NCBI GenBank assembly: GCA_018141845.1
Contig: CP073340.1
Coordinates: forward strand, 1,637,001 to 1,701,000
From: Lachnospiraceae bacterium oral taxon 096
Lineage (GTDB): Bacteria; Bacillota; Clostridia; Lachnospirales; Lachnospiraceae
DNA: 64,000 nucleotides
Direction: 5' to 3'
The position numbers and the translations under genes are program-made. This document shows positions 1 to 64,000 of this stretch, one piece after another. The notes under the pieces were generated by a model. That model searched no databases and was not told where the DNA came from. It saw only the letters and a list, made by a program, of their open reading frames with translations. Every line of letters starts with the position of its first letter. The first letter of the stretch is position 1.

Positions 1-861
1 CCTGCCTCTGTTGCAGGTGTTCCGGAGATAGTTATGGTCACTCCTCCGGGAAAAGATGGTAAGGTCAATCCAGTGACGCTGACTGCAGCAAAGATGGCAG
101 GAGCAACAAAAATTTATAAAGTGGGGGGCGCACAAGCAATTGCCGCACTTGCATTTGGAACTGCGACGGTGCCTAAAGTCGACAAAATCGTAGGACCAGG
201 AAATATTTTTGTTGCGCTTGCCAAAAAATGTGTCTATGGATATGTGAGCATCGATAGCATCGCAGGACCAAGCGAGATATTGGTGATTGCCGATGAGACA
301 GCAAACCCACGCCACATTGCAGCGGATTTGTTGTCCCAGGCAGAACATGACGAATTAGCATCGGCAATTTTGATTACTACAAGTAAAAAACTTGCCGATG
401 AGGTGAATCAATATATTGAAAAGATGGTTCCTAATCTTTCAAGAAGGGCCATCTTAGAAAAGTCACTTGAAAATTATGGATATATTTTATTGGCAGAATC
501 ATTAGATGAGGCGATTGATGTGGCAAATGAAATCGCCAGTGAGCATTTGGAGATTGTCACAGCAAATCCATTTGAGGTGATGACAAAGATTAAGAATGCA
601 GGGGCCATTTTCTTGGGCTCTTATAGTTCAGAGCCACTGGGCGATTATTTTGCGGGACCAAATCATGTCCTTCCGACCAATGGAACGGCAAAGTTTTTCT
701 CTCCTCTTAGTGTTGATGACTATGTTAAAAAATCAAGTATTATCTATTACTCTAAGGAAGCACTTGAGGCGGTACACGAGGATATTGAAAAATTTGCCAA
801 GGCCGAGGGACTTACTGCACATGCAAACTCCATTCATGTGCGCTTTGATGGGGAAGAGTAA
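1..861 (+). CDS. hisD: Histidinol dehydrogenase, C-terminal part
   Basis: This is the 3' part of hisD; the frame is open from base 1, so the start lies upstream of the window. HisD is a zinc enzyme that oxidises L-histidinol to L-histidine in two NAD-dependent steps, the last steps of histidine synthesis. Seen here: the LSQAEHDE segment, which carries the zinc-binding Gln and His, the catalytic ASEHLEI Glu-His pair, and the C-terminal AHANSIHVR block with the last zinc-ligand His. The gene ends one base before hisB begins, so translation is probably coupled. It is the first of four his genes in a row here. About 286 residues are present, roughly two thirds of a usual HisD. Identification is secure. 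Confidence 0.97.
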
Positions 862-862
862 G

Positions 863-1447
863 ATGAGAATAGCCAGTGTAGAGAGAAACACAAGGGAAAC
901 AAAGATTTCTTTGGAGATAAATTTGGATGGCTGTGGAGAGAATCAGATTTGTACAGGCATTGGTTTTTTTGACCATATGCTCACAGCACTTTCTCGCCAC
1001 AGCTTTATTGATATGAAATTAAAGGTCGATGGGGATTTGGAAGTGGACACTCATCACACCATAGAGGATACCGGCATTGTGATTGGCGAGGCCATTCGAA
1101 AGGCACTGGGAGATAAAATGGGCATTAGACGCTATGGAAGTTGTATTTTGCCAATGGATGAGGCACTCGTCCTTTGTGCCGTCGATTTGTCTGACCGCCC
1201 GTATTTGCAATATGACTTGCAGCTTGACCGAGAATTTGTTGGAAATTTAGAGACCGAGATGGTGAGAGAATTTTTCTATGCCCTCTCCTACTCGGCAAGA
1301 ATGAACTTACATATTAAGGAATTTTCAGGAGTCAATAATCATCACAAGATTGAGGCTGCATTTAAGGCATTGGCCAGAGCACTCAAGGAAGCCGTGTCCA
1401 TTGATGAAAGCATTCAGGGTGTACTTTCAACGAAAGGAATATTGTAA
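863..1447 (+). CDS. hisB: Imidazoleglycerol-phosphate dehydratase
   Basis: HisB removes water from imidazoleglycerol phosphate to give imidazoleacetol phosphate, the sixth step of histidine synthesis. The 194 residues match the length of monofunctional HisB, so there is no fused histidinol-phosphatase domain. Typical motifs are FFDHML near residue 35, DTHHTIED near residue 60 and the second metal site NNHHKIEAAFKALARAL near the C-terminus. I chose the ATG at 863, giving MRIASVERNTRETKI, because it starts just after hisD stops and fits the family N-terminus; a longer open frame starting at 596 lies inside hisD. The gene ends two bases before hisA. Confidence 0.97.
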   Translation: MRIASVERNTRETKISLEINLDGCGENQICTGIGFFDHMLTALSRHSFIDMKLKVDGDLEVDTHHTIEDTGIVIGEAIRKALGDKMGIRRYGSCILPMDEALVLCAVDLSDRPYLQYDLQLDREFVGNLETEMVREFFYALSYSARMNLHIKEFSGVNNHHKIEAAFKALARALKEAVSIDESIQGVLSTKGIL

Positions 1448-1448
1448 T

Positions 1449-2165
1449 ATGCAGTTATATCCAGCGATAGATTTAAAAGGCGGAGCCTGTGTCCGCTTGA
1501 CACAGGGAATGTTTGACAATGTAAAGAAGTACTCGGATACACCACAAGAAATGGCAAAACTTTGGGCAGAACAGGGGGCAAGCTTTCTTCATCTTGTCGA
1601 TTTAGATGGTGCTGTGGCGGGAGAGAGCGTCAATGCCCCTGCACTCAAGGCAATTCGAGATAGCATTCATATTCCTATTCAAGTCGGCGGAGGAATTCGC
1701 AGTGTCGAGACAGTGAAGAATATGCTGAATATGGGGATTGATCGGTGTATTATTGGTACAAAGGCAGTAAAAGAGCCAGAGTTTATTAAGGAATTAATCC
1801 AAAAATTTGGTGCAGAGGCCATTGTTGTTGGAATTGATGCCAAAAAGGGAATGGTTGCTGTGGAAGGTTGGGGAGAAGTCTCCAATGTCTTAGCCAAGGA
1901 CCTTGCAATGGAGATGGTCAGGATGGGTGTAAAACATATTGTATATACCGATATTTTGAGAGATGGAATGCTCTCAGGTCCAAATGTAGAGTACACAAAA
2001 CTTTTGACAGACCAGACAGGGATTGAAATCATTGCCTCTGGTGGAATGAGCAGTATGGATGATTTAGAGAATCTGCACAATGCAGGTGTCAAGGGAGCCA
2101 TTATTGGAAAGGCACTCTATGAAAAAAAGATTGATTTGGCAGAGGCAATTAAAAAGTATGAATAA
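1449..2165 (+). CDS. hisA: ProFAR isomerase (phosphoribosylformimino-AICAR-P isomerase)
   Basis: HisA is a TIM-barrel isomerase that opens the aminoaldose ring of ProFAR to the ketose PRFAR, which is the substrate of the HisH/HisF synthase. The 238 residues start [17 protein letters not shown], with the catalytic Asp in AIDLKGG, then the phosphate-binding QVGGGIR in the first half and ASGGMSS in the second. The start at 1449 is two bases after hisB stops. The 3' end overlaps hisI by eight bases. Its partner genes hisH and hisF are not here but at 45660-47040, which is unusual because hisH and hisF often flank hisA. Confidence 0.97.
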
Positions 2166-2502
2166 GAGTGAACAAAAGAAATATCGGTGGGCGGAGCTAA
2201 AAAAGCTCTCGGATGGGTTGCTCCCTGTAGTTGTTCAAGATAATGAGAGCAATCAAGTGTTGATGGTGGCCTATATGAATGAGGAGGCGTGGAATAAAAC
2301 CTTGGAGACAGGGACGATGACCTATTACTCCCGTTCGAGGAAGGAGCTTTGGATTAAGGGAGCGACTTCGGGGCACTATCAATATGTCAAGTCACTTTAC
2401 TTAGATTGTGACTATGATACATTGCTTGCAAAAGTTGAGCAAGTGGGGGCGGCCTGCCATACAGGTAGCAGGAGCTGTTTTTTCCATCAAGTTGAGAAGT
2501 AG
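2158..2502 (+). CDS. hisI: Phosphoribosyl-AMP cyclohydrolase
   Basis: HisI opens the adenine ring of phosphoribosyl-AMP with a zinc-activated water, the third step of histidine synthesis. In 114 residues one sees [33 protein letters not shown], the DCDYDTLL metal segment and the final [10 protein letters not shown] cysteine motif. No HisE pyrophosphatase domain follows, so this is the stand-alone cyclohydrolase; hisE must be encoded elsewhere. The ATG at 2158 lies inside the end of hisA, so translation is coupled. A hairpin at 2511 closes the operon. Confidence 0.96.
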
Positions 2503-2510
2503 TAAGTACA

Positions 2511-2538
2511 GGGGGATACCAAAGAGTATCCTCCTTTT
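2511..2538 (+). terminator. Terminator after hisI
   Basis: Nine-base arms 2511-2519 and 2526-2534 pair with one mismatch around a six-base loop and are followed by TTTT. It sits just after the hisI stop and before the promoter of the next gene, so it probably ends the his operon. The U tract is short. Confidence 0.6.
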
Positions 2539-2541
2539 GCT

Positions 2542-2569
2542 TTGCCAAGGCACAAACCTATGCTATAAT
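2542..2569 (+). promoter_or_regulatory. Promoter for the radical-SAM/DUF2344/rng genes
   Basis: TTGCCA (2542-2547) and a perfect TATAAT (2564-2569) are 16 bases apart and lie 36 bases upstream of the 2605 start. This gives the downstream block its own promoter after the his terminator. Confidence 0.7.
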
Positions 2570-2604
2570 GAAAACCAGTATGCCCAAAGGAAAGGATTTT
2601 ATTT

Positions 2605-4464
2605 ATGAAAAAATTAGCATTGTCAGATGATATTTTGCTCAAAGTGGATAAGCCCGCACGCTATATCGGAGGCGAACTCAATTCTAGGGAAAAGGATATA
2701 AAGGATATTGATATTCGCTTTGTGATGTGCTTTCCAGATGTATATGAAATTGGGATGAGCCACATTGGAATGCAAATTCTCTATGACTATCTCAATCGCA
2801 GAGACGATGTCTATTGCGAGAGGCTCTTCTCACCTTGGATTGACTTAGACAAAATCATGAGAGAGGAAAAAATTCCTCTCTTTTCACTTGAGTCTCAACT
2901 GCCGGTAAAAAGTACAGACTTTTTGGGAATTACCCTGCAATATGAAATGTGTTATACCAATATCTTGCAGATTTTAGAGCTCTCTGGTATTCCATTTCAT
3001 TCAGAGGATCGCACAGAGAACGATCCCATTGTGATTGGTGGTGGACCATGTGCGTTTAATCCAGAGCCATTGGCAGATTTTTTTGATATGTTTTATATTG
3101 GAGAGGGCGAAGTGGTTTACTATGATTTGCTTGACTTATATAAGGAGTATAAAAAAGAAAAGAAATCAAGGAAGGAATTTCTTCGTGCAGCGAGTAAGAT
3201 TCCTGGCATCTATGTGCCATCTCTGTATGAGGTAGAGTACAATGAAGATCATACATTAAAGAGCTTTACACCACTTTTTGATGATGTTCCTGCGGTTGTA
3301 GAAAGACAGGTTGTTCGGGAAATGGACACAGTGACATTTTTGAGCAGTCCTGTAGTTCCCTTTATTAAGGTGACACAGGATCGAGTGGTGTTAGAGATTA
3401 TGCGTGGTTGTATCAGAGGATGCCGATTCTGTCAGGCGGGGGTGATTTATCGTCCGACAAGAGAGCACTCCGTAGAATATTTAAAAAATTATGCCAAGGT
3501 GATGCTTGATATTACTGGAGCAGAGGAGATTTCATTGAGTTCTCTCTCGTCAAGTGATTATCGTGGATTAAAGGAGTTGCTTGACTTTTTGATTGAATAC
3601 ACCAGTGAGCGTGGAATTAACATTTCCCTGCCATCGCTTCGAATTGATGCATTTTCACTCGATGTAATGAAAAAGGTACAGGATGTCAAGAAGAGTTCCT
3701 TGACCTTTGCAGCTGAGGCGGGCACACAGAGGCTGCGTGATGTCATTAATAAGGGAATAACGGAAGAAAACATTATCAATGGCTCTAGGGAGGCCTTTCA
3801 GGGTGGTTGGAATAAGGTAAAACTCTACTTTATGCTTGGGCTTCCAACGGAAACAGATGACGATATTCGAGGAATTGGCGAACTTTGTGAAAAGGTAGCT
3901 GAGGAATATTATCGCATTCCAAAGTCAGAAAGAATTGGAAAGGTACAAATTACAGCAAGTTCCTCCTTCTTTGTGCCAAAGCCATTTACACCATTTCAAT
4001 GGGCGGCGATGCTTCCCGAAGAGGAGTATCTGCGCCGTGCGTATTTGACCAAAGATCATATTCGTGCACAATTAAATCAAAAGAGCATTCGCTATCAGTA
4101 TCACGATGCTGATGTGACCATTTTAGAGGGAGTATTTGCGAGAGGAGATCGAAGAGTTTGTAAGGTCATTGAAACAGCCTATGCTTCTGGGGCCTTATAT
4201 GATGCTTGGTCAGATCAATTTAAAAAAGATGTGTGGATGAATGCTTTTGAAAGCTGTGGTATTGACTATACTTTCTATATCTTGAGAGAGAGAAAAATGG
4301 ATGAATTATTCCCTTGGGATTTTATTGATTGCGGTGTGACCAAGGAGTTTTTAAAGAGAGAGTGGAAGATTGCCCATCAAGATAAGATTTCTCCAAATTG
4401 CAGGGAGGCCTGTCTTGGATGTGGTGCGAAAAAATTTGGTGGAGGTGTTTGCTTTGAAAATTAG
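2605..4464 (+). CDS. B12-binding/radical SAM protein, TIGR03960-type
   Basis: A 619-residue protein with an N-terminal B12-binding-like domain (KDIDIRFVMCFPDVYEIGMSH) and a radical SAM core whose 4Fe-4S cluster motif is GCIRGCRFCQAG, near residue 275. Cysteines also occur at the C-terminus (CREACLGCGAKKFGGGVC), possibly a metal or cluster site. The family is known and nearly always lies next to a DUF2344 protein, as here, and close to rng and rplU; its reaction is not established. The C-terminus overlaps the DUF2344 start by 11 bases. AAGGAAAGG precedes the ATG. I am sure of the family but not the substrate; tRNA or ribosome modification is only a guess from context. Confidence 0.9.
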   Translation: MKKLALSDDILLKVDKPARYIGGELNSREKDIKDIDIRFVMCFPDVYEIGMSHIGMQILYDYLNRRDDVYCERLFSPWIDLDKIMREEKIPLFSLESQLPVKSTDFLGITLQYEMCYTNILQILELSGIPFHSEDRTENDPIVIGGGPCAFNPEPLADFFDMFYIGEGEVVYYDLLDLYKEYKKEKKSRKEFLRAASKIPGIYVPSLYEVEYNEDHTLKSFTPLFDDVPAVVERQVVREMDTVTFLSSPVVPFIKVTQDRVVLEIMRGCIRGCRFCQAGVIYRPTREHSVEYLKNYAKVMLDITGAEEISLSSLSSSDYRGLKELLDFLIEYTSERGINISLPSLRIDAFSLDVMKKVQDVKKSSLTFAAEAGTQRLRDVINKGITEENIINGSREAFQGGWNKVKLYFMLGLPTETDDDIRGIGELCEKVAEEYYRIPKSERIGKVQITASSSFFVPKPFTPFQWAAMLPEEEYLRRAYLTKDHIRAQLNQKSIRYQYHDADVTILEGVFARGDRRVCKVIETAYASGALYDAWSDQFKKDVWMNAFESCGIDYTFYILRERKMDELFPWDFIDCGVTKEFLKREWKIAHQDKISPNCREACLGCGAKKFGGGVCFEN

Positions 4465-5134
4465 AGTAAAATTTGAAAAGACCGGAGTAGTTCGCTTTAT
4501 TGGACATCTCGACATTATGCGCTATTTTCAAAAGGCAATGCGAAGATGTGCAATGCCCATCAAATATAGTGAAGGATTTTCACCTCATCAGATTATGAGT
4601 TTTGGAGCACCACTAAGTCTTGGCATGGAGAGCATTGGCGAATACATGGACATTGAGGTGGATGAAGAAAAAATGCAGGGCATTCACTCACAGGAGGCCA
4701 TCGATAAGTTAAATTCGGTGATGTGCCCGGGCATTTATGTGCGTAGTTTTAGAAGATTAAAAGAGGGAACGAAAAATGCGATGTCGAGTATGACCGAAGC
4801 AAAATATCGCATTGAATTTTTGGATGTTGATGGGGACGAGTTAAAAAAAGCGGTAGACACACTGCTCGATCAAAAAGAAATTATATTGGAAAAGGTGAGA
4901 AAGGAAAAAGTCAAGATGATTGACATTCGACCACTCATCTATCACCTTGAAGTGATGGAGCAACCGTTGACCTTGGAGATGGATATTTCACATGGAAGCG
5001 TGGACAATTTAAAACCAGAGCTCGTTTTACAGGCGTTGGGAGAGAAGTTTAAAAATGCCAAAAGACGCATCATTCGTGTCGATATGTATGCACAGAACCA
5101 TCAAAGTCTCAATGATTTTGGAGAGGATATTTAA
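4454..5134 (+). CDS. DUF2344 protein (TIGR03936-type partner of the radical SAM protein)
   Basis: About 226 residues starting LKIRVKFEKTGVVRFIGHLDIMRYF, which is typical of the DUF2344 family; in some bacteria this domain is fused to the radical SAM protein encoded just upstream. No catalytic motif is recognised. I chose the TTG at 4454 because GGAGGTG (4441-4447) sits six bases before it and homologues start at this point; an upstream ATG at 4370 would add 28 residues buried in the previous gene. The overlap with the preceding gene suggests tightly linked production of the pair. Function unknown. Confidence 0.85.
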   Translation: MKIRVKFEKTGVVRFIGHLDIMRYFQKAMRRCAMPIKYSEGFSPHQIMSFGAPLSLGMESIGEYMDIEVDEEKMQGIHSQEAIDKLNSVMCPGIYVRSFRRLKEGTKNAMSSMTEAKYRIEFLDVDGDELKKAVDTLLDQKEIILEKVRKEKVKMIDIRPLIYHLEVMEQPLTLEMDISHGSVDNLKPELVLQALGEKFKNAKRRIIRVDMYAQNHQSLNDFGEDI

Positions 5135-6316
5135 GTGAACCGTTATTTAATTACAGAGTATGAGAAAAAAATGGTCTCAGTGTACTATGAAAAAGATGTG
5201 GCAATGGACATTGAAGTGCACGCCCACACGACGCTCAATGCCATTTGTATTGCAAAGGTAAAAAATATTGTGGAGAATATTGCAGCGGCTTTTGTGGAGG
5301 TGGAAATTTGTGGTGAGCGAGAGCTTTGCTACTATAATCTCAAAGAAAACAAGGTTCATCTCTACACAGATGAGAGAGAGCATCAAAAGTTGAAAGAGGG
5401 CGATGAAATTATTGTCCAGATATCAAAGGAGGCCGTAAAGACAAAGGCTCCCATGGCCAGTGCCCATATCTGCATGACGGGGTGGTATTGCGTGGTCAGT
5501 TTAGGACATGGAGAGATTCGTTTTTCTTCAAAGATTCGGGATCAGGAATGGAAAAATCAGATTCGAGAGGAAATTTCTCATTTTCCACTGGAAGAAATTC
5601 AAATTCTTTGTAGAACGAATGCCTATCAAATTTCGGCTGAAAAGATTTATGCAGAGGCAAAAAAATTGGGAGACAAGTTACTGAACCTTCTTCGTGATGC
5701 AAAGTATAAGAGTGCACCAACTCTTTTACAGGCTCCAACACCTGGGTATATGACTTCGATGCAAAAGTTAAAGGAAGAGGACATTGAGATTGTGACAGAT
5801 CTTCCCAAGGTCTACCAAGAAATAAAAGAATATCTTCTTGAGCAAAAAAGTCCAATGGTAGAGGGATTAAAATTATATGAAGATGAGATGATTTCGCTCT
5901 GTGCACTCTATGGCCTAAAGAGTTTATTTGCTGAGGCATTGTCAAAAAAAGTTTGGTTAAAGTCGGGAGGATATCTGGTGATTGAGCCGACAGAGGCCTT
6001 GACGGTGATTGATGTCAATACAGGAAAGACTGATGTCAAGATGTCAAAGGAAGAGACAATTCAAAGAACCAATAGGGAAGCAGCCTTGATGGCAGCTAGA
6101 CAGCTGAGATTAAGAAATATTTCAGGCATTATTTTGATTGATTTTATTGATATGACCGACAGTCAGCATCGAAGGGAAATCTTTGAACTTTTGTCTAGAG
6201 AGCTAAAAAAGGATAGGGTAAAAGCGGTGGCTGTTGATTTTACCTCTCTTCATCTTGCAGAAATGACCAGACAGAAGCTTCGTCCTACTCTTTTTGAGCA
6301 GTGGAGAGATGCATAG
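5135..6316 (+). CDS. rng: Ribonuclease G/E family protein, short form
   Basis: A 393-residue member of the RNase E/G endoribonucleases, which process rRNA and degrade mRNA. An S1-like RNA-binding segment is at about residues 30-110. The catalytic magnesium aspartates are visible as VIDVNTG (D293) and LIDFIDM (D336). The protein stops at RPTLFEQWRDA, just where longer members continue with the CPxCxG zinc-link and a dimerising small domain, so it lacks the zinc link. The stop is clean and no such motif is seen downstream in another frame. The start is GTG at 5135, directly after the previous stop, with GGAGAGG upstream. The short form may be normal in this lineage. Confidence 0.88.
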   Translation: MNRYLITEYEKKMVSVYYEKDVAMDIEVHAHTTLNAICIAKVKNIVENIAAAFVEVEICGERELCYYNLKENKVHLYTDEREHQKLKEGDEIIVQISKEAVKTKAPMASAHICMTGWYCVVSLGHGEIRFSSKIRDQEWKNQIREEISHFPLEEIQILCRTNAYQISAEKIYAEAKKLGDKLLNLLRDAKYKSAPTLLQAPTPGYMTSMQKLKEEDIEIVTDLPKVYQEIKEYLLEQKSPMVEGLKLYEDEMISLCALYGLKSLFAEALSKKVWLKSGGYLVIEPTEALTVIDVNTGKTDVKMSKEETIQRTNREAALMAARQLRLRNISGIILIDFIDMTDSQHRREIFELLSRELKKDRVKAVAVDFTSLHLAEMTRQKLRPTLFEQWRDA

Positions 6317-6324
6317 AAAACTGC

Positions 6325-6353
6325 TTGACATTTACGGGGAAAGATGCTATCAT
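6325..6353 (+). promoter_or_regulatory. Strong promoter for rplU-prp-rpmA
   Basis: TTGACA (6325-6330), a 17-base spacer and TATCAT (6348-6353) with a TG extension. It is placed for the L21/L27 operon. Confidence 0.85.
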
Positions 6354-6359
6354 TTCAAA

Positions 6360-6435
6360 GTATGCCGCTCAATGAGGTTATAAGTTTCTTAGGAACACCG
6401 TATTTGGCGAGTAATGATTATAAGGAGGTACCAAA
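6360..6435 (+). promoter_or_regulatory. Possible L21 leader RNA
   Basis: About 75 untranslated bases lie between the predicted transcription start and rplU, ending in AAGGAGG. Firmicutes often have a structured L21 leader (Rfam L21_leader) at this place. I infer it from position only; I did not match a covariance model. Confidence 0.45.
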
Positions 6436-6744
6436 ATGTACGCTATTATTGCAACAGGCGGAAAGCAGTATAAGGTATCAGAGGGCGATATCATTAGAGT
6501 TGAAAAGCTCGGCGCTGCAGATGGATCAGAGTACACATTTGATCAAGTTCTTGCAGTTGGTGGTAACGATTTTAAGGTTGGCGCACCTACAGTAGCTGGA
6601 GCATCTGTAACTGCTAAGGTTTTAGGTGATGGTAAGGCAAAGAAGGTTATTGTATATAAGTACAAGGCAAAGACCGGTTATCACAAGAAGAATGGTCACA
6701 GACAGCAGTACACATTAGTTAAGATTGAGAAAATCAACGCTTAA
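6436..6744 (+). CDS. rplU: 50S ribosomal protein L21
   Basis: A 102-residue L21 starting [14 protein letters not shown] and ending [22 protein letters not shown], both family signatures. It binds 23S rRNA in the large subunit. AAGGAGG is placed well before the ATG. It is the first gene of a tight operon with prp and rpmA, the standard Firmicutes order. Codon choice fits a strongly expressed gene. Confidence 0.98.
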
Positions 6745-6747
6745 TTT

Positions 6748-7071
6748 ATGATTCAGGTCACTGTTTGGACAGAAAATGACAAATATGTGGGATTAGACAT
6801 TCATGGACATGCGGGCTATGACGAGTATGGCTATGACATTGTTTGTTCTGCAGTATCTGTACTGAGCATCAATTTGGCAAATTCCATTGAAGCTTTTACA
6901 GAGAATTTATTTACCTGCGAGATGGAGGAGGGCGATTATCATTTTCGTCTCATAGAAGAAGTAGGTGAAGATGCTAGATTGCTGTTAAAGAGCTGTGTAC
7001 TTGGTTTACAGAGCATTGAACAGGAATATGGCAGTGAATATATTAAAATTAGTATGCAGGAGGTGAAATAA
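6748..7071 (+). CDS. prp: Ribosomal-processing cysteine protease Prp
   Basis: A 107-residue Prp (YsxB) protease. It removes the N-terminal extension of ribosomal protein L27. The catalytic dyad is seen as [19 protein letters not shown], with H21 and C33. The gene lies between rplU and rpmA, as usual in Firmicutes, three bases after rplU and one base before rpmA. The L27 encoded next has the matching cleavage sequence, so enzyme and substrate are both present. Confidence 0.95.
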
Positions 7072-7072
7072 C

Positions 7073-7357
7073 ATGTTAAAGATGAACCTTCAATTATTTG
7101 CTCATAAAAAGGGAGTTGGTTCTACAAAGAACGGCCGTGATTCTGAGTCCAAGAGACTTGGTGCAAAGAGAGCAGATGGACAGTTTGTATTGGCAGGAAA
7201 TATTCTTTATAGACAGCGTGGTACAAAGATTCATCCAGGTCTCAATGTAGGTCGTGGTGGTGATGATACATTATTTGCAACAGCAGATGGTATCGTTCGT
7301 TTCGAGAGAAAGGACAGATTCAGAAAGCAGGTTTCTGTCATCCCTAGAGAAAATTAA
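7073..7357 (+). CDS. rpmA: 50S ribosomal protein L27 (with Prp-cleaved N-terminus)
   Basis: A 94-residue L27, which reaches the peptidyl-transferase centre with its N-terminal tail. The protein begins [21 protein letters not shown]: the MNLQLFA stretch is the extension that Prp removes in Firmicutes before the mature A-HKKG end. The body [14 protein letters not shown] and [15 protein letters not shown] is typical. GGAGGTG lies before the ATG. A hairpin follows at 7370. Confidence 0.98.
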
Positions 7358-7369
7358 TAAGTGTTTTGA

Positions 7370-7402
7370 GGGCTTCATACGAATGTATGGAGCCCTTGTT
7401 GT
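7370..7402 (+). terminator. Terminator or partial terminator after rpmA
   Basis: Eleven-base arms 7370-7380 and 7385-7395 with one wobble pair and a four-base loop, followed by a weak U tract (ttgttgt). It may reduce rather than stop transcription into obgE, for which I see no good separate promoter. Confidence 0.6.
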
Positions 7403-7444
7403 ATCTCAATTCAATTGTAAATTTTTAGAAAGGCTGGTGCTTCA

Positions 7445-8719
7445 ATGTTTGCCGATAGCGCAAAAATATTTATAAAATCGGGAAAGGGTGGCGATGGTCA
7501 TGTCAGTTTCCGAAGAGAATTGTTCGTCGCTGCGGGCGGTCCCGATGGCGGAGATGGAGGAAGAGGTGGAAATGTCATCTTTGAAGTGGATGATGGCTTA
7601 AACACATTGACTGATTTTCGACAGGTAAGAAAGTATGTAGCTGGCGACGGAGAGCCAGGGGGCAAACGCCGTTGTCATGGGGCAGATGCAAAAGACTTAA
7701 TTGTCAAAGTTCCAGAGGGAACAGTAATTAAGGACTTTGAGACAGGAAAAGTCATTGCCGATATGTCAGGGGAAAATAGAAGAGAAGTCATTCTTCGCGG
7801 TGGAAAAGGTGGACTTGGCAATATGAATTTTGCAACGGCAACAATGCAAGTGCCAAAATTTGCAAAGCCAGGTCAGCCGGGGAAGGAATTGTTTGTGCAA
7901 TTGGAGTTAAAAGTCCTGGCTGATGTTGGACTGGTGGGCTATCCAAATGTAGGAAAATCGACTCTCCTCTCTCGTGTGAGCAATGCAAAGCCAAAGATTG
8001 CAAATTATCACTTTACCACTCTTGACCCTCATCTTGGTGTTGTTGACCTTCCCGGCGGTGGATTTGTGATGGCGGATATTCCAGGACTCATTGAGGGAGC
8101 GGCCGATGGTGTGGGATTGGGTCATCATTTCCTTCGTCATATTGAAAGAACAAAGGTCTTAGTTCATGTTGTGGATGCAGCTTCTACAGAAGGAAGAGAT
8201 CCTGTGGAGGACATTAAGACCATTATGAAGGAGTTAGATTCCTATGGCCAGGGATTGATGGAAAGACCACAGCTCATTGCCGCCAATAAGGTCGATTGCA
8301 TCACTCCTGATATGGATGATCCATTGAAAAGAATTGAAGAGGCGTTCCCCGACTTAAAAGTCTATCCAATTTCTGGAGTTACAGGAAAGGGAATTAAGGA
8401 ACTACTCTTTGCCATCAATGAAGTTTTAAAGACCGTGGATCGATCACCAAAGATCTTTGAAAAGGAAATGGAAATTGAATACACCCAAGATCAAAATTTG
8501 CCATTTACTGTGGAAATAGATGAAGATGGCGTGTATATTGTTGAGGGACCAAGGATTGAAAAAATGCTCGGCTATACAAATTTGGATTCTGAAAAGGGAT
8601 TTGATTTCTTCCAGAAGTTTTTAAAGACATCGGGAGTGTTGGAGCGACTGGAAGAGGCAGGAATTTCTGAGGGAGATACTGTGCGTATGTATGGACATGA
8701 GTTTGATTATTATAAATAG
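7445..8719 (+). CDS. obgE: GTPase ObgE/CgtA
   Basis: A 424-residue Obg GTPase involved in 50S assembly, stringent response and cell-cycle control. The N-terminal glycine-rich Obg fold starts MFADSAKIFIKSGKGGDGHVSFRRE. The G domain has GYPNVGKST (G1), DIPGLIEGAADGVGLGHHFLRH (G3) and NKVD (G4). The C-terminal OCT domain (about residues 340-424) is the form found in Gram-positives. It leads a run yhbY-nadD-yqeK-rsfS with gaps of a few bases, so they are probably one transcript. Confidence 0.97.
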   Translation: MFADSAKIFIKSGKGGDGHVSFRRELFVAAGGPDGGDGGRGGNVIFEVDDGLNTLTDFRQVRKYVAGDGEPGGKRRCHGADAKDLIVKVPEGTVIKDFETGKVIADMSGENRREVILRGGKGGLGNMNFATATMQVPKFAKPGQPGKELFVQLELKVLADVGLVGYPNVGKSTLLSRVSNAKPKIANYHFTTLDPHLGVVDLPGGGFVMADIPGLIEGAADGVGLGHHFLRHIERTKVLVHVVDAASTEGRDPVEDIKTIMKELDSYGQGLMERPQLIAANKVDCITPDMDDPLKRIEEAFPDLKVYPISGVTGKGIKELLFAINEVLKTVDRSPKIFEKEMEIEYTQDQNLPFTVEIDEDGVYIVEGPRIEKMLGYTNLDSEKGFDFFQKFLKTSGVLERLEEAGISEGDTVRMYGHEFDYYK

Positions 8720-8726
8720 GAGTAGT

Positions 8727-9023
8727 ATGACAAGTAAGCAAAGATCATATTTAAAAGGAATTGCAATGACAATAGAGCCAATTATGCAGATTGGTAAGTC
8801 ATCTTTGACAGATGAAATTGTTGTTGCAGTGGAAGAAGCCTTGGAGGCAAGGGAGCTAATAAAAATTAGCGTGTTAAAAAACTGTACAGATGATCCAAAG
8901 GAGATTGCTAGGGCATTGGCAGAGCACACAAGAAGTGAAGTGGTTCAGGTCATTGGAAAAAAGATCGTCTTGTACAAGCAGGCAGATGAACCGGAAAAGA
9001 GAAAATTGGTATTGCCAAAATAA
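8727..9023 (+). CDS. yhbY: YhbY-like CRM-domain RNA-binding protein
   Basis: A 98-residue protein made of one CRM (KH-like) RNA-binding domain, tied to 50S maturation. It starts MTSKQRSYLKGIAMTIEPIMQIGKSSLTDE; the IGK segment corresponds to the RNA-binding loop. The ATG at 8727 has AGGAG just upstream; an earlier in-frame ATG lies within obgE. The stop abuts the nadD region. The Obg neighbour supports a ribosome-assembly role. Confidence 0.93.
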   Translation: MTSKQRSYLKGIAMTIEPIMQIGKSSLTDEIVVAVEEALEARELIKISVLKNCTDDPKEIARALAEHTRSEVVQVIGKKIVLYKQADEPEKRKLVLPK

Positions 9024-9035
9024 GTGAGGAAAATC

Positions 9036-9641
9036 ATGATGGAGATTGGAATATTGGGGGGGACTTTTGACCCCATTCACAATGGGCATTTGCAACTTGC
9101 ACAACATGCGATGGAGCAATTTCAGTTGGATAAGATTTGGCTAATGCCCTCTCCAAATCCACCACACAAGGTGGAAAAAAAGGTGACGGATTATGCGATG
9201 CGGGCAGAGATGGTTGAGTTGGCCATTTCTGGTTTTTTACACTTTGAACGCTCTGATTTTGAAAATCAAAGAGGGGGAAAAAGTTATACAAGTGACACCT
9301 TGCAGGCACTAAGAGAGCAATACCCTGAGATTCAGTTTTCTTTTATTATGGGAGCAGATTCGCTCTATGAAATTGAAACTTGGCATAGACCAGAGGTGAT
9401 TTTCTCTTTGGCAAGAATTTTAGTTGCAATGCGAGATTACCAAAAAGAACACAGGGAATTGAGCGTGCAATCAAAGTATTTGCGTGAGAAGTATTTGGCA
9501 GATATTGAATTCATTTCCTATCCACGGGTAGATATTTCATCAGAGCAAATTCGTCAGTTGTGTAGAGAAAAAGGCTCAATTGCCTCCTATGTGCCGGCAA
9601 AGGTTTTGGAGTTTATCAAACAGCATCATTTATATCAGTGA
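9036..9641 (+). CDS. nadD: Nicotinate-nucleotide adenylyltransferase
   Basis: NadD joins nicotinate mononucleotide to AMP, giving deamido-NAD. The nucleotidyltransferase signature GGTFDPIHNGHL is at the N-terminus, with MPSPNPPHK and the late SSEQIRQL motif (ISSTxIR type). About 201 residues, normal length. GTGAGGA at 9024 looks like a ribosome site rather than a GTG start, so I place the start at the ATG at 9036; the next ATG at 9039 is equally possible. It overlaps nothing and is followed eight bases later by yqeK. Confidence 0.96.
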   Translation: MMEIGILGGTFDPIHNGHLQLAQHAMEQFQLDKIWLMPSPNPPHKVEKKVTDYAMRAEMVELAISGFLHFERSDFENQRGGKSYTSDTLQALREQYPEIQFSFIMGADSLYEIETWHRPEVIFSLARILVAMRDYQKEHRELSVQSKYLREKYLADIEFISYPRVDISSEQIRQLCREKGSIASYVPAKVLEFIKQHHLYQ

Positions 9642-9649
9642 GGTAAAAA

Positions 9650-10258
9650 ATGAATATAGAAGAGTTGCTAGCTATTCGAGCGAAGTTAAAAGAGAATTTA
9701 AAGCCAGAGCGATATGAGCATACACTTGGTGTGGCATTTACATCGGCTGCATTGGCCATGCGTTATGGTGCGGATATTAGAAAGGCAGAGCTTGCAGGAC
9801 TTTTACACGACTGTGCAAAAAACTATAAAACAGAGGAGTTGATTTCTATGTGTAAAGCAGCAGGAATTGAACTCACAGAAAATGAATTACAGGCACCACA
9901 AGTACTCCATGCCGTTTATGCACCTGTACTGGCCAGAGCGGCCTATGGAATTGAAGATGAGGAAGTTTTGTCGGCACTGCGCTGGCATACCACAGGTCAT
10001 GCCAATATGACCTTACTGGAAAAGATTGTCTATATTGCTGATTACATTGAACCTAGGAGAGAAAAAGCAGACAATTTGGCACAGGTGCGGGGAATGGCAT
10101 TTTTGGATATTGATGCGACATTGTATCGAATTACAGTGGATACGATTGAGTTTTTAAAAAAGAGAGGCGTTTGGATTGATCGCTTTACAGTGGAATGTTT
10201 TGAATGGTTAGAGAAGGAGGGAATCAATGACAAGAGAGATTTTAAGTCAAATCTATAA
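9650..10258 (+). CDS. yqeK: HD-domain hydrolase YqeK
   Basis: A 202-residue HD-superfamily protein. YqeK of Gram-positives is known as a symmetrical diadenosine tetraphosphatase. The metal motif is visible as RYEHTLGVA, then LLHDCAK (the HD pair) and RWHTTGHANMTLLEKIVYIADYIEP. It lies between nadD and rsfS, a conserved order in Firmicutes. Its last 32 bases overlap the start of rsfS. Confidence 0.93.
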   Translation: MNIEELLAIRAKLKENLKPERYEHTLGVAFTSAALAMRYGADIRKAELAGLLHDCAKNYKTEELISMCKAAGIELTENELQAPQVLHAVYAPVLARAAYGIEDEEVLSALRWHTTGHANMTLLEKIVYIADYIEPRREKADNLAQVRGMAFLDIDATLYRITVDTIEFLKKRGVWIDRFTVECFEWLEKEGINDKRDFKSNL

Positions 10259-10574
10259 GGCTTTGGATGACAAAAAAGGCATTGACATTCGCATGATTGA
10301 CATTGGAAAAATTTCTTCCATGGCCGATTACTTTGTCATTGCAAGTGCAAACAATGACAATCAAATTCAGGCGATGGTCGATGCTGTCGAAGAAAATTTG
10401 CAAAAAATTGATGTTGTTCCAAAGAGCATTGAGGGACAAAAGCGTGCAAATTGGATTTTGATGGATTATCAAGATATTGTTGTTCACATCTTTGATGTGG
10501 AGAGCAGAGCATTTTATGATTTGGATCGCATTTGGAGCGATGGAATAGAAGTTACAGCAGGCGAGTTGGCGTAG
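10227..10574 (+). CDS. rsfS: Ribosome silencing factor RsfS
   Basis: A 115-residue RsfS (Iojap/YbeB) protein that binds L14 and keeps the subunits apart when nutrients are short. Family motifs are KKGIDIRMIDIG, MADYFVIASANND and the WILMDYQDIVVHIFD block with YDLDRIW. AGAAGGAGG (in yqeK) precedes the ATG. It is the last gene of the obgE run; a strong hairpin follows. Confidence 0.95.
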   Translation: MTREILSQIYKALDDKKGIDIRMIDIGKISSMADYFVIASANNDNQIQAMVDAVEENLQKIDVVPKSIEGQKRANWILMDYQDIVVHIFDVESRAFYDLDRIWSDGIEVTAGELA

Positions 10575-10596
10575 CGTTGATAAGAGAATCGAAAAA

Positions 10597-10638
10597 GGTG
10601 ATGTGACTCATATTGAGTCATGTCACCATAACTTTTTA
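10597..10638 (+). terminator. Strong terminator after rsfS
   Basis: Fourteen-base arms 10597-10610 and 10614-10627 pair fully as RNA (two wobble pairs) around a three-base loop, with A's upstream and CTTTTT a few bases downstream. It ends the obgE-rsfS transcript. Confidence 0.75.
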
Positions 10639-10686
10639 TGTAAAAAAGTTCTTCCAGTAGATGAATTAAAATTTAGGGAGAAATAT

Positions 10687-11241
10687 ATGAGAATAGGATT
10701 ATTTAATTATAATAAAGATGAAAAATTAGAATTTAATTATAAGAGATCATGCGGTCTATGGTTAATTGTAGTGGCAGCAGTAATTGCACTCGCTACATTG
10801 ATAGGAGGAAAACAAATAATCAATATGCAAATATTTAGTATTGGATATTTTGTTGCCTTTTTCTCAATAAATATGAATAAAAAATTATTGAATAAATTAT
10901 CCAATGGCACCTCAAGTAAATTTCAAAACAAAGTTTCTTTATATGCCATTATTTTATTATTTATTTTAATGTTTTTGCTAGGTGGACCATTTTTTGAAAC
11001 CAAAAATTGGAGATTAATTTGGTTGGGGGCGTTAATGGCCACGGCATTGCATTTTTTTCCGTACTATTTTGTACATGGAAAATCAATGATTTATTTAGGT
11101 ATTGCTTGTACTATGAATATTGCTACAGGATACATCTTTTCTAGTATTTCATTAGATATAGTAGCGTATATAGATGCATTTATTAAGCTAGTATTTGGCA
11201 TATATCTATTATTTTTTTCCAAGCCATCAAGACAAAGATAA
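10687..11241 (+). CDS. Unknown multi-pass membrane protein
   Basis: I do not recognise this protein with certainty; it resembles small DUF6609-like membrane proteins of clostridia. The 184 residues start MRIGLFNYNKDEKLEFNYKRSCGLW and contain about six hydrophobic spans, including LWLIVVAAVIALATLIGG and YAIILLFILMFLLGG. The start at 10687 is supported by AGGGAG six bases upstream; a longer start at 10603 falls inside the rsfS terminator and is unlikely. The gene is more AT-rich than its neighbours, a possible sign of recent arrival. It is convergent with lexA and stands alone. Function unknown. Confidence 0.7.
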   Translation: MRIGLFNYNKDEKLEFNYKRSCGLWLIVVAAVIALATLIGGKQIINMQIFSIGYFVAFFSINMNKKLLNKLSNGTSSKFQNKVSLYAIILLFILMFLLGGPFFETKNWRLIWLGALMATALHFFPYYFVHGKSMIYLGIACTMNIATGYIFSSISLDIVAYIDAFIKLVFGIYLLFFSKPSRQR

Positions 11242-11260
11242 ATTTTGGTTTATAAAGAGC

Positions 11261-11277
11261 GGGTTGAAAATCAACCC
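11261..11277. terminator. Hairpin between the membrane protein gene and lexA
   Basis: Seven-base perfect arms (11261-11267, 11271-11277) around AAA in the gap of two convergent genes. No clear U tract on the plus strand; on the minus strand CTTT follows. Weak terminator candidate for either gene. Confidence 0.35.
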
Positions 11278-11317
11278 ACCCCAACATTTGATAAAGAATC
11301 TATTTTGTAATCATTTT

Positions 11318-11926
11318 TTACATCATGCGCAGCAATCCAATCACTTTCCCAAGAATCACTACAGAATCTACAATAATTGGCTCCATTGTGCGGTTTTCGG
11401 GCTGCAAGCGGTAGTGCCCATCCTCTTTGTAAAAGCGCTTTACTGTTGCACTGTCCTCAAGTAGAGCCACGACAATATCGCCATTATTGGCATAATTTTG
11501 CTTAGAAACAATAATATCATCATTGTTGTAGATACCAACATCCATCATGGAATCGCCCTTGACTTTGAGCATAAAAGTATCGCTATGAGGAAGGTATCCA
11601 CTTGGCAATGGAAAGTAAGATTGAATATTTTGTTCGGCAAAAATAGGTTCACCAGCGGCAACATTGCCAAGAATAGGAACATTGACAATCTCTCTTCGAG
11701 AAAAGGAGAAGGCATCGTCAATGATCTCAATGGTTCTAGGTTTTGCAGGATCTTTTCGAATCAATCCTTTTTTTTCTAAACTTTCAAGATGAGCATGAAC
11801 AGACGAAGTAGAGCGAAGAGAAACCGCCTTACAGATCTCTCTCACAGATGGCGGATAGCCACGCTTTACAATGGAGTCCTTAATATAGAGCAGAATCTCT
11901 TCCTGCTTTGGTGTTAAACCAGTCAT
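11318..11926 (-). CDS. lexA: SOS repressor LexA
   Basis: A 202-residue LexA. The N-terminal winged helix starts MTGLTPKQEEILLYIKDSI. The self-cleavage bond is Ala-Gly in NVAAGEPIF, the catalytic Ser is in KGDSMMDVGIY and the Lys in ATVKRFYKE. I chose the ATG at 11926 because GGAGGG lies eight bases upstream; the open frame extends further but only through the operator region. Two LexA-type boxes upstream suggest autoregulation. Confidence 0.96.
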   Translation of the reverse strand: MTGLTPKQEEILLYIKDSIVKRGYPPSVREICKAVSLRSTSSVHAHLESLEKKGLIRKDPAKPRTIEIIDDAFSFSRREIVNVPILGNVAAGEPIFAEQNIQSYFPLPSGYLPHSDTFMLKVKGDSMMDVGIYNNDDIIVSKQNYANNGDIVVALLEDSATVKRFYKEDGHYRLQPENRTMEPIIVDSVVILGKVIGLLRMM

Positions 11927-11963
11927 AAAGAATCCCTCCAACTTAAATAATTTTAAAGTTATA

Positions 11964-11977
11964 CTAACATATGTTCG
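11964..11977. promoter_or_regulatory. SOS box 1 upstream of lexA
   Basis: CTAACATATGTTCG, on the other strand CGAACATATGTTAG, matches the Gram-positive LexA operator CGAAC-N4-GTTYG apart from the last bases. It lies 38 bases upstream of the lexA start. Confidence 0.75.
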
Positions 11978-11986
11978 AGAAAAAAT

Positions 11987-12000
11987 CAAACAATTGTTCG
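11987..12000. promoter_or_regulatory. SOS box 2 in the lexA-lacZ gap
   Basis: CAAACAATTGTTCG is a near-perfect palindrome of the same operator type. Its centre is 23 bases (about two helical turns) from box 1, so the repressor could bind both on one face. Box 2 is also about 33 bases upstream of the lacZ -35. Confidence 0.75.
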
Positions 12001-12032
12001 TATAGTTCCACATGATTTTGCATTGCTTTTTC

Positions 12033-12061
12033 TTGCTACGATGGTTTGGGGTTGTTATAAT
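12033..12061 (+). promoter_or_regulatory. Promoter of the beta-galactosidase gene
   Basis: TTGCTA (12033-12038), a 17-base spacer and a perfect TATAAT (12056-12061), 29 bases upstream of the ATG. No sugar-regulator operator or catabolite site is evident to me. Confidence 0.7.
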
Positions 12062-12089
12062 AGAGAAAAATTACCAAGGGAGAGAAAAT

Positions 12090-15000
12090 ATGGAAGGTTT
12101 TTCTTATGAAATTGTTAAAAATCCTAGGATTTTTAAGATGAACACATTGCCAGCACATTCGGATCATATCACTTATCGTTCAGACGAAGAATTGGACAAA
12201 AAAGAGACCAGTTTGAGAAAAAGTTTAAATGGACTTTGGAAATTTTTCTATGCAAAATCGTATAAGTATGCAATTACAGGATTTGAAAAGAAAGAGTATT
12301 CATGCGATGATTGGGATGATATTTCGGTGCCAGCTCATATTCAAATGGAAGGCTATGATCGTCCACAATATGTCAATGTGGAGTATCCATGGGATGGAAG
12401 GGAAGAGATTGCTCCACCAGAGTTACCTGAGCGATTTAATCCTGTGGCTAGCTATGCCAAGGAATTTGTACTGCCCAAACAATGGGAGGGAGAGAGAATA
12501 TTTATCTCTTTTCAGGGCGTGGAAAGTGCCTTTGCTCTCTGGCTCAATGGGGAGTTTATCGGATACAGTGAAGACAGCTTTACACCGTCAGAATTTGAAC
12601 TCACACCGTCAATACAAAAGGAAAACAAATTGGCAGTTCAGGTGTTTAAGTGGAGTTCTTCGAGTTGGTTAGAAGATCAAGATTTTTTCCGATTTTCTGG
12701 AATTTTTCGTGATGTCTATCTCTATACGATTCCAAGAGCTCATATCTATGATATCAAGATTGAGCCAACACTTGATGATAAGTTAAAAAAAGCAACCCTT
12801 GATGTGGAGATGAAGTTTGAGGGACTTCCATGGCAGGCCAATTATGTCCTAAGTTATAAGGGAAAACCTGTTCTGATGGGCTCAGTGGATACGCAAAAGG
12901 TAAAGAGATTTCGAGTGAATTTTGATAATCCATTTCTTTGGAGTGCAGAAAAGCCCAATTTATATGATTTAAAGATTCAGCTATTTGATGACAAAAATAA
13001 AGTGATGGAAGTGATTCAGGAAAAAGTTGGTTTTCGCAAATTTGTGCTTGATGGGGGAATAATGAAACTCAATGGAAAGCGCATTGTGTTTAAAGGTGTC
13101 AATCGCCATGAATTTTCCTGTGATACAGGGCGAGTTGTTGCTAAGGAAGATGTAGAAAAAGATGTGTTGATGATGAAGCAAAATAACATCAATGGCATTC
13201 GAACTTCACATTATCCAAATGGTGAGCATCTCTATCGGCTCTGTGATGAGCAGGGATTGTATATGATTGCTGAAAATAATATGGAAAGTCATGGTCTTTG
13301 GGAGAGAACGGTGCAAAGAAATTTTGATCGAGCACAGATCTTGCCAGGAGATAATGAAGAGTATTTGCCGATGATGCTTGACCGTGTCAATTCGGCCTAT
13401 CAAAAGGATAAAAATCACCCGTCCATCTTAATTTGGTCGTGTGGAAATGAATCTTTTGGGGGAAGCGTCATTCAAAGAATGGCGGATCGCTTTAGAGAAC
13501 TTGACCCTCATCGCTTGGTGCACTACGAGGGAATATTTTGGGATCGGCGATATCCAAATTCATCGGATATGGAAAGCCAAATGTATACCAGTGTCGCCAA
13601 TATTGAGAAATTTTTGAGAGAACACAAGGAAAAGCCGTTGATTTGTTGTGAGTATGCCCATGCAATGGGAAATTCTAATGGTGCATTGTTTAAATATACA
13701 GACCTTTCGGATCGGGAACCAAGATATCAGGGCGGATTTATTTGGGATTTTGTGGATCAAACCATTCGAAAGAAAAATCGCTATGGCGAGGAATTTATGG
13801 CCTATGGCGGAGACTTTTTGGACCGACCAAGTGACTACAATTTTTCAGCCAATGGCATTGTCGATGGACAAAGAAGAGCCTATGCCAAGATGCAGGAAGT
13901 AAAATTTAATTATCAAAATATTACGGCCACATTTCGAAATGACCAAGGCAGTCTCTTTATGAAGGTGAAAAACAAGCATTTATTTACATGGACATCGGAA
14001 TATGATTGCACAGTGACCATAGAATGTGAAGGGGAGCTATTGAGAAAAATTGTTTGTCCTGTGGATGTTGCCCCTCTTGGAGAAGTGGAGATTTTGTTGC
14101 CATTGACGCTTCCAAAGGAGGCAGGAGAGTACACACTGAATGCCTATTTTACATTAAAAGAGGATAGAGCTTGGGCAAGGAGAGGATATGAAGTGGCCTT
14201 TGGACAGGGTGTATTTGTCGTCGATGGTCAGAAAAAGAAGGAGGAGAAAAAGAAGAAGTTAACCCTAATTCGTGGAACATACAATGTGGGAATTCGTGGA
14301 GAAAACTTTGAAGTGCTCTTTTCCTATTTGCAGGGCGGATTAGTGTCCTATCGCTATGGCGGAAGAGAAATGTTGGAGAAAAAACCAAGACCTAATTTTT
14401 GGAGGGCACCAGTTGACAATGACAGGGGAAATCAAATGCCATTTCGCTATGCAAGTTGGAAGAGTGCAAGTCTTTATCAAATCTTTGTGCCAAAAAATGA
14501 GAGGGCAAGAGACTTAGTAGAAATTGAGGAAAAAGAAGAGGGCATTCGCTTGACCTTTACCTATAAGTTGGCCACAGAACCAGTAAGTATGATTGACATT
14601 GCCTATACCGTGAGCGGGGATGGAAGTGTAAAAGTAGAGATGACATATGATCCTATTCTAGGTGTTACGCCAATGCCTGAATTTGGTATGCTCTTTACTT
14701 TAAATGCAGATTATGATCAGATCACCTATTATGGAAGAGGACCGCTAGAAAATTATTGCGACCGAAATCAAGGGGCAAGACTTGGCGTGTTTGAGACGAC
14801 AGCAAGAGAAAATGTGGAAAATTATATTGTACCACAGGAGACAGGAAATCGCACAGGTGTGCGCTGGGCCAAGGTGACAGATAAAAAGGGCAGGGGAATG
14901 AGATTTAGTTCCGACGAAATGGAATTTTGTGCCACACCATATACTCCAGAGCAACTAGAGGAAGCGAGTCATCCGTATGAATTGCCTAAAATTCATCATA

Positions 15001-15131
15001 CCATTGTTCGGTGTAATTGGAAACAGATGGGAATTGGCGGAGATGATAGCTGGGGGGCCAATACCCATGATGAATATGTCCTGCCAAATGCAATGAGAAT
15101 CCAATTTACCTTTACTTTTAAGGGAATATAA
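12090..15131 (+). CDS. lacZ: GH2 beta-galactosidase
   Basis: A 1013-residue glycoside hydrolase family 2 enzyme of the large LacZ type, splitting lactose and other beta-galactosides. It has no signal peptide, so it is cytoplasmic. Order: jelly-roll sugar-binding domain (RFNPVASYAKEFVLP), Ig-like domains, the TIM barrel, then the C-terminal beta domain. The general acid/base is E454 in WSCGNES and the nucleophile E521 in ICCEYAHAMGNSNG. The start at 12090 has AAGGGAGAG upstream; the frame is open further to 12012 but without a ribosome site. It stands alone: no permease, regulator or galactose genes are adjacent, so the natural substrate is not fixed by context. Confidence 0.94.
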   Translation: MEGFSYEIVKNPRIFKMNTLPAHSDHITYRSDEELDKKETSLRKSLNGLWKFFYAKSYKYAITGFEKKEYSCDDWDDISVPAHIQMEGYDRPQYVNVEYPWDGREEIAPPELPERFNPVASYAKEFVLPKQWEGERIFISFQGVESAFALWLNGEFIGYSEDSFTPSEFELTPSIQKENKLAVQVFKWSSSSWLEDQDFFRFSGIFRDVYLYTIPRAHIYDIKIEPTLDDKLKKATLDVEMKFEGLPWQANYVLSYKGKPVLMGSVDTQKVKRFRVNFDNPFLWSAEKPNLYDLKIQLFDDKNKVMEVIQEKVGFRKFVLDGGIMKLNGKRIVFKGVNRHEFSCDTGRVVAKEDVEKDVLMMKQNNINGIRTSHYPNGEHLYRLCDEQGLYMIAENNMESHGLWERTVQRNFDRAQILPGDNEEYLPMMLDRVNSAYQKDKNHPSILIWSCGNESFGGSVIQRMADRFRELDPHRLVHYEGIFWDRRYPNSSDMESQMYTSVANIEKFLREHKEKPLICCEYAHAMGNSNGALFKYTDLSDREPRYQGGFIWDFVDQTIRKKNRYGEEFMAYGGDFLDRPSDYNFSANGIVDGQRRAYAKMQEVKFNYQNITATFRNDQGSLFMKVKNKHLFTWTSEYDCTVTIECEGELLRKIVCPVDVAPLGEVEILLPLTLPKEAGEYTLNAYFTLKEDRAWARRGYEVAFGQGVFVVDGQKKKEEKKKKLTLIRGTYNVGIRGENFEVLFSYLQGGLVSYRYGGREMLEKKPRPNFWRAPVDNDRGNQMPFRYASWKSASLYQIFVPKNERARDLVEIEEKEEGIRLTFTYKLATEPVSMIDIAYTVSGDGSVKVEMTYDPILGVTPMPEFGMLFTLNADYDQITYYGRGPLENYCDRNQGARLGVFETTARENVENYIVPQETGNRTGVRWAKVTDKKGRGMRFSSDEMEFCATPYTPEQLEEASHPYELPKIHHTIVRCNWKQMGIGGDDSWGANTHDEYVLPNAMRIQFTFTFKGI

Positions 15132-15150
15132 AAAAATTTTAAAAAAGTGC

Positions 15151-15179
15151 TTGACAAAGTTAGGGAGGTGGTATATAGT
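15151..15179 (+). promoter_or_regulatory. Promoter of DUF3793-flavodoxin genes
   Basis: TTGACA (15151-15156) and TATAGT (15174-15179) with a 17-base spacer. The promoter overlaps the repeated GTTAGGGAG motif described next. Confidence 0.8.
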
Positions 15180-15194
15180 TAGGGAGTACTAACC
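15159..15194. promoter_or_regulatory. Possible metal-responsive (DtxR-like) operator
   Basis: GTTAGGGAG occurs twice as a direct repeat (15159-15167, 15178-15186), 19 bases apart, and the second copy forms the palindrome GTTAGGGAGTACTAAC (15178-15193). TTAGG...CTAA half-sites recall DtxR/IdeR boxes. The motif covers the spacer, the -10 element and the start point, as expected for a repressor. The regulator is inferred, not shown. Confidence 0.45.
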
Positions 15195-15232
15195 AAGTAA
15201 GGAAACACTAATCGAAAGGAGCGGACAGAAAG

Positions 15233-15835
15233 ATGCCCCCAGAAGTGATTGTTCGAAGCTTAAAAGCAGGAAGAAAGAGCGGAAACGCAGAGCTTCGCTT
15301 TATTATGCAGAGTGCACCCGTCTTAAAGGGATTGAAAACATCCAATATGCTCTTTTTGACCGATGCAGAATTGGGACTTCTCATTGGGGAATTGCGTGAG
15401 TCGGGATTACATATTTTTATGTTGTATTCGACAAACGAGAGGCATCTGGTGCTCATTTATCGAGAGGCACAGCTAAAGCAATATATTCAAACAGATGAAG
15501 TTCGATCTTTTTTGAATGGCTATGGCTATCAAGGTGCAGACTTACATCGATGTCTTTTGATATTAAAAGAAAGAATTCAATTCTTTTATGGTGTGAGAAA
15601 TATTTTTCCACATGAAATCGGTGTATTTTTGGGTTACCCGCTGTGTGATGTGTTGGGATTTATCAAGCATCATGGTGAGCGATGTCTGTGCAGTGGTTAC
15701 TGGAAGGTGTATGACCATATGTCAAGTACAAAGGAACTCTTCTTTGCCTTTGATCAAGCAAGAGAAGAGGCCATGCAAGAATGGTTTGCAGGTAAGAAAA
15801 TGAGAGAGATTATCTGCAGAAATGAAAATATCTAG
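15233..15835 (+). CDS. DUF3793 family protein
   Basis: A 200-residue protein of the DUF3793 family as I recall it, with APVLKGLKTSNML, the GVFLGYPLCDVLGFI block and GERCLCSGYWKVYD. Family members in clostridia are commonly found beside flavodoxin or ferrous-iron transport genes, and here a flavodoxin follows 15 bases later. No catalytic motif or membrane span is seen; the two or three conserved cysteines in the C-terminal half could bind metal or haem, which is a guess. AAAGGAG lies 11 bases before the ATG. Promoter and operator above suggest control by a metal. Confidence 0.8.
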   Translation: MPPEVIVRSLKAGRKSGNAELRFIMQSAPVLKGLKTSNMLFLTDAELGLLIGELRESGLHIFMLYSTNERHLVLIYREAQLKQYIQTDEVRSFLNGYGYQGADLHRCLLILKERIQFFYGVRNIFPHEIGVFLGYPLCDVLGFIKHHGERCLCSGYWKVYDHMSSTKELFFAFDQAREEAMQEWFAGKKMREIICRNENI

Positions 15836-15850
15836 GAGGTTTTACGAACG

Positions 15851-16282
15851 ATGGAAAAAGTTTATGTTGTATATTGGAGCCAGACAGGAAATACAGAAGC
15901 AATGGCAAATATGCTAAAGAGTGGAGTTGAGGCAGCAGGTGCAACAGCTGAGCTTTTAGAGGCCTCAAATGCAGATGCGGACACATTGGCACAAGCAAGT
16001 GGCTTTGCTATTGGTTGTCCAGCAATGGGTGCAGAAGAGCTTGAGGATTCCGTGGTAGAACCTTTAGTAGAAGCCTTAGAGAGCAAGGTGGCTGGAAAGA
16101 ATTTAGTTCTTTTTGGATCCTATGACTGGGGCGATGGAGAATGGATGCGCACTTGGGTTGACCGCATGAAGGCAGCAGGTGCAAATATTGTCGGCGGTGA
16201 AGGCATTATCGCAAACAATGAGCCAGATGCAGAGGCAGAGAAAGCGTTAAAGGCTGCTGGTGAGGCATTGGCAAAGTTATAG
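15851..16282 (+). CDS. Flavodoxin
   Basis: A 143-residue short-chain flavodoxin carrying FMN as a low-potential electron carrier, usually replacing ferredoxin when iron is scarce. The FMN phosphate loop is WSQTGNTEAMA near residue 10; FGSYDWGDGEWMRTW is the isoalloxazine-contact loop. The acidic helix DADTLAQ is typical. It is co-transcribed with the DUF3793 gene and preceded by AGGAGG. The shared upstream site, if iron-responsive, would fit the flavodoxin role. Confidence 0.95.
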   Translation: MEKVYVVYWSQTGNTEAMANMLKSGVEAAGATAELLEASNADADTLAQASGFAIGCPAMGAEELEDSVVEPLVEALESKVAGKNLVLFGSYDWGDGEWMRTWVDRMKAAGANIVGGEGIIANNEPDAEAEKALKAAGEALAKL

Positions 16283-16381
16283 TTTTGGTTTTAATCACTC
16301 CTTGTTATTCAACGCAAAGATGACTTGAGTGTTTAAAATATAGTGTTACACATATTGAAATTTCCTCTTACTTTTGGAAAA

Positions 16382-16415
16382 ACGGATGAGCCTTGAGCAA
16401 GCTTATCCGTTTTTT
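16382..16415 (+). terminator. Terminator after flavodoxin
   Basis: Ten-base arms 16382-16391 and 16401-16410 with one wobble pair and an inner CTTG/CAAG pair, followed by a run of six T's. Strong intrinsic terminator. Confidence 0.85.
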
Positions 16416-16417
16416 CT

Positions 16418-16446
16418 TTGTAAAAATGCCACAAATATAGTATAAT
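16418..16446 (+). promoter_or_regulatory. Promoter of the ArsC-like/polyamine operon
   Basis: TTGTAA (16418-16423) and a perfect TATAAT (16441-16446), 17 bases apart, directly after the flavodoxin terminator. Confidence 0.7.
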
Positions 16447-16487
16447 AAACCAACTATAGAATGAGATTTTTAAAGGTGGGAAGAGGA

Positions 16488-16841
16488 ATGTTATTTGTAG
16501 AATATCCAAAGTGTTCGACATGCAAAAAGGCAAAGCAGTGGCTTTTGGAAAATGGATTTTCATTTGAAGATCGGGATATTAAATTAGATAATCCAAGGGC
16601 AGAGGAAATTGAAAAATGGCATAAAAGGAGTCAGATGCCACTAAAGAAGTTTTTTAATACCAGTGGTTTAGTCTACAAAAGTCTGGGATTAAAGGACAAG
16701 TTGCCCAATATGAGTGAGAAAGAGATGTATGCGATATTGGCAACAGATGGAATGCTTTTGAAGTGTCCCATCGTTGTGACAGAGGACAAGGTTTTCGTAG
16801 GATTTAAGGTTGATGAATGGGAGAAGGGGTTAAAAAGTTAG
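16488..16841 (+). CDS. ArsC/Spx-family thioredoxin-fold protein
   Basis: A 117-residue protein of the arsenate reductase/Spx superfamily. The N-terminal redox motif is KCSTCKKAKQWL (CxxC), followed by DIKLDNPRAEEIEKW and the conserved late KCPIVVTEDKVFVGF segment. Members act as thiol reductases or as RNA-polymerase-binding stress regulators; I cannot tell which. The start at 16488 has GGTGGG seven bases upstream. Its stop codon directly abuts the ATG of the speA-like gene, so it is the first gene of the polyamine transcript, an association without an obvious reason. Confidence 0.85.
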   Translation: MLFVEYPKCSTCKKAKQWLLENGFSFEDRDIKLDNPRAEEIEKWHKRSQMPLKKFFNTSGLVYKSLGLKDKLPNMSEKEMYAILATDGMLLKCPIVVTEDKVFVGFKVDEWEKGLKS

Positions 16842-18287
16842 ATGGAAGACCAAAAGAGAGCGCCAATTTATGAGGCATTGCAGGCATTGAGAAGAAAGAG
16901 AGTGGTTCCCTTTGATGTGCCAGGGCATAAGAGAGGAAGAGGAAACCCGGAGTTAGTAAAATTACTTGGGGAGCAATGTGTTGGATTAGATGTCAACTCG
17001 ATGAAGCCCCTAGATAATTTATGCCATCCAGTTTCCATTATTAGAGATGCAGAAAATTTGACAGCAGAAGCTTTTGGGGCAGCACATGCCTTTTTGATGG
17101 TGGGAGGAACAACATCAGCAGTGCAAAGTATGATTTTAAGTGTCTGCAAAGCAGGTGATGAAATTATTTTGCCAAGAAATGTGCATAAATCAGCCATCAA
17201 TGCTCTTGTTTTATGTGGTGCAAGACCTGTGTATGTGGAAATGAGTGTTCAAGACAGAATTGGCATTGCCTTAGGTATGGAAAATGAAAAGTTAAAGGCG
17301 GCCATCAAAAAGCATCCACATGCGGTGGCTGTGCTGGTCAATAATCCAACCTATTATGGTATTTGTTCGGACTTGAAAGAAATCGTGCAAATTGCACATC
17401 AGCATCAGATGAAGGTGTTGGTGGATGAGGCTCATGGCACGCATTTAAGTTTTCATGAGGAACTACCAATTTCTGCGATGCAGGCGGGAGCGGATATGGC
17501 GGCAATTTCTATGCACAAGTCGGGGGGAAGTCTGACGCAGAGCTCGATCCTATTGACGGGAAAAGAGATGAATCCAGAACATATCCGACAGATTATTAAT
17601 TTGACGCAGACAACGAGTGCATCCTATCTTCTTTTGTCTAGTTTAGATATTTCTAGGAGAAATTTAGCATTGCGTGGTCGGGAATCCTTTGATAAGGTGA
17701 TGATGATGGCCGAGTATGCAAGAAATGAAATCAATCAAATCGGTGGATATTATGCCTATGGCAGAGAACTTGTCGATGGAAAGAGTGTATATGATTTTGA
17801 TGTCACGAAGTTATCTGTGCACACACAGGGGATTGGCTTGACAGGAATTGAAGTCTATGATCTGTTGCGCGATGAGTATGACATTCAAATTGAATTTGGC
17901 GATATTGGAAATATTTTGGCTTATATTTCGATTGGAGATCGGATTCAGGATATTGAGCGATTAGTTGGTGCACTGGCAGATATTCGAAGATTGTATCAAA
18001 GAGATGGAAAGGATTTGATTGGGGGAGAGTATATTCAGCCAGAGGTTATCCTCTCACCACAGGAGGCATTTTATCGTCCGAGAAAGATGTTACCAATCAA
18101 AGAAAGTGCAGGAAATGTCTGTGGTGAATTTGCCATGTGCTATCCACCAGGAATTCCAATTCTAGCACCAGGAGAGTTGATCACACAAGAAATTGTAGAA
18201 TATATTTTGTTTGCGAAGGACAGGGGATGTTCTTTGCAGGGAACAGAAGATCCAAATGTAGAATATTTGAATGTCATTGAGAGGTAA
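16842..18287 (+). CDS. speA: Arginine (Orn/Lys/Arg-family) decarboxylase
   Basis: A 481-residue PLP enzyme of the fold-type I Orn/Lys/Arg decarboxylase group, the same type as Bacillus subtilis SpeA. Motifs: VPGHKRGRG near residue 27, VDEAHGTH (PLP-ring Asp) and the PLP lysine in SMHKSGGSLTQ. The C-terminal domain ends with YPPGIPILAPGE. Arginine is the most likely substrate because agmatine deiminase and carbamoylputrescine amidase lie in the same operon; lysine or ornithine activity is not excluded by sequence. It begins immediately after the ArsC-like stop and is followed three bases later by the speE homologue. Confidence 0.9.
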   Translation: MEDQKRAPIYEALQALRRKRVVPFDVPGHKRGRGNPELVKLLGEQCVGLDVNSMKPLDNLCHPVSIIRDAENLTAEAFGAAHAFLMVGGTTSAVQSMILSVCKAGDEIILPRNVHKSAINALVLCGARPVYVEMSVQDRIGIALGMENEKLKAAIKKHPHAVAVLVNNPTYYGICSDLKEIVQIAHQHQMKVLVDEAHGTHLSFHEELPISAMQAGADMAAISMHKSGGSLTQSSILLTGKEMNPEHIRQIINLTQTTSASYLLLSSLDISRRNLALRGRESFDKVMMMAEYARNEINQIGGYYAYGRELVDGKSVYDFDVTKLSVHTQGIGLTGIEVYDLLRDEYDIQIEFGDIGNILAYISIGDRIQDIERLVGALADIRRLYQRDGKDLIGGEYIQPEVILSPQEAFYRPRKMLPIKESAGNVCGEFAMCYPPGIPILAPGELITQEIVEYILFAKDRGCSLQGTEDPNVEYLNVIER

Positions 18288-18290
18288 AAT

Positions 18291-19148
18291 ATGGAGATGT
18301 GGTTTTCAGAGTTGCACACCGAAAATGTGAAACTTTCTATTCGAACAGATAAACAGCTGTTTTCAGGACAGAGTGACTTTCAAAGGATTGATGTATTTAC
18401 ATCCCTAGAATTTGGCAAGGTGTTGACGTTAAATGGCAATATTTTATTTTCTGAGGCAGATGAATTTGTGTACAATGAAATGGTTGTACATGTGCCAATG
18501 AGCGTCCATCCCAATGCAAAAAAGGTATTAATTATTGGTGGAGTGGATGGGGGGGTGGCCAGAGAGTTTGCCCACTATCCAGAAATTGAAGAGATTGATA
18601 TTGTCGATCCTGACCATATGCTCTTTGATGTTTGCAAGCAATTTTTTCCAGAGACGGCTACAGGCTTAGAAGATCCAAGGGTAAAGATTTTTTATGAAGA
18701 TGGTTTGCGATTTCTAAGAAAATACAATAATGAGTATGATATCATTATCAATGATGCCACAGACCCATTTGGCTATACAGAGGGGCTTTTTACTAAGGAA
18801 TTTTATGGTGCAGGATATCGAGCTCTCAAGGAAGATGGCATTATGGTCTATCAGCATGGCAGTCCGTTTTATGATGAAGATGAGGCGGCGTGCCGAAGTA
18901 TGCACAGAAAGGCCTATCGAAGTTTTCCAATTAGCCGTGTCTATCAAGCCCATATTCCAACCTGCCCATCAGGATATTGGCTCTTTGGATTTGCATCCAA
19001 AAAATATCATCCACTGAAAGATTTTGATGGCAAGAAATGGAAGGAAAAAAATATTAAAACTTGGTATTATTCTGCAAATTTGCATCAAGGGGCATTTATG
19101 CTTCCTAGATATGTAGAGGAATTATTAGAAGAGGAGGAAAGTAGATGA
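18291..19148 (+). CDS. speE: Spermidine synthase family protein
   Basis: A 285-residue aminopropyltransferase-family protein with a Rossmann methyltransferase-like fold. The nucleotide loop reads IIGGVDGGVARE where classical enzymes have GGGDGG; the next acidic motif is IDIVDPDH instead of the usual EID. The aspartates around the amine site are kept (NDATDPFGYTEGLF). SpeE needs decarboxylated SAM, made by SpeD, but no speD is in the operon. The gene sits instead beside the carboxyspermidine dehydrogenase and decarboxylase, which makes spermidine without decarboxylated SAM. So the real donor or product is open. It overlaps the next gene by four bases (ATGA). Confidence 0.85.
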   Translation: MEMWFSELHTENVKLSIRTDKQLFSGQSDFQRIDVFTSLEFGKVLTLNGNILFSEADEFVYNEMVVHVPMSVHPNAKKVLIIGGVDGGVAREFAHYPEIEEIDIVDPDHMLFDVCKQFFPETATGLEDPRVKIFYEDGLRFLRKYNNEYDIIINDATDPFGYTEGLFTKEFYGAGYRALKEDGIMVYQHGSPFYDEDEAACRSMHRKAYRSFPISRVYQAHIPTCPSGYWLFGFASKKYHPLKDFDGKKWKEKNIKTWYYSANLHQGAFMLPRYVEELLEEEESR

Positions 19149-20404
19149 GTAGAGTATTGATTATTGGTTGTGGTGGTGTTGCGAGAGTGGCTATTGCAAA
19201 ATGCACACAGGTATCCGATGTTTTTTCTGAAATTATGATTGCAAGTCGAACAAAGAAAAAATGTGACGAGTTAAAGAAAGAGTTAGAGGCAAAGACAACG
19301 ACAAAAATTCAAACTGCACAGGTGGACGCAGATAATGTGGAGGAACTTGTTCAACTGATTGAGAGCTATCAGCCAGATGCCGTACTCAATGTTGCCTTGC
19401 CATATCAGGATTTGACAATTATGCAGGCTTGTTTGAAGACAAAGGTCGATTACATCGACACAGCAAATTATGAGGCAGAGGATACACAGGATCCTGAGTG
19501 GAGAAAGGTGTATGAAAAAAGATGTAGAGAGCTTGGCTTTACGGCTTATTTTGACTATTCTTGGCAGTGGAAGTACAAGGAAGAGTTTGAAAAGGCAGGA
19601 ATCACAGCACTACTGGGAAGTGGCTTTGATCCAGGGGTAACCAGCGTATTTTCTGCCTATGCACTTAAGCACTATTTTGATGAGATTCATACCATTGATA
19701 TTTTGGATTGCAATGGTGGAGACCACGGATATCCATTTGCAACTAATTTTAATCCGGAGATTAATTTGAGAGAGGTTTCTGCACCAGGATCCTATTGGGA
19801 AGATGGAAAATGGATTGAGGTAGATGCAATGAGCATCAAGAGAGAGTATGATTTTCCACAAGTGGGAATGAAGGATATGTATTTATTGCACCATGAAGAA
19901 ATTGAATCCTTGGCAAAAAATATTCCAGGAATTCGCCGTATTCGCTTCTTTATGACCTTTGGACAGAGCTATCTCACCCATATGAAATGTCTGGAAAATG
20001 TCGGAATGCTTTCTACAGAGCCGATTGAATTTCAGGGGCAAAAGATTGTGCCAATTCAATTTTTAAAAGCACTCCTTCCTGACCCAGCATCTCTAGGGCC
20101 AAGAACGGTGGGAAAGACCAACATTGGTTGTATCTTTACTGGGGTAAAGGATGGAAAGGAGAGAACCATCTATATCTACAATGTGTGTGACCATCAAGAG
20201 TGCTACAAGGAAGTTGGCTCTCAGGCAATTTCTTACACCACAGGTGTCCCAGCGATGATTGGAACAATGATGGTTGTCACAAACAAATGGAAGAAAGCGG
20301 GTGTCTTTAATGTGGAAGAATTTGATCCAGATCCATTTATGGAGGCATTAAATACCTATGGTTTGCCTTGGGTTGTCGATGAAAACCCAAAGATTGTGGA
20401 GTAG
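19145..20404 (+). CDS. Carboxynorspermidine/carboxyspermidine dehydrogenase
   Basis: A 419-residue protein of the saccharopine dehydrogenase family, the CASDH/CANSDH type. It condenses aspartate semialdehyde with putrescine (or diaminopropane) and reduces the product with NADPH to carboxyspermidine. The Rossmann motif is VLIIGCGGVARVA at the N-terminus; DTANYE, GSGFDPGVTSVF and the late QAISYTTGVPA match the family. Its decarboxylase partner follows three bases later. Together with SpeA, AguA and AguB this gives a complete route from arginine and aspartate semialdehyde to spermidine. Confidence 0.93.
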   Translation: MSRVLIIGCGGVARVAIAKCTQVSDVFSEIMIASRTKKKCDELKKELEAKTTTKIQTAQVDADNVEELVQLIESYQPDAVLNVALPYQDLTIMQACLKTKVDYIDTANYEAEDTQDPEWRKVYEKRCRELGFTAYFDYSWQWKYKEEFEKAGITALLGSGFDPGVTSVFSAYALKHYFDEIHTIDILDCNGGDHGYPFATNFNPEINLREVSAPGSYWEDGKWIEVDAMSIKREYDFPQVGMKDMYLLHHEEIESLAKNIPGIRRIRFFMTFGQSYLTHMKCLENVGMLSTEPIEFQGQKIVPIQFLKALLPDPASLGPRTVGKTNIGCIFTGVKDGKERTIYIYNVCDHQECYKEVGSQAISYTTGVPAMIGTMMVVTNKWKKAGVFNVEEFDPDPFMEALNTYGLPWVVDENPKIVE

Positions 20405-20407
20405 TGA

Positions 20408-21547
20408 ATGAGAATAGAAGAATTGCAGACCCCTTGCTATGTCATTGACAAGAGGCAATTGGAAGAAAATCTAAAAATTTTAAGAGAGGTCGCCGACGAA
20501 GCAGGTTGTAAGATTTTGTTGGCACAAAAGGCATATTCTTGCTATGATACCTATCCTCTAATTGCCAAGTACCTAGATGGGACGACGGCAAGTGGACTTT
20601 TTGAGGCAAGGCTTGGCTATGAAAAAATGGGCAAGGAAAATCATATTTTTTCACCAGCTTATAAGGAGAAGGAATTTGATGAAATTGTTCAAATTTGTGA
20701 TCACATCCTCTTTAATTCGATTGCACAGGTCAATAAGTTTAAGGATCGATTGCGGGGAAGAAGTGCAGGGCTAAGAATTAATCCAGAGTGCTCAACCCAA
20801 GAGGGGCATGCCATTTATGATCCCTGTGCACCAGGTTCGAGACTAGGTGTGACGATCAAAAACTTTGATGAGAGTGTATTGGATGTCATTGATGGATTGC
20901 ATTTTCATACATTGTGTGAGCAAAATAGCGATGATCTGGTGAAGACACTATTGGCGGTCGAAGAAAAGTTTGGAAGGTACTTACATAGAGTGAAATGGCT
21001 CAATTTTGGTGGAGGTCATCACATTACAAGAAAAGACTATGACCGACAGACATTGATTGAGCAAATCCAGAGAGTGAAGAAAAAATATGGTGTAGAGGTC
21101 TATGTAGAGCCAGGGGAGGCCATTGCCCTCAATGCAGGATATTTGGTGACGGAAGTTCTTGAAAAGGTGAACAATGGCATTACCACGCTTATTTTAGATG
21201 CTTCTGCTGCCTGTCATATGCCGGATGTATTGGAAATGCCCTATCGCCCACCACTTCGAGATGGATTTTTGCCAGAAGAAAAACCGTTTTGCTATCGACT
21301 TTCTTCCGTAACTTGTCTTGCGGGAGATGTGATTGGAGATTATTCATTTGAAAAAGAAGTCCATATCGGAGATAAATTATATTTTGAAGATATGGCAATC
21401 TACTCGATGGTCAAGAATAATACCTTTAATGGAATGCCTCTGCCCTCCATTGCCCTAATGGATGAAGAGGGAGAATGTGAAGTGATTAAGGAATTCGGAT
21501 ATATGGATTTTGCACAGAGACTGGGGGGAAAGTATGGCAACACCTAG
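20408..21547 (+). CDS. nspC: Carboxynorspermidine/carboxyspermidine decarboxylase
   Basis: A 379-residue PLP enzyme of the alanine-racemase-fold decarboxylases. It removes the carboxyl group of carboxyspermidine to give spermidine. Seen motifs: TPCYVIDKRQLEENL at the N-terminus, the PLP lysine in LLAQKAYSCYDTYPL, the GLHFHTLCEQ strand, NFGGGHH and VEPGEAIALNAGYLV. It lies between its dehydrogenase and agmatine deiminase, overlapping the latter by 14 bases. Substrate length (norspermidine or spermidine) cannot be told from sequence; putrescine-forming neighbours favour spermidine. Confidence 0.95.
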   Translation: MRIEELQTPCYVIDKRQLEENLKILREVADEAGCKILLAQKAYSCYDTYPLIAKYLDGTTASGLFEARLGYEKMGKENHIFSPAYKEKEFDEIVQICDHILFNSIAQVNKFKDRLRGRSAGLRINPECSTQEGHAIYDPCAPGSRLGVTIKNFDESVLDVIDGLHFHTLCEQNSDDLVKTLLAVEEKFGRYLHRVKWLNFGGGHHITRKDYDRQTLIEQIQRVKKKYGVEVYVEPGEAIALNAGYLVTEVLEKVNNGITTLILDASAACHMPDVLEMPYRPPLRDGFLPEEKPFCYRLSSVTCLAGDVIGDYSFEKEVHIGDKLYFEDMAIYSMVKNNTFNGMPLPSIALMDEEGECEVIKEFGYMDFAQRLGGKYGNT

Positions 21548-22628
21548 ACAATTAGGGTATTTTATGCCAGCAGAATTTGAAAAACATCACGGCTGCATCA
21601 TGATTTGGCCAGTGCGAGAGGGCTCGTGGCGGAATCAGGCAAAATTAGCGAAGGAAAAATTCGTAGAAATTGCAAGACATATTGCAAAATCGGAAAAAGT
21701 GTATATGCTCGCCGATGCCCTTCACTTTGATGAGGCAAGGAGAATGTTGCCAAGTGAAATTGAAGTGTGGAAGGTAGAAAACAATGATGCTTGGGCAAGA
21801 GATACCGCTCCGACATTTGTTGTCAATCAAAAAAAAGATTTGGGCGGAGTGGATTGGAAATTTAATGCTTGGGGTGGAGCAGTCGATGGCTTGTATGCCC
21901 ACTATCAAGAAGATGATGCTTTAGCTAAGCAATGTATCGATCGCTTGGGGGCAAGGTATTTTGATGCTCATCCCTTTGTGTTAGAAGGTGGATCCATTCA
22001 TGTCGACGGAGAAGGCACGGCCATAGTAACCGAGACTTGTCTGTTGAGTGCAGGGAGAAATCCTAATTTGAGCAAAGAAGAGATTGAAAAGCAGTTGAGG
22101 GAATACCTGGGCGTTGAGAAGGTGATTTGGCTTCCTTTTGGCATTTTTCATGATGAGACCAATGAGCATGTGGACAATGTGTGTGCTTTTGTTTGTCCTG
22201 GGGAGGTCGTTCTTGCCTGGTGTGAGGACAAAGATGATCCGCAATATGCAATGAGCCAGGCGGATGCATTGGTTTTAGAGAGCGAGAGGGATGCCAGAGG
22301 AAGAAAAATTAAGGTACATCGTCTTCCGGTGCCAAAGAAAAAGGTCTGCATTCGAAGGGATGAACTGGAGGGCTTTTCTTATGAAGAAGGCGAGCAGACA
22401 AGAGAAGAAGGCGAGAGACTTGCGGCAAGTTATGTCAATTTTTATATCTCTAATGGAGCTGTTTTATTGCCACAATTTCAGGATGAAAATGACCAAGTGG
22501 CCGTAAAGTTACTTTCTGAATTATTTCCAACAAGAGAAGTGATTCCTATTCAAGCGAGGGAAATCTTACTTGGTGGAGGGAATATTCATTGTATCACACA
22601 GCAAATTCCTCAATTTCAGAAAGGATAG
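21534..22628 (+). CDS. aguA: Agmatine deiminase
   Basis: A 364-residue agmatine deiminase of the guanidino-group-modifying family. It turns agmatine into N-carbamoylputrescine and ammonia. Motifs: GCIMIWPVREGSWR, NNDAWARDTAPTFVVN and DWKFNAWGG (substrate Asp/Trp), DETNEHVDN (catalytic His) and the nucleophilic Cys in LGGGNIHCITQQ at the C-terminus. I chose the ATG at 21534, with GGGGGG before it and MATPRQLGYFMPAE as usual N-terminus; it lies inside the end of nspC. AguB follows three bases later. Confidence 0.96.
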   Translation: MATPRQLGYFMPAEFEKHHGCIMIWPVREGSWRNQAKLAKEKFVEIARHIAKSEKVYMLADALHFDEARRMLPSEIEVWKVENNDAWARDTAPTFVVNQKKDLGGVDWKFNAWGGAVDGLYAHYQEDDALAKQCIDRLGARYFDAHPFVLEGGSIHVDGEGTAIVTETCLLSAGRNPNLSKEEIEKQLREYLGVEKVIWLPFGIFHDETNEHVDNVCAFVCPGEVVLAWCEDKDDPQYAMSQADALVLESERDARGRKIKVHRLPVPKKKVCIRRDELEGFSYEEGEQTREEGERLAASYVNFYISNGAVLLPQFQDENDQVAVKLLSELFPTREVIPIQAREILLGGGNIHCITQQIPQFQKG

Positions 22629-22631
22629 GAA

Positions 22632-23507
22632 ATGGAAAAGGTAAAAGTTGCAGCAGTGCAGATGAAGTGCACAAGGGATGTTGCCCAAAATATTCAAAGG
22701 GCAGATGAGATGGTCAAAGAGGCAGCCAAAAATGGAGCAAAGATCATTCTTCTTCCAGAGCTATTTGAGCGACAATATTTTTGTCAGGAAAGACGATATG
22801 ACTACTATGATTTTGCAAAGACTTTGGAAGAAAATGATGCCGTCCGTCATTTTGCAAAGTTAGCTAGGGAAGAAGATATTGTCCTTCCAATTAGTTTTTA
22901 TGAGAGAGATAAAAATGTATTGTATAATTCAGTGGCCATCATTGATGCCGATGGAAAGATTCTTGGCATTTACCGAAAGACCCATATTCCTGATGATCAC
23001 TATTATCAGGAAAAATTCTATTTTACACCGGGGAATACAGGGTTTAAGGTGTGGGAGACAAAGTATGGAAAAATTGGTGTGGGCATCTGCTGGGATCAAT
23101 GGTTTCCGGAGTGTGCAAGAAGTATGGCTTTGTTGGGAGCGGATATTTTGTTTTATCCTACAGCGATTGGAAGTGAGCCTATTTTGACTGTGGACAGCAT
23201 GCCACATTGGAAAAGGACGATACAAGGACACGCTGCGGCCAACATTGTCCCTGTAGTTGCGGCCAATCGCATTGGTCTTGAAAGTGTCACACCATGTGAA
23301 GAAAATGGTAATCAAAGTTCAGAGCTTCAATTTTATGGTTCCTCCTTTATCACGGATGCCCAAGGAGAAATGGTTGCTCTGGCCTCACGAGACCATGAAG
23401 AGATTTTGTATGCCGATATTGACCTTGTGAACAATTTAAAAGAGCGACTTTCGTGGGGGCTGTTTAGAGACAGAAGACCAAAAGAGTACCATATTATTAC
23501 AGATTAG
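22632..23507 (+). CDS. aguB: N-carbamoylputrescine amidase
   Basis: A 291-residue nitrilase-superfamily amidase that splits N-carbamoylputrescine to putrescine, CO2 and ammonia. The Glu-Lys-Cys triad is visible: LLPELFERQYFC, YRKTHIPDD and VGICWDQWFPE. The C-terminal WGLFRDRRPKEY ending is typical. It is the last gene of the polyamine operon; the next gene has its own promoter, although I see no strong terminator between. Confidence 0.96.
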   Translation: MEKVKVAAVQMKCTRDVAQNIQRADEMVKEAAKNGAKIILLPELFERQYFCQERRYDYYDFAKTLEENDAVRHFAKLAREEDIVLPISFYERDKNVLYNSVAIIDADGKILGIYRKTHIPDDHYYQEKFYFTPGNTGFKVWETKYGKIGVGICWDQWFPECARSMALLGADILFYPTAIGSEPILTVDSMPHWKRTIQGHAAANIVPVVAANRIGLESVTPCEENGNQSSELQFYGSSFITDAQGEMVALASRDHEEILYADIDLVNNLKERLSWGLFRDRRPKEYHIITD

Positions 23508-23530
23508 TTACAGAATTGTTGTGGAATCGC

Positions 23531-23559
23531 TTGCTTGAAAATGTAAAGAATGGTAGAAT
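23531..23559 (+). promoter_or_regulatory. Promoter of the glucosaminidase gene
   Basis: TTGCTT (23531-23536), a 17-base spacer and TAGAAT (23554-23559) with a TG extension, 37 bases before the start chosen. Confidence 0.6.
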
Positions 23560-23595
23560 GTACAGATGTACACAATAGAAAGGTTTAATAAACTT

Positions 23596-24654
23596 ATGAA
23601 TAAAAAGACATTGCTGTTTGCTGCATTTGCGGCAATGCAGTTGCCAAATATGAATCCATTAAAACAGGTTCAAGCAAGTGAAATTCAACAGTCCAATGTA
23701 GTGGATACAAACTTTGAAGATGCATTGACAAGAGAGGGATTTCCAGAAACCTACAAGGTTGCCCTGAGAAAATTGCACAGTCAACATCCCAATTGGATTT
23801 TTCGTGCAACGACAACCACGGAAGATTGGAACTTAGCACTAGAACAGGAAAAAGTTCCAGGAAGAAATTTAGTAGAAAGTTCTTCCTCTCGCCTGTGGAA
23901 GTCGACTTCAGCAAAAGTTTATGATATTGCCACAGGAAAATGGAAGGGATTTGATTCAAGTCGCTGGGTTCAGGCCTCAGATGAGGTGATTGCCTATCAC
24001 TTAGATCCAAGAAATTTTTTAAATGAAGAGGACATTTTCCAATTTATTGATCAAGAGTATGTGGATGGAGAACAGAGCATAGAGGGTGTGGAAAAGATTT
24101 TAAAGGGCACCTTTATGGAAAATCAAAATGCGGAGACGATGTCCTATGCACAGGCCATTTTTTTGGCAGGTAGAAACAATGGTGTGAATCCCTATTTGCT
24201 CGCATCCATGATAGTCAATGAACAGGGAGCAAAGGGAAGTAGCAGTATCATCAGCGGAACAGATGCCGATTACAGGGGAATTTATAATTATTACAATATT
24301 GAAGCGTATCAAAAAAATGGAAAAACAGCAGCAAAAAATGGTCTAGCTTGGGCTTCAAAAGAAGATAGCTATGGCAGACCTTGGAATACAAGGGAAAAGG
24401 CCATTGCTGGTGGTGCAATGTACTATGCCAATAATTATCTATCCAATGCACAGACAACTTCTTATCTAAAGAAGTTTGATGTTGCGAGTAGCAATCCCTA
24501 TGTACATCAATATATGACAGCGATTAATGGTGCACTAAAAGAGGGAAGACGCTTAAAGAAGGCATACGAAGATATCTTGGATACAGAGATTACATTTACG
24601 ATTCCGGTATATGGCAATATGCCAGATCATATAGCAAAATTACCAACAGAGTAA
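23596..24654 (+). CDS. Secreted N-acetylglucosaminidase-type wall hydrolase
   Basis: A 352-residue exported protein with a Glucosaminidase (GH73-like) domain, expected to cut glycan strands of peptidoglycan. The signal peptide is MNKKTLLFAAFAAMQLPNMN followed by a QVQA-type cleavage region. The middle has HPNWIFRATTTTEDWNLAL and DPRNFLNEEDIFQF, as in clostridial glucosaminidases; the catalytic glutamate is probably in MIVNEQGAKGSS, and YNYYNIEAYQ fits the family. I prefer the ATG at 23596, with AGAAAGG upstream, over the one at 23566. The cohesin-domain protein follows after 23 bases, so the two may be co-transcribed. Confidence 0.85.
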   Translation: MNKKTLLFAAFAAMQLPNMNPLKQVQASEIQQSNVVDTNFEDALTREGFPETYKVALRKLHSQHPNWIFRATTTTEDWNLALEQEKVPGRNLVESSSSRLWKSTSAKVYDIATGKWKGFDSSRWVQASDEVIAYHLDPRNFLNEEDIFQFIDQEYVDGEQSIEGVEKILKGTFMENQNAETMSYAQAIFLAGRNNGVNPYLLASMIVNEQGAKGSSSIISGTDADYRGIYNYYNIEAYQKNGKTAAKNGLAWASKEDSYGRPWNTREKAIAGGAMYYANNYLSNAQTTSYLKKFDVASSNPYVHQYMTAINGALKEGRRLKKAYEDILDTEITFTIPVYGNMPDHIAKLPTE

Positions 24655-24677
24655 ATGATCATTAAAGGAGACAAATA

Positions 24678-26447
24678 ATGAAGAAATTACGCAAAAAAGT
24701 AGTCAATGGCTTAGCGATGGGCATTTGTTGTTTGGGTTTATCTGTGACACCAATGTTTACAACAACAGCACATGCTTTGACTGCACGCATCGCATTTTCA
24801 GATCCTACGACAAGTGCTGGAGAAGAATTTAAAGTGACAATGAAGGTTATTTCTGTAGATGGTGGTAGCATTGGCGACAATAGTATTGTGATTAAGTATG
24901 ATACTTCTTATTTGAAGTTTGTAGATGGAACGAATGCCACATCCTATGGAGATGGCACTGTGCGTGTGGCAGGAAAGGTGGGAGATAATCCCTATGAATT
25001 TGCCTACACATTGACCTTTAAGGCATTAAAACAGGGTGAAACAAATATTGATGTTAAATCTTGGGGAATTTTAGATAAAGACAATAATGCGGCTTCACTC
25101 GATAAGAGAGGTAGCTCAAAGATTACCATCAGTGAAGCTGCTGCGGCAACAACGACAGCAGAAAGCAGTTCGCAAGAAACAACTACGGCACAGGAGACAA
25201 CTACGGCACAGACAACAGCAGAAACTTCTTCTACAGCAGAAAGTAGTAGTGCTTCACAAAGTAGTGAAACATCAAGTCAAAAGTCCAGTGACGCATCTTC
25301 TAGTGCTCAAACCAGTGCAGCAGGTGAAACAAAGGCCTATAGTGATGCCGATGGCATTGTCATTGAAGGAAAAAAATACACCTTGGCAAAAACATTTGAT
25401 AAGTCTCTGCTTCCAGAAAACTTTGATGAGGCCAAGTATGATTATCATGGAACAACGGTTGCAGCGGGAAAGGAACTCGATGGCAATCTTGTGGTGATGT
25501 ATTTAAATGCAGAAGATGGCAGTGGAAGTCTTTTCTTCTACAATGAGGCAACGGACACTTGGATGGAAGATTCACCAGTGACTGTTGCGGCAAAGACGGT
25601 GACACCCATTCCTCTCGACGAGGGCCTAGCTGTGCCAAAAGGATTTGAAGAGGCAACCCTAGATGTCAATGGCAAGAAGATTAAGGGCTGGGTTTGGGCT
25701 ACCGATAAGGAGCACAATTATGTGGTTGTCTACGGAATGAATAAGGATGGCAATAAGGACTTTTATCGCTTGGACTTAAAAGAGATGACCATACAGCGTT
25801 ACTTTGAAGATCCAGCCATTGATGGAAATACCGCAGATTATGTAGATACCTTCCAACAATACAAACAATTGAAGCTAGATTACAAAAAGCGTGGCAATAA
25901 ATTGCATATTGTAGCAGGTGTAGCTGGCATTGCAATTTTGGGATTTCTCTATCTTGCCTTTAGAGATTTAAAGAGTGGAAAAAAGAAGGTGGCAGATAGA
26001 AAGGATACACCAACCGTAAGTGGTGGACCTTCACCAAAGCCAAAGCAAGATACAAAACCTGAGGTTCAGCCTGAAATTAAGCCAGAGGCAAAGGCAGAAT
26101 TTCACCCAGAGCCAGAAGTAAAAGAGCAGGCACCACAGGTACCAACCTTTGAATTTAATGAGGATGAGTTAAAGGACCTCTATCCAGATACCGATGATGA
26201 GGAAAATGCAGATGACTATGCAGAGGAGTATGCAGGAATGGCAGAAAAGCCAGAAGAGATGGAAAAAATTCGTGAATTTGATCCATCTACTGCCAATATC
26301 ACCGTTGTCTATGATGAGGACGATGACAAGGATATCCCAGAATTGCCAAGTTTGGCCAATGAGATCAACTTGCAGTTGAACAATTCAATGATGTTTAAGG
26401 GAAATGGAAAGCGCCGTTCAAAGAAAGTAAAGATTGATAAGAAGTAA
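24678..26447 (+). CDS. Cohesin-domain membrane-anchored protein
   Basis: A 589-residue surface protein. It has a signal peptide (MKKLRKKVVNGLAMGICCLG, cleavage near AHA-L), a cohesin-like domain at about residues 35-150 (AFSDPTTSAGEEFKVTMKV), a Ser/Thr/Glu-rich linker at about 155-215, a second extracellular region, one membrane span near residues 415-435 (LHIVAGVAGIAILGFLYLAF) and a long acidic, proline-rich cytoplasmic tail of about 150 residues. Cohesins usually bind dockerins; no dockerin is in the window, so the partner is unknown. The tail with runs of Asp/Glu is unusual for a cohesin protein and may talk to cytoplasmic partners. AAAGGAGA precedes the ATG. Confidence 0.85.
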   Translation: MKKLRKKVVNGLAMGICCLGLSVTPMFTTTAHALTARIAFSDPTTSAGEEFKVTMKVISVDGGSIGDNSIVIKYDTSYLKFVDGTNATSYGDGTVRVAGKVGDNPYEFAYTLTFKALKQGETNIDVKSWGILDKDNNAASLDKRGSSKITISEAAAATTTAESSSQETTTAQETTTAQTTAETSSTAESSSASQSSETSSQKSSDASSSAQTSAAGETKAYSDADGIVIEGKKYTLAKTFDKSLLPENFDEAKYDYHGTTVAAGKELDGNLVVMYLNAEDGSGSLFFYNEATDTWMEDSPVTVAAKTVTPIPLDEGLAVPKGFEEATLDVNGKKIKGWVWATDKEHNYVVVYGMNKDGNKDFYRLDLKEMTIQRYFEDPAIDGNTADYVDTFQQYKQLKLDYKKRGNKLHIVAGVAGIAILGFLYLAFRDLKSGKKKVADRKDTPTVSGGPSPKPKQDTKPEVQPEIKPEAKAEFHPEPEVKEQAPQVPTFEFNEDELKDLYPDTDDEENADDYAEEYAGMAEKPEEMEKIREFDPSTANITVVYDEDDDKDIPELPSLANEINLQLNNSMMFKGNGKRRSKKVKIDKK

Positions 26448-26456
26448 GAAATAGAA

Positions 26457-26508
26457 ATATCCTGACGAGTATAAGGCAACTTTGTGACTTGTCAGGATAT
26501 TTTGTCTT
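26457..26508 (+). terminator. Terminator after the cohesin-domain gene
   Basis: Thirteen-base arms 26457-26469 and 26488-26500 with one wobble pair and an 18-base loop, followed by TTTTG. Ends the glucosaminidase-cohesin unit. Confidence 0.75.
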
Positions 26509-26604
26509 TGTTGTTATGTAAGAATAATTTATGAAATGGTAAGAAAATAGTTATAGACAGAATTGTTTTTTTGTTAAAATTATATCAAAAAAAGGAGGAG
26601 TATC

Positions 26605-27816
26605 ATGAGGAAAAAATGTATATTTATTGGTTCACTTGCCGCATTGATGTTGGGAACGACGATGGTATCGAATGCAGCAAGCAGTGCAAATGCAGGACAG
26701 TGGAAGAAAGCATTGATTGGATGGCTATATACCCATGCAGATGGCAAAGAAGCCAAGAATGAGTGGGTAAAAGTAGGACAAAAGTGGTATCATTTTGACA
26801 AAGATGGTGTGATGAACACAGGGTGGTATCAGGATTTGGGCGATCAATGGTATTATCTGGATCCAGACAATGGAGATATGAAGACACAGCCAGTGACGAT
26901 CAATGGTGTTCGATATGAATTTAATGCTGATGGTTCATGGAAGCACAAGAGAGCGGCTTGGGTAAAATCGGGAAGTCGCTGGTGGTATCGCCACAGTGAT
27001 GGTTCCTACACAAGAAATAACTGGGAAAAGATCGATCAAAAGTGGTACTATTTTGATGGGGACGGCTGGATGAAGGAAGGTTGGATTCAGCAACCAAATG
27101 GAAGATGGTATTACTTAAATCCGGGCAGTGGAGATATGAGAATAGAACCACTGACACAAAATGGAAAGACCTATTACTTTGATCGAGACCTTGGATTTTG
27201 GATCGTAGGTGATATCCAAAGTGGAAAGAAGTCCAATCAGCGTCCAACAAAACAAGAATTTATTCAGGCGATGAATAGAACAAAGGCATTTTCTTCTCCA
27301 CATGTCGACCCAGACATTGACCCGTCAAAGGCATTGTTTGTCTATAGTGGAAAGACACTGGCTCAGATCAATTCGGAAGCAGAGCTTTCGGCCATTATTG
27401 ACAAAGTGAATGCAGGTCAAATGGATGTAACGGAAGGAAGATGGAAAGTTGAGAGAATGACGGGGAATGACAAGTCAGAGATTCGATCATTTTCTTATGA
27501 AAAATCAGAGCCTCATTACCTCTATGAAGATCAACATCTAGATATTGAAAATATGTCAGAGGCAAAGACAAGCTTTCGCATGGTTTCTGACTTTTTGGGC
27601 GTAAATTATACGCCGGATCTTAAGGATGTGGTCTTGATTGACTCCAATTATGATACCCATCTTGGACAGGAACTCTTTGTTGTCAAGAGATTTTCAAATG
27701 GTCAAATTAAGATTGGTTGTATTTACACTGTAAATATGTATGGAACTCAAGTCAACAGAGGATGGTACACACTGGCTCAGATCAAGGATCTTTTGAGCAA
27801 GGTGAAGGGAAATTAA
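26605..27816 (+). CDS. Secreted cell-wall-binding repeat protein
   Basis: A 403-residue secreted protein. The signal peptide is MRKKCIFIGSLAALMLGTTM ending near SNA-AS. Residues about 35-205 are five or six wall-binding repeats of the choline-binding type, for example GWYQDLGDQWYYLDPDNGDM and GWIQQPNGRWYYLNPGSGDM, aromatic-rich and expected to bind wall teichoic acid or polysaccharide. The C-terminal half (from about residue 215) has no domain I know; it may be the functional part. AAAGGAGGAG precedes the ATG. It is convergent with the SGNH gene and shares a terminator. Confidence 0.88.
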   Translation: MRKKCIFIGSLAALMLGTTMVSNAASSANAGQWKKALIGWLYTHADGKEAKNEWVKVGQKWYHFDKDGVMNTGWYQDLGDQWYYLDPDNGDMKTQPVTINGVRYEFNADGSWKHKRAAWVKSGSRWWYRHSDGSYTRNNWEKIDQKWYYFDGDGWMKEGWIQQPNGRWYYLNPGSGDMRIEPLTQNGKTYYFDRDLGFWIVGDIQSGKKSNQRPTKQEFIQAMNRTKAFSSPHVDPDIDPSKALFVYSGKTLAQINSEAELSAIIDKVNAGQMDVTEGRWKVERMTGNDKSEIRSFSYEKSEPHYLYEDQHLDIENMSEAKTSFRMVSDFLGVNYTPDLKDVVLIDSNYDTHLGQELFVVKRFSNGQIKIGCIYTVNMYGTQVNRGWYTLAQIKDLLSKVKGN

Positions 27817-27820
27817 TCAA

Positions 27821-27864
27821 AAGGGAGAGCCTTCAAGTAGTTTCACTTGGAGGCTCTCCTTTTT
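27821..27864. terminator. Bidirectional terminator between two convergent genes
   Basis: Arms 27821-27838 and 27845-27862 pair almost perfectly, with A's on the left and TTTTT on the right, so it can serve both the wall-binding gene (plus) and the SGNH gene (minus). Confidence 0.85.
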
Positions 27865-27873
27865 GTAGGTAAT

Positions 27874-28794
27874 TTATTTTTGAATGCCCTTTGTCTTTAG
27901 CCATTCTGCCCATGTTTTATAATATTTTCCATGGATATGCGTATCATCAGAGGTCATTTTTGGATTGAGTGCACCGTGCTCGTCATCAAAGAGAACATTG
28001 GCATCAAGATAGAAGATATTGGTGTTGTTGGCAAACTTTTTTAATATCTCATTGAGTTCGTTGATCCTCTTGTTATTGACATCCTTGTCACTGGCACTGC
28101 GAGATTTGGTGACATGGAGATTCGCTTGGACAAAGATAATTGCCCCTGGTTGGTATTTTTGAACAGTTTGGATGACTTGGGTGGCATGGGATTCAATGAC
28201 ATTCATTGGAAATCCCAATTCATTGATGCCTAGCATAATATAAATTTTTCCAAACTTTTTCGTTGCCAATAAATTTTCCAATGTCGATTTTGTAGTTTTG
28301 TCAATGGAAAGTGTCTTTTTAAAGGCATCCTTAAAATCAAGCCCAGCACTGCAAAAATAAGTTGTATTGTTGAGTCCAGAAAACATACGGATACCATCTG
28401 TTCGAGAATCTCCGATAAAGAGAGCATCGGAGAAATAGTCATCTGTGACAGTGACAAAATTGGCCTTGGCAGGTGCAGCTGCAGTGGTGGCTGCAGTGGT
28501 TGCTAGGCTTTCTGCAGCAGAACTGGACTCAGCGGCCACAGTCGTAGTGCTCGCATTTTTTGCAGCTGTAGTGCTTACACTTGTCTGTGCAGGAGAGCTT
28601 TCTGATACAGGATTGGAAGAAACTGACGCAGTTTCCTTTGTCACAGAATCCTCTGTTTCTTTGTTATTATCATGGAATGCCTCCACAATGAAGGTGTTAC
28701 TTTTTAGAATTTGTGGCAGTACAAATGGATAGCAAATCAATGTTGCTATTCCTATAGCAATCAAAAATTGCTTTCTGTGATTATCTTTTTTCAT
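27874..28794 (-). CDS. Membrane-anchored SGNH/GDSL acyl esterase or O-acetyltransferase
   Basis: A 306-residue protein with an N-terminal membrane anchor (FLIAIGIATLICYPFVLPQIL), an Ala/Ser/Thr-rich linker at about 40-110, and an outer SGNH domain. Motifs are FIGDSRTDG (Ser), LGINELG (Asn block) and the late DDTHIHGKYY (Asp-His). It follows an MBOAT gene by 35 bases on the same strand, the arrangement of O-acetylation pairs in which the MBOAT moves the acyl group over the membrane and the SGNH protein transfers it to a wall polymer. The acceptor (peptidoglycan or other polysaccharide) is not determined. AAGGGAT precedes the ATG. Confidence 0.88.
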   Translation of the reverse strand: MKKDNHRKQFLIAIGIATLICYPFVLPQILKSNTFIVEAFHDNNKETEDSVTKETASVSSNPVSESSPAQTSVSTTAAKNASTTTVAAESSSAAESLATTAATTAAAPAKANFVTVTDDYFSDALFIGDSRTDGIRMFSGLNNTTYFCSAGLDFKDAFKKTLSIDKTTKSTLENLLATKKFGKIYIMLGINELGFPMNVIESHATQVIQTVQKYQPGAIIFVQANLHVTKSRSASDKDVNNKRINELNEILKKFANNTNIFYLDANVLFDDEHGALNPKMTSDDTHIHGKYYKTWAEWLKTKGIQK

Positions 28795-28829
28795 AATGAA
28801 ATCCCTTAAAACATCCCTTCGTCAAAGTT

Positions 28830-30290
28830 TTAGAAGCCACCATAGGCAAATGTATCATTAAGTCCCATATAGATAGAGTATACACTAAATAAGAAGATAA
28901 AAATCAAGAAAATATGTCCAAAGAGAGTATCCTTAATCTTTTTGTATACAATAAATGGTATTTTAGTTGAAAATAAAACGCATAAAAGCAATAACAATAT
29001 CCAATATGGAGTCACATAGCTTGCAAAATCTTTACCAGAGGCAGATCCGACCTTTCCGAGAAATGGAAATAGTTTTTTAAAGAAGATTCCCATAGAAGGA
29101 AGATCTGTGATAGAGAAAAATACCCAGTTGATGGGAATTAAAATAATCATATAGATATGTCCCAGGACTGGAAAAGCTCGGAGAATATCGCCGAGAAAGG
29201 CTCGTTCAATTGCCATACAGGCAAATAAAAATAGTCCCCAGAGAATAAAATTGAAGTTTGCTCCATGCCAAATGGCGGTAAACATCCAGACAATGAACAT
29301 ATTGCGGTAGGTTAAAAATGTTCCATTTTTACTTCCACCAAGGGGAATATAAATATAATTTTTAAACCAATTTCCAAGTGTAATATGCCAGCGTCTCCAA
29401 AACTCTTGCATAGTCAAAGAGATATAGGGATGATTAAAGTTTTCTGGGATGCTGATGCCAAGGATAATACCAAGCCCCACAGCCATAAGAGAGTAGCCAA
29501 GCCAGTCAAAATAAAGATAAAAGCTTTGTCCTGCAATAGCTAACCAAGCCAGTGGTGTGCTGATGGCATCATAGCCAAAATTACCTGCATTGGTCCACAG
29601 ATGATGTACACGATTGGCAAGTAAGACCTTGATCCCCAGACCAAAGATAAACATCTTCAATCCTTCAGAGAGCATAGGCATTGAAAAACCACGCCTGCGA
29701 ATTTGTTCGCGAACATTTTCGTAGTTCATGATCGGACCTTGTGTCAATTGAGGGAACATACTCATATAGGAGCCAAATTTAATTAAACTGTTGGCTGGAC
29801 GAGTTTCTTTTCTATAAATGTCAACAAGGTAGGCGATGGACTGAAAAATATAAAAGCTCATTCCCATCGGTACGGCAATGTGAAAGGCTGGAAGATCCAT
29901 AGTCTCTGCAGAAAAATGGAAGATCAAACCGATGCATCGCAAAATAAAGGAAGTATACTTAAAAAAGATTAAGATGACCGCATTGACAACGACGCCAATG
30001 TGCAGTAGTTTCTTTTGGTTTTTCCCTTCATTGTGAAAAATAAGCATTCCGAAAATAAAATTAAATAAAATAATTGCCAAAAAGAGCAATACATAGACTG
30101 GAATGAGTCTTAAAAAGTTGGCTTGTTTCTCTACAGGTAAACTGCGAGCTGTTTGAGCGAGTCCCACTCCATAAAAAAGGATGCTGGAGACAAAGATCAA
30201 AAGATTTCGCCTTGTAGAGGGGAGCAAGCGATAAATGCCAAGGAAAATTGGCAAAAAGATAAAGATAAATTCCAAGCTGCTAAAAATCAT
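28830..30290 (-). CDS. MBOAT-family O-acyltransferase (AlgI/DltB-like)
   Basis: A 486-residue polytopic membrane protein with about ten to twelve spans. MBOAT features: the region FWRRWHITLGNWFKNYIYIPLGG and the catalytic His in IWHGANFNFILWG. Members move acetyl groups across the membrane for alginate, teichoic acid or peptidoglycan modification. The downstream SGNH gene is the expected partner transferase. GGGGGAAAG lies before the start. There are no polysaccharide synthesis genes next to it, so the modified polymer is open; nearby wall hydrolase and wall-binding genes suggest the cell wall. Confidence 0.93.
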   Translation of the reverse strand: MIFSSLEFIFIFLPIFLGIYRLLPSTRRNLLIFVSSILFYGVGLAQTARSLPVEKQANFLRLIPVYVLLFLAIILFNFIFGMLIFHNEGKNQKKLLHIGVVVNAVILIFFKYTSFILRCIGLIFHFSAETMDLPAFHIAVPMGMSFYIFQSIAYLVDIYRKETRPANSLIKFGSYMSMFPQLTQGPIMNYENVREQIRRRGFSMPMLSEGLKMFIFGLGIKVLLANRVHHLWTNAGNFGYDAISTPLAWLAIAGQSFYLYFDWLGYSLMAVGLGIILGISIPENFNHPYISLTMQEFWRRWHITLGNWFKNYIYIPLGGSKNGTFLTYRNMFIVWMFTAIWHGANFNFILWGLFLFACMAIERAFLGDILRAFPVLGHIYMIILIPINWVFFSITDLPSMGIFFKKLFPFLGKVGSASGKDFASYVTPYWILLLLLCVLFSTKIPFIVYKKIKDTLFGHIFLIFIFLFSVYSIYMGLNDTFAYGGF

Positions 30291-30325
30291 AACTTTCCCC
30301 CTGTGTTTAGTCTAATCGCAGCTTT

Positions 30326-30331
30326 ATTATA
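30326..30331 (-). promoter_or_regulatory. -10 element for the MBOAT-SGNH unit
   Basis: A perfect TATAAT on the minus strand, 36 bases upstream of the MBOAT start. The -35 is not clear. It faces away from the GntR gene. Confidence 0.5.
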
Positions 30332-30367
30332 ACAAAAACAAGTAATTTTATCTACATTAGATTGATT

Positions 30368-30396
30368 GTATTTGTGTAATGTGTTACACTATGAAT
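30368..30396 (+). promoter_or_regulatory. GntR promoter with operator filling the spacer
   Basis: TTGTAT (30368-30373) and TATGAA (30391-30396) are 17 bases apart. The spacer holds the inverted repeat GTGTAA-TGTG-TTACAC (30375-30390), a GntR-type operator. Binding there would shut the promoter, so the gene downstream is probably autoregulated. Confidence 0.6.
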
Positions 30397-30432
30397 ATAA
30401 CAAATGTAATTATGTGGTGAGGGGGTGATTTT

Positions 30433-30813
30433 ATGGAACTATTTATTGATTTTAAAAGTGACGAGGCCATCTATGTGCAGCTTTGCAATCAGATTATTAT
30501 GAGCATTGCGACAGAAAGGATTAAGGAGGGGGATTCCCTCCCTTCAGTTCGTCAACTTGCTGATACAGTGGGAATTAATATGCACACAGTCAATAAGGCA
30601 TATAGCATTTTAAAGCAGGAAGGTTTTATTAAATTGGATAGAAGAAAAGGTGCAGTCATCAATGTCGATGTCGATAAGATGCGTGTACTTCGCCATATGG
30701 AAAAGGAGTTTTCTGTTGTGATTGCGAGAGGAATTTGTAATGGTGTCAGCCGAGAAGATGCACATGAAATTGTAGATAAACTCTATAACCAATATTTTTC
30801 ACATGAAATTTAG
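30433..30813 (+). CDS. GntR/YtrA-type transcriptional regulator
   Basis: A 126-residue regulator with an N-terminal GntR winged helix (AIYVQLCNQIIMSIATERIKEGDSLPSVRQLADTVGINMHTVNKAY) and a short C-terminal tail of about 50 residues, which is the YtrA subfamily. YtrA regulators usually sit with ABC transporter genes, but none is here. Instead mcsA, mcsB and clpC follow, where ctsR would stand in many Firmicutes. A palindrome upstream suggests autoregulation. GAGGGGG precedes the ATG. Whether it controls the clp genes is unproven because they have their own -10. Confidence 0.9.
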   Translation: MELFIDFKSDEAIYVQLCNQIIMSIATERIKEGDSLPSVRQLADTVGINMHTVNKAYSILKQEGFIKLDRRKGAVINVDVDKMRVLRHMEKEFSVVIARGICNGVSREDAHEIVDKLYNQYFSHEI

Positions 30814-30830
30814 CAATATTGCAGTATAAT
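30813..30830 (+). promoter_or_regulatory. Possible promoter of mcsA-mcsB-clpC with a palindrome
   Basis: A perfect TATAAT (30825-30830) lies 37 bases before mcsA; no good -35 is seen. Just upstream is the palindrome GCAATATTGC (30813-30822). No CtsR tandem heptamer is present. The palindrome might be an operator or chance. Confidence 0.45.
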
Positions 30831-30867
30831 AATAGGTGGGAATACAAGAAGAAAGGGACGACAGATT

Positions 30868-31371
30868 ATGTTGTGTGAAAGATGTAAGGTACGAGAAGCA
30901 AATATCCAATACACAGAAATTATTGATGGAGTCAAAAAGGAACATCATTTTTGCTCGCAGTGTGCAAAGGATATGGATCAATATTCCTCCCTGTTTGAAG
31001 GAGATTTTTCATTAAAAAAATTGTTGACAGGACTATTTAGTCAGGCAGCCGATGAGGTGGGCAAGGAGTATGGACTCGTTGTTTGCCCAACTTGTCATAC
31101 AAGTTATGATGAGTTTTTGGAGCAATCAACCTTTGGTTGCAAGGATTGCTATAATACTTTTGGCATTTTAATGGAAGAAAGCGTAAAGCAATTGCAGGGA
31201 GCGAAGGAGCACAAGGGAAAAGTGCCAAAAATAAAGAAAAAAGCAATGGTGGAAAAGACGGAAGTGGAAAGCTTAAAGGAGCAGTTGCAGGCCGCACTGG
31301 AAATTGAAGATTATGAGACAGCAGCAGCTTGTCGAGATGAGATTCGCCGATTGACAGGAGGAATGAGCTGA
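30868..31371 (+). CDS. mcsA: McsA-like zinc-finger/UVR-domain protein
   Basis: A 167-residue McsA. Two zinc-binding pairs are at the N-terminus (LCERCKVRE with FCSQCAKD) and two more at about 75-95 (VCPTCHTSYDE with GCKDCYNTFG). The C-terminal UVR motif (LQAALEIEDYETAAACRDEIRRL) mediates contact with Clp ATPase or McsB. In Bacillus it activates the arginine kinase McsB. Its stop overlaps the mcsB ATG by one base. Confidence 0.92.
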   Translation: MLCERCKVREANIQYTEIIDGVKKEHHFCSQCAKDMDQYSSLFEGDFSLKKLLTGLFSQAADEVGKEYGLVVCPTCHTSYDEFLEQSTFGCKDCYNTFGILMEESVKQLQGAKEHKGKVPKIKKKAMVEKTEVESLKEQLQAALEIEDYETAAACRDEIRRLTGGMS

Positions 31372-32402
31372 TGTGGTTTGATCAAATTGCGTTGAGTGCA
31401 GAAAATAATATTGTCAGCAGTAGAGTGCGCATTGTGCGAAATTTTGACAACTATCTTTTTCCAGCAAAATTAGGGCGAGAAGATGCCAAAGAGATTGTGA
31501 AAATGTCAATGGATGAGCTTGGTGACCTTGGAAAAGATGGTGTTCTTTTAAAGAAATATTTGCATCAAATGTCGGATGTTCAAAGAATTGCGTTGCGAGA
31601 AAGAAGGGTGATTAATTCCACAGCAGCAAAAAAAAGGGATGCTATTGGGTTATTGTTGAGTGAAAACGAAGCCCTCAGTGTGGTGATCAATGGCGATGAC
31701 CACATTCGTCTGCAGATGGTCGGCTGTGGAATTTGTTTAAATCAACTTTGGGAAAGAGTCAATGAGATTGATGATCAAATCAATGAGCGCTTTCCCTATG
31801 CATTTGACGAAAAGTATGGCTATATGACCTCATATTTGACCAATATGGGGACGGGATTAAAGGCAAATATTATTTTGCATTTGCCAGTGTTGGCAAGAAA
31901 TAGAGGGATTGATAAACTGGTCAATAGCTTGAGTCGATTTGGCGTGACGGTGCGAAGTGTCTATACAGCCAATGGTGAGAGTATAGGAAGCTTTTTTGAT
32001 GTGAGCAATACAAAGACACTTGGGCAAAGCGAAAAAGAAATTATTGATCAGATTAAGCGTGTGGCTTTGAGGCTCAATACGCATGAGATGGAGGCAAGAA
32101 AAAAAGAGCTAGAGGAGCATTCGATTGATGTGTCTGATCGGGTATATCGCTCTTATGGAATACTAAAGTACGCAAGGAAATTAAGTCTAAAGGATGCCTT
32201 GACCCATTTGAGTGTGGTGATGCGAGGAGCGAGTGACCATATTTTGATTGGAAGTCATTTGGAGTCACTCTATGCCTTGACCATTAAAATTCAGCCAGCC
32301 AATATTTTAGAGAGAGCAGATGGGAACTTGGGCAAGGAAGAAGTGGACATTGCGAGGGCAGACTATGTCCGTGAGTACCTAGATCGTATAATGTGTGAGT
32401 AG
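31371..32402 (+). CDS. mcsB: McsB-type protein arginine kinase, divergent active site
   Basis: A 343-residue phosphagen-kinase-fold protein aligned over its length with McsB, which marks proteins for ClpCP by phosphorylating arginines. N-terminal SSRVRIVRNF and the DRVYRSYGIL block are normal. However, compared from memory with Bacillus McsB, NEEDHIRIQ reads NGDDHIRLQ (108-109 altered), TSCPTNVGTGLRAS reads TSYLTNMGTGLKAN (Cys to Tyr 155, Arg to Lys 164) and the YGEGSEAVG loop reads YTANGESIG. These touch catalytic and ATP-binding positions. The gene is intact, so it may be a weak kinase, one with changed specificity, or a kinase-dead adaptor. Operon mcsA-mcsB-clpC. Confidence 0.85.
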   Translation: MWFDQIALSAENNIVSSRVRIVRNFDNYLFPAKLGREDAKEIVKMSMDELGDLGKDGVLLKKYLHQMSDVQRIALRERRVINSTAAKKRDAIGLLLSENEALSVVINGDDHIRLQMVGCGICLNQLWERVNEIDDQINERFPYAFDEKYGYMTSYLTNMGTGLKANIILHLPVLARNRGIDKLVNSLSRFGVTVRSVYTANGESIGSFFDVSNTKTLGQSEKEIIDQIKRVALRLNTHEMEARKKELEEHSIDVSDRVYRSYGILKYARKLSLKDALTHLSVVMRGASDHILIGSHLESLYALTIKIQPANILERADGNLGKEEVDIARADYVREYLDRIMCE

Positions 32403-32414
32403 TGGAGGAAATAG

Positions 32415-34895
32415 ATGGCAGATAGATATACAAGTCAAGCGAGAAGAGCAATCGAGTTGGCTGTGGAGGCAACAAGGGAATTGAGGCATGGCTATGTGGG
32501 AACAGAGCATCTTCTCCTTGGTTTGCTTCGAGAGGGAAATGGAGTTGCAGCAAGAGTGCTAGAAAGTCATGATGTGACAGAAGAAAAGATCGTAGAGCTC
32601 ATTGATAAGTTGCTCAGCACTTCAGCTTTTGTGGCAGTGGATGATGATATGGAATATTCTCCAGTAGCTGCTCGTGTACTTGAGGCGGCAGATCAGGAGT
32701 CTAGGCGCTATAAGTCAAAATTAGTGGGAACAGAGCATATTTTAATTGCAATTTTAAAGAGCGAAAATTGTATCGCAAGTCGATTGCTCAGAACGCTCAG
32801 TGTAAATGTCCAAAAGATCTATATTGATATTTTAAATACAATGGGACAGGAGACAAATGCTGTAAAGGGAGAGCTCTATTCTGAGGAAAAAAGTGAGGGC
32901 AATACGCCGACACTAGATCGCTATTCCCGAGACTTGACACAATTGGCAAGAGAGGGAAAACTGGATCCAGTCATTGGAAGAGACAATGAAATGAAAAGAG
33001 TGATGCAGATTTTGAGCAGGCGAACAAAGAATAACCCTGTCTTAATCGGAGAACCAGGTGTGGGAAAGACCGCCGTGGTCGAAGGCCTTGCTCAACTGAT
33101 TGTTCAAAAAAATGTTCCAGAGACATTGTTAGATAAGCGATTGGTGACTTTGGATTTGTCAGGAATGATTGCTGGATCAAAGTACAGGGGAGAATTTGAA
33201 GAGAGAATTAAAAATGTCATCAATGAGGTAATCCAGGCAGAAGATGTCTTATTATTTATTGATGAAATTCATACGATTATTGGTGCAGGAAGTGCAGAAG
33301 GCTCAATGGATGCGTCAAACATCTTAAAGCCGTCTTTAGCTAGGGGGGAGTTGCAGCTCATTGGTGCAACCACTATTGAGGAATATAGAAAACATATTGA
33401 AAAAGATGCGGCCCTAGAGCGAAGGTTTCAGCCAATCACGGTAGAAGAGCCGAGTGAGGAGGAGTCCTATGAAATTTTGAGGGGATTGCGCTCAAAGTAT
33501 GAGGAGCATCATCATTTGACCATCACGGATGATGCCCTAAAGGCCGCAGTATCCCTTTCGACAAGGTACATTTCGGATCGTTTTTTGCCAGATAAAGCCA
33601 TTGATTTGATTGATGAGGCGGCTTCTCGTGTTCGTTTAAAGGACTTTGCTGAGCCAGAGGAGATTCAGAGTTTAGAAAAGGAAATTTCTCGATTGGAAAT
33701 CCAAAAGGAAACTGCGATTCGGGCAGAGGCCTACGAAAGGGCAGCACAAATTAAGAAGAAGCAGGAGAAAAAGAAGGGTAAGATTGAAGCCATTAGGCAA
33801 AAGTGGCAAAAGGAGAGGGAAAGCAAGAAATTAGTCGTTGAGGAAGGAAATATTGCCGATGTTGTTGCAATTTGGACAAAGATTCCTGTAAAGAAATTGA
33901 CTGAGGGAGAGAGCGAAAGGTTAAGAAAGCTTGAAGAGGTGCTTCACCAGAGAGTCATTGGTCAGGATGAGGCAGTGACTGCGGTTGCTAAGGCCATTCG
34001 AAGAGGGCGAGTGGGGCTAAAAGATCCAAAAAGACCGATTGGCTCATTTCTGTTCTTGGGACCTACAGGTGTGGGAAAGACAGAGCTATCAAAGGCATTG
34101 GCTGAGGCAATATTTGGAACAGAGAATGCCTTAATTCGTGTCGATATGAGCGAATATATGGAGAAGCATTCGGTTTCAAAGATGGTTGGTTCTCCTCCAG
34201 GCTATGTCGGATATGAAGAAGGGGGACAACTTTCTGAGAAGGTTCGAAGAAATCCGTATTCTGTGATTTTATTTGATGAAATTGAAAAGGCACATCCTGA
34301 TGTCTTTAATATCCTATTGCAGGTTCTTGACGATGGTCATATCACAGATGCACAGGGAAGAAAAATTAGCTTTAAAAACACCATTATCATTATGACCAGC
34401 AATGCGGGGGCAGAGCGCATTATTGCTCCAAAACTTTTGGGATTTGCTTCAACAAGTGATGTCAAAGTAGACCATCAACATATGCAAGAAAATGTGATGC
34501 AAGAAGTGAGACAATTATTTAAGCCAGAGTTTTTGAATCGAATTGATGAAACAATTGTATTTCATCAGTTGACAAAAGCAAATTTGACCTCGATAATAGA
34601 CATAGTTTTGGAAGAAATCAACAAGCGAACCAAAGAACATATGGGCTTAGTCTTGGAGGTGACTGATGAGGCCAAAGCCTATCTTGTCGATGTTGGTTAT
34701 GATAAGAAATATGGAGCAAGACCACTAAAGAGAGCACTGCAAAATCAGCTTGAAGATAAGATTGCAGAAGCCATTTTGGATGGAGAGGTCAAGGAAAATA
34801 GTACTGTTTTAGTCGATGTTGACAGTGAGGGGCAGCGAAAGATTTTACTCAAGACACTCAAAAGAGCAAAGAAAAATACCAAGGAGGTAAAGTGA
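32415..34895 (+). CDS. clpC: ATP-dependent Clp protease ATPase ClpC
   Basis: An 826-residue class I Clp ATPase that unfolds substrates for ClpP. The N-domain begins [34 protein letters not shown] and has two repeats. AAA-1 has [16 protein letters not shown]; a UVR-containing middle domain (about 410-460, [19 protein letters not shown]) matches ClpC; AAA-2 has [16 protein letters not shown], and the C-terminal D2 part includes [14 protein letters not shown]. The gene lies 12 bases after mcsB. Its TGA overlaps the ATG of the next gene by one base. All key motifs are intact, unlike McsB. Confidence 0.97.
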
Positions 34896-35308
34896 TGGCA
34901 GTAGTAAAAGAACTCATTCGCAAGGAAGCAGATGGAAAGTTGAGCTTTGGAGACTTTACATTGAGCGAAAAGAAGAAAGTATCTGATTTTGAGGCATTTG
35001 GAGACCGCTATAAGGTAAAGACATTTAAGGAAATTACAAAATTGGAGAAGAATGAGCTGTTTTCATATGAGTCAATACCGGGGACAGCCGTACATTCGTA
35101 TGCGGTGACAGAAGATGGTGCGACATTTTCCGTGGAAGGAAAAGAGGACGCACAGATCACACTTGGATTGCAAGAGGATACTGTCTATGAGGTATTTGTC
35201 AATGGTGAGGCCATTGGTGGAATGAAGACCAATATGAGTGGGAAATTGGTTGTCAGTGTTGAGCTTGATGGCGATAAACCAGCAGAAGTTAAAGTTGTAA
35301 AGAGATAA
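34895..35308 (+). CDS. Small conserved protein, function unknown
   Basis: A 137-residue soluble protein beginning [21 protein letters not shown] and containing FKEITKLEKNELFSYESIPGTAVHSY and EDAQITLGL. Similar Lachnospiraceae proteins are, as I recall, sometimes labelled endosialidase, but I see no sialidase Asp-box or catalytic motif, so I do not use that name. All-beta character is likely. AAGGAGG lies seven bases before the ATG at 34895, which overlaps the clpC stop; co-translation with clpC is likely, so a role near the protease is conceivable. Confidence 0.85.
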   Translation: MAVVKELIRKEADGKLSFGDFTLSEKKKVSDFEAFGDRYKVKTFKEITKLEKNELFSYESIPGTAVHSYAVTEDGATFSVEGKEDAQITLGLQEDTVYEVFVNGEAIGGMKTNMSGKLVVSVELDGDKPAEVKVVKR

Positions 35309-35316
35309 TAAAACAA

Positions 35317-35346
35317 AGAGTCGGGGCTATCCCGGCTCTTGTTGTT
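35317..35346 (+). terminator. Terminator after the clpC unit
   Basis: AGAGTCGGGG/TCCCGGCTCT-type arms (35317-35326, 35330-35339) form a GC-rich hairpin followed by tgttgtt. Weak U tract; it probably closes the mcsA-clpC unit. Confidence 0.6.
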
Positions 35347-35358
35347 CAAGAGGAAGTT

Positions 35359-36714
35359 ATGGCAAAGTCAAAGACAAGTATATTTTTTTGCAAGGAATGT
35401 GGCAATGAGACATCCAAGTGGAGTGGACAGTGTCCAGCATGTAAGGCATGGAATACCTTAGTGGAAGAGCCTGTGACGAAAATGGCGAAAACATCAAGTG
35501 CAATGGGAATGTTTCGCGAGCCAGTAAAATTAGAAGAAATTGTGCTTGAGAATGAGAGCCGAATGGAGACAGGATTTGGTGAGCTTGACCGAGTTCTCGG
35601 CGGTGGCATTGTGCCAGGTTCACTAGTACTTGTAGGTGGTGATCCAGGCATTGGAAAGTCAACATTATTATTGCAAGTGTGTAGAAATTTAGCAATTGGT
35701 CAAAAAAAAGTGCTCTATATCTCGGGTGAGGAGAGTCTTGGACAGATTAAGATGCGTGCTGAGCGAATTGGAAAGGTAGAAGGCGAGTTAAAGTTTTTGT
35801 GTGAGACGAATTTGGGTCTGATTGATCGTGTCATTGAAAGTGAAAAGCCCGATGTAGTGGTTATTGATTCTATACAGACGATGGTCAATGAGGATGTGAC
35901 ATCGGCCGCAGGCAGCGTGTCCCAGGTCAGAGAATCGACAAATGTATTGATGCATATTGCCAAGGGGAGAGGAATTGCCATTTTTATTGTCGGACATGTG
36001 ACAAAGGAAGGACAGGTAGCAGGACCAAGAGTATTAGAGCATATGGTGGATACCGTCCTTTACTTTGAGGGTGAACGCTCAGCTAGTTATCGAATTTTGC
36101 GTGGGGTAAAGAATCGTTTTGGATCGACGAATGAGATTGGTGTGTTTGAGATGTTACCTCAAGGTCTTGGAGAGGTGATTAACCCCTCAGAATATTTGCT
36201 TTCTGGGAGACCAGAAGGGGCATCGGGAGCCGCAGTGGCGTGTCTGATGGAAGGAACAAGGCCGATTTTATTGGAAGTACAGGCTCTGGTTACGGAAACA
36301 GCCTTTGGACTGCCAAGAAGAACAGCCGTGGGCACAGATGTCAATCGAGTGAATCTTTTGATGGCCGTGATTGAAAAGCGCTGTCGCATAATGATGAATC
36401 GCTATGATGCCTATATCAATATTGCAGGTGGACTTAGAGTGGCTGAGCCAGCACTGGATTTAGCTATTGTGCTTGCTTTGATTTCAAGTGTAAAGGATAG
36501 AGCACTTGATGATTCAATGGTTGTCTTTGGTGAAGTAGGACTTGCAGGGGAGGTTCGAAGTGTTGCAATGGCAGAGTATCGAGTCAGAGAAGCTGAAAAA
36601 TTAGGATTTTCTCGCTGCATTTTGCCAAAGGTCTGCTTGGATAAACTAAATTATCGAGGAAAAATGGAAATCGTTGGCGTTCGAAGTATTCAAGATGCGA
36701 TTAACTTATTATAG
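35359..36714 (+). CDS. radA: DNA repair protein RadA
   Basis: A 451-residue RadA (Sms), a branch-migration helicase in recombination. The N-terminal zinc finger is FFCKECGNETSKWSGQCPAC, then the RecA-like ATPase with GDPGIGKSTLLLQV and VVIDSIQTM, the RadA hallmark KNRFGSTNEIGVF, and a C-terminal Lon-protease-like domain (AVGTDVNRVNLLMAVIEKR, then FGEVGLAGEVRSV). It follows the preceding terminator; GAGGAAG lies before the start. YbaK follows 17 bases later. Confidence 0.97.
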   Translation: MAKSKTSIFFCKECGNETSKWSGQCPACKAWNTLVEEPVTKMAKTSSAMGMFREPVKLEEIVLENESRMETGFGELDRVLGGGIVPGSLVLVGGDPGIGKSTLLLQVCRNLAIGQKKVLYISGEESLGQIKMRAERIGKVEGELKFLCETNLGLIDRVIESEKPDVVVIDSIQTMVNEDVTSAAGSVSQVRESTNVLMHIAKGRGIAIFIVGHVTKEGQVAGPRVLEHMVDTVLYFEGERSASYRILRGVKNRFGSTNEIGVFEMLPQGLGEVINPSEYLLSGRPEGASGAAVACLMEGTRPILLEVQALVTETAFGLPRRTAVGTDVNRVNLLMAVIEKRCRIMMNRYDAYINIAGGLRVAEPALDLAIVLALISSVKDRALDDSMVVFGEVGLAGEVRSVAMAEYRVREAEKLGFSRCILPKVCLDKLNYRGKMEIVGVRSIQDAINLL

Positions 36715-36731
36715 AGGGTAGGGAGGTAAAA

Positions 36732-37214
36732 ATGGAAGAAAAAACCAATGTAATGCGTATTTTGGAGCAAAAAAAGATAAAATACACACCACATTCTTAT
36801 GTGAATACCGATGCAGTGAGTGGGGTGGAAGTAGCGACTGTCCTGGGGCAGAATCAAAATCAAGTATTTAAGACTTTAGTGACCGTGGGAAAGAGTAAAA
36901 CAAACTATGTCTTTGTCATTCCAGTGGCTGAGGAATTGGATTTAAAAAAAGCAGCAAAAGTTGTGGGAGAAAAATCCATTGAAATGATTAAGTCAAAGGA
37001 GCTGTTGCCACTGACGGGATATATTCATGGTGGCTGTTCTCCTATTGGAATGAAGAAGAATTTTCGCACGGTGATTGATGAAAGTGCGAGAGCATTTGAT
37101 AGTATTATTTTTAGTGCAGGAAAGATTGGCTATCAAGTGCAGGTCAATCCAGAAGATTTAAAAAAAATAATTCGCTATGAATTTGCAGATATCACAATAA
37201 GCAACAATGTGTAA
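36732..37214 (+). CDS. ybaK: Cys-tRNA(Pro)/aminoacyl-tRNA deacylase YbaK
   Basis: A 160-residue YbaK/EbsC-type editing protein that removes amino acids from mischarged tRNA, typically Cys from tRNA-Pro. Motifs: VFKTLVTVG, FVIPVAEELDLKKAAK and GYIHGGCSPIGMKK (the GGxSPxG loop). GGGAGGT precedes the ATG. A hairpin after it probably stops transcription before the RNA region. Confidence 0.93.
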   Translation: MEEKTNVMRILEQKKIKYTPHSYVNTDAVSGVEVATVLGQNQNQVFKTLVTVGKSKTNYVFVIPVAEELDLKKAAKVVGEKSIEMIKSKELLPLTGYIHGGCSPIGMKKNFRTVIDESARAFDSIIFSAGKIGYQVQVNPEDLKKIIRYEFADITISNNV

Positions 37215-37237
37215 CAGAGATGAAAATGTGCCTATTT

Positions 37238-37292
37238 TGGTAGTTTTTATCCATAAGAGACGATATGTAACTTTCATAAAAACCAGTTTTTA
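37238..37292 (+). terminator. Possible terminator after ybaK
   Basis: Arms TGG-GTTTTTAT (37238-37250) and ATAAAAACCA (37276-37285) with a two-base bulge, followed by GTTTTT. The loop is long (about 25 bases), so confidence is moderate. Confidence 0.5.
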
Positions 37293-37328
37293 AATTCTTT
37301 ATAGTAAAAAAAGAATCTAAAAAAGGGC

Positions 37329-37357
37329 TGGACTTTGAAAAAAAGTTGTGCTACCAT
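37329..37357 (+). promoter_or_regulatory. Promoter of the noncoding region
   Basis: TGGACT (37329-37334) and TACCAT (37352-37357) are 17 bases apart with an extended TG before the -10. No protein gene begins for about 1.1 kb, so it would start an RNA gene near 37364. Confidence 0.5.
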
Positions 37358-37358
37358 T

Positions 37359-37540
37359 TGGGCAACGAAACGAATAGTGAATAGTCATAAGAGTTGCCTA
37401 AATATTCAGAGGAAGATATTATCATCCATCTTAAATTTTAAGTTGTTCTGACCTTTGTGAGAATATGGCCATTGAGACTGTGGAACATTCCATAGTATTC
37501 GATAGGAGTATATTATTTCACACAGAGGTCAGTTTTTTTT
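37359..37540 (+). ncRNA. Candidate structured small RNA with its own terminator
   Basis: From about 37364 to 37540 the sequence has a 5' hairpin (GGGCAAC at 37360 with GTTGCC near 37396) and a large 3' hairpin whose closing arms CTGACCTTTGTG (37449-37460) and CACACAGAGGTCAG (37519-37532) enclose an inner CTGTGGAA/TTCCATAG stem-loop, followed by eight T's. No ribosome site or meaningful frame is seen. It does not look like 6S, SRP or tmRNA to me. Family unknown. Confidence 0.45.
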
Positions 37541-38250
37541 GTGTCTCTGTGTGAGTATGAAAGTGTATAAAAATTTTATTTTCAAGAGAACAGGGAAAGG
37601 AGACACAAATGGGCGGAAAATATTGTGGTTACGGGTATCCCCCGTAACTTTGAGCCGAAGTTTACAAAAAATCAAATGGTGTGATGCGACGAACCAAGCG
37701 TAAGTTGCCAAAGATACTTGGTCTGCTGGGAGCTATTTGGAGAATATACTGTGTTAAATCAAAATTTCACATACAGGGATATCAATTTATGCCTATTTCT
37801 AGATCATAAGACTTTTGTAGTGGCACATAGAGGGTGCAGGGTGATAGAAGTGGTTCTTCGTTATGTGATCTTGTTTAACTTTATAGTGGCAAAAGATGGG
37901 TCACTAAGGAAATAGGAAACCACAGAATCGATCAAACTGTGTGAGTGCCTCGGAGTAGAGATGCGTCTCTATGTTGAAAGGGGCAAGAAGTGGAGATTCA
38001 AACTGAACATATGGAGGAGACAATAGCAGACTTGTGTGGGAGATGAGGAGCTACTCTGTTGAAAGTATGGGAAGAATGAATTGAGGGTTTATGTACACAG
38101 TGTCATTGTTTATTAACTGCGGAGCAAAGAAAAATTAAACCAAACAGGGAATTTTCTCGATGCTGGGAGAGAGAAAAACTGCCTTGTATAGCGGAAAAAA
38201 CAGATAGAGGTCACTGCATTGTATAGAAAATGTAGTGACCTTTTTATTTA
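37541..38250 (+). ncRNA. Candidate large structured RNA (about 0.7 kb)
   Basis: No believable protein frame crosses this stretch, yet it is full of local pairings: TTTGTGTCTC/GAGACACAAA (ends near 37546 and 37609), GTTACGGG/CCCGTAAC (37628-37648), ACCAAG/CTTGGT (37693-37722), AGATCA/TGATCT enclosing 37801-37870, TAGAGA/TCTCTA inside TGCCTC/GGGGCA (37946-37985), and TTTTCTC/GAGAAAA (38152-38177). It ends in a strong terminator. Purine-rich linkers are typical of large bacterial RNAs. It could be one RNA with the preceding piece. I cannot assign it to ROOL, OLE, GOLLD or RNase P by eye. Confidence 0.45.
38208..38246 (+). terminator. Strong terminator ending the noncoding region
   Basis: Thirteen-base arms 38208-38220 and 38229-38241 (one wobble) with an eight-base loop and a run of T's. 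It separates the RNA region from the response-regulator operon promoter 23 bases later. Confidence 0.85.
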
Positions 38251-38268
38251 TTTTTATCTATGTAGTAC

Positions 38269-38297
38269 TTCACATCTCCTTAAGAATAGTGTATGAT
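38269..38297 (+). promoter_or_regulatory. Promoter of the surface-fibre operon
   Basis: TTCACA (38269-38274) and TATGAT (38292-38297), 17 bases apart. The leader to the start at 38458 is about 155 bases and holds a CGACA/TGTCG hairpin, a possible short reading frame (38344-38436) and an AAGGGCT/AGCCCTT hairpin (38378-38395). GTAGTACT (38262-38269) touches the -35. Confidence 0.7.
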
Positions 38298-38457
38298 AAC
38301 GGTATCGACAAGAGCTTGATTGTCGGAGTGAATATAGGAGGAGATGAGAGAATGCGTGGAAGATAGGAGTGAGTTTGAAGGGCTGTTGAGCCCTTATTTG
38401 TGGTACGAAAATGTTAGAGAGACTGTGAAGTTGTGAGAAAGGGAGAGTATAAGGAAG

Positions 38458-39126
38458 ATGGTTTTGATCTTGGATAGTGACACCCTAGAAGGATTAGGGC
38501 TGGAGTTTACCATCCATAAATATCAACCAGAGGAAGAAGTCACACAAGTGAGGACCGTGGCACAGGCAAATGAGAGAGTAGCGAGTGTTGGAATTGAAGC
38601 AATTAGTTTAATTGTTGTAGACATTCATCTGGATGATGAAGATGTATTGGATTTTGTTGAGGACATAAGGAAAGCAAAGTACAAAGGAAAAGTGCTTGCA
38701 GTGACTAGCTTAAGAAGCTCTGCACAATTTAAGAGGGCAATGAATTTAAATATTGATGCCTATATTCTAAAGGATGATTTTCTGGAAGAAATGAAGCTTG
38801 CTTGGCAAAAGATAGAAAATGGGCAGAAGTATTATTCAAGTGATCTTGTCGGAGAAATTAGTGGGATGGAAGAAGAAGAGGTGATTCTCAGTCGGTTTAC
38901 AAGGCGTGAGCTGGAGGTACTATATCGAATTGGAGCTGGTGATGAAAATGAAGCTGTAGCTAAAAATTGTCATATTAGTGATGGGACAGTAAAAAAGCAT
39001 ATGAGTAATATCAGCAACAAAGTTGATTGTGGAAGACGTCAACTTGTGATTTTTGCTTATCGAAATCAACAAAGAATTGCAGATAAACTCAAAATAGGAC
39101 CCCAAAAAAGGGTCAGAATACAATAA
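38458..39126 (+). CDS. Orphan LuxR/NarL-type response regulator
   Basis: A 222-residue two-component regulator. The receiver (about 1-120) has the phosphoacceptor D55 in LIVVDIHLDD and the conserved Lys in AYILKDD; the N-terminal acidic pair is present as LDSD. The C-terminal LuxR-type helix-turn-helix is FTRRELEVLYRIGAGDENEAVAKNCHISDGTVKKHMSNI. No histidine kinase gene is adjacent. It is the first gene of the operon with the secreted SipW/TasA-like proteins and is separated from the next by 17 bases, so it probably controls this surface system. The upstream RNA region may also play a part. Confidence 0.9.
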   Translation: MVLILDSDTLEGLGLEFTIHKYQPEEEVTQVRTVAQANERVASVGIEAISLIVVDIHLDDEDVLDFVEDIRKAKYKGKVLAVTSLRSSAQFKRAMNLNIDAYILKDDFLEEMKLAWQKIENGQKYYSSDLVGEISGMEEEEVILSRFTRRELEVLYRIGAGDENEAVAKNCHISDGTVKKHMSNISNKVDCGRRQLVIFAYRNQQRIADKLKIGPQKRVRIQ

Positions 39127-39143
39127 TTGAGGGGTGTATAGAA

Positions 39144-39881
39144 GTGAGAAGAAGAAAAAGAGGTTATAAAAAATTAGTGATTGCAGGACTGATGGTGGCT
39201 GCACTTGGATTTTCAGGTGCAACTTATGCTGGCTGGTTGAGCGAGCAGCATATCGCCATGGGAATGGGAACCGATGTTTTTGATGCTATCTTTAAGGGAA
39301 GTGAAGAGGACTATAAGGTTGAACTTTCCGATGGCACGGATGTAGAGGGATTGGAGACTTCAATTAAGGCAAACTTTACAGATGATAAGACATTGTCTTT
39401 GACATTTGAAAAGGGATTGCCAAAGGAGATTTTGACTTCTGGAAAGTACTTAAAGATTTCTTATCCAATCGATTCAAAGGACACAGACAAGAAGTTGATT
39501 GCAAAGGAAAAGGCTGCAGATTTTACAAAGCCAACAGCAGTGGCAAAGGCTGAGTCCTATCGCTCATTGTTGAGCTACAATGGATCGGTGTATGAGCTTG
39601 CAGATAAGGCAGAGGAGTTTGTTGTTCCTGTTGAGTTTAATACCTACTCCGCAGTGGAAAGAAATGATAAGGACCAGTTGATTGGTGTGATCTATGTGGC
39701 ACCTACACAGGAGACATTGGATGCAATGAATGCGGTTCCAACAACATTTGAGATTAGTCAGGCGGATTTAGATGGTCTTCAGACTGTTGACAATGTGACA
39801 GCAGATGGAGATGGCATTATGGTCCAGTATCAGACAACATTTGACTTGATGGTTGATCAAAATAAGGCAGACAATAAATAG
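39144..39881 (+). CDS. Secreted SipW/TasA-type signal-peptide protein 1
   Basis: A 245-residue exported protein. The N-terminus MRRRKRGYKKLVIAGLMVAALGFSGATYAGWL has the arginine-rich start and ATYA-xW pattern of SipW-dependent substrates such as TasA and camelysin. The rest is soluble, acidic and Lys/Asp-rich, probably beta-sheet, with no catalytic motif. The start is GTG at 39144 with AGGGGTG upstream. The signal peptidase of the right class is encoded two genes later. I infer a fibre subunit or accessory; direct similarity to TasA in the mature part is not evident. Confidence 0.75.
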   Translation: MRRRKRGYKKLVIAGLMVAALGFSGATYAGWLSEQHIAMGMGTDVFDAIFKGSEEDYKVELSDGTDVEGLETSIKANFTDDKTLSLTFEKGLPKEILTSGKYLKISYPIDSKDTDKKLIAKEKAADFTKPTAVAKAESYRSLLSYNGSVYELADKAEEFVVPVEFNTYSAVERNDKDQLIGVIYVAPTQETLDAMNAVPTTFEISQADLDGLQTVDNVTADGDGIMVQYQTTFDLMVDQNKADNK

Positions 39882-39897
39882 GAGTAGGGGGCATATT

Positions 39898-40281
39898 ATG
39901 CGCAAGAAAGTATTAGGATTAGTTGCAGGTTTGGGATTGAGTGTTTTGGCAAGTGGAGTGAGTTTCGCTTATTGGACGGATCACTTAAAAGTAAATGTCG
40001 ATGTACCAATCTTTTATCAGGCTGATATTAGTATTAAGGCAACAGAAGAAACAACAGCTGAGGAAAGTACAGAGGCAACAGAAAATACAGCTACAGTGGA
40101 GAGTTCAGAAACTACAGAAGGTGCACAAACTGGTGATTCAAGTGGTGAGAGTGCTGTCACAGCAGAGGCTTCCATTGAAAGTGGATCTGAGGATGGTGCT
40201 ACAGAAAAATCAGAAGTAAAGACAGAGGCCAAGGCAGAAGTAGACAGTGGAGCCGAGAGTGCTCAAGAGGTCAATGAGTAA
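39898..40281 (+). CDS. Secreted SipW/TasA-type protein 2, acidic Ser/Thr/Glu-rich
   Basis: A 127-residue protein starting MRKKVLGLVAGLGLSVLASG followed by VSFAYWTDHLKVNVDV, a textbook SipW-type signal (FAYWTD). After about 45 residues the chain becomes low complexity, made of Glu, Thr, Ser and Ala repeats up to the end. It seems a truncated fibre-like head with a disordered acidic tail; it may be a minor subunit, spacer or anchor. The ATG at 39898 is preceded by GGAGTAGGGG. Its end overlaps the signal peptidase start by eight bases. Confidence 0.75.
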   Translation: MRKKVLGLVAGLGLSVLASGVSFAYWTDHLKVNVDVPIFYQADISIKATEETTAEESTEATENTATVESSETTEGAQTGDSSGESAVTAEASIESGSEDGATEKSEVKTEAKAEVDSGAESAQEVNE

Positions 40282-41479
40282 GGCGAAATATCCACGATAT
40301 CGTCTATATACAGTGCTTCTTTTAATTGCCTATCTTCTTCCAGCTATTCCGCCAGTTAAGGCATATTTTGTTGGATTGGAGTTGTTTTTGTCACTCTATT
40401 GGGTGGCATTGACAGTGATTGTTTGGCGAGTGTTGCCAGGGATTTTATCTCCTGGCAATGTCCGCACACGAACGGAGATGTGTGAGGCAGGATTTGCGGG
40501 AGCATTTATTATCGTTGCACTTTACTATCTGGTTGGTGTAATATTCAAACAATTAAAAGGTTCTCCCTATGACAATTCGCCCGTGGGATTTTTGAGGAAT
40601 GTGTTGACTCTATTTCCCCCAATTGTTGCCAGGGAGAGTATCCGTGCCTATGGAATGGCGACCATATGGAAGTATGCGAAGAAGAAACGCCAATTTTTCA
40701 CCATTATTTTTTTGCTTATCCTTGCGATTGGAATGGCAAATTTTCCAAAGCTCAAGCAATTGACAAGTAACAAGGATATTTTTATCTATGTGGCCAAGGA
40801 TGTTTTGCCCATTATTGCGGACAATGCACTTTGTTGTGTGCTTGTACTTTGGGGTGGAAAATGGGCTGGAATTTTTTATGCTGCCCTTGTGGCAGCATTT
40901 TGGCGATTTTTTCCATTTTTGCCAGATATCTCTTGGTTTGCCTATGCCGTCATTGGTGTGGCCTTCCCATGTATATGTGCGACATTTATGTATGGGCGTG
41001 GGGAGAACAGTGGAAAAAAGAAACTCCAAGAAGTTGTGGACATTTCGTGGAAAGATTTTGTGGGACTGGGACTTATTGTCTTGATGGCGTGGTTTTGGGT
41101 TGGTGTCTTTCCTGTTCGACCGCTGGTTATTTTGACAGGAAGTATGGAGCCAAAGATTATGCCAGGTGATGTTGTTCTCATTGAGAAGATGCAAAAAGAA
41201 GAAGATATTCAGAAACTGTCTGAGGGAGATATTATCAATTTTGACCGAGATGATAAGATTAACATTACACATCGAATTAAGAAGGTAAAAATTGATGAAA
41301 ATGGCAATCGCACATTTATAACCAAGGGAGATAATAATAAATCAGAGGATTCTCAGGAAGTGGATCCAAATGATATTAGGGGAATTGTCCACCATTGGAT
41401 ACCCAAAATTGGATTGCCAATGCTTATGTTAAAAGCAAAAAATGATGTACCAGAGGGAGTTGTTGATGAACAAAAGTGA
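40274..41479 (+). CDS. sipW: Signal peptidase I, S26B (SipW/ER type) with large membrane part
   Basis: A 401-residue membrane peptidase. The N-terminal about 270 residues hold seven or eight hydrophobic spans, far more than the one or two of classical SipW. The C-terminal peptidase has the nucleophile S290 in LTGSMEPKIMPGD and a His (H333) in ITHRIKKV where other type I peptidases use Lys, so it is the S26B class that cleaves TasA/camelysin-type precursors. It lies among such substrates. I chose the ATG at 40274 (MSKAKYPRYR); a GTG at 40247 would lie deep in the previous gene. The symbol is by analogy. Confidence 0.85.
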   Translation: MSKAKYPRYRLYTVLLLIAYLLPAIPPVKAYFVGLELFLSLYWVALTVIVWRVLPGILSPGNVRTRTEMCEAGFAGAFIIVALYYLVGVIFKQLKGSPYDNSPVGFLRNVLTLFPPIVARESIRAYGMATIWKYAKKKRQFFTIIFLLILAIGMANFPKLKQLTSNKDIFIYVAKDVLPIIADNALCCVLVLWGGKWAGIFYAALVAAFWRFFPFLPDISWFAYAVIGVAFPCICATFMYGRGENSGKKKLQEVVDISWKDFVGLGLIVLMAWFWVGVFPVRPLVILTGSMEPKIMPGDVVLIEKMQKEEDIQKLSEGDIINFDRDDKINITHRIKKVKIDENGNRTFITKGDNNKSEDSQEVDPNDIRGIVHHWIPKIGLPMLMLKAKNDVPEGVVDEQK

Positions 41480-42572
41480 TACTGAAAAGGGGAATAAAGT
41501 AGTAAAGAAAGAGCCAGCACAAAAGAAAACAACGCAAAAAAGGCCAATGGGCAATCGGTCACGCGTTGCCCTGTTACTTGTCAGTCTAGTGGCAGTGATT
41601 GGCGGACTGATCGTGGCTGGTGTCGGAACGAAGACAAAGAAAGTAAAACAAGAATCGAATGTATTTACTTATCAAGTGAACACGACATCATCCTATCAGG
41701 TTGTGCTAAAGAATAATAGCATCTATGATACACCAACGCTTGAAGAGGGAAGAGTGTACTCAGATGCACTGACAGATCACATTGCAGTTCAATTAAAGTC
41801 AGAACTTGTGGGCGATCAGGCGGCCACATTGCATGTGGATTATGATATCAATGCAGAATTGGATGGATTTTTTAACAATGATCCAACAAAGAAAGTCTAT
41901 TCAAAGGTACAAAATTTAAAGCATGTTTCTACAGAGCCAACACAGGATGGCAGGGCAACGGTAGAAGAAAGCGTGGATGTCAGTCCTGATTTATTTGCTA
42001 GTTTTGTCACAGAGGCAGAAAAGGAGTTGGGCTCTACGACAAGCAAGAGCATGAGCCTTGTGCTTAGTGGCAAGTATTATATTGATGTCAATGGGCAACA
42101 GCAGACAAAGGATTTTACCTATACTCTGCCAATGCCAATTCGTGGTGCCAACAAATTGTATACTGTCGATAAGCCAGATGCAGCAGCAGATAGTGGAAGT
42201 ATTACGAATTCTACATTGGTCAAGGAGAGACCAAACCAGAAGCTGACTCCAGTGGGTGTCGTTCTTTTGGTTATTGGACTTGGCATGGGAGTGAGTGTCC
42301 TTGTCTTGACCAAGGCACCAGATGAGAGAGAGGCCATTGGCCTAGCACAAAAAGAAGTTGTACGCAAGCAGAGAAGTCATTTAGTGAATGTTAGAGAGCT
42401 ACCTGATTTTTCTGGTCGCATGTTGGTTCAAATCAATGACATTGAAGATATGATTTCATTGTCTGAGGAGATGGGCTCACCAATTCTTTGTGCTCTAGAT
42501 GAGAATGATGTTCCCAAAGATGGTAAATTCTTAATTTTATCTGATACTACAGCATACTTTCTTAAGAATTAG
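41466..42572 (+). CDS. DUF5305-like bitopic membrane protein
   Basis: A 368-residue protein with a cytoplasmic basic N-terminus, a first span (VALLLVSLVAVIGGLIVAGVG, about 38-58), an outer beta-rich region of about 200 residues with YQVNTTSSYQVVLKNNSIYDTPTLEEG, a second span (VGVVLLVIGLGMGVSVLVL, about 260-280) and a cytoplasmic tail with MLVQINDIEDMISLSEEMGSPILC. This layout matches DUF5305, a family often found with SipW-type peptidases. It might assemble or anchor the fibre. AGAGGGAG precedes the ATG, which overlaps the peptidase stop. Confidence 0.75.
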   Translation: MNKSDTEKGNKVVKKEPAQKKTTQKRPMGNRSRVALLLVSLVAVIGGLIVAGVGTKTKKVKQESNVFTYQVNTTSSYQVVLKNNSIYDTPTLEEGRVYSDALTDHIAVQLKSELVGDQAATLHVDYDINAELDGFFNNDPTKKVYSKVQNLKHVSTEPTQDGRATVEESVDVSPDLFASFVTEAEKELGSTTSKSMSLVLSGKYYIDVNGQQQTKDFTYTLPMPIRGANKLYTVDKPDAAADSGSITNSTLVKERPNQKLTPVGVVLLVIGLGMGVSVLVLTKAPDEREAIGLAQKEVVRKQRSHLVNVRELPDFSGRMLVQINDIEDMISLSEEMGSPILCALDENDVPKDGKFLILSDTTAYFLKN

Positions 42573-42627
42573 TAAACGAAAAAGGTAGTAAAGATACACC
42601 AAGTAGTACTAGAAATTAAGAAATTAT

Positions 42628-42633
42628 TATGAT
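42628..42633 (+). promoter_or_regulatory. Possible -10 of the main fibre gene
   Basis: TATGAT 65 bases upstream of the ATG, with no clear -35. The palindrome TAGTACTA (42604-42611) lies 16 bases further upstream, in the -35 area, and shares GTAGTACT with the response-regulator promoter. It could be a site for an activator. Confidence 0.4.
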
Positions 42634-42697
42634 AGAGTATAGGTGTTTGCGAAAACAAAGTTTGTAAAGTTTATAAGTTTATAGGAGGCAATGCAAA

Positions 42698-43753
42698 ATG
42701 AGAAAAACAAACAGAAAGATGATTCTTGGTGGTATTCTTGCCGCAACAATGATTCTTGGTGGAACAGGTTACGCTTACTGGACAGACACATTAAAGGTAA
42801 CTGCAACAGCAACAACAGGTGATCTTGATATGACTTTCGCTGATATGGGTCTTTATGCTCAGTACAGAGATGAGGGTCCTTCAGGAACATGGTCAATCGT
42901 TGATGGCGTTAGTGGTGCAGGCAACAGAGGTTGGGCATCAAGTGAGTTCTTTAGAAGAGCAAACATCAGCTACAATACAATCGCTATTGACGGTTCAGTT
43001 GACAGATACTACAGAGATGCACAGAAGTACAACAATGTAAAGTTTGATGCAAAGTATGCTGATCCTTCAGGTATCAAGAAGACTGTTGGACCATATATTA
43101 AGGGAACAACTCAGGGTAGTGATGAGATTCAGCTTGATATCCAGAATATGTACCCAGGATATGCTCAGACATTCCGTACAGATGTTCTTAATGTAGGTAC
43201 ACTTGCTGCAAAGCTTAGCAATGTTACATTTGATGTTTCAGCTGACAATGATACAGCAGAGAACATGATCGGTATTGCTGTATACTCATGGCAGGAGGAT
43301 TCACCAAAGGTTGCTGATGGATCAGATGTATTTAAGCTTGTAAAGAGCCTTAACCTTGACCCTAGCCAGTACTTCACAGTTGGTGGTGTTGACTTCGTAA
43401 GATTGTCAGCATTGAAGAACATTGACCAGAATGTGATCAAGAACGCAATCACAAATGGCGAAGTTTTGACAAGCCCAGCAACATCAAACAGATTGGACAT
43501 CTTTGTTGGCGTAGCTATGGATCCAGATGCTGAGGGTGTTTACACAACAGGTAGCGTTAACAACATGAAGGAGAACGACGATTCATTGTCACAGGACAAG
43601 AATGCTAAGGTTACAATCAACTTCCTCTGGGATCAGTTCAATGCTGGTAAAGAAGTAAATACTACAAACATTCTTCAGAGACAGAATGCAGACAAGAATG
43701 CAGCTCCAGCTACAACAGCAGCTCCAGCTACAGCAGCTGTAAAGGGCGCATAA
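42698..43753 (+). CDS. Secreted SipW/TasA-type major surface protein 3
   Basis: A 351-residue exported protein starting MRKTNRKMILGGILAATMIL followed by GGTGYAYWTDTLKVTATATTG: again the AYWTD SipW-type signal. The mature part carries TTGDLDMTF, IKGTTQGSDEIQLDIQNMYPGYAQTFRTDVLNVGTLAAKLSNVTF, which is like the Ig/TasA fold where the first strands follow the signal. It ends with Ala/Pro/Thr-rich repeats. Codon use (CTT, GGT, TCA) differs from neighbours and is like ribosomal genes, suggesting high expression. AGGAGG lies eleven bases before the ATG. I see it as the main fibre or layer subunit. Confidence 0.82.
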   Translation: MRKTNRKMILGGILAATMILGGTGYAYWTDTLKVTATATTGDLDMTFADMGLYAQYRDEGPSGTWSIVDGVSGAGNRGWASSEFFRRANISYNTIAIDGSVDRYYRDAQKYNNVKFDAKYADPSGIKKTVGPYIKGTTQGSDEIQLDIQNMYPGYAQTFRTDVLNVGTLAAKLSNVTFDVSADNDTAENMIGIAVYSWQEDSPKVADGSDVFKLVKSLNLDPSQYFTVGGVDFVRLSALKNIDQNVIKNAITNGEVLTSPATSNRLDIFVGVAMDPDAEGVYTTGSVNNMKENDDSLSQDKNAKVTINFLWDQFNAGKEVNTTNILQRQNADKNAAPATTAAPATAAVKGA

Positions 43754-43809
43754 TCACCTAATGGTTATTCCTTGCATTAAGTGTGAAAAAGCAGTTTTAT
43801 AATATAACA

Positions 43810-43849
43810 GCCATTCATCCCATGGTCTTTAGACCATGGGATGAATGGC
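43810..43849. repeat. Left-end hairpin of the IS element
   Basis: Perfect inverted repeat: 19-base arms 43810-43828 and 43831-43849 with a TT loop. This may be the transposase-recognised end and, as RNA, also a hairpin behind the upstream gene. Confidence 0.8.
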
Positions 43850-43859
43850 GTTTACAACA

Positions 43860-43901
43860 TATATATTTTACTTAAATGATAGTATTTAAGTAAAATATAT
43901 A
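43860..43901. repeat. AT-rich hairpin upstream of tnpB
   Basis: Arms of 17-18 bases (ATATATTTTACTTAAAT and its complement, 43861-43877 and 43884-43900) around a six-base loop. It lies between the IS left end and a TATAAT (43903-43908) for tnpB. Confidence 0.65.
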
Positions 43902-43956
43902 CTATAATATACATATAGGAAATCCTATTTCCGAATCTATGAAAGGAGAAAACCGT

Positions 43957-45207
43957 ATGTATCTTACTGTAAAACAACAAGTTAAACATCTGTCCAAGGA
44001 AGACTACATCACAATCAGAGAACTTTGTCATACTGCTAAGAATCTTGCTAATGAGGCAATCTATAATGTGCGTCAGTATTATTTTACAGAAGGTGAATTT
44101 CTCAAATATGAGAAGAATTACACTCTTTTAAAGAATAGTCCTAATTATAAGGCATTAAATTCCAATATGGCACAGCAGATACTTAAAGAGGTTGATGGTT
44201 CGTTTAAATCATTTTTTGGTCTGCTTAAACTGGTCAAGCAAGGAAAATATGCCTTTACGGATTGTAAACTGCCATATTATCTTCCAAAAGATGGATACAC
44301 AACACTGATCATTGGTTTTGTAAGACTTAATGGTAATAAGCTGATCCTTCCGTTTTCCAATAGTTTTAAAAAAACGCATAAGTCTGTTGAAATTACGATA
44401 CCGCCAATACTTCTTGATAAGACGATAAAAGAGATACGCATTATACCTAAGGCGAATGCAAGGTTCTTTGAAATCCAGTATATATATGAAGCTGAATGTA
44501 TTCAAAGAAATCTAAACATGAATAACGCACTTGCTCTTGACCTAGGTATCAATAATCTCGTAACAGCCGTATCAAATATTGGTAAATCGTTCATTATTGA
44601 TGGAAAAAGACTTAAATCTATCAATCAGTGGTTTAATAAAGAAAATACCCGTTTACAATCGATAAAAGATAAACAGCATTTTGGTAGGAAACCTACAAAC
44701 AGACAAAAAGCAGCAGCTCGTAACCGCAACAATAAGGTGAACGACTATATGAACAAAACTGCACGCAAGGTAATAGATTATTGTATTCACAATGATATAG
44801 GTACGCTTGTTGTTGGTTACAATGAAACTTTTCAACGCAATAGTCATATGGGAAAGCAAAACAATCAAAATTTTGTAAATATTCCTTATGGACAGTTACG
44901 TAACAAATTGGAATATCTTTGCAAACTAAATGAAATTGTTTTTGTAAAACAGGAAGAATCCTATACATCTAAGTCATCTTTTTGGGATAGAGACAATATA
45001 CCTGTTTACAATGCCGATAATCCAAAAGAGTATCAGTTTAGCGGCAGAAGATTACAGCGTGGTCTATACAAAACGGCAAGTGGTAAAACAATCAATGCAG
45101 ATGTTAACGGAGCATTGAATATCATGCGTAAAAGTAGAGTTGTGGATATGAATATCCTATACAGTAGAGGCGAAGTGGACACGCCTATAAGAATAAGGAT
45201 TGCCTAA
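43957..45207 (+). CDS. tnpB: TnpB, RNA-guided endonuclease of an IS200/IS605 element
   Basis: A 416-residue TnpB. The RuvC triad is intact: D195 in ALALDLGINNL, E290 in VVGYNETFQ and D382 in INADVNGALNI. The zinc ribbon cysteines found in classical TnpB (two CxxC) are absent; the segment reads EESYTSKSSFWDRDNIPVYN, as in a known subgroup. So nuclease activity seems possible. The start at 43957 has AAAGGAGA upstream. The guide RNA is expected to come from the element's right end, with the guide beginning at about 45298. No tnpA is present. Confidence 0.92.
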   Translation: MYLTVKQQVKHLSKEDYITIRELCHTAKNLANEAIYNVRQYYFTEGEFLKYEKNYTLLKNSPNYKALNSNMAQQILKEVDGSFKSFFGLLKLVKQGKYAFTDCKLPYYLPKDGYTTLIIGFVRLNGNKLILPFSNSFKKTHKSVEITIPPILLDKTIKEIRIIPKANARFFEIQYIYEAECIQRNLNMNNALALDLGINNLVTAVSNIGKSFIIDGKRLKSINQWFNKENTRLQSIKDKQHFGRKPTNRQKAAARNRNNKVNDYMNKTARKVIDYCIHNDIGTLVVGYNETFQRNSHMGKQNNQNFVNIPYGQLRNKLEYLCKLNEIVFVKQEESYTSKSSFWDRDNIPVYNADNPKEYQFSGRRLQRGLYKTASGKTINADVNGALNIMRKSRVVDMNILYSRGEVDTPIRIRIA

Positions 45208-45297
45208 TTACTTAGGTGAAGACTTAAATATCAAACTTCTTAAATAGAGCTGTCAAGCTCTTAAAAGCCCATTACCTAAAGGTAATGGGTAGTTCAC
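45205..45297 (+). ncRNA. Likely right-end reRNA scaffold region
   Basis: In TnpB elements a guide RNA scaffold is formed by the 3' part of the gene and the right end. Here the stretch has a GAGCT/AGCTC hairpin near 45247-45260 and the CCCATTACC/GGTAATGGG hairpin. Inferred from family knowledge. Confidence 0.4.
45268..45289. repeat. Right-end hairpin of the IS element
   Basis: Perfect nine-base arms around TAAA, followed by TAGTTCAC, a typical right end of tnpB elements in Firmicutes. Confidence 0.8.
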
Positions 45298-45333
45298 AGA
45301 TTGAAGCTGTCGGATCGAAATAGGTAGCTTCAA

Positions 45334-45373
45334 AAGAGGGCAGGACTCAAATGAGTCCTGCCCTCTTAATCTT
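45334..45373 (+). terminator. Terminator beyond the IS, probably of the fibre gene
   Basis: Perfect 16-base arms 45334-45349 and 45352-45367 around AA, then TTAATCTTT. A further TTGAAGCT/AGCTTCAA stem (45301-45333) lies directly before it. As tnpB has its own end at about 45297, this terminator likely belonged to the gene at 42698 before the IS came in between. Confidence 0.7.
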
Positions 45374-45405
45374 TCTGATCATTTTTGAGATGATAAAAGA
45401 AGGGT

Positions 45406-45450
45406 AAAAAAAGAGAAAGTTTATAAGCAAAAAACTTATAAACTTTCTCT
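45406..45450 (-). terminator. Terminator of tRNA-Trp
   Basis: Sixteen-base perfect arms 45412-45427 and 45435-45450; on the minus strand it is followed by a run of T's and lies just after the tRNA. Confidence 0.8.
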
Positions 45451-45456
45451 TTAAAA

Positions 45457-45527
45457 CAGGGGAAGAGGGGCTCGAACCCCCATTTACGGTTTTGGAGACC
45501 GTTGCTCTACCATTGAACTATTCCCCT
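45457..45527 (-). tRNA. trnW: tRNA-Trp (anticodon CCA)
   Basis: On the minus strand a 71-nt cloverleaf: acceptor AGGGGAA/TTCCCCT with discriminator G, a D arm with GTTC...GAGC, an anticodon arm ACGGT-CTCCAAA-ACCGT giving CCA, and a T arm with TTCGAGC loop. CCA is not encoded at the 3' end. A strong promoter lies upstream and a terminator downstream. Confidence 0.96.
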
Positions 45528-45543
45528 TCATTGGCACTCGTAT

Positions 45544-45572
45544 ATGATAGCATAATTTAAAAATGTTGTCAA
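45544..45572 (-). promoter_or_regulatory. Promoter of tRNA-Trp
   Basis: On the minus strand: TTGACA (45567-45572), a 17-base spacer and TATCAT (45544-45549) with TG extension, 17 bases before the tRNA 5' end. Confidence 0.85.
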
Positions 45573-45625
45573 TTAAAAAATTAAATATTTTATGAATTTT
45601 GTGGCAAGATATCAATGGAATGTGC

Positions 45626-45631
45626 TATAGT
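45626..45631 (+). promoter_or_regulatory. -10 element of hisH-hisF
   Basis: TATAGT with a TGTGC extension lies 29 bases before the hisH start. The -35 (TGGCAA) is poor; the extended -10 may compensate. I see no T-box or histidine attenuator. Confidence 0.45.
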
Positions 45632-45659
45632 AGAGAAAGGATAAGGAGAGGAGGAGGAT

Positions 45660-46277
45660 ATGGTCGCACTAATTGATTATGACGCAGGAAATTTAAAGAG
45701 TGTAGAAAAAGCACTGGTCAGTAGTGGGGAAAGCCCTGTGATCACAAGAGATCCAAAGATCATTTTGAGTGCAGATAAGGTGATTTTGCCAGGAGTGGGA
45801 GCCTATGCAGATTGTATGAAAAAGCTAAAAAAGTATCAATTGGTTGATGTTTTGCATGAGGTGGTCAAGAAAAAAATCCCATTACTTGGTATTTGCTTGG
45901 GAATGCAACTTTTGTTTGATTCGAGTGAAGAAGGGATGGAAGGAAATGAGCCTGTGGAAGGGCTACATATACTAGAGGGAAGAGTTTTGAAAATTCCACA
46001 CAAACTAGGCTACAAGATTCCACATATGGGATGGAATAATTTGACCATCGCACCAAATACTCGTCTGTTTAAGGGGATCGAGAAAAATCCATATGTATAT
46101 TTTGTGCATTCCTATTACCTGGATGCAAAGGACAAGGCTGTTGTTGCTGCAACTACAGACTATGTGGTGCACATTGATGCAGCGGTGGAATATGGCAATG
46201 TGTTTGGTTGTCAATTTCATCCAGAGAAAAGCTCTGAAATTGGATTAAAAATTTTAAAGAACTTTTTGGAGGTGTAG
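45660..46277 (+). CDS. hisH: Imidazole glycerol phosphate synthase, glutaminase subunit
   Basis: A 205-residue class I glutamine amidotransferase that supplies ammonia to HisF. The nucleophile Cys is in [10 protein letters not shown], the His-Glu pair in CQFHPEKSS, and the oxyanion PGVGAY segment near residue 48. GGAGGAGG precedes the ATG. hisF follows one base after its stop. The pair is separated from hisD-B-A-I by 43 kb in this window, so histidine genes are split in at least two units. Confidence 0.97.
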
Positions 46278-46278
46278 A

Positions 46279-47040
46279 ATGCTGACAAAGAGAATTATTC
46301 CGTGTTTAGATGTCAAGGATGGTCGAGTGGTCAAGGGCACACAATTTGTCAATTTAAAGGATGCGGGAGATCCTGTGGAGGTTGCCAAATTTTACGATCG
46401 ATCAGGTGCTGATGAGTTGGTATTTTTAGATATTACCGCTTCTTCAGATGCAAGAGCTACAGTGGTGGATATGGTGCGAAAAGTGGCAGAGAATGTCTTT
46501 ATTCCTTTTACAGTTGGGGGTGGAATTCGCACGGTGGAGGACTTTAAAATGCTTCTTCGAGAAGGAGCAGATAAGATTTCCATTAATTCTTCAGCAATTG
46601 ATCGACCGGAATTGATTTCTGAGGCAGCAGATAAGTTTGGAAGTCAATGTGTAGTGGTGGCGATTGATGCAAGAAGAAGAGAAGATCAAAGTGGCTGGAA
46701 TGTCTATAAAAATGGTGGGCGAGTGGACACTGGTCTAGACGCCATTGAATGGGCAAAGAAGGCAAATAAGCTTGGAGCAGGAGAAATTTTATTGACCAGT
46801 ATGGACTGCGATGGCACAAAGGCGGGATATGATTGTGAATTGACAAGATTGATTGCAGATAGTGTTTCCATTCCTGTGATTGCCTCTGGGGGGGCAGGGA
46901 CAAGGGAACACTTTTTGGATGCTCTGACAAGGGGAGGGGCGGATGCAGCTTTGGCGGCCAGTCTTTTTCACTTTAAGGAGCTGGAAATTCAAGATTTAAA
47001 GCAATATTTGGCTAGTCAAGGTCTGAGTGTGAGGTTGTAA
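46279..47040 (+). CDS. hisF: Imidazole glycerol phosphate synthase, cyclase subunit
   Basis: A 253-residue TIM barrel that uses ammonia from HisH to close the imidazole ring and release AICAR. Typical parts: [20 protein letters not shown] with the catalytic Asp, [34 protein letters not shown] with the second Asp, and [11 protein letters not shown]. It is co-transcribed with hisH and followed one base later by ung, so the transcript likely continues. Confidence 0.98.
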
Positions 47041-47041
47041 A

Positions 47042-47716
47042 ATGGGAATGATACAGGGAAAGTGGTTAGAAATTTTAAAGCCAGAATTTTCAAAGCCATA
47101 CTATAGGGAGCTCTATCAGTTTGTGAAAAATGAGTATGCAACAAAAACGATTTTTCCACCAGCAGATGATATCTTTAATGCCTTACATTTTACACCTTAT
47201 GAAAAAGTTAAGGTGGTGATTTTGGGGCAGGATCCCTATCACAATTTTTTGCAAGCTCATGGGTTGAGTTTTTCAGTCTTGCCAGGGCAAGAAATTCCGC
47301 CATCGCTTGGCAATATTTACAAGGAATTGCAGGATGATTTGGGATGTTTTATTCCAAATCAGGGATATTTAAAAAAGTGGGCGGATCAGGGTGTGTTGCT
47401 TTTAAACACAGTATTGACGGTGCGGGCACATCAGGCTTATTCTCATCAAAATCATGGATGGGAAAGGTTTACAGATGCAATTATTCAAGCAGTCAATAAA
47501 AAAGATGCCCCTGTGGTATTTATGCTTTGGGGAAAACCCGCACAGAGTAAGGCGGTGATGTTAGACAATCCAAAGCATTTGGTTCTTATGGCACCACATC
47601 CAAGTCCATTGTCGGCCTATCGGGGATTTTTTGGATGTAAGCATTTTAGTAGGGCCAATGCGTTTTTGATTGAAAATGGAGAGAGTGAGATTGATTGGCA
47701 AATAGAGAATAGATAA
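47042..47716 (+). CDS. ung: Uracil-DNA glycosylase
   Basis: A 224-residue family 1 uracil-DNA glycosylase that removes uracil from DNA. The catalytic Asp loop is VVILGQDPYHNFLQAHGLSFSV; the uracil pocket segment QGVLLLNTVLTVR and the Leu-intercalation loop APHPSPLSAYRGFFG are present. It starts one base after the hisF stop, so it is in the same transcript without functional link. uppP follows 11 bases later. Confidence 0.97.
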   Translation: MGMIQGKWLEILKPEFSKPYYRELYQFVKNEYATKTIFPPADDIFNALHFTPYEKVKVVILGQDPYHNFLQAHGLSFSVLPGQEIPPSLGNIYKELQDDLGCFIPNQGYLKKWADQGVLLLNTVLTVRAHQAYSHQNHGWERFTDAIIQAVNKKDAPVVFMLWGKPAQSKAVMLDNPKHLVLMAPHPSPLSAYRGFFGCKHFSRANAFLIENGESEIDWQIENR

Positions 47717-47727
47717 GGAGTGCAAAA

Positions 47728-48564
47728 ATGAATATTATAGAGATTATTAAGGTCATTATTTTAGGAATTGTGGAGGGCTTTACAGAGTGGCTTCCCATCA
47801 GCTCTACGGGACATATGCTACTAGTGGATGATATTCTTCATCTCAACGTCAGTCCTGAATTTAAGACTATGTTTATGGTGGTCATTCAATTGGGTGCCAT
47901 TTTGGCTGTGGTTGTGATGTTCTTTGGAAAATTAAATCCATTTTCTCCAAAGAAGAGTTCTCAGCAGAGAAAAGAAACTTGGATTATGTGGAGTAAGATT
48001 ATTATTGCCTGCCTACCAGCGGCCATCATTGGTTTAGCCTTTGATGATTGGCTCGATGAGCATCTTTACAAAACACCAGTGATTGCAGCGACATTGATTA
48101 TTTATGGTATTTTGTTTATTGTCATTGAAAAGCGTCATCAAAATGTTGAGCCAAGAATCAAGAAAGTTGAAGATATTGATTATGTGACAGCTTTTTCTAT
48201 TGGAGCATTTCAGGTACTTTCATTGATTCCAGGAACTTCAAGATCTGGCTCAACTATTTTGGGCGGAATTATTTTGGGGGCATCAAGAACATTGGCTTCG
48301 GAGTTTTCTTTCTTTCTAGGTATTCCGACAATGTTTGGAGCAAGTTTTTTAAAGCTAGTGAAGTTTGGCTTTCACTACAGTGCACAAGAGGTTGTGTATT
48401 TGTTATTGGGTATGATTGTGGCCTTTGTAGTTTCTGTCTATGTCATTCGCCTTTTGCTCAATTGGGTAAAAAAACATGACTTCACCTTCTTTGGCTATTA
48501 TCGAATTGTATTGGGCGTGATTGTACTGGTTTGGTCTGCGGTTCGCTCAATCTTGCTCGCATAG
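47728..48564 (+). CDS. uppP: Undecaprenyl-diphosphate phosphatase (BacA type)
   Basis: A 278-residue polytopic membrane phosphatase that recycles the lipid carrier of cell-wall synthesis and gives bacitracin resistance. Motifs: GIVEGFTEWLPISSTGHMLLV (Glu/Ser block) and the second PGTSRSGSTILGGIILG. About eight membrane spans. AAGGAG precedes the start. Its last 67 bases overlap the end of the GNAT gene on the other strand, an unusual convergent overlap. Confidence 0.96.
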   Translation: MNIIEIIKVIILGIVEGFTEWLPISSTGHMLLVDDILHLNVSPEFKTMFMVVIQLGAILAVVVMFFGKLNPFSPKKSSQQRKETWIMWSKIIIACLPAAIIGLAFDDWLDEHLYKTPVIAATLIIYGILFIVIEKRHQNVEPRIKKVEDIDYVTAFSIGAFQVLSLIPGTSRSGSTILGGIILGASRTLASEFSFFLGIPTMFGASFLKLVKFGFHYSAQEVVYLLLGMIVAFVVSVYVIRLLLNWVKKHDFTFFGYYRIVLGVIVLVWSAVRSILLA

Positions 48565-49280
48565 TAGTGCAAAGAGGTAGAGATTACAAAATGTTGTTTT
48601 AGATAGAGATGGCAGGCAATTTCATTGCTCTGACTGACATGCAAGAGGATGTGGGTAAAACCGGCCTCTTGCATTTTTTTTAAAATTTGTACAAGAATAT
48701 TTTGACCAATGCCACGGTGTCGATATTCTGGGAATACAAAAAAATCATAGAGAAAACAATGGCTCTGGGAGAGAGGAAAAAGTCCATATCGGGCAATGAA
48801 TTTCTCCTTATCCCAAACTTCATAGAGTTTATCTTTTTGATCGTCAAATGGCAAAAGGTGATAGGTGGAAGGTCGATTGGGTAGAGAAGAAAGTGAACGC
48901 TCCATTGTATATTCTGTATCTAGATATTGGGCAGAAAATTTTTTGAGCAGATGTTTGGTCTTTGGTGAAATCTTTGCGAGTATCCAAGTGAGTTGATCAA
49001 TGGGATGCTTTTTTTTGGCATGGGAAAGAAGGGCTTGAAAATATCCCCTATTTTCAAAGCTTTTGTGGGTAAAGGCAAGAACTTCAAAGGATTGATTTTT
49101 AATGTGCAATAAAACAAGGACAGCTGCAGGAAGAAGGTCTTGATAATAGATAAAGTGCAAAGCATCTTCATCAAAAAAGGGGTAGTCTAGTCCATGGAGG
49201 AAAAGAGGGTCGATGCCTTGAAGGATGGATTGAATGTCTTTACATTGATTTGGCGTTAAAGATGTTGCTGTGATGATCAT
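48498..49280 (-). CDS. GNAT-family N-acetyltransferase
   Basis: A 260-residue protein. The C-terminal GNAT domain (from about 130) has the acetyl-CoA loop FFVFPEYRHRGIGQNILVQIL and ends with HLLYLK-type HLYLKQHFVIS; the N-terminal half has no clear motif, perhaps a degenerate second GNAT fold. The substrate is unknown. AAGGAG lies before the ATG on the minus strand. Its 3' end overlaps uppP by 67 bases; the last residues (RTADQTSTITPNTIR) look like an extension produced by this overlap. It is divergent from glnA. Confidence 0.85.
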   Translation of the reverse strand: MIITATSLTPNQCKDIQSILQGIDPLFLHGLDYPFFDEDALHFIYYQDLLPAAVLVLLHIKNQSFEVLAFTHKSFENRGYFQALLSHAKKKHPIDQLTWILAKISPKTKHLLKKFSAQYLDTEYTMERSLSSLPNRPSTYHLLPFDDQKDKLYEVWDKEKFIARYGLFPLSQSHCFLYDFFVFPEYRHRGIGQNILVQILKKMQEAGFTHILLHVSQSNEIACHLYLKQHFVISTSLHYYASKIERTADQTSTITPNTIR

Positions 49281-49358
49281 AGTTTTGTCTCCTTGTTTTT
49301 AGATAAAAAGTAATGTACACTGATAGTATAATTGATTTTTGAAAAAAGTGGAGGAAAT

Positions 49359-50675
49359 ATGACAAAAGAGGAAATTATTCAGATTGTAGAGGATGAAGAT
49401 GTAGAGTTTATTCGATTACAATTTACGGATATGTTTGGAATGTTTAAAAACATTGCCATTACGAGCAATCAATTGGAGGCTGCACTGGATAACCGCTTGA
49501 TGTTTGACGGTTCGAGCGTGGAGGGCTTTGTTGGAATTGAGGAGTCTGATATGTACTTACATCCAGATTTAGATACATTTGAAGTATTTCCTTGGCGACC
49601 ACAACAGGGAAAGGTGGCGAGGCTAATTTGTGATGTGTATTTGCCTGATGGAAATCCATTTACAGCGGATCCTCGATTTATCCTAAAAAAAGCCATTACA
49701 AGGGCAAAAGAAATGGGATTTTTCCTAGAAGTTGGTCCAGAGTGTGAATTTTTTTTGTTTGATATGGATGAAAATGGAAATCCAACGACGACAACTTCAG
49801 AAAAGGCGGGCTACTTTGATGTTGGACCATTAGATATGGCAGAAAATGTGAGAAGAGATATTGTACTCAACTTAGAAGATATGGGCTATGTCATTGACGC
49901 TTCTCATCATGAAACTGCACCAGCACAGCATGAAATTGATTTTAAGTATACCGATGCAGTGAGTGCAGCAGATGAAATTATGACTTTAAAGATGGCGGTC
50001 AAGGTGATTGCCAGACGCCATGGATTTCATGCAACCTTTATGCCAAAGCCAAAGGCAAAGGACAGTGGCAGTGGAATGCACATTGGAATGATTTTGCGAG
50101 ACGGTGAGGGAAGAAATGTCTTTGAGGCACAGGGTGAAAAATTGAGCGAGTTGGCCAATTATTTTATTGCGGGATTATTAAAATATATTGGAGAGCTTTC
50201 GCTATTGACTAATCCCATTGTCAATTCCTATAAGAGATTGGTGCCAGGTTTTGATGCACCCGTCTATATTAGCTGGAGTTTGTCATCGAACCGTTCTTCT
50301 TTAATACGAGTTCCCTCCATTCGGGGTGAGCACACAAAGATTGAACTTCGTTCGCCAGATTCTGCAGCAAATCCATATTTTGCAATTGCTGCCTGTCTTT
50401 GGGCGGGCTTGAGAGGAATTGAAGAAAAATTACTGCCACCAGAGCCAGTGAATAAAAATATGTTTGTGTTAGCAAATGAAGAGAGAGAAAACATAGAAAG
50501 TCTTCCAAGAACCCTTGGGCAGTCCATTCATTTATTTGAAAAATCAGTATTTGCTAGGGAGATTCTTGGAGAATATGCATATCAGCGCTATTTAAATGCA
50601 AAAAAGCGAGAGTGGGAGGAGTATTTAGAGATAATTTCAGATTGGGAAATTGCCCAATATTTGGAAAGATTTTAA
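49359..50675 (+). CDS. glnA: Glutamine synthetase, type I
   Basis: A 438-residue GSI making glutamine from glutamate, ammonia and ATP. Motifs: FTDMFGMFKNIAI and MFDGSSVEGFVGIEESDM (N-terminal), the metal loop GPECEFFLF, APAQHEIDFKY, KPKAKDSGSGMHI and NPIVNSYKRLVPG. The C-terminus lacks the adenylylation Tyr context, as in the GSI-alpha group of Firmicutes. The start at 49359 has GGAGGAA upstream; the longer frame from 49332 lacks a site. An ANTAR protein gene follows after 19 bases, possibly linked to nitrogen control. Confidence 0.97.
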   Translation: MTKEEIIQIVEDEDVEFIRLQFTDMFGMFKNIAITSNQLEAALDNRLMFDGSSVEGFVGIEESDMYLHPDLDTFEVFPWRPQQGKVARLICDVYLPDGNPFTADPRFILKKAITRAKEMGFFLEVGPECEFFLFDMDENGNPTTTTSEKAGYFDVGPLDMAENVRRDIVLNLEDMGYVIDASHHETAPAQHEIDFKYTDAVSAADEIMTLKMAVKVIARRHGFHATFMPKPKAKDSGSGMHIGMILRDGEGRNVFEAQGEKLSELANYFIAGLLKYIGELSLLTNPIVNSYKRLVPGFDAPVYISWSLSSNRSSLIRVPSIRGEHTKIELRSPDSAANPYFAIAACLWAGLRGIEEKLLPPEPVNKNMFVLANEERENIESLPRTLGQSIHLFEKSVFAREILGEYAYQRYLNAKKREWEEYLEIISDWEIAQYLERF

Positions 50676-50694
50676 GTAGTATCGGAGGAGAAGA

Positions 50695-51240
50695 ATGTCG
50701 GAGCTTGTCGTCGCTTTTCCAAAAATGGAGGATGCAAAAGCCATTAAAAATATTTTGGCAAAAAATGGCTTTCGAGTGGCAGGGCTCTCGCAATCGGCTG
50801 CTGGGGCAATTCAACTATGTGATAGCTATGGCAGTGGGATATTAATTTGTGCCTATCAATTTGCTGATATGATGTTTGAGGAGGTTCGAGAAAATCTAAA
50901 TCCTAATTTTCAGATGATTTTACTTTGTTCAAAAGCAAGGTTGAATGAAAACTTACCCGATAATGTATTTTTCCTTCCGATGCCCTTAAAAGTGCATGAT
51001 TTTATTGATACCGTCTATATGATTGGGGATCGAATGCGCAGGGAAAAGAAAAAGAAGAATAAGAGGATAGAGCGAAGTGAAAAAGATGAGGAAATCCTAA
51101 ATCAAGCGAAATTGCTTTTGATGGAGCGAAATGGCATGAGCGAGGAGCAGGCGCATCACTATTTGCAAAAAAGCAGTATGGAAAATGGTTGCAATCTCAT
51201 TGAAGTTGCACAAATGGTAATTAGCTTATATGACAGCTGA
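50695..51240 (+). CDS. ANTAR-domain antiterminator with degenerate receiver
   Basis: A 181-residue protein with an N-terminal receiver-like fold and a C-terminal ANTAR domain (NQAKLLLMERNGMSEEQAHHYLQKSSMENGCNLIEVAQMVI), which binds tandem hexaloop RNA hairpins and stops termination. The receiver lacks the phosphoacceptor: where a VxxD would be, near residue 52, one reads GILICAYQFAD, and the N-terminal acidic pair is missing. Phosphorylation is therefore unlikely; another signal may control it. It is co-transcribed with glnA, hinting at nitrogen regulation. GGAGGAG precedes the ATG. I see no obvious hexaloop pair nearby. Confidence 0.88.
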   Translation: MSELVVAFPKMEDAKAIKNILAKNGFRVAGLSQSAAGAIQLCDSYGSGILICAYQFADMMFEEVRENLNPNFQMILLCSKARLNENLPDNVFFLPMPLKVHDFIDTVYMIGDRMRREKKKKNKRIERSEKDEEILNQAKLLLMERNGMSEEQAHHYLQKSSMENGCNLIEVAQMVISLYDS

Positions 51241-51257
51241 GCAAAAGTATTATTTAC

Positions 51258-51286
51258 TTGAAAAAAAGTGTGCTGTCTGATATAAT
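51258..51286 (+). promoter_or_regulatory. Promoter of carAB
   Basis: TTGAAA (51258-51263) and a perfect TATAAT (51281-51286), 17 bases apart, 48 bases upstream of carA. I see no PyrR-type attenuator in the short leader. Confidence 0.8.
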
Positions 51287-51334
51287 TCATAAGATTAAGC
51301 AAAAATTGACAACAGTATAGAAAGGCAGGTCTGA

Positions 51335-52414
51335 ATGAAAGCGTATCTGATTTTAGAAGATGGTAGCGTGTACGAGGGAGAGAGCTTTGGCTCGACCAAA
51401 GAAGTCATCAGCGAGATTGTATTTAATACCTCAATGACGGGCTATTTGGAGGTTTTGACAGATCCTTCCTATGCGGGACAAGCAGTGGTAATGACATATC
51501 CACTGATTGGCAACTATGGAGTATGTTATGAGGATATGGAGTCTGTTAGACCATGGGCGGATGCTTGGGTTGTAAGAGAAGTATCTGATCTTGCGAGCAA
51601 CTTTAGAAGTGAGGGATCGATTCAAGAGTTTTTGGAGGAAAATGATATTCCAGCAATTTGTGGGGTGGACACGAGAGATTTGACAAAGCGTCTCAGAGAA
51701 CATGGCACAATGAATGGAATGTTGACAACCAATGCAAACTTCAACAAGGAAGAGGTGTTAGCAAGGATTAAGGAATACTCTGTAAAGGGAGTAGTATTAG
51801 CATCGACCTGCAAGGAAAAGTATGTTCTTAAGGGGCAGGGAAAGAAAGTCGCACTTTTAGATCTTGGGGCAAAGGATAATATTGCCATATCTCTCCAAAA
51901 GAGAGGATGTGAAGTGACTGTGTGGCCAGCAAACACATCCGCAGAAGAAATTTTGGCATCAAATCCTGATGGAATTATGTTGAGCAATGGACCAGGAGAT
52001 CCAAAGGAAAATGTAGAAATTATCAAGGAAATCAAAAAACTCTATGATTCTTCAGTGCCGATTTTTGGCATTTGTCTAGGACATCAATTGATGGCTCTGG
52101 CTACAGGGGCAGATACTTACAAATTAAAGTATGGACATCGTGGCGGAAATCATCCAGTGAAAGATCACGAGACAGGCAGGACCTATATGAGTTCTCAAAA
52201 TCATGGTTATGCGGTAAATACAGAGACCTTAAATCCAGAGGTAGCCATACCAGCATTTACCAATGTCAATGATGGAACAAATGAGGGGCTTCGCTATGTG
52301 GGCAAGGATATTTTTACAGTACAATATCACCCAGAGGCTTGTCCTGGACCACAGGATAATGGATATTTATTTGACCGCTTTATTCAAATGATGGAGGAAA
52401 AGAAAAATGCCTAA
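51335..52414 (+). CDS. carA: Carbamoyl-phosphate synthase, small subunit
   Basis: A 359-residue glutaminase subunit. The N-terminal domain starts [19 protein letters not shown] and has [20 protein letters not shown]; the amidotransferase has LSNGPGDP, the Cys loop [12 protein letters not shown] and the His-Glu [10 protein letters not shown]. Ammonia passes to CarB for carbamoyl phosphate, used for pyrimidines and arginine. It overlaps carB by eight bases. Confidence 0.98.
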
Positions 52415-55400
52415 GAATAAAAATATTAAAAAAGTCCTCGTTTTGGGATCTGGACCGATTGTCATTGGTCAGGCAGCAGAGTTTGACTATGCGGGCACAC
52501 AGGCTTGTCGTTCATTGAAGGAAGAGGGAATAGAGGTTGTTCTTGTCAATTCAAACCCTGCGACAATTATGACCGATAAGGATATTGCCGATAAGGTCTA
52601 TATTGAGCCATTGACAGTACAAGTTGTGGAGCAGATTATTAAAAAGGAAAAGCCAGATTCGATACTTCCAACCCTTGGTGGTCAGGCAGGTCTGAATTTG
52701 GCAATGGAGCTTGAAGAGGCAGGATTTCTTGACCGATATGATGTGAAGCTGATTGGTACGACGGCATTGACAATTAAAAAGGCTGAGGACAGAGAGACCT
52801 TTAAGGAGACCATGGAAAAGATTGGGGAACCAATTGCTGCTTCCAAAGTTGTTGAAAATATTGAAGACGGTATCGCCTATGCCGAGGAAATTGGATATCC
52901 CGTTGTCCTTCGCCCAGCATATACCCTTGGTGGCTCTGGTGGCGGAATTGTCAACAATAGGGAGGAATTAGAGGAGACACTAGAGAATGGTCTTCGACTT
53001 TCTCGTGTGCATCAGGTATTGGTAGAAAGATGTATTTCTGGATGGAAGGAAATTGAGTATGAGGTTATGCGAGATTCCATCGGAAATGTCATTACGGTTT
53101 GTAATATGGAAAACCTTGATCCAGTAGGTGTGCATACAGGAGACTCCATCGTAGTAGCTCCTAGCCAGACCTTGGGAGACAAGGAATATCAGATGCTAAG
53201 AACTTCGGCACTCAATATTATTACTGAACTTGGCATTACCGGTGGATGTAATGTGCAGTATGCTCTTCATCCTGAGTCATTTGAGTATTGTGTAATTGAG
53301 GTAAATCCTCGAGTGAGCCGATCTTCTGCACTTGCTAGTAAGGCGACAGGTTATCCAATTGCAAAAGTTGCTGCGAAAATTGCTCTTGGCTATACACTGG
53401 ATGAAATCAAAAATGCAGTTACAGGAAAAACCTATGCATCATTTGAACCAATGCTTGACTATTGTGTTGTAAAAATGCCAAGGCTTCCATTTGATAAGTT
53501 TATTTCCGCAAGAAGAGAGCTCGGAACACAGATGAAGGCAACAGGCGAGGTCATGAGTATCTGTACCAATTTTGAGGGTGCTTTAATGAAGGCCATTCGT
53601 TCCTTGGAGCAACATGTGGATTCCCTCATGAGCTATGACTACACAGCACTGGATGTAGAGGCCTTAAAGAAAGAATTGAAAAAGGTCGATGATCGAAGAA
53701 TTTGGGTGATTGCTGAGGCAGTAAGAAAAGGAATTGACTATGATACCATTCATCATATCACAAAGATTGATAAGTGGTTTATTCATAAGATTGCTCGCCT
53801 TGTCAACATTGAAAATAGATTAAAGACAGAGGAACTATCCATTGAACTCTTGAGAGAAGCAAAGCGAATGGAATTTCCAGACAAAATCATTGCAGATTTA
53901 ACAAAAAAATCAGAAAAAGAAATCTGCAAGATGAGAAAAGATGCGGGCATTGTTGCTGCATTTAAGATGGTAGATACCTGTGCGGGAGAATTTGCATCGG
54001 AGACACCGTACTATTATTCTTGCTTTGATGGTGTCAATGAGGCACCAGAGACCAATGACAGAAAGAAGGTTTTGGTTCTTGGTTCAGGACCAATTCGTAT
54101 CGGTCAGGGTATTGAGTTTGACTATTGCTCTGTACATTGTACATGGACATTTGAAAAGGAAGGCTATGAGACAATTATTGTCAATAATAACCCAGAGACA
54201 GTAAGTACAGACTTTGACATTGCAGATAAGCTCTACTTTGAGCCGTTGACACCAGAGGATGTAGCTTCCATTGTTGATGTAGAAAAGCCAGATGGTGCGG
54301 TTGTCCAATTTGGTGGACAGACAGCCATTAAGTTGACGGAGGCCTTAATTGAGATGGGCGTGCCTATCTTTGGAACTAAGGCAGAAGATGTGGATGCAGC
54401 AGAGGATAGAGAACTCTTTGACCACATCTTAGAGACTTGTCATATTCCAAGACCAACAGGTGGCACGGTATATACAGCTGAGGAGGCAAAGGCTGTTGCC
54501 CATCGTTTGGGCTATCCTGTCCTTGTTCGTCCATCTTATGTGCTTGGCGGTCAGGGAATGCAGATTGCAATTTCTGACAACGATATTGATGAGTTTATTG
54601 GCATTATCAATCGAATTGCACAAGATCACCCAATTCTTGTTGATAAATATGTTGTCGGCAAGGAGCTTGAGGTCGATGCGGTGTGTGATGGAACTGATAT
54701 TGTCATTCCTGGAATTATGGAGCATATTGAGCGAGCAGGTGTTCATTCAGGAGACTCGATCAGTGTCTATCCAGCACAGACCATTAGTGATACCGTGCGA
54801 GAGAAAATTGTGGACTACACAAGGAAACTTGCCCTTGCCCTTCATGTCAAGGGAATGATCAATATTCAATTTATTGCCAGTGGAGAAGATGTCTATGTCA
54901 TTGAGGTCAACCCTAGATCTTCAAGAACTGTGCCATATATTAGTAAGGTCACAGGTATTCCAATTGTCTCATTGGCAGCAAGAGTAATTTGTGGACACAC
55001 TTTAAAAGAACTTGGCTATACACCAGGATTACAGCCAGCAGGGGAGTACATTGCAGTGAAGATGCCAGTCTTCTCATTTGAGAAGATTCGAGGTGCAGAT
55101 ATTTCTCTTGGACCAGAAATGAAGTCAACAGGGGAGTGCTTAGGTATTGCAAAGACATTTAATGAGGCCCTTTATAAGGCCTTTGAGGGTGCAGGGGTGA
55201 AATTACCAAAGCACAAGAAGATGATTATGACGGTAAGGGATGAGGACAAGGAAGAGGCAGTGGAAATTGCTCGAAGATTTGAGGCTGTTGGCTACAAGAT
55301 TTTTGCCACAACAGGTACAGCAAAGGTACTCAATGAAAATGGTGTCAAGGCCTACCGTGTGAAGAAGCTTGAGCAGGAAAGCCCAAATATTTTGGATCTC

Positions 55401-55619
55401 TTACTTGCCCATGAGATTGATTTGGTGATTGATACACCAGCACAGGGCGCTGAACACAGCAAGGATGGCTTTGTGATTCGAAGAAATGCCATTGAGACAG
55501 GAGTCAATGTATTGACTTCACTGGATACAGCAAAAGCTTTAGCTCTTTCTTTGGAAAATCGGGCAAAGGAACTCACCTTAATTGATATTGCCACAGTCAA
55601 GAATGTAGAAACTAAGTAA
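52407..55619 (+). CDS. carB: Carbamoyl-phosphate synthase, large subunit
   Basis: A 1070-residue two-part ATP-grasp enzyme, full length. The first half starts [32 protein letters not shown], the second repeats this as [25 protein letters not shown] near residue 553. [12 protein letters not shown] and [11 protein letters not shown] are the two ATP loops. The C-terminal MGS-like domain (from about 930) is the allosteric part. It is the last gene of the carAB unit; a terminator follows. Confidence 0.98.
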
Positions 55620-55630
55620 ATAACAAAACG

Positions 55631-55671
55631 AAAAGGTGTCGCAATCGATAGATAGGATTGCGACACCTTTT
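55631..55671. terminator. Bidirectional terminator between carB and the penicillin-binding protein gene
   Basis: Perfect 16-base arms 55631-55646 and 55656-55671 with A's and T's at the ends, so it works in both directions for the convergent genes. Confidence 0.9.
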
Positions 55672-55686
55672 GCTTATCATTATGTT

Positions 55687-58437
55687 TTATTCGTCACTAC
55701 CAGGACCGTTGGTAATGACTGGATCAGATTCACCAGAGCTACCACTATTGTCATTGTCATTTAAGTTTGTGCCAGGACCAGAATTGATTCGTTCGGTATT
55801 ATCTTTCAATCCTGAACCATGTCGGCTGGCCGTAGGTGCTTCTGTATTGACAATAGGAGACAGCGTAGTTGCCTCAGTTGTTGGTGTGGTTATAGAAGAG
55901 TTTTTCTTTGAACTCTTTTTTGAATTTGAACTCTTCGAATTTGAACTATTTGAGTTTTTTGAACTCGAGCGATAACTTCCACCAGAATAGTAGGAGTCAT
56001 CGGTATTGCCTTGATCGTCACTTGGAACGAGGATGGAAACTCCTCGACCAGATTTTACATGCTTATCACAATCTTCTGTAGGAACAGTGCCCTTAGCAAA
56101 GTATTCCTTGTATCTTGCATCGCCACGAGGATCGTACTCACATACACCAGGAGTAGGAAGCTTTCCGGATTTTCTACAAATAATTGCACTTTCAATGTTG
56201 TCAGGAGCCTTAAATCCAGGATCATCAAGCCCTTGATTGACCTTGGTCATAATCTTTCTCCAAATGTCTTTGTGGAAGGCGGTTTGATTGGCGTCACTGT
56301 CCAGTTTTTGATTTTCATCATAACCAGCCCAAATACCACCAGTGTAATGAGGTGTAAAACCAACAAACCAAACATCATTATTTCCAGATGTTGTACCAGA
56401 TTTACCAGCTGCGGACATATTACTCAAGTGAGCACGTGTACTGGTTGAGCTGATGTAGATTCCTGGTCGAGTGAATTTTTGATGTGTTTCCATAGAGTCC
56501 TTCATTGCGTCGGTCAAAAGGAAGGCTGTGGTGTTTTTAATTACTCTATGTGTCTCTGGTTCATTGTCAATAAGTGTTTTTCCATTGTGGTCAATAATCT
56601 TTGTAAAGAAGACTGGTTTGGTGTAAATACCACCATTAGCAATGGCTGCGTATGCAGCGGTCAATTCAAGATTTGAAACACCCTTTGTGATACCACCCAG
56701 TGCAGTTGCTGCGTTGACATCGCCATCAGTTAAGGTTGTAATACCAAATTTCTTTGCATAGTCAACACCAACTTGAGGCGTTACAGTTTCAACTAAGCAG
56801 CGGACGGCAACGATATTCATTGAATAGATAATACCATCTCGAATGCTTGACCAACCAGTGTAACCTTGTTCTTTTTGATACCAGTTTGTAAATTCTTTGT
56901 CACCAACTTTATATGGACCATCATAGTAGACAGTACCTAATGTGGCCTTGCCCATATCAATGGCTGGTCCAAAAGCAGTGAGTACCTTGAAGGTAGATCC
57001 AGGCTGGCGAGTGGTGTTTGTTGCTCGGTTTAGAGTCAAGGACGCCGTCTTTTCACCACGACCACCACTGATGGCCTTTACCTGTCCGGTTTGTTGATCC
57101 ATTAAGACAAAGCTGGTCTGTGGTTCAAGTATGGTCTTTAGGGACTCCCCAATGACCGTGTCGCCATTTTGGATAATTGATTCTTTGTATTTATTGACAT
57201 CAGCCTGAGCTTCAGCTTCTGTATTATAGAGTCCATCAAAGTTATCTTTTAAAATGTCACTGTGCCATTTCTTAATATGTTCTTGAGAGTAATTTTTCGT
57301 ATTTCCATCTGTATCTCGAATGGACAGACGATATTCCAAAGAATACTTTACAATTGGATAGTTACTTGGATCGTTGATCTCTTTATCTACAATCTTTTGT
57401 AAGTCAGGATCTTGTGTTGTGTAGATGGACAAACCGCCACTATACAACAAATTATGTGCCTGCGTCTCTGTGTAACCCAACTTTTCTACGAGAGTTTCCA
57501 CCACCTGCTCGACAAGTTCATCTGTGAAGTAAGAATAGGTGTTGGTTGTCTCTTTATTTGTAGAATTGACATTTTGTATGCGAGCATAGACATCATCGGC
57601 TAGAGCATCTTCTTCTTCTTCCTTTGTGATGTAACCTTGAGTGTACATATTTTGCAAGATCGTCATTCTTCGCTCTGCATTGTCCTCTTTTCCAGTAATT
57701 GGGTTGAGGCGGCTTGGATTTTTCGTAATTCCAGCAATCACGGCACATTCTGAAAGGGTAAGTTGACTGACTTCCTTTCCAAAGTATCTTCGTGCAGCAA
57801 CTTTTACGCCCAAAGTATTATTGCCGAGGTTAATCGTATTGAGATAATTGGTGATAATGAGCTTTTTATCCATGGTCTTTTCTAGACGCACGGCCAAGTA
57901 CCATTCTTGGATTTTTCTCTCTAAAGTTGCACCAAAACTTCTTTCACGGCCACCATTAAAGACATTGTTTTTAATGAGCTGCTGTGTGATAGTGGATCCT
58001 CCACCTGAAGAGGAATTGTGCTTGAGCACACCGACAATGGCACGCATAATAGATCTTGTATCAATGCCATTGTGTTGCCAAAAGCGGGAGTCCTCAATAG
58101 AAACAAAGGCATCAATTAAATTTTGTGGCAATTCATCATAGGTAGCTTCTTCACGGTTTGAGCCAGCCATAACGAGCGTATCCGTCTGTTCGCCTTTTGC
58201 ATTGTATACCGTCGTTGCAAAGCCCATAGGGACAATGCTCTCCACATTAATATCAGGCGCATTATCAATAATGCCCTTAAATACACCGACGGCAAGACTG
58301 CCAATGAGAAGTGCGATAAAGAGCAAACATAAGAAGATAGTTTTTCCAAATGTAAGCATGACTTTATTGGCATATTTTTTCTTTCTTGACGAGACGTTTT
58401 TTAGCTTTCGTTCCGTGGATTTTTTTCCATAGTTCAT
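55687..58437 (-). CDS. Class A penicillin-binding protein (PBP1A type)
   Basis: A 916-residue bifunctional peptidoglycan synthase. Order: basic cytoplasmic N-terminus, one span (TIFLCLLFIALLIGSLAVGVF, about 30-52), GT51 transglycosylase with VSIEDSRFWQHNGID and GGSTITQQLIKN (catalytic Glu), then the transpeptidase with RQPGSTFKVL (Ser-x-x-Lys), an SxN-type site and KSGTTSGNNDVWF (KTG-type box as KSG). The last 100 residues are a Ser/Asn/Lys low-complexity stretch (SSRSSSKNSNSSNSKSSN) with a Thr/Gly/Asp/Asn-rich end, an outside, disordered tail. GGAGGT precedes the ATG on the minus strand. Confidence 0.95.
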   Translation of the reverse strand: MNYGKKSTERKLKNVSSRKKKYANKVMLTFGKTIFLCLLFIALLIGSLAVGVFKGIIDNAPDINVESIVPMGFATTVYNAKGEQTDTLVMAGSNREEATYDELPQNLIDAFVSIEDSRFWQHNGIDTRSIMRAIVGVLKHNSSSGGGSTITQQLIKNNVFNGGRERSFGATLERKIQEWYLAVRLEKTMDKKLIITNYLNTINLGNNTLGVKVAARRYFGKEVSQLTLSECAVIAGITKNPSRLNPITGKEDNAERRMTILQNMYTQGYITKEEEEDALADDVYARIQNVNSTNKETTNTYSYFTDELVEQVVETLVEKLGYTETQAHNLLYSGGLSIYTTQDPDLQKIVDKEINDPSNYPIVKYSLEYRLSIRDTDGNTKNYSQEHIKKWHSDILKDNFDGLYNTEAEAQADVNKYKESIIQNGDTVIGESLKTILEPQTSFVLMDQQTGQVKAISGGRGEKTASLTLNRATNTTRQPGSTFKVLTAFGPAIDMGKATLGTVYYDGPYKVGDKEFTNWYQKEQGYTGWSSIRDGIIYSMNIVAVRCLVETVTPQVGVDYAKKFGITTLTDGDVNAATALGGITKGVSNLELTAAYAAIANGGIYTKPVFFTKIIDHNGKTLIDNEPETHRVIKNTTAFLLTDAMKDSMETHQKFTRPGIYISSTSTRAHLSNMSAAGKSGTTSGNNDVWFVGFTPHYTGGIWAGYDENQKLDSDANQTAFHKDIWRKIMTKVNQGLDDPGFKAPDNIESAIICRKSGKLPTPGVCEYDPRGDARYKEYFAKGTVPTEDCDKHVKSGRGVSILVPSDDQGNTDDSYYSGGSYRSSSKNSNSSNSKSSNSKKSSKKNSSITTPTTEATTLSPIVNTEAPTASRHGSGLKDNTERINSGPGTNLNDNDNSGSSGESDPVITNGPGSDE

Positions 58438-58553
58438 TTTTTACCTCCAAACTAGTATGACAGTACACTGTCTGCTAAAAACAACTTTATTATATCAAAT
58501 TGAAAAAAAAGTGCTACTATTAGATTATACAGAAAAAGAGATAAGGGGAAGAG

Positions 58554-59204
58554 ATGGAACAATATCAAATCTGTTATATTGGCGGTGAGGGAGAAATTGT
58601 AGAGAAAAAATCACGCTTTATTGCACATATTGCACCAATTGATGAGGAACAAGACGCAATGGAATTCATTGAAAAAATTCGAAAACAATATTGGGATGCG
58701 AGGCATAATTGTTATGCTTATATCACAAAAGATGGAAAAGTTTTGCGTTTTTCTGACGATGGAGAGCCATCACAGACGGCAGGAAAGCCAATGCTTGATG
58801 TATTGACGGGGAGAAATATTCAAGGAATTTGTGTTGTTGTGACGAGATATTTTGGAGGAGTACTGCTTGGAACGGGAGGGCTGGTTCGTGCCTATCAGGC
58901 TGCGGTTTTGGCTGGGTTAGAGAAGGCAACGATATGTACAGTATATGATGGCATTTTGGCCAAGTGGACGATAGAATATGACTCCTATGGGAAGTTTAAC
59001 TATTTGATTGAGACTTTTCAAGTTGTGCGTCCAAGTATTAATTATGGAGAAAAGATTGATATTTTAACGGTAATGGAAACATCGACATTTATTTCTTTTG
59101 CAAAGAAAATTTTGGAAGAGAGTGCAGGAAAGATTGAGCCTCGTGAAAAAGAGAGTATTTATTTTATTGTTGTAAATAATGAGATTAAGATGATAAAAAA
59201 ATAA
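58554..59204 (+). CDS. yigZ: YigZ/IMPACT family protein
   Basis: A 216-residue YigZ. The N-terminal IMPACT fold has SRFIAHIAPIDEEQDAMEFI, ARHNCYAYI and FSDDGEPSQTAGKPMLD, then VVVTRYFGGVLLGTGGLVRAYQ; the C-terminal DUF1949 ferredoxin-like part follows. Bacterial members are of unknown exact function, perhaps RNA-binding or stress-related translation control. A plausible promoter TTGAAA/GATTAT (58500-58528) lies upstream. It is single, between the divergent PBP gene and adhE. Confidence 0.93.
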   Translation: MEQYQICYIGGEGEIVEKKSRFIAHIAPIDEEQDAMEFIEKIRKQYWDARHNCYAYITKDGKVLRFSDDGEPSQTAGKPMLDVLTGRNIQGICVVVTRYFGGVLLGTGGLVRAYQAAVLAGLEKATICTVYDGILAKWTIEYDSYGKFNYLIETFQVVRPSINYGEKIDILTVMETSTFISFAKKILEESAGKIEPREKESIYFIVVNNEIKMIKK

Positions 59205-59213
59205 CAAAAACTG

Positions 59214-59242
59214 TTGACATTCCCATTGAGGCGTGTTAGAAT
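59214..59242 (+). promoter_or_regulatory. Promoter of adhE
   Basis: TTGACA (59214-59219) and TAGAAT (59237-59242), 17 bases apart. Strong. Confidence 0.85.
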
Positions 59243-59246
59243 ATAA

Positions 59247-59264
59247 GCGTTAAAAAAATAACGC
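59247..59264. promoter_or_regulatory. Likely Rex operator at the adhE promoter
   Basis: An 18-base near-palindrome, GCGTTAAAAAAATAACGC, lies just downstream of the -10, over the start point. It agrees with the Rex pattern TTGTTAA-N4-TTAACAA at nine of the ten inner bases GTTAA/TTAAC, the only miss being one base. Rex, a NADH-sensing repressor, is known to control adhE in clostridia. It is inferred here; the rex gene is not in the window. Confidence 0.6.
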
Positions 59265-59285
59265 TACGAGAGGAAGGAAAGCACA

Positions 59286-61880
59286 ATGAGTAAGGATATC
59301 ATCGATAGTGTGGAAAAATTGCAAGAGAGGTTAAAGAAGATGCGCGCTGCGCAGAAAGAATTTGCAACATTTTCACAAGAAAAGGTAGACGCAATTTTTT
59401 ATGCGGCTGCAATGGCTGCCGATAAGGCAAGAATCCCATTGGCAAAGTTGGCTGTTGAAGAGACAGGAATGGGTGTCATGGAGGATAAGGTTATTAAAAA
59501 CCATTTCGCTTCAGAGTATATCTACAACGCATACAAAGACACAAAGACAGTAGGTGTTGTCGAAGAGGACAAGGCAGCAGGTTTGAAGAAGATTGCTGAG
59601 CCAATCGGTATTGTCGCAGCGGTTATCCCTACGACGAACCCAACATCTACAGCAATCTTTAAGACATTGGTTTGCTTAAAGACAAGAAATGCAATTATTA
59701 TCAGCCCACACCCAAGAGCAAAGGCTTGTACAATTGCAGCAGCAAAGGTTGTTTTAGATGCAGCAGTTAAGGCTGGAGCACCAGAGGGAATTATTTCTTG
59801 GATCGATGTGCCAAGCCTTGAGTTGACCAATGAGGTTATGCGCGATGCAGATATTATCTTGGCTACAGGTGGTCCTGGAATGGTTCATGCAGCATATTCA
59901 TCAGGAAAGCCAGCTCTTGGTGTTGGTGCAGGTAATACCCCAGTAATTATTGATGATACAGCAGATGTTGTATTGGCCGTAAACTCCATTATTCATTCAA
60001 AGACATTTGATAACGGTATGATTTGTGCTTCTGAGCAGTCAGTGACTGTACTTGACAAGGTATATGATCAGGCAAAGAAGGAATTTCTTGCAAGAGGATG
60101 TTACTTCTTAAAGAAGGACGAGCTTGATAAGGTGAGAAAGACGATCTTAATCAATGGTGCCCTCAATGCAAAGATTGTAGGTCAGAGTGCACACACCATT
60201 GCAAAACTTGCTGGAGTCAATGTTCCAGAAGCAACAAAAATCTTAATTGGTGAGGTGACTTCTGTAGATATCAGTGAGGAGTTTGCACACGAGAAGCTTT
60301 CCCCTGTACTGGCAATGTATAGAGCAAAGGATTTTGATGAGGCTCTTCAAAAGGCAGCAAAGTTAGTAGCAGATGGTGGTTATGGTCATACATCTTCTCT
60401 CTATGTTTCTACAACAGAGACAGAAAAGATGCATAAGCATGCTGAGGCAATGAAGACTTGTCGTATCTTAATCAATACGCCAGCATCACAAGGTGGTATT
60501 GGTGATCTTTATAACTTTAAGCTCACTCCATCACTTACACTTGGCTGTGGTTCATGGGGCGGAAACTCCGTATCTGAGAATGTGGGTGTAAAGCATCTTT
60601 TAAACATCAAGACAGTAGCAGAGAGGAGAGAGAATATGCTTTGGTTTAGAGTTCCAGAGAAGGTATACTTTAAGAAGGGTTGCATGGAGACTGCTCTTGA
60701 TGAGCTTGGCACAGTAATGCACAAGAAGAAAGCATTTATTGTTACAGATTCCTTCCTCTACAAGAATGGCAATACAAAGCCAATCACAGATAAGTTAGAC
60801 AAGATGGGCATTGTATATACTTGCTTCTATGAGATTGCACCAGACCCAACATTGCAGAGTGCAAGAAAAGGTGTTGAGGCCATGAGAGCATTTGAGCCAG
60901 ATGTCATCATCGCTCTTGGTGGTGGTTCTGCAATGGATGCAGGAAAGATTATGTGGGTAATGTATGAGCATCCAGAGGCAAACTTTGAAGATATGGCTAT
61001 GGACTTTATGGATATTCGCAAGAGAATCTATACATTCCCAACAATGGGTCAGAAGGCTTACTTTGTTGCTATCCCAACATCTTCAGGAACTGGTTCAGAG
61101 GTTACACCATTTGCCATCATTACAGATGCAGAGACAGGTGTAAAGTGGCCAATTACAGATTATCAATTGATGCCAAATATGGCAATTGTTGATGCTGACA
61201 ACATGATGACTCAGCCAAAGGGATTGACTGCTGCATCAGGTATTGATGTACTCACTCATGCTTTGGAGGCCTATGTATCGATGATGGCATCAAGCTATAC
61301 CGATGGTATTGCACTCAAGGCAATGAAGCTTGTGTTTGAGTATTTGCCATCTGCATATGAAAACGGTGCGAATGATCCAATTGCAAGAGAGAGAATGTCT
61401 GAGGCATCTTGCCTTGCAGGTATGGCCTTTGCCAATGCATTCCTTGGTGTGAACCACTCTATGGCTCATAAATTAGGTGCTTTCCACCACATTCCACATG
61501 GACTTGCCAATGCAGTAATCTTGACAAGAGTTATGCGCTACAATGCAGATCCAGTGCCAACAAAGATGGGAACATTCCCACAGTATACATATCCACATAC
61601 AAAGGAGCGCTATGTTGAGTGTGCGAAGTATTGTGGTGTGACAGGAAAGAATGATGACGAAATCTTTGAGAATTTCTTGAAGAAGATCGAGGAATTAAAG
61701 GATATTATTGGTGTAAAGAAGACAATTAAGGAGTACAATGTAGATGAGAAGTACTTCTTAGATACATTGGATGATATGTGCGAGCAGGCATTTAACGATC
61801 AGTGTACTGCTGCCAACCCAAGATATCCACTTGTTCGTGAGATCAAGGAACTGTACTTAGATGCATATTACGGAAGATAA
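59286..61880 (+). CDS. adhE: Bifunctional acetaldehyde-CoA/alcohol dehydrogenase
   Basis: An 864-residue AdhE. The N-terminal aldehyde dehydrogenase half (about 1-440) has the catalytic Cys in [13 protein letters not shown] and [10 protein letters not shown]; the C-terminal iron alcohol dehydrogenase half starts near 460, with [35 protein letters not shown] and the iron-binding [14 protein letters not shown]. It reduces acetyl-CoA to ethanol and reoxidises NADH, and usually forms spirosomes. Codon use suggests high expression. The APH-like kinase follows 20 bases later. Confidence 0.98.
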
Positions 61881-61900
61881 TAGAAAGTAGGAAGAAAACT

Positions 61901-62650
61901 ATGGACTTTGAAGAGATCATTGTAAGTAGAAAGAATAAGACGGTTTATCGAAATGGCAACACCGTAGTTAAGGTATTTGAAAAAGGTCACAATAAAGGAA
62001 ATATCTTTGCTGAGGCAGTCAACACAGCCCGCATGGAAGAGTGCGGAGTTCCAGCTGCAAAGGTAATTTCTGTAGGCGAGCTTGGCGACAGACATGCCAT
62101 CACTTTGGAGAGGATTGAGGGACAGACGCTTGAGGAGTTGATGCAGGCACATCCAGAGAAGATGGATGAGTATTTGAATACTTTTGTAGATTTGCAATTG
62201 TCTATTCATCAGAAGAATTGCCTACTTTTGACCGATTTGAAGGCAAAGTACAGAAGAATGATTGAGGGCATGACTGACATTGGAGACAACACCAAGTATG
62301 AGATTTTGACAAGACTTGATGGTATGAAGAGCCATAACAAGATTTGTCATGGAGATTTCAACCCAAGCAATGTGATTATCACAAAGGACAACAAGGCGTA
62401 TGTGGTTGACTGGTCACACACGACAAAGGGAAATGCTTCTGCAGATGCAGCGATGACTTATTTGATCTTTGCACTTAAGGATCAGGCCTTGGCTGATAAG
62501 TATCTTGGTTTGTTCTCTGAAAAGAGTGGAATTGAGAAGAAGAATGTACAGATTTGGTTATCCATCGTAGCTGCTGCACAATTGTCAAAGGGCGTAGAGG
62601 AAGAGGCAGAGTTTTTGAAGAAGTGGATGGATGTATTTGATTTCCAGTAA
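61901..62650 (+). CDS. APH-fold kinase (aminoglycoside phosphotransferase superfamily)
   Basis: A 249-residue kinase-like protein. The N-lobe has TVYRNGNTVVKVFEKG with the ATP-lysine, and the catalytic loop is KICHGDFNPSNVII with the Asp, followed by the metal-binding VVDWSH. It resembles the small APH-type proteins of fibrobacter and clostridia (TIGR02172-like), whose substrate is unknown. The preceding adhE is on the same strand after 20 bases, so it may be co-transcribed, but no shared function is known. It need not be a resistance gene. GTAGGAAG precedes the start. Confidence 0.87.
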   Translation: MDFEEIIVSRKNKTVYRNGNTVVKVFEKGHNKGNIFAEAVNTARMEECGVPAAKVISVGELGDRHAITLERIEGQTLEELMQAHPEKMDEYLNTFVDLQLSIHQKNCLLLTDLKAKYRRMIEGMTDIGDNTKYEILTRLDGMKSHNKICHGDFNPSNVIITKDNKAYVVDWSHTTKGNASADAAMTYLIFALKDQALADKYLGLFSEKSGIEKKNVQIWLSIVAAAQLSKGVEEEAEFLKKWMDVFDFQ

Positions 62651-62679
62651 TACAGTATTAAGCGATAAATAAATTTTAG

Positions 62680-62711
62680 GGCACAGCCGAGCAATTCGGT
62701 TGTGCCTTTTT
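62680..62711 (+). terminator. Terminator after the kinase gene
   Basis: Eleven-base arms 62680-62690 and 62696-62706 with one wobble pair and a short loop, followed by TTTTT. Confidence 0.85.
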
Positions 62712-62723
62712 GTGAAGAAAAGG

Positions 62724-62752
62724 TTGAATTTAGGATATTTCGGTGCTATACT
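62724..62752 (+). promoter_or_regulatory. Promoter of typA
   Basis: TTGAAT (62724-62729) and TATACT (62747-62752) with a TGC extension, 17 bases apart. The -10 is followed by a second TGCTATACT copy, perhaps an alternative -10. Confidence 0.75.
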
Positions 62753-62804
62753 GCTATACTGTTAAGTCGCACACTAGAATATATCATAGGAAGTAGAGTT
62801 AATT

Positions 62805-64000
62805 ATGTTGACAAAGAGAGAAGATATTAGAAATATTGCCATTATTGCCCATGTTGATCACGGCAAGACAACCCTTGTCGATCAGTTGTTGCGCCAAAGT
62901 GGTGTATTTCGAGAGAATCAAGAAGTTGTAGAGCGAGTGATGGATTCCAATGACATTGAAAGAGAAAGAGGAATCACCATTCTTTCAAAAAATACAGCAG
63001 TAAGTTATGGTGGGGTAAAGATCAATATTATTGATACCCCAGGACATGCGGATTTTGGTGGAGAAGTAGAGCGTGTTTTAAAGATGGTCAATGGTGTTGT
63101 TTTGGTTGTAGATGCCTATGAGGGAGCAATGCCACAGACAAAGTTTGTATTGAGAAAGGCCTTAGAGCTTGATCTTGATGTTGTTTGCTGTATCAATAAA
63201 TGTGATCGCCCAGAGGCAAGACCAGATGAAGTTGTGGATGAGATTTTGGAGCTCTTGATGGATTTAGATGCCAATGAGCGTCAGCTCGATTGTCCATTTA
63301 TTTTTGCCAGTGCAAGATCGGGCTGGGGAAGATATGATTTGGCGGATACCAATGAGGATATGATCCCATTGTTTGAAACGATTATTCGCCATATCCCAGC
63401 ACCACAGGGAGATCCAGATGCAGCACCACAGGTGTTAATTTCGACCATTGACTTTAATGAGTATGTGGGAAGAATTGGTGTTGGAAAGGTGGATAATGGT
63501 GTTATTCGAGTAAATCAAGACCTCGCATTGGTGAACCACCACGAGCCAGATAAGTTAAAGAGAGTAAAAATTGGTCGACTGTATGAATATGAAGGCTTAA
63601 ATCGCATTGAGGTGCAGGAAGCTGGCATCGGTGCCATAGTGGCAATTTCTGGTATTCCTGATATTCATATTGGAGATACTTTGACTTCACCAGAAAACCC
63701 AGAGTCTATTCCATTTCAAAAGATTTCTGAGCCAACGATTTCGATGAACTTTATGGTCAATGATTCTCCTCTTGCTGGTCAGGAAGGAAAGTTTATTACT
63801 TCAAGACATTTAAGAGATAGACTTTTTAAGGAATTAAATACGGATGTATCTCTTCGTGTGGAGGAGACAGAGTCTGCGGATTGCTTTAAGGTATCTGGTC
63901 GAGGAGAGCTACATCTTTCTGTGTTAATTGAGAATATGCGCAGAGAGGGATTTGAGTTTGCAGTAAGTAAGGCTGAGGTTATCTATCACTATGATGAGAA
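62805..64000 (+). CDS. typA: GTPase TypA/BipA, N-terminal part
   Basis: The first 398 or so residues of TypA (BipA), a translational GTPase that helps ribosome assembly in the cold and under stress. The G domain starts [20 protein letters not shown] with [15 protein letters not shown] (G1), RERGITI (G2), [16 protein letters not shown] (G3) and NKCD (G4). Domain II (from about 200) has [14 protein letters not shown]; the later domain has [21 protein letters not shown]. It runs past the right edge of the window. AGGAAG lies before the ATG. Confidence 0.97.

Follow-up and report, generated by a model that had tools for sequence, protein, structure and literature searches.

What does a run of six genes in Lachnospiraceae bacterium oral taxon 096 build, if a sequence-only reading is right that the run is dedicated to a surface fibre? 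In the 64,000-nucleotide stretch of DNA analysed here (the window), all six open reading frames were found at the places first given for them, in a row and in the same direction (38458-43753, + strand). Their order is NarL/LuxR response regulator, P1, P2, S26B signal peptidase, DUF5305 protein and major subunit (Table 1). Based on BLASTP alone, the order of all of these except P2 is kept in 20 of 44 related loci, and P1 homologues occur in 21 of the 44. These genes are found again in other genomes in an unchanged order, so the locus is not a chance assembly.

The sequence-only reading is supported: we consider a TasA-type donor-strand fibre the likely product of the locus, with a predicted peptidase of its own, a minor subunit and a strand-only initiator. 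Besides this recurrence of the genes together, the computed basis consists of the TasA-like jelly-roll and extreme expression bias of the major protein, a signal peptide with Trp at P2' common to the three exported proteins, and a SEC11/SipW-type S26B peptidase.

Start codons were refined to GTG 39144 for P1, probably ATG 40274 (401 aa) rather than GTG 40247 for the peptidase, and probably ATG 41466 for the DUF5305 protein. Promoter-like sites number 25, against a mean of 16.9 (sd 4.9) in shuffled sequence, and the site at 38269 is weak on its own. Each tree of locus proteins has 30 rows and draws on loci with both proteins in full, L057-L061 excluded. Among the matches listed from a literature search for TasA, SipW, camelysin and DUF5305 loci, there was no paper on this locus, and the name DUF5305 was found in none of the papers searched.

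Table 1 Features of the locus and its upstream region (window coordinates)
Feature	Position	Strand	Remarks
Terminator-like hairpin and T-run	38206..38243	+	Upstream of operon; 15 pairs then T-rich tail; consensus match only
Promoter-like site TTCACA-17-TATGAT	38269..38297	+	10/12 matches; possible operon start
30-codon ORF with kinase relic	38344..38436	+	Ends 21 bases before regulator
Kinase relic segment FEGLLSPYLWYE	38374-38409	+	Inside 30-codon ORF
NarL/LuxR-type response regulator, kinase-less here	38458..39126	+	GerE and Response_reg over cut-off
P1, exported, SipW-like signal peptide (ATYA-GW)	39144..39881	+	Candidate minor fibre subunit
P2, signal peptide, donor-strand-like N-terminus YWTDHLKV, acidic tail	39898..40281	+	Candidate fibre initiator or cap
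P2 donor-strand-like segment	39970..40005	+	First 12 residues past predicted cleavage
S26B signal peptidase	40274..41479	+	Catalytic domain with its own span, preceded by seven-span N-terminal domain
DUF5305 protein	41466..42572	+	Span, Ig-like outer beta-sandwich, span, small cytoplasmic alpha/beta domain (PF17231; AlphaFold2; PDB searches)
Major subunit, TasA-type jelly-roll protein, 351 aa	42698..43753	+	Fold; codon use of a highly expressed gene
Major-subunit signal peptide	42698..42775	+	Predicted cleavage between GYA and YWTD, Trp at P2'

Exported proteins and membrane partners

The TasA likeness proposed earlier was borne out by structure prediction. The AlphaFold model of the major protein has a TasA-like jelly-roll fold; its best match in the PDB is the TasA fibre, followed by archaeal donor-strand filaments. 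Codon use was expressed as the codon adaptation index (CAI) relative to 13 ribosomal-cluster genes and ranked among the 46 ORFs of the window. The major protein ranks first (0.808) and exceeds all 13 reference genes (0.69-0.77), in agreement with the claim that the last gene has the codon use of a highly expressed one. P1 (0.651) and P2 (0.578) rank third and fifth, and the low-biased members are the DUF5305 protein (24), the peptidase (37) and the regulator (43).

In the signal-peptide region, T23, G24, Y25, A26 and W28 are invariant in 49/49 major-protein sequences, and in the solved AbpX structure (chain 9sj2) the sequence starts one residue ahead of the matching Trp. Of the three SipW-type signal peptides claimed, those of the major protein and P2 reach the TIGR04088 cut-off of 19 in a whole-genome scan, where the two are the only such matches in the genome, but stay below it in the protein scan. 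The major protein scores 19.6 in that scan and 17.8 in the protein scan; P2 scores 18.8 (19.3 with neighbours) and 16.6, respectively. P1 has no TIGR04088 match in the protein scan, and its signal peptide is assigned by motif and profile comparison only (hhalign probability 98.0 against the major subunit over 48 columns, all within the signal peptide and the first strands).

The peptidase is, as had been proposed, of the S26B type with about eight spans. It scores 74.7 with TIGR02228 (archaeal-type signal peptidase I; cut-off 51.85) and has eight hydrophobic segments by hydropathy. A PDB profile search gave SEC11C at E 1.2e-18 and LepB at E 1.1, which places the catalytic domain with the SEC11/archaeal type. 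The score with NF046067, the Bacillus equivalog for SipW, is 66.4 bits, below the curated cut-off of 190. Ser290 and His333, which we take to be the catalytic residues (a Ser-His pair instead of Ser-Lys), are invariant in 39/39 sequences. A conserved E..R motif (E121 and R124) in the membrane domain prompted the idea of a CPBP-like N-domain related to CAAX proteases; its spacing differs from that of the CPBP/CAAX-protease motif, and the PDB profile search returned only signal peptidases below E 1.

The DUF5305 assignment holds (PF17231, 93.6 bits against a gathering cut-off of 29). Based on an AlphaFold2 model with a mean pLDDT of 93.0, the protein is with confidence predicted to have two spans and an Ig-like outer domain. 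One peptidase-DUF5305 fusion (P0229, 698 aa, one member) was judged an assembly or deletion artefact and set aside, because L018, with 303/313 identical residues over the DUF5305 part, has two overlapping genes and because the joint sits at a short stretch common to both parts.

P2 as a candidate initiator

Over the first eight mature residues, P2 and the major subunit of the window are identical at seven, so that P2 resembles the major subunit's donor strand at its N-terminus, as TapA does. Across 20 loci the mean identity is 4.4/8, a value that has 1/8 built in because Trp was required in both proteins, that rests on a P2 list chosen by hand and that includes L032, where the P2 start is wrong. 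In 5 of the 20 loci (L029, L038, L040, L042 and L043), P2 is no closer to the major subunit than P1 is. From mature residue 23 onward P2 is 28% acidic and 7% hydrophobic or aromatic; the bodies of P1 and the major protein differ from this tail in composition. P2 has no match above cut-off in Pfam or NCBIfam.

Given a donor-strand-like N-terminus followed by a tail without a recognised domain, P2 may start or cap fibres by analogy with the TapA N-terminus. Tentatively, and at somewhat below even chances, we propose that P2 primes or caps polymerisation as a free-standing protein, its donor strand carried on an acidic, largely unfolded tail that has no acceptor groove. The acidity of the tail and its poverty in hydrophobic residues would also suit a soluble chaperone, a matrix protein that binds ions or minerals, or a decoy peptidase substrate, and the Bacillus cereus helper CapP is described as chaperone-like, with a repetitive, disordered C-terminal region (PMC13082335). 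Such a role is plausible, though less likely than not: beyond the strand motif, no part of P2 was found similar to another protein of the locus, and at L018, L045 and L046 the P2 motif and tail continue P1 in one chain.

Regulator and kinase

The orphan LuxR-type regulator of the earlier account was recovered. GerE (PF00196, 45.7 bits) and Response_reg (PF00072, 37.6 bits) are both above cut-off, and a receiver with a phospho-acceptor site joined to a GerE helix-turn-helix places the protein in the NarL/FixJ class. A histidine kinase adjoins the regulator in 28 of 33 relatives. Relative to these, the window has lost it, and we report a short stretch upstream of the regulator as its relic. Seven of eight kinase queries match this spot in tblastn (E 0.12-2.2). 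Scored with a matrix built from 27 kinases, the best 12-residue segment there reaches 25.7 (shuffled DNA: mean 15.7, maximum 22.4, 0/300 as good), a test made only after the tblastn matches at that spot had been seen. The similarities point to a regulator orphaned by kinase loss. The adjacent kinase is also missing at L041, L045, L046, L049 and L050. Two of these, L045 and L046, lack the kinase yet have intact receiver sites; drift is therefore not always a sequel of kinase loss.

Another kinase of the genome might nonetheless phosphorylate the regulator, which would then not be a functional orphan. Asp55, T83 and K105 of the receiver are retained, and we regard this as a fair question with an answer leaning towards no. 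The second residue of the receiver's acidic pair has changed to Ser (D-S), and the kinase of L025 finds no match in this genome at E 1e-5, whereas 8 of 10 genomes carrying the major protein contain a match to it with E no higher than 3.6e-70. With the kinase lost and a short relic left, control in this lineage is probably independent of phosphorylation or exerted through another phosphodonor.

Alternative readings of the major protein

The major protein might instead form an S-layer or sheath that coats the cell as a sheet without discrete fibres. Very high codon bias suits any abundant surface protein, and the DUF5305 protein could anchor a sheath; we think this unlikely, since the top structural matches are donor-strand filament proteins and the N-terminal strand motif is found again in P2. 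A secreted camelysin-like metalloprotease (Pfam M73) is very improbable. PF12389 (Camelysin metallo-endopeptidase) scores just below its gathering cut-off (21.9 against 22.5 bits), but the match is confined to residues 9-48, in the signal peptide and first strand; histidine is absent from the window's protein, and HExxH occurs in 0/40 homologues. Classical sortase-built pili, which several exported proteins with an expected surface location might suggest, can be dismissed almost entirely, as LPxTG is absent from P1, P2, the major protein, the DUF5305 protein and 40 major-protein homologues.

Comparison with known systems

The locus is a variant of the known TasA-type fibre theme with different helper genes. 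Bacillus subtilis tapA-sipW-tasA is described as having a dedicated SipW peptidase, a major subunit of jelly-roll fold that carries a donor strand at its N-terminus, and a minor protein with an N-terminus similar to this strand (PMC9674648, PMC10151520). In contrast to that system, the peptidase here has eight spans, and P1, a response regulator and DUF5305 are part of the set. TapA carries a folded Ig domain, whereas no domain is recognised in the acidic tail of P2, and the major subunit here is longer (351 versus 261 aa).

Clostridium perfringens sipW-bsaABCRSD likewise combines, as published, a sipW-type peptidase, an LPXTG-free secreted filament protein, further secreted proteins, and a response regulator and kinase in one operon (PMC7395162). 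BsaA is reported to form filaments, the neighbouring sortase gene being dispensable for polymerisation (PMC7395162). BsaA, BsaR and BsaS were set beside the locus proteins by published description only; by that description the subunit is ~23 kDa, the operon as named has no DUF5305, and the gene order differs (PMC7395162). The B. cereus TasA/CalY/CapP system resembles the locus in SipW, two TasA-type subunits and a low-complexity third helper, but CapP has a DUF4047 motif and C-terminal repeats, and the available description includes neither DUF5305 nor a two-component pair (PMC13082335). Similarity to the bundling pili AbpA/AbpX of Pyrobaculum calidifontis is weak, and these are archaeal. The threads of Sulfolobus acidocaldarius differ in being glycosylated and isopeptide-bonded, and the account available names the general archaeal signal peptidase I and no dedicated one (PMC9715654).

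Proposed mechanism and significance

In the mechanism we propose, the operon would be under its response regulator, with a HisKA_3 histidine kinase acting on that regulator in the ancestral state. The fibre proteins would be exported through Sec, and the dedicated peptidase would cut between A and YW and so free the N-terminal strand. Each major subunit would donate this strand to the next, with fibre growth outside the cell. P2, in which no acceptor domain is recognised, would offer a strand of the same kind and thereby start or cap the fibre; P1 would be a minor subunit at the base or tip. The DUF5305 protein, its Ig-like outer domain held by two spans, would serve beside the peptidase as an assembly factor or membrane anchor, which is a first functional frame for this family.

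The gene set is probably used for surface protein fibres by several groups of gut and mouth bacteria. Little is known about sortase-free fibre building by Gram-positive anaerobes of the mouth and gut, and the locus supplies a defined set of parts, common to genera of both habitats, which are open to testing one at a time. With it comes a simple hypothesis of how fibres start; if the primer reading of P2 is true, P2 would be a natural counterpart of the shortened form of TapA that is sufficient in B. subtilis. A P2 primer, a DUF5305 Ig-like membrane base and an eight-span peptidase at the cleavage step would, if true, make up a distinct clostridial donor-strand pathway, found so far in mouth and gut lineages, one of which cut its fibre operon free of the sensor kinase. 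The locus is also a natural example of a two-component system whose sensor has gone and whose target operon has remained.

Operon organization and codon use

The sequence-only reading had proposed a SipW/TasA-type surface-fibre locus, likened to Bacillus tapA-sipW-tasA and ending in a protein with the codon use of a highly expressed gene. The locus is real: six genes, in the order RR, P1, P2, PEP, DUF5305, MAJ, lie together in a complete 2.24 Mb genome. Those from RR through DUF5305 overlap or are closely packed, and 125 bases separate DUF5305 from MAJ.

Features of the fibre locus and its surroundings (window coordinates)
Feature	Position	Strand	Description
Structured RNA candidate	37292-37650 (about 37340-37550)		3' end is a hairpin and T-run
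Short ORF	38344-38436		30 codons, ends 21 bases ahead of RR
Kinase-like stretch	38374-38409		FEGLLSPYLWYE, within the short ORF
Fibre operon	38458-43753	+	six genes
RR		+	NarL/LuxR response regulator, first gene
P1		+	245 aa, exported
P2		+	127 aa, acidic, exported
PEP		+	S26B signal peptidase
PEP N-terminal domain	40274-41000		membrane domain, seven hydrophobic segments
DUF5305 protein		+	between PEP and MAJ
MAJ		+	351 aa, exported, last gene
MAJ motif	43517-43552		residues 274-285, MDPDAEGVYTTG
Hairpin	43810-43849		18 pairs, just ahead of TnpB gene
TnpB/OrfB_IS605 gene	43939-45207		lone, immediately downstream of operon
Two ORFs	59286-62650		864 and 249 aa

The claim about codon use was borne out by the codon adaptation index, for which the reference was 13 ribosomal-cluster genes of this genome, chosen by position and first residues. 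MAJ (0.808) ranks first among the 46 ORFs of the window and exceeds all 13 reference genes (0.69-0.77). P1 ranks 3, P2 5, DUF5305 24, PEP 37 and RR 43, a ranking that matches expectation for a major subunit, then a minor subunit, an accessory part and machinery. Ranks 2 and 4 fall to the 864- and 249-aa ORFs, whose codon use is likewise strongly of the ribosomal type (0.693 and 0.618). In the 27 loci with DUF5305 before MAJ, the gap ahead of MAJ is 88-229 bases, long enough to hold a promoter or leader of its own; a + strand scan for terminator-like sites found none in the gap of the window.

Two neighbouring elements were also observed. The hairpin ahead of the TnpB gene may be the end of that element, and the window ORF list holds no TnpA-like ORF beside it. 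The structured RNA candidate has a second copy in the genome (G000:C1:1422633-1423011, or L093:1501-1879), 72-76% alike. Its fold z-score is -4.42 (equalled by 0 of 200 shuffles) and one pair among 51 changes on both sides. Rfam gave no match for it at E values up to 0.1, and a search of the other 149 same-family genomes found it in none.

Signal peptides and peptidase

Residues T23, G24, Y25, A26 and W28 of MAJ are invariant in all 49 sequences, as is the equivalent Trp of P1 in 22 of 22. Because the solved chain of AbpX, an archaeal bundling pilus subunit, starts one residue before the matching Trp, MAJ is most likely cleaved at A26|Y27, placing Trp at P2'. An aromatic P2' is described as giving poor cleavage by LepB, and TasA as being cleaved by SipW, a dedicated archaeal-like peptidase (PMC10269814). 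By sequence, PEP is of this same type: it scores above the cut-off of TIGR02228 (archaeal-type signal peptidase I), its Ser290 and His333 are invariant in 39 of 39 sequences, and a profile search of the PDB gave SEC11C at E 1.2e-18 versus LepB at E 1.1. Against the curated Bacillus SipW model it falls below the cut-off (66.4 against 190). With PEP as query at 1e-5, the sole match in the genome was PEP itself, and in the whole-genome scan only MAJ and P2 exceeded the cut-off of TIGR04088, the SipW-type signal peptide model; both searches are consistent with a single peptidase and its own substrates in one locus. The membrane domain of PEP, in which P98, Y99, E121, R124, P217 and W221 are near-invariant, matches no Pfam family above cut-off.

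P2, DUF5305 and MAJ

The mature start of P2 (YWTDHLKV) is identical to that of MAJ (YWTDTLKV) at seven of eight positions. Over 20 loci that carry all three exported proteins, the window among them, mean identity to the first eight mature residues of MAJ is 4.4 for P2 and 2.75 for P1 (Wilcoxon p 0.0029), in a comparison of related, non-independent loci with Trp built in by script, a hand-picked P2 list and one misread P2 start retained. The P2 tail of the window, 81 residues starting at mature residue 23, is 28% acidic and 7% hydrophobic or aromatic. In a set of 23 P2 sequences, which lacks those of L020 and L044, the tails hold 27% acidic and 14% hydrophobic residues; the hydrophobic share is 31% in MAJ bodies and 33% in those of P1. 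P2 was found in 11 loci by BLASTP alone; in three loci (L018, L045, L046) P1 is followed by the P2 motif and tail in a single chain. In B. subtilis, the TapA N-terminus is reported to resemble the TasA donor strand (PMC9674648), and secretion of only TapA residues 44-57 to give a proper biofilm (PMC10151520). By analogy, we infer that P2 is a candidate fibre starter or cap.

The predicted structure of the DUF5305 protein is very confident (pLDDT 93.0) and comprises a modelled span (30-55), a long-stranded beta-sandwich (58-254) and a second span (260-281), followed by a small alpha/beta domain in the cytoplasm. PDB searches returned many tied Ig-like sandwiches and no clear relative; as its gene lies between those of PEP and MAJ, the protein may be an anchor or a factor in assembly. 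Within the MAJ motif, M274, D275, P276, D277, G280, T283 and G285 are invariant in 49 sequences. The motif resembles a metal-binding loop, the metal perhaps being calcium, at a guess.

Distribution and inheritance

A profile scan of a species-level genome collection found 44 loci, carried by Lachnoanaerobaculum, Oribacterium, a Filifactor alocis MAG, Peptostreptococcus canis, Pygmaiobacter, Clostridium sp. HBUAS56010, Sporanaerobium and many other Clostridia. The order RR, P1, PEP, DUF5305, MAJ was recovered in 20 of the 44 by BLASTP alone. DUF5305 follows MAJ in six loci (L049-L052, L055, L056), and a regulator precedes two TasA-type proteins in four (L057, L058, L060, L061). BLASTP found no MAJ partners across 5.2 and 10 kb upstream in L033 (the Filifactor MAG) and L039, nor operon partners within the 20 kb of L039. 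Three assemblies hold a second MAJ copy: Lachnoanaerobaculum saburreum (L039 and L053), oral taxon 107 (L024 and L034) and MAG S15M_Sa_59 (L021 and L022).

MAJ is rare: surveys of the family and of the class recovered it from 6 of 397 and 5 of 391 genomes, respectively, both counts including the genome of the window. Since the MAJ and PEP trees (30 rows each) have several groups in common, the evidence speaks for inheritance of the locus as a unit. A hint of transfer comes from the MAJ tree, where Lachnoanaerobaculum groups with Peptostreptococcaceae (96/97) and separately from other Lachnospiraceae. The rows of the window are unplaced in both trees.

A regulator that has lost its kinase

A histidine kinase immediately precedes RR in 28 of the 33 loci with RR. 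HisKA_3 and HATPase_c exceeded cut-off in 7 of 10 scanned upstream proteins, the other three being unrelated proteins from kinase-less loci. In the 10 MAJ-bearing genomes of the family and class surveys, the kinase of locus L025 has homologues in eight, with E values of 3.6e-70 or lower; G198 gave a match confined to the kinase domain (5.4e-8), and the genome of the window no match at 1e-5. Of eight kinase queries, seven weakly match all or part of 38380-38409 (E 0.12-2.2). A matrix of 27 kinases, run across 37215-38457, placed its top match at the kinase-like stretch (score 25.7; shuffled DNA, mean 15.7, sd 1.9, 0 of 300 reaching 25.7). The short ORF containing it sits where the kinase ends in relatives. 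Judged from this kinase-like relic at that position, the window once had a kinase that is now lost.

The receiver residues of RR are DDHDTK in 27 of 28 kinase-bearing loci, the exception (L032) being a short ORF with E at the first position. Those with no adjacent kinase read DSDDTK (window), DSSDCK (L041), DNQEAK (L049), DDQGAR (L050), DDHDSK (L045) and DDHDTK (L046). The receiver counts as intact in 27 of 28 loci with an adjacent kinase versus 2 of 6 without (Fisher p 0.0015, across related loci), and RR may be drifting from phosphorylation control.

Relation to known systems

Among published systems, the one closest in way of life, likened by its description, is the sipW-bsaABCRSD operon of C. 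perfringens (PMC7395162). The sequence-only reading of the locus in the window holds up. This locus is a distinct variant, since the architecture of its peptidase separates it from tapA-sipW-tasA, as do DUF5305, P1, a strand-only P2 and the response regulator. It is most probably a donor-strand fibre system of the TasA type that has a peptidase of its own.
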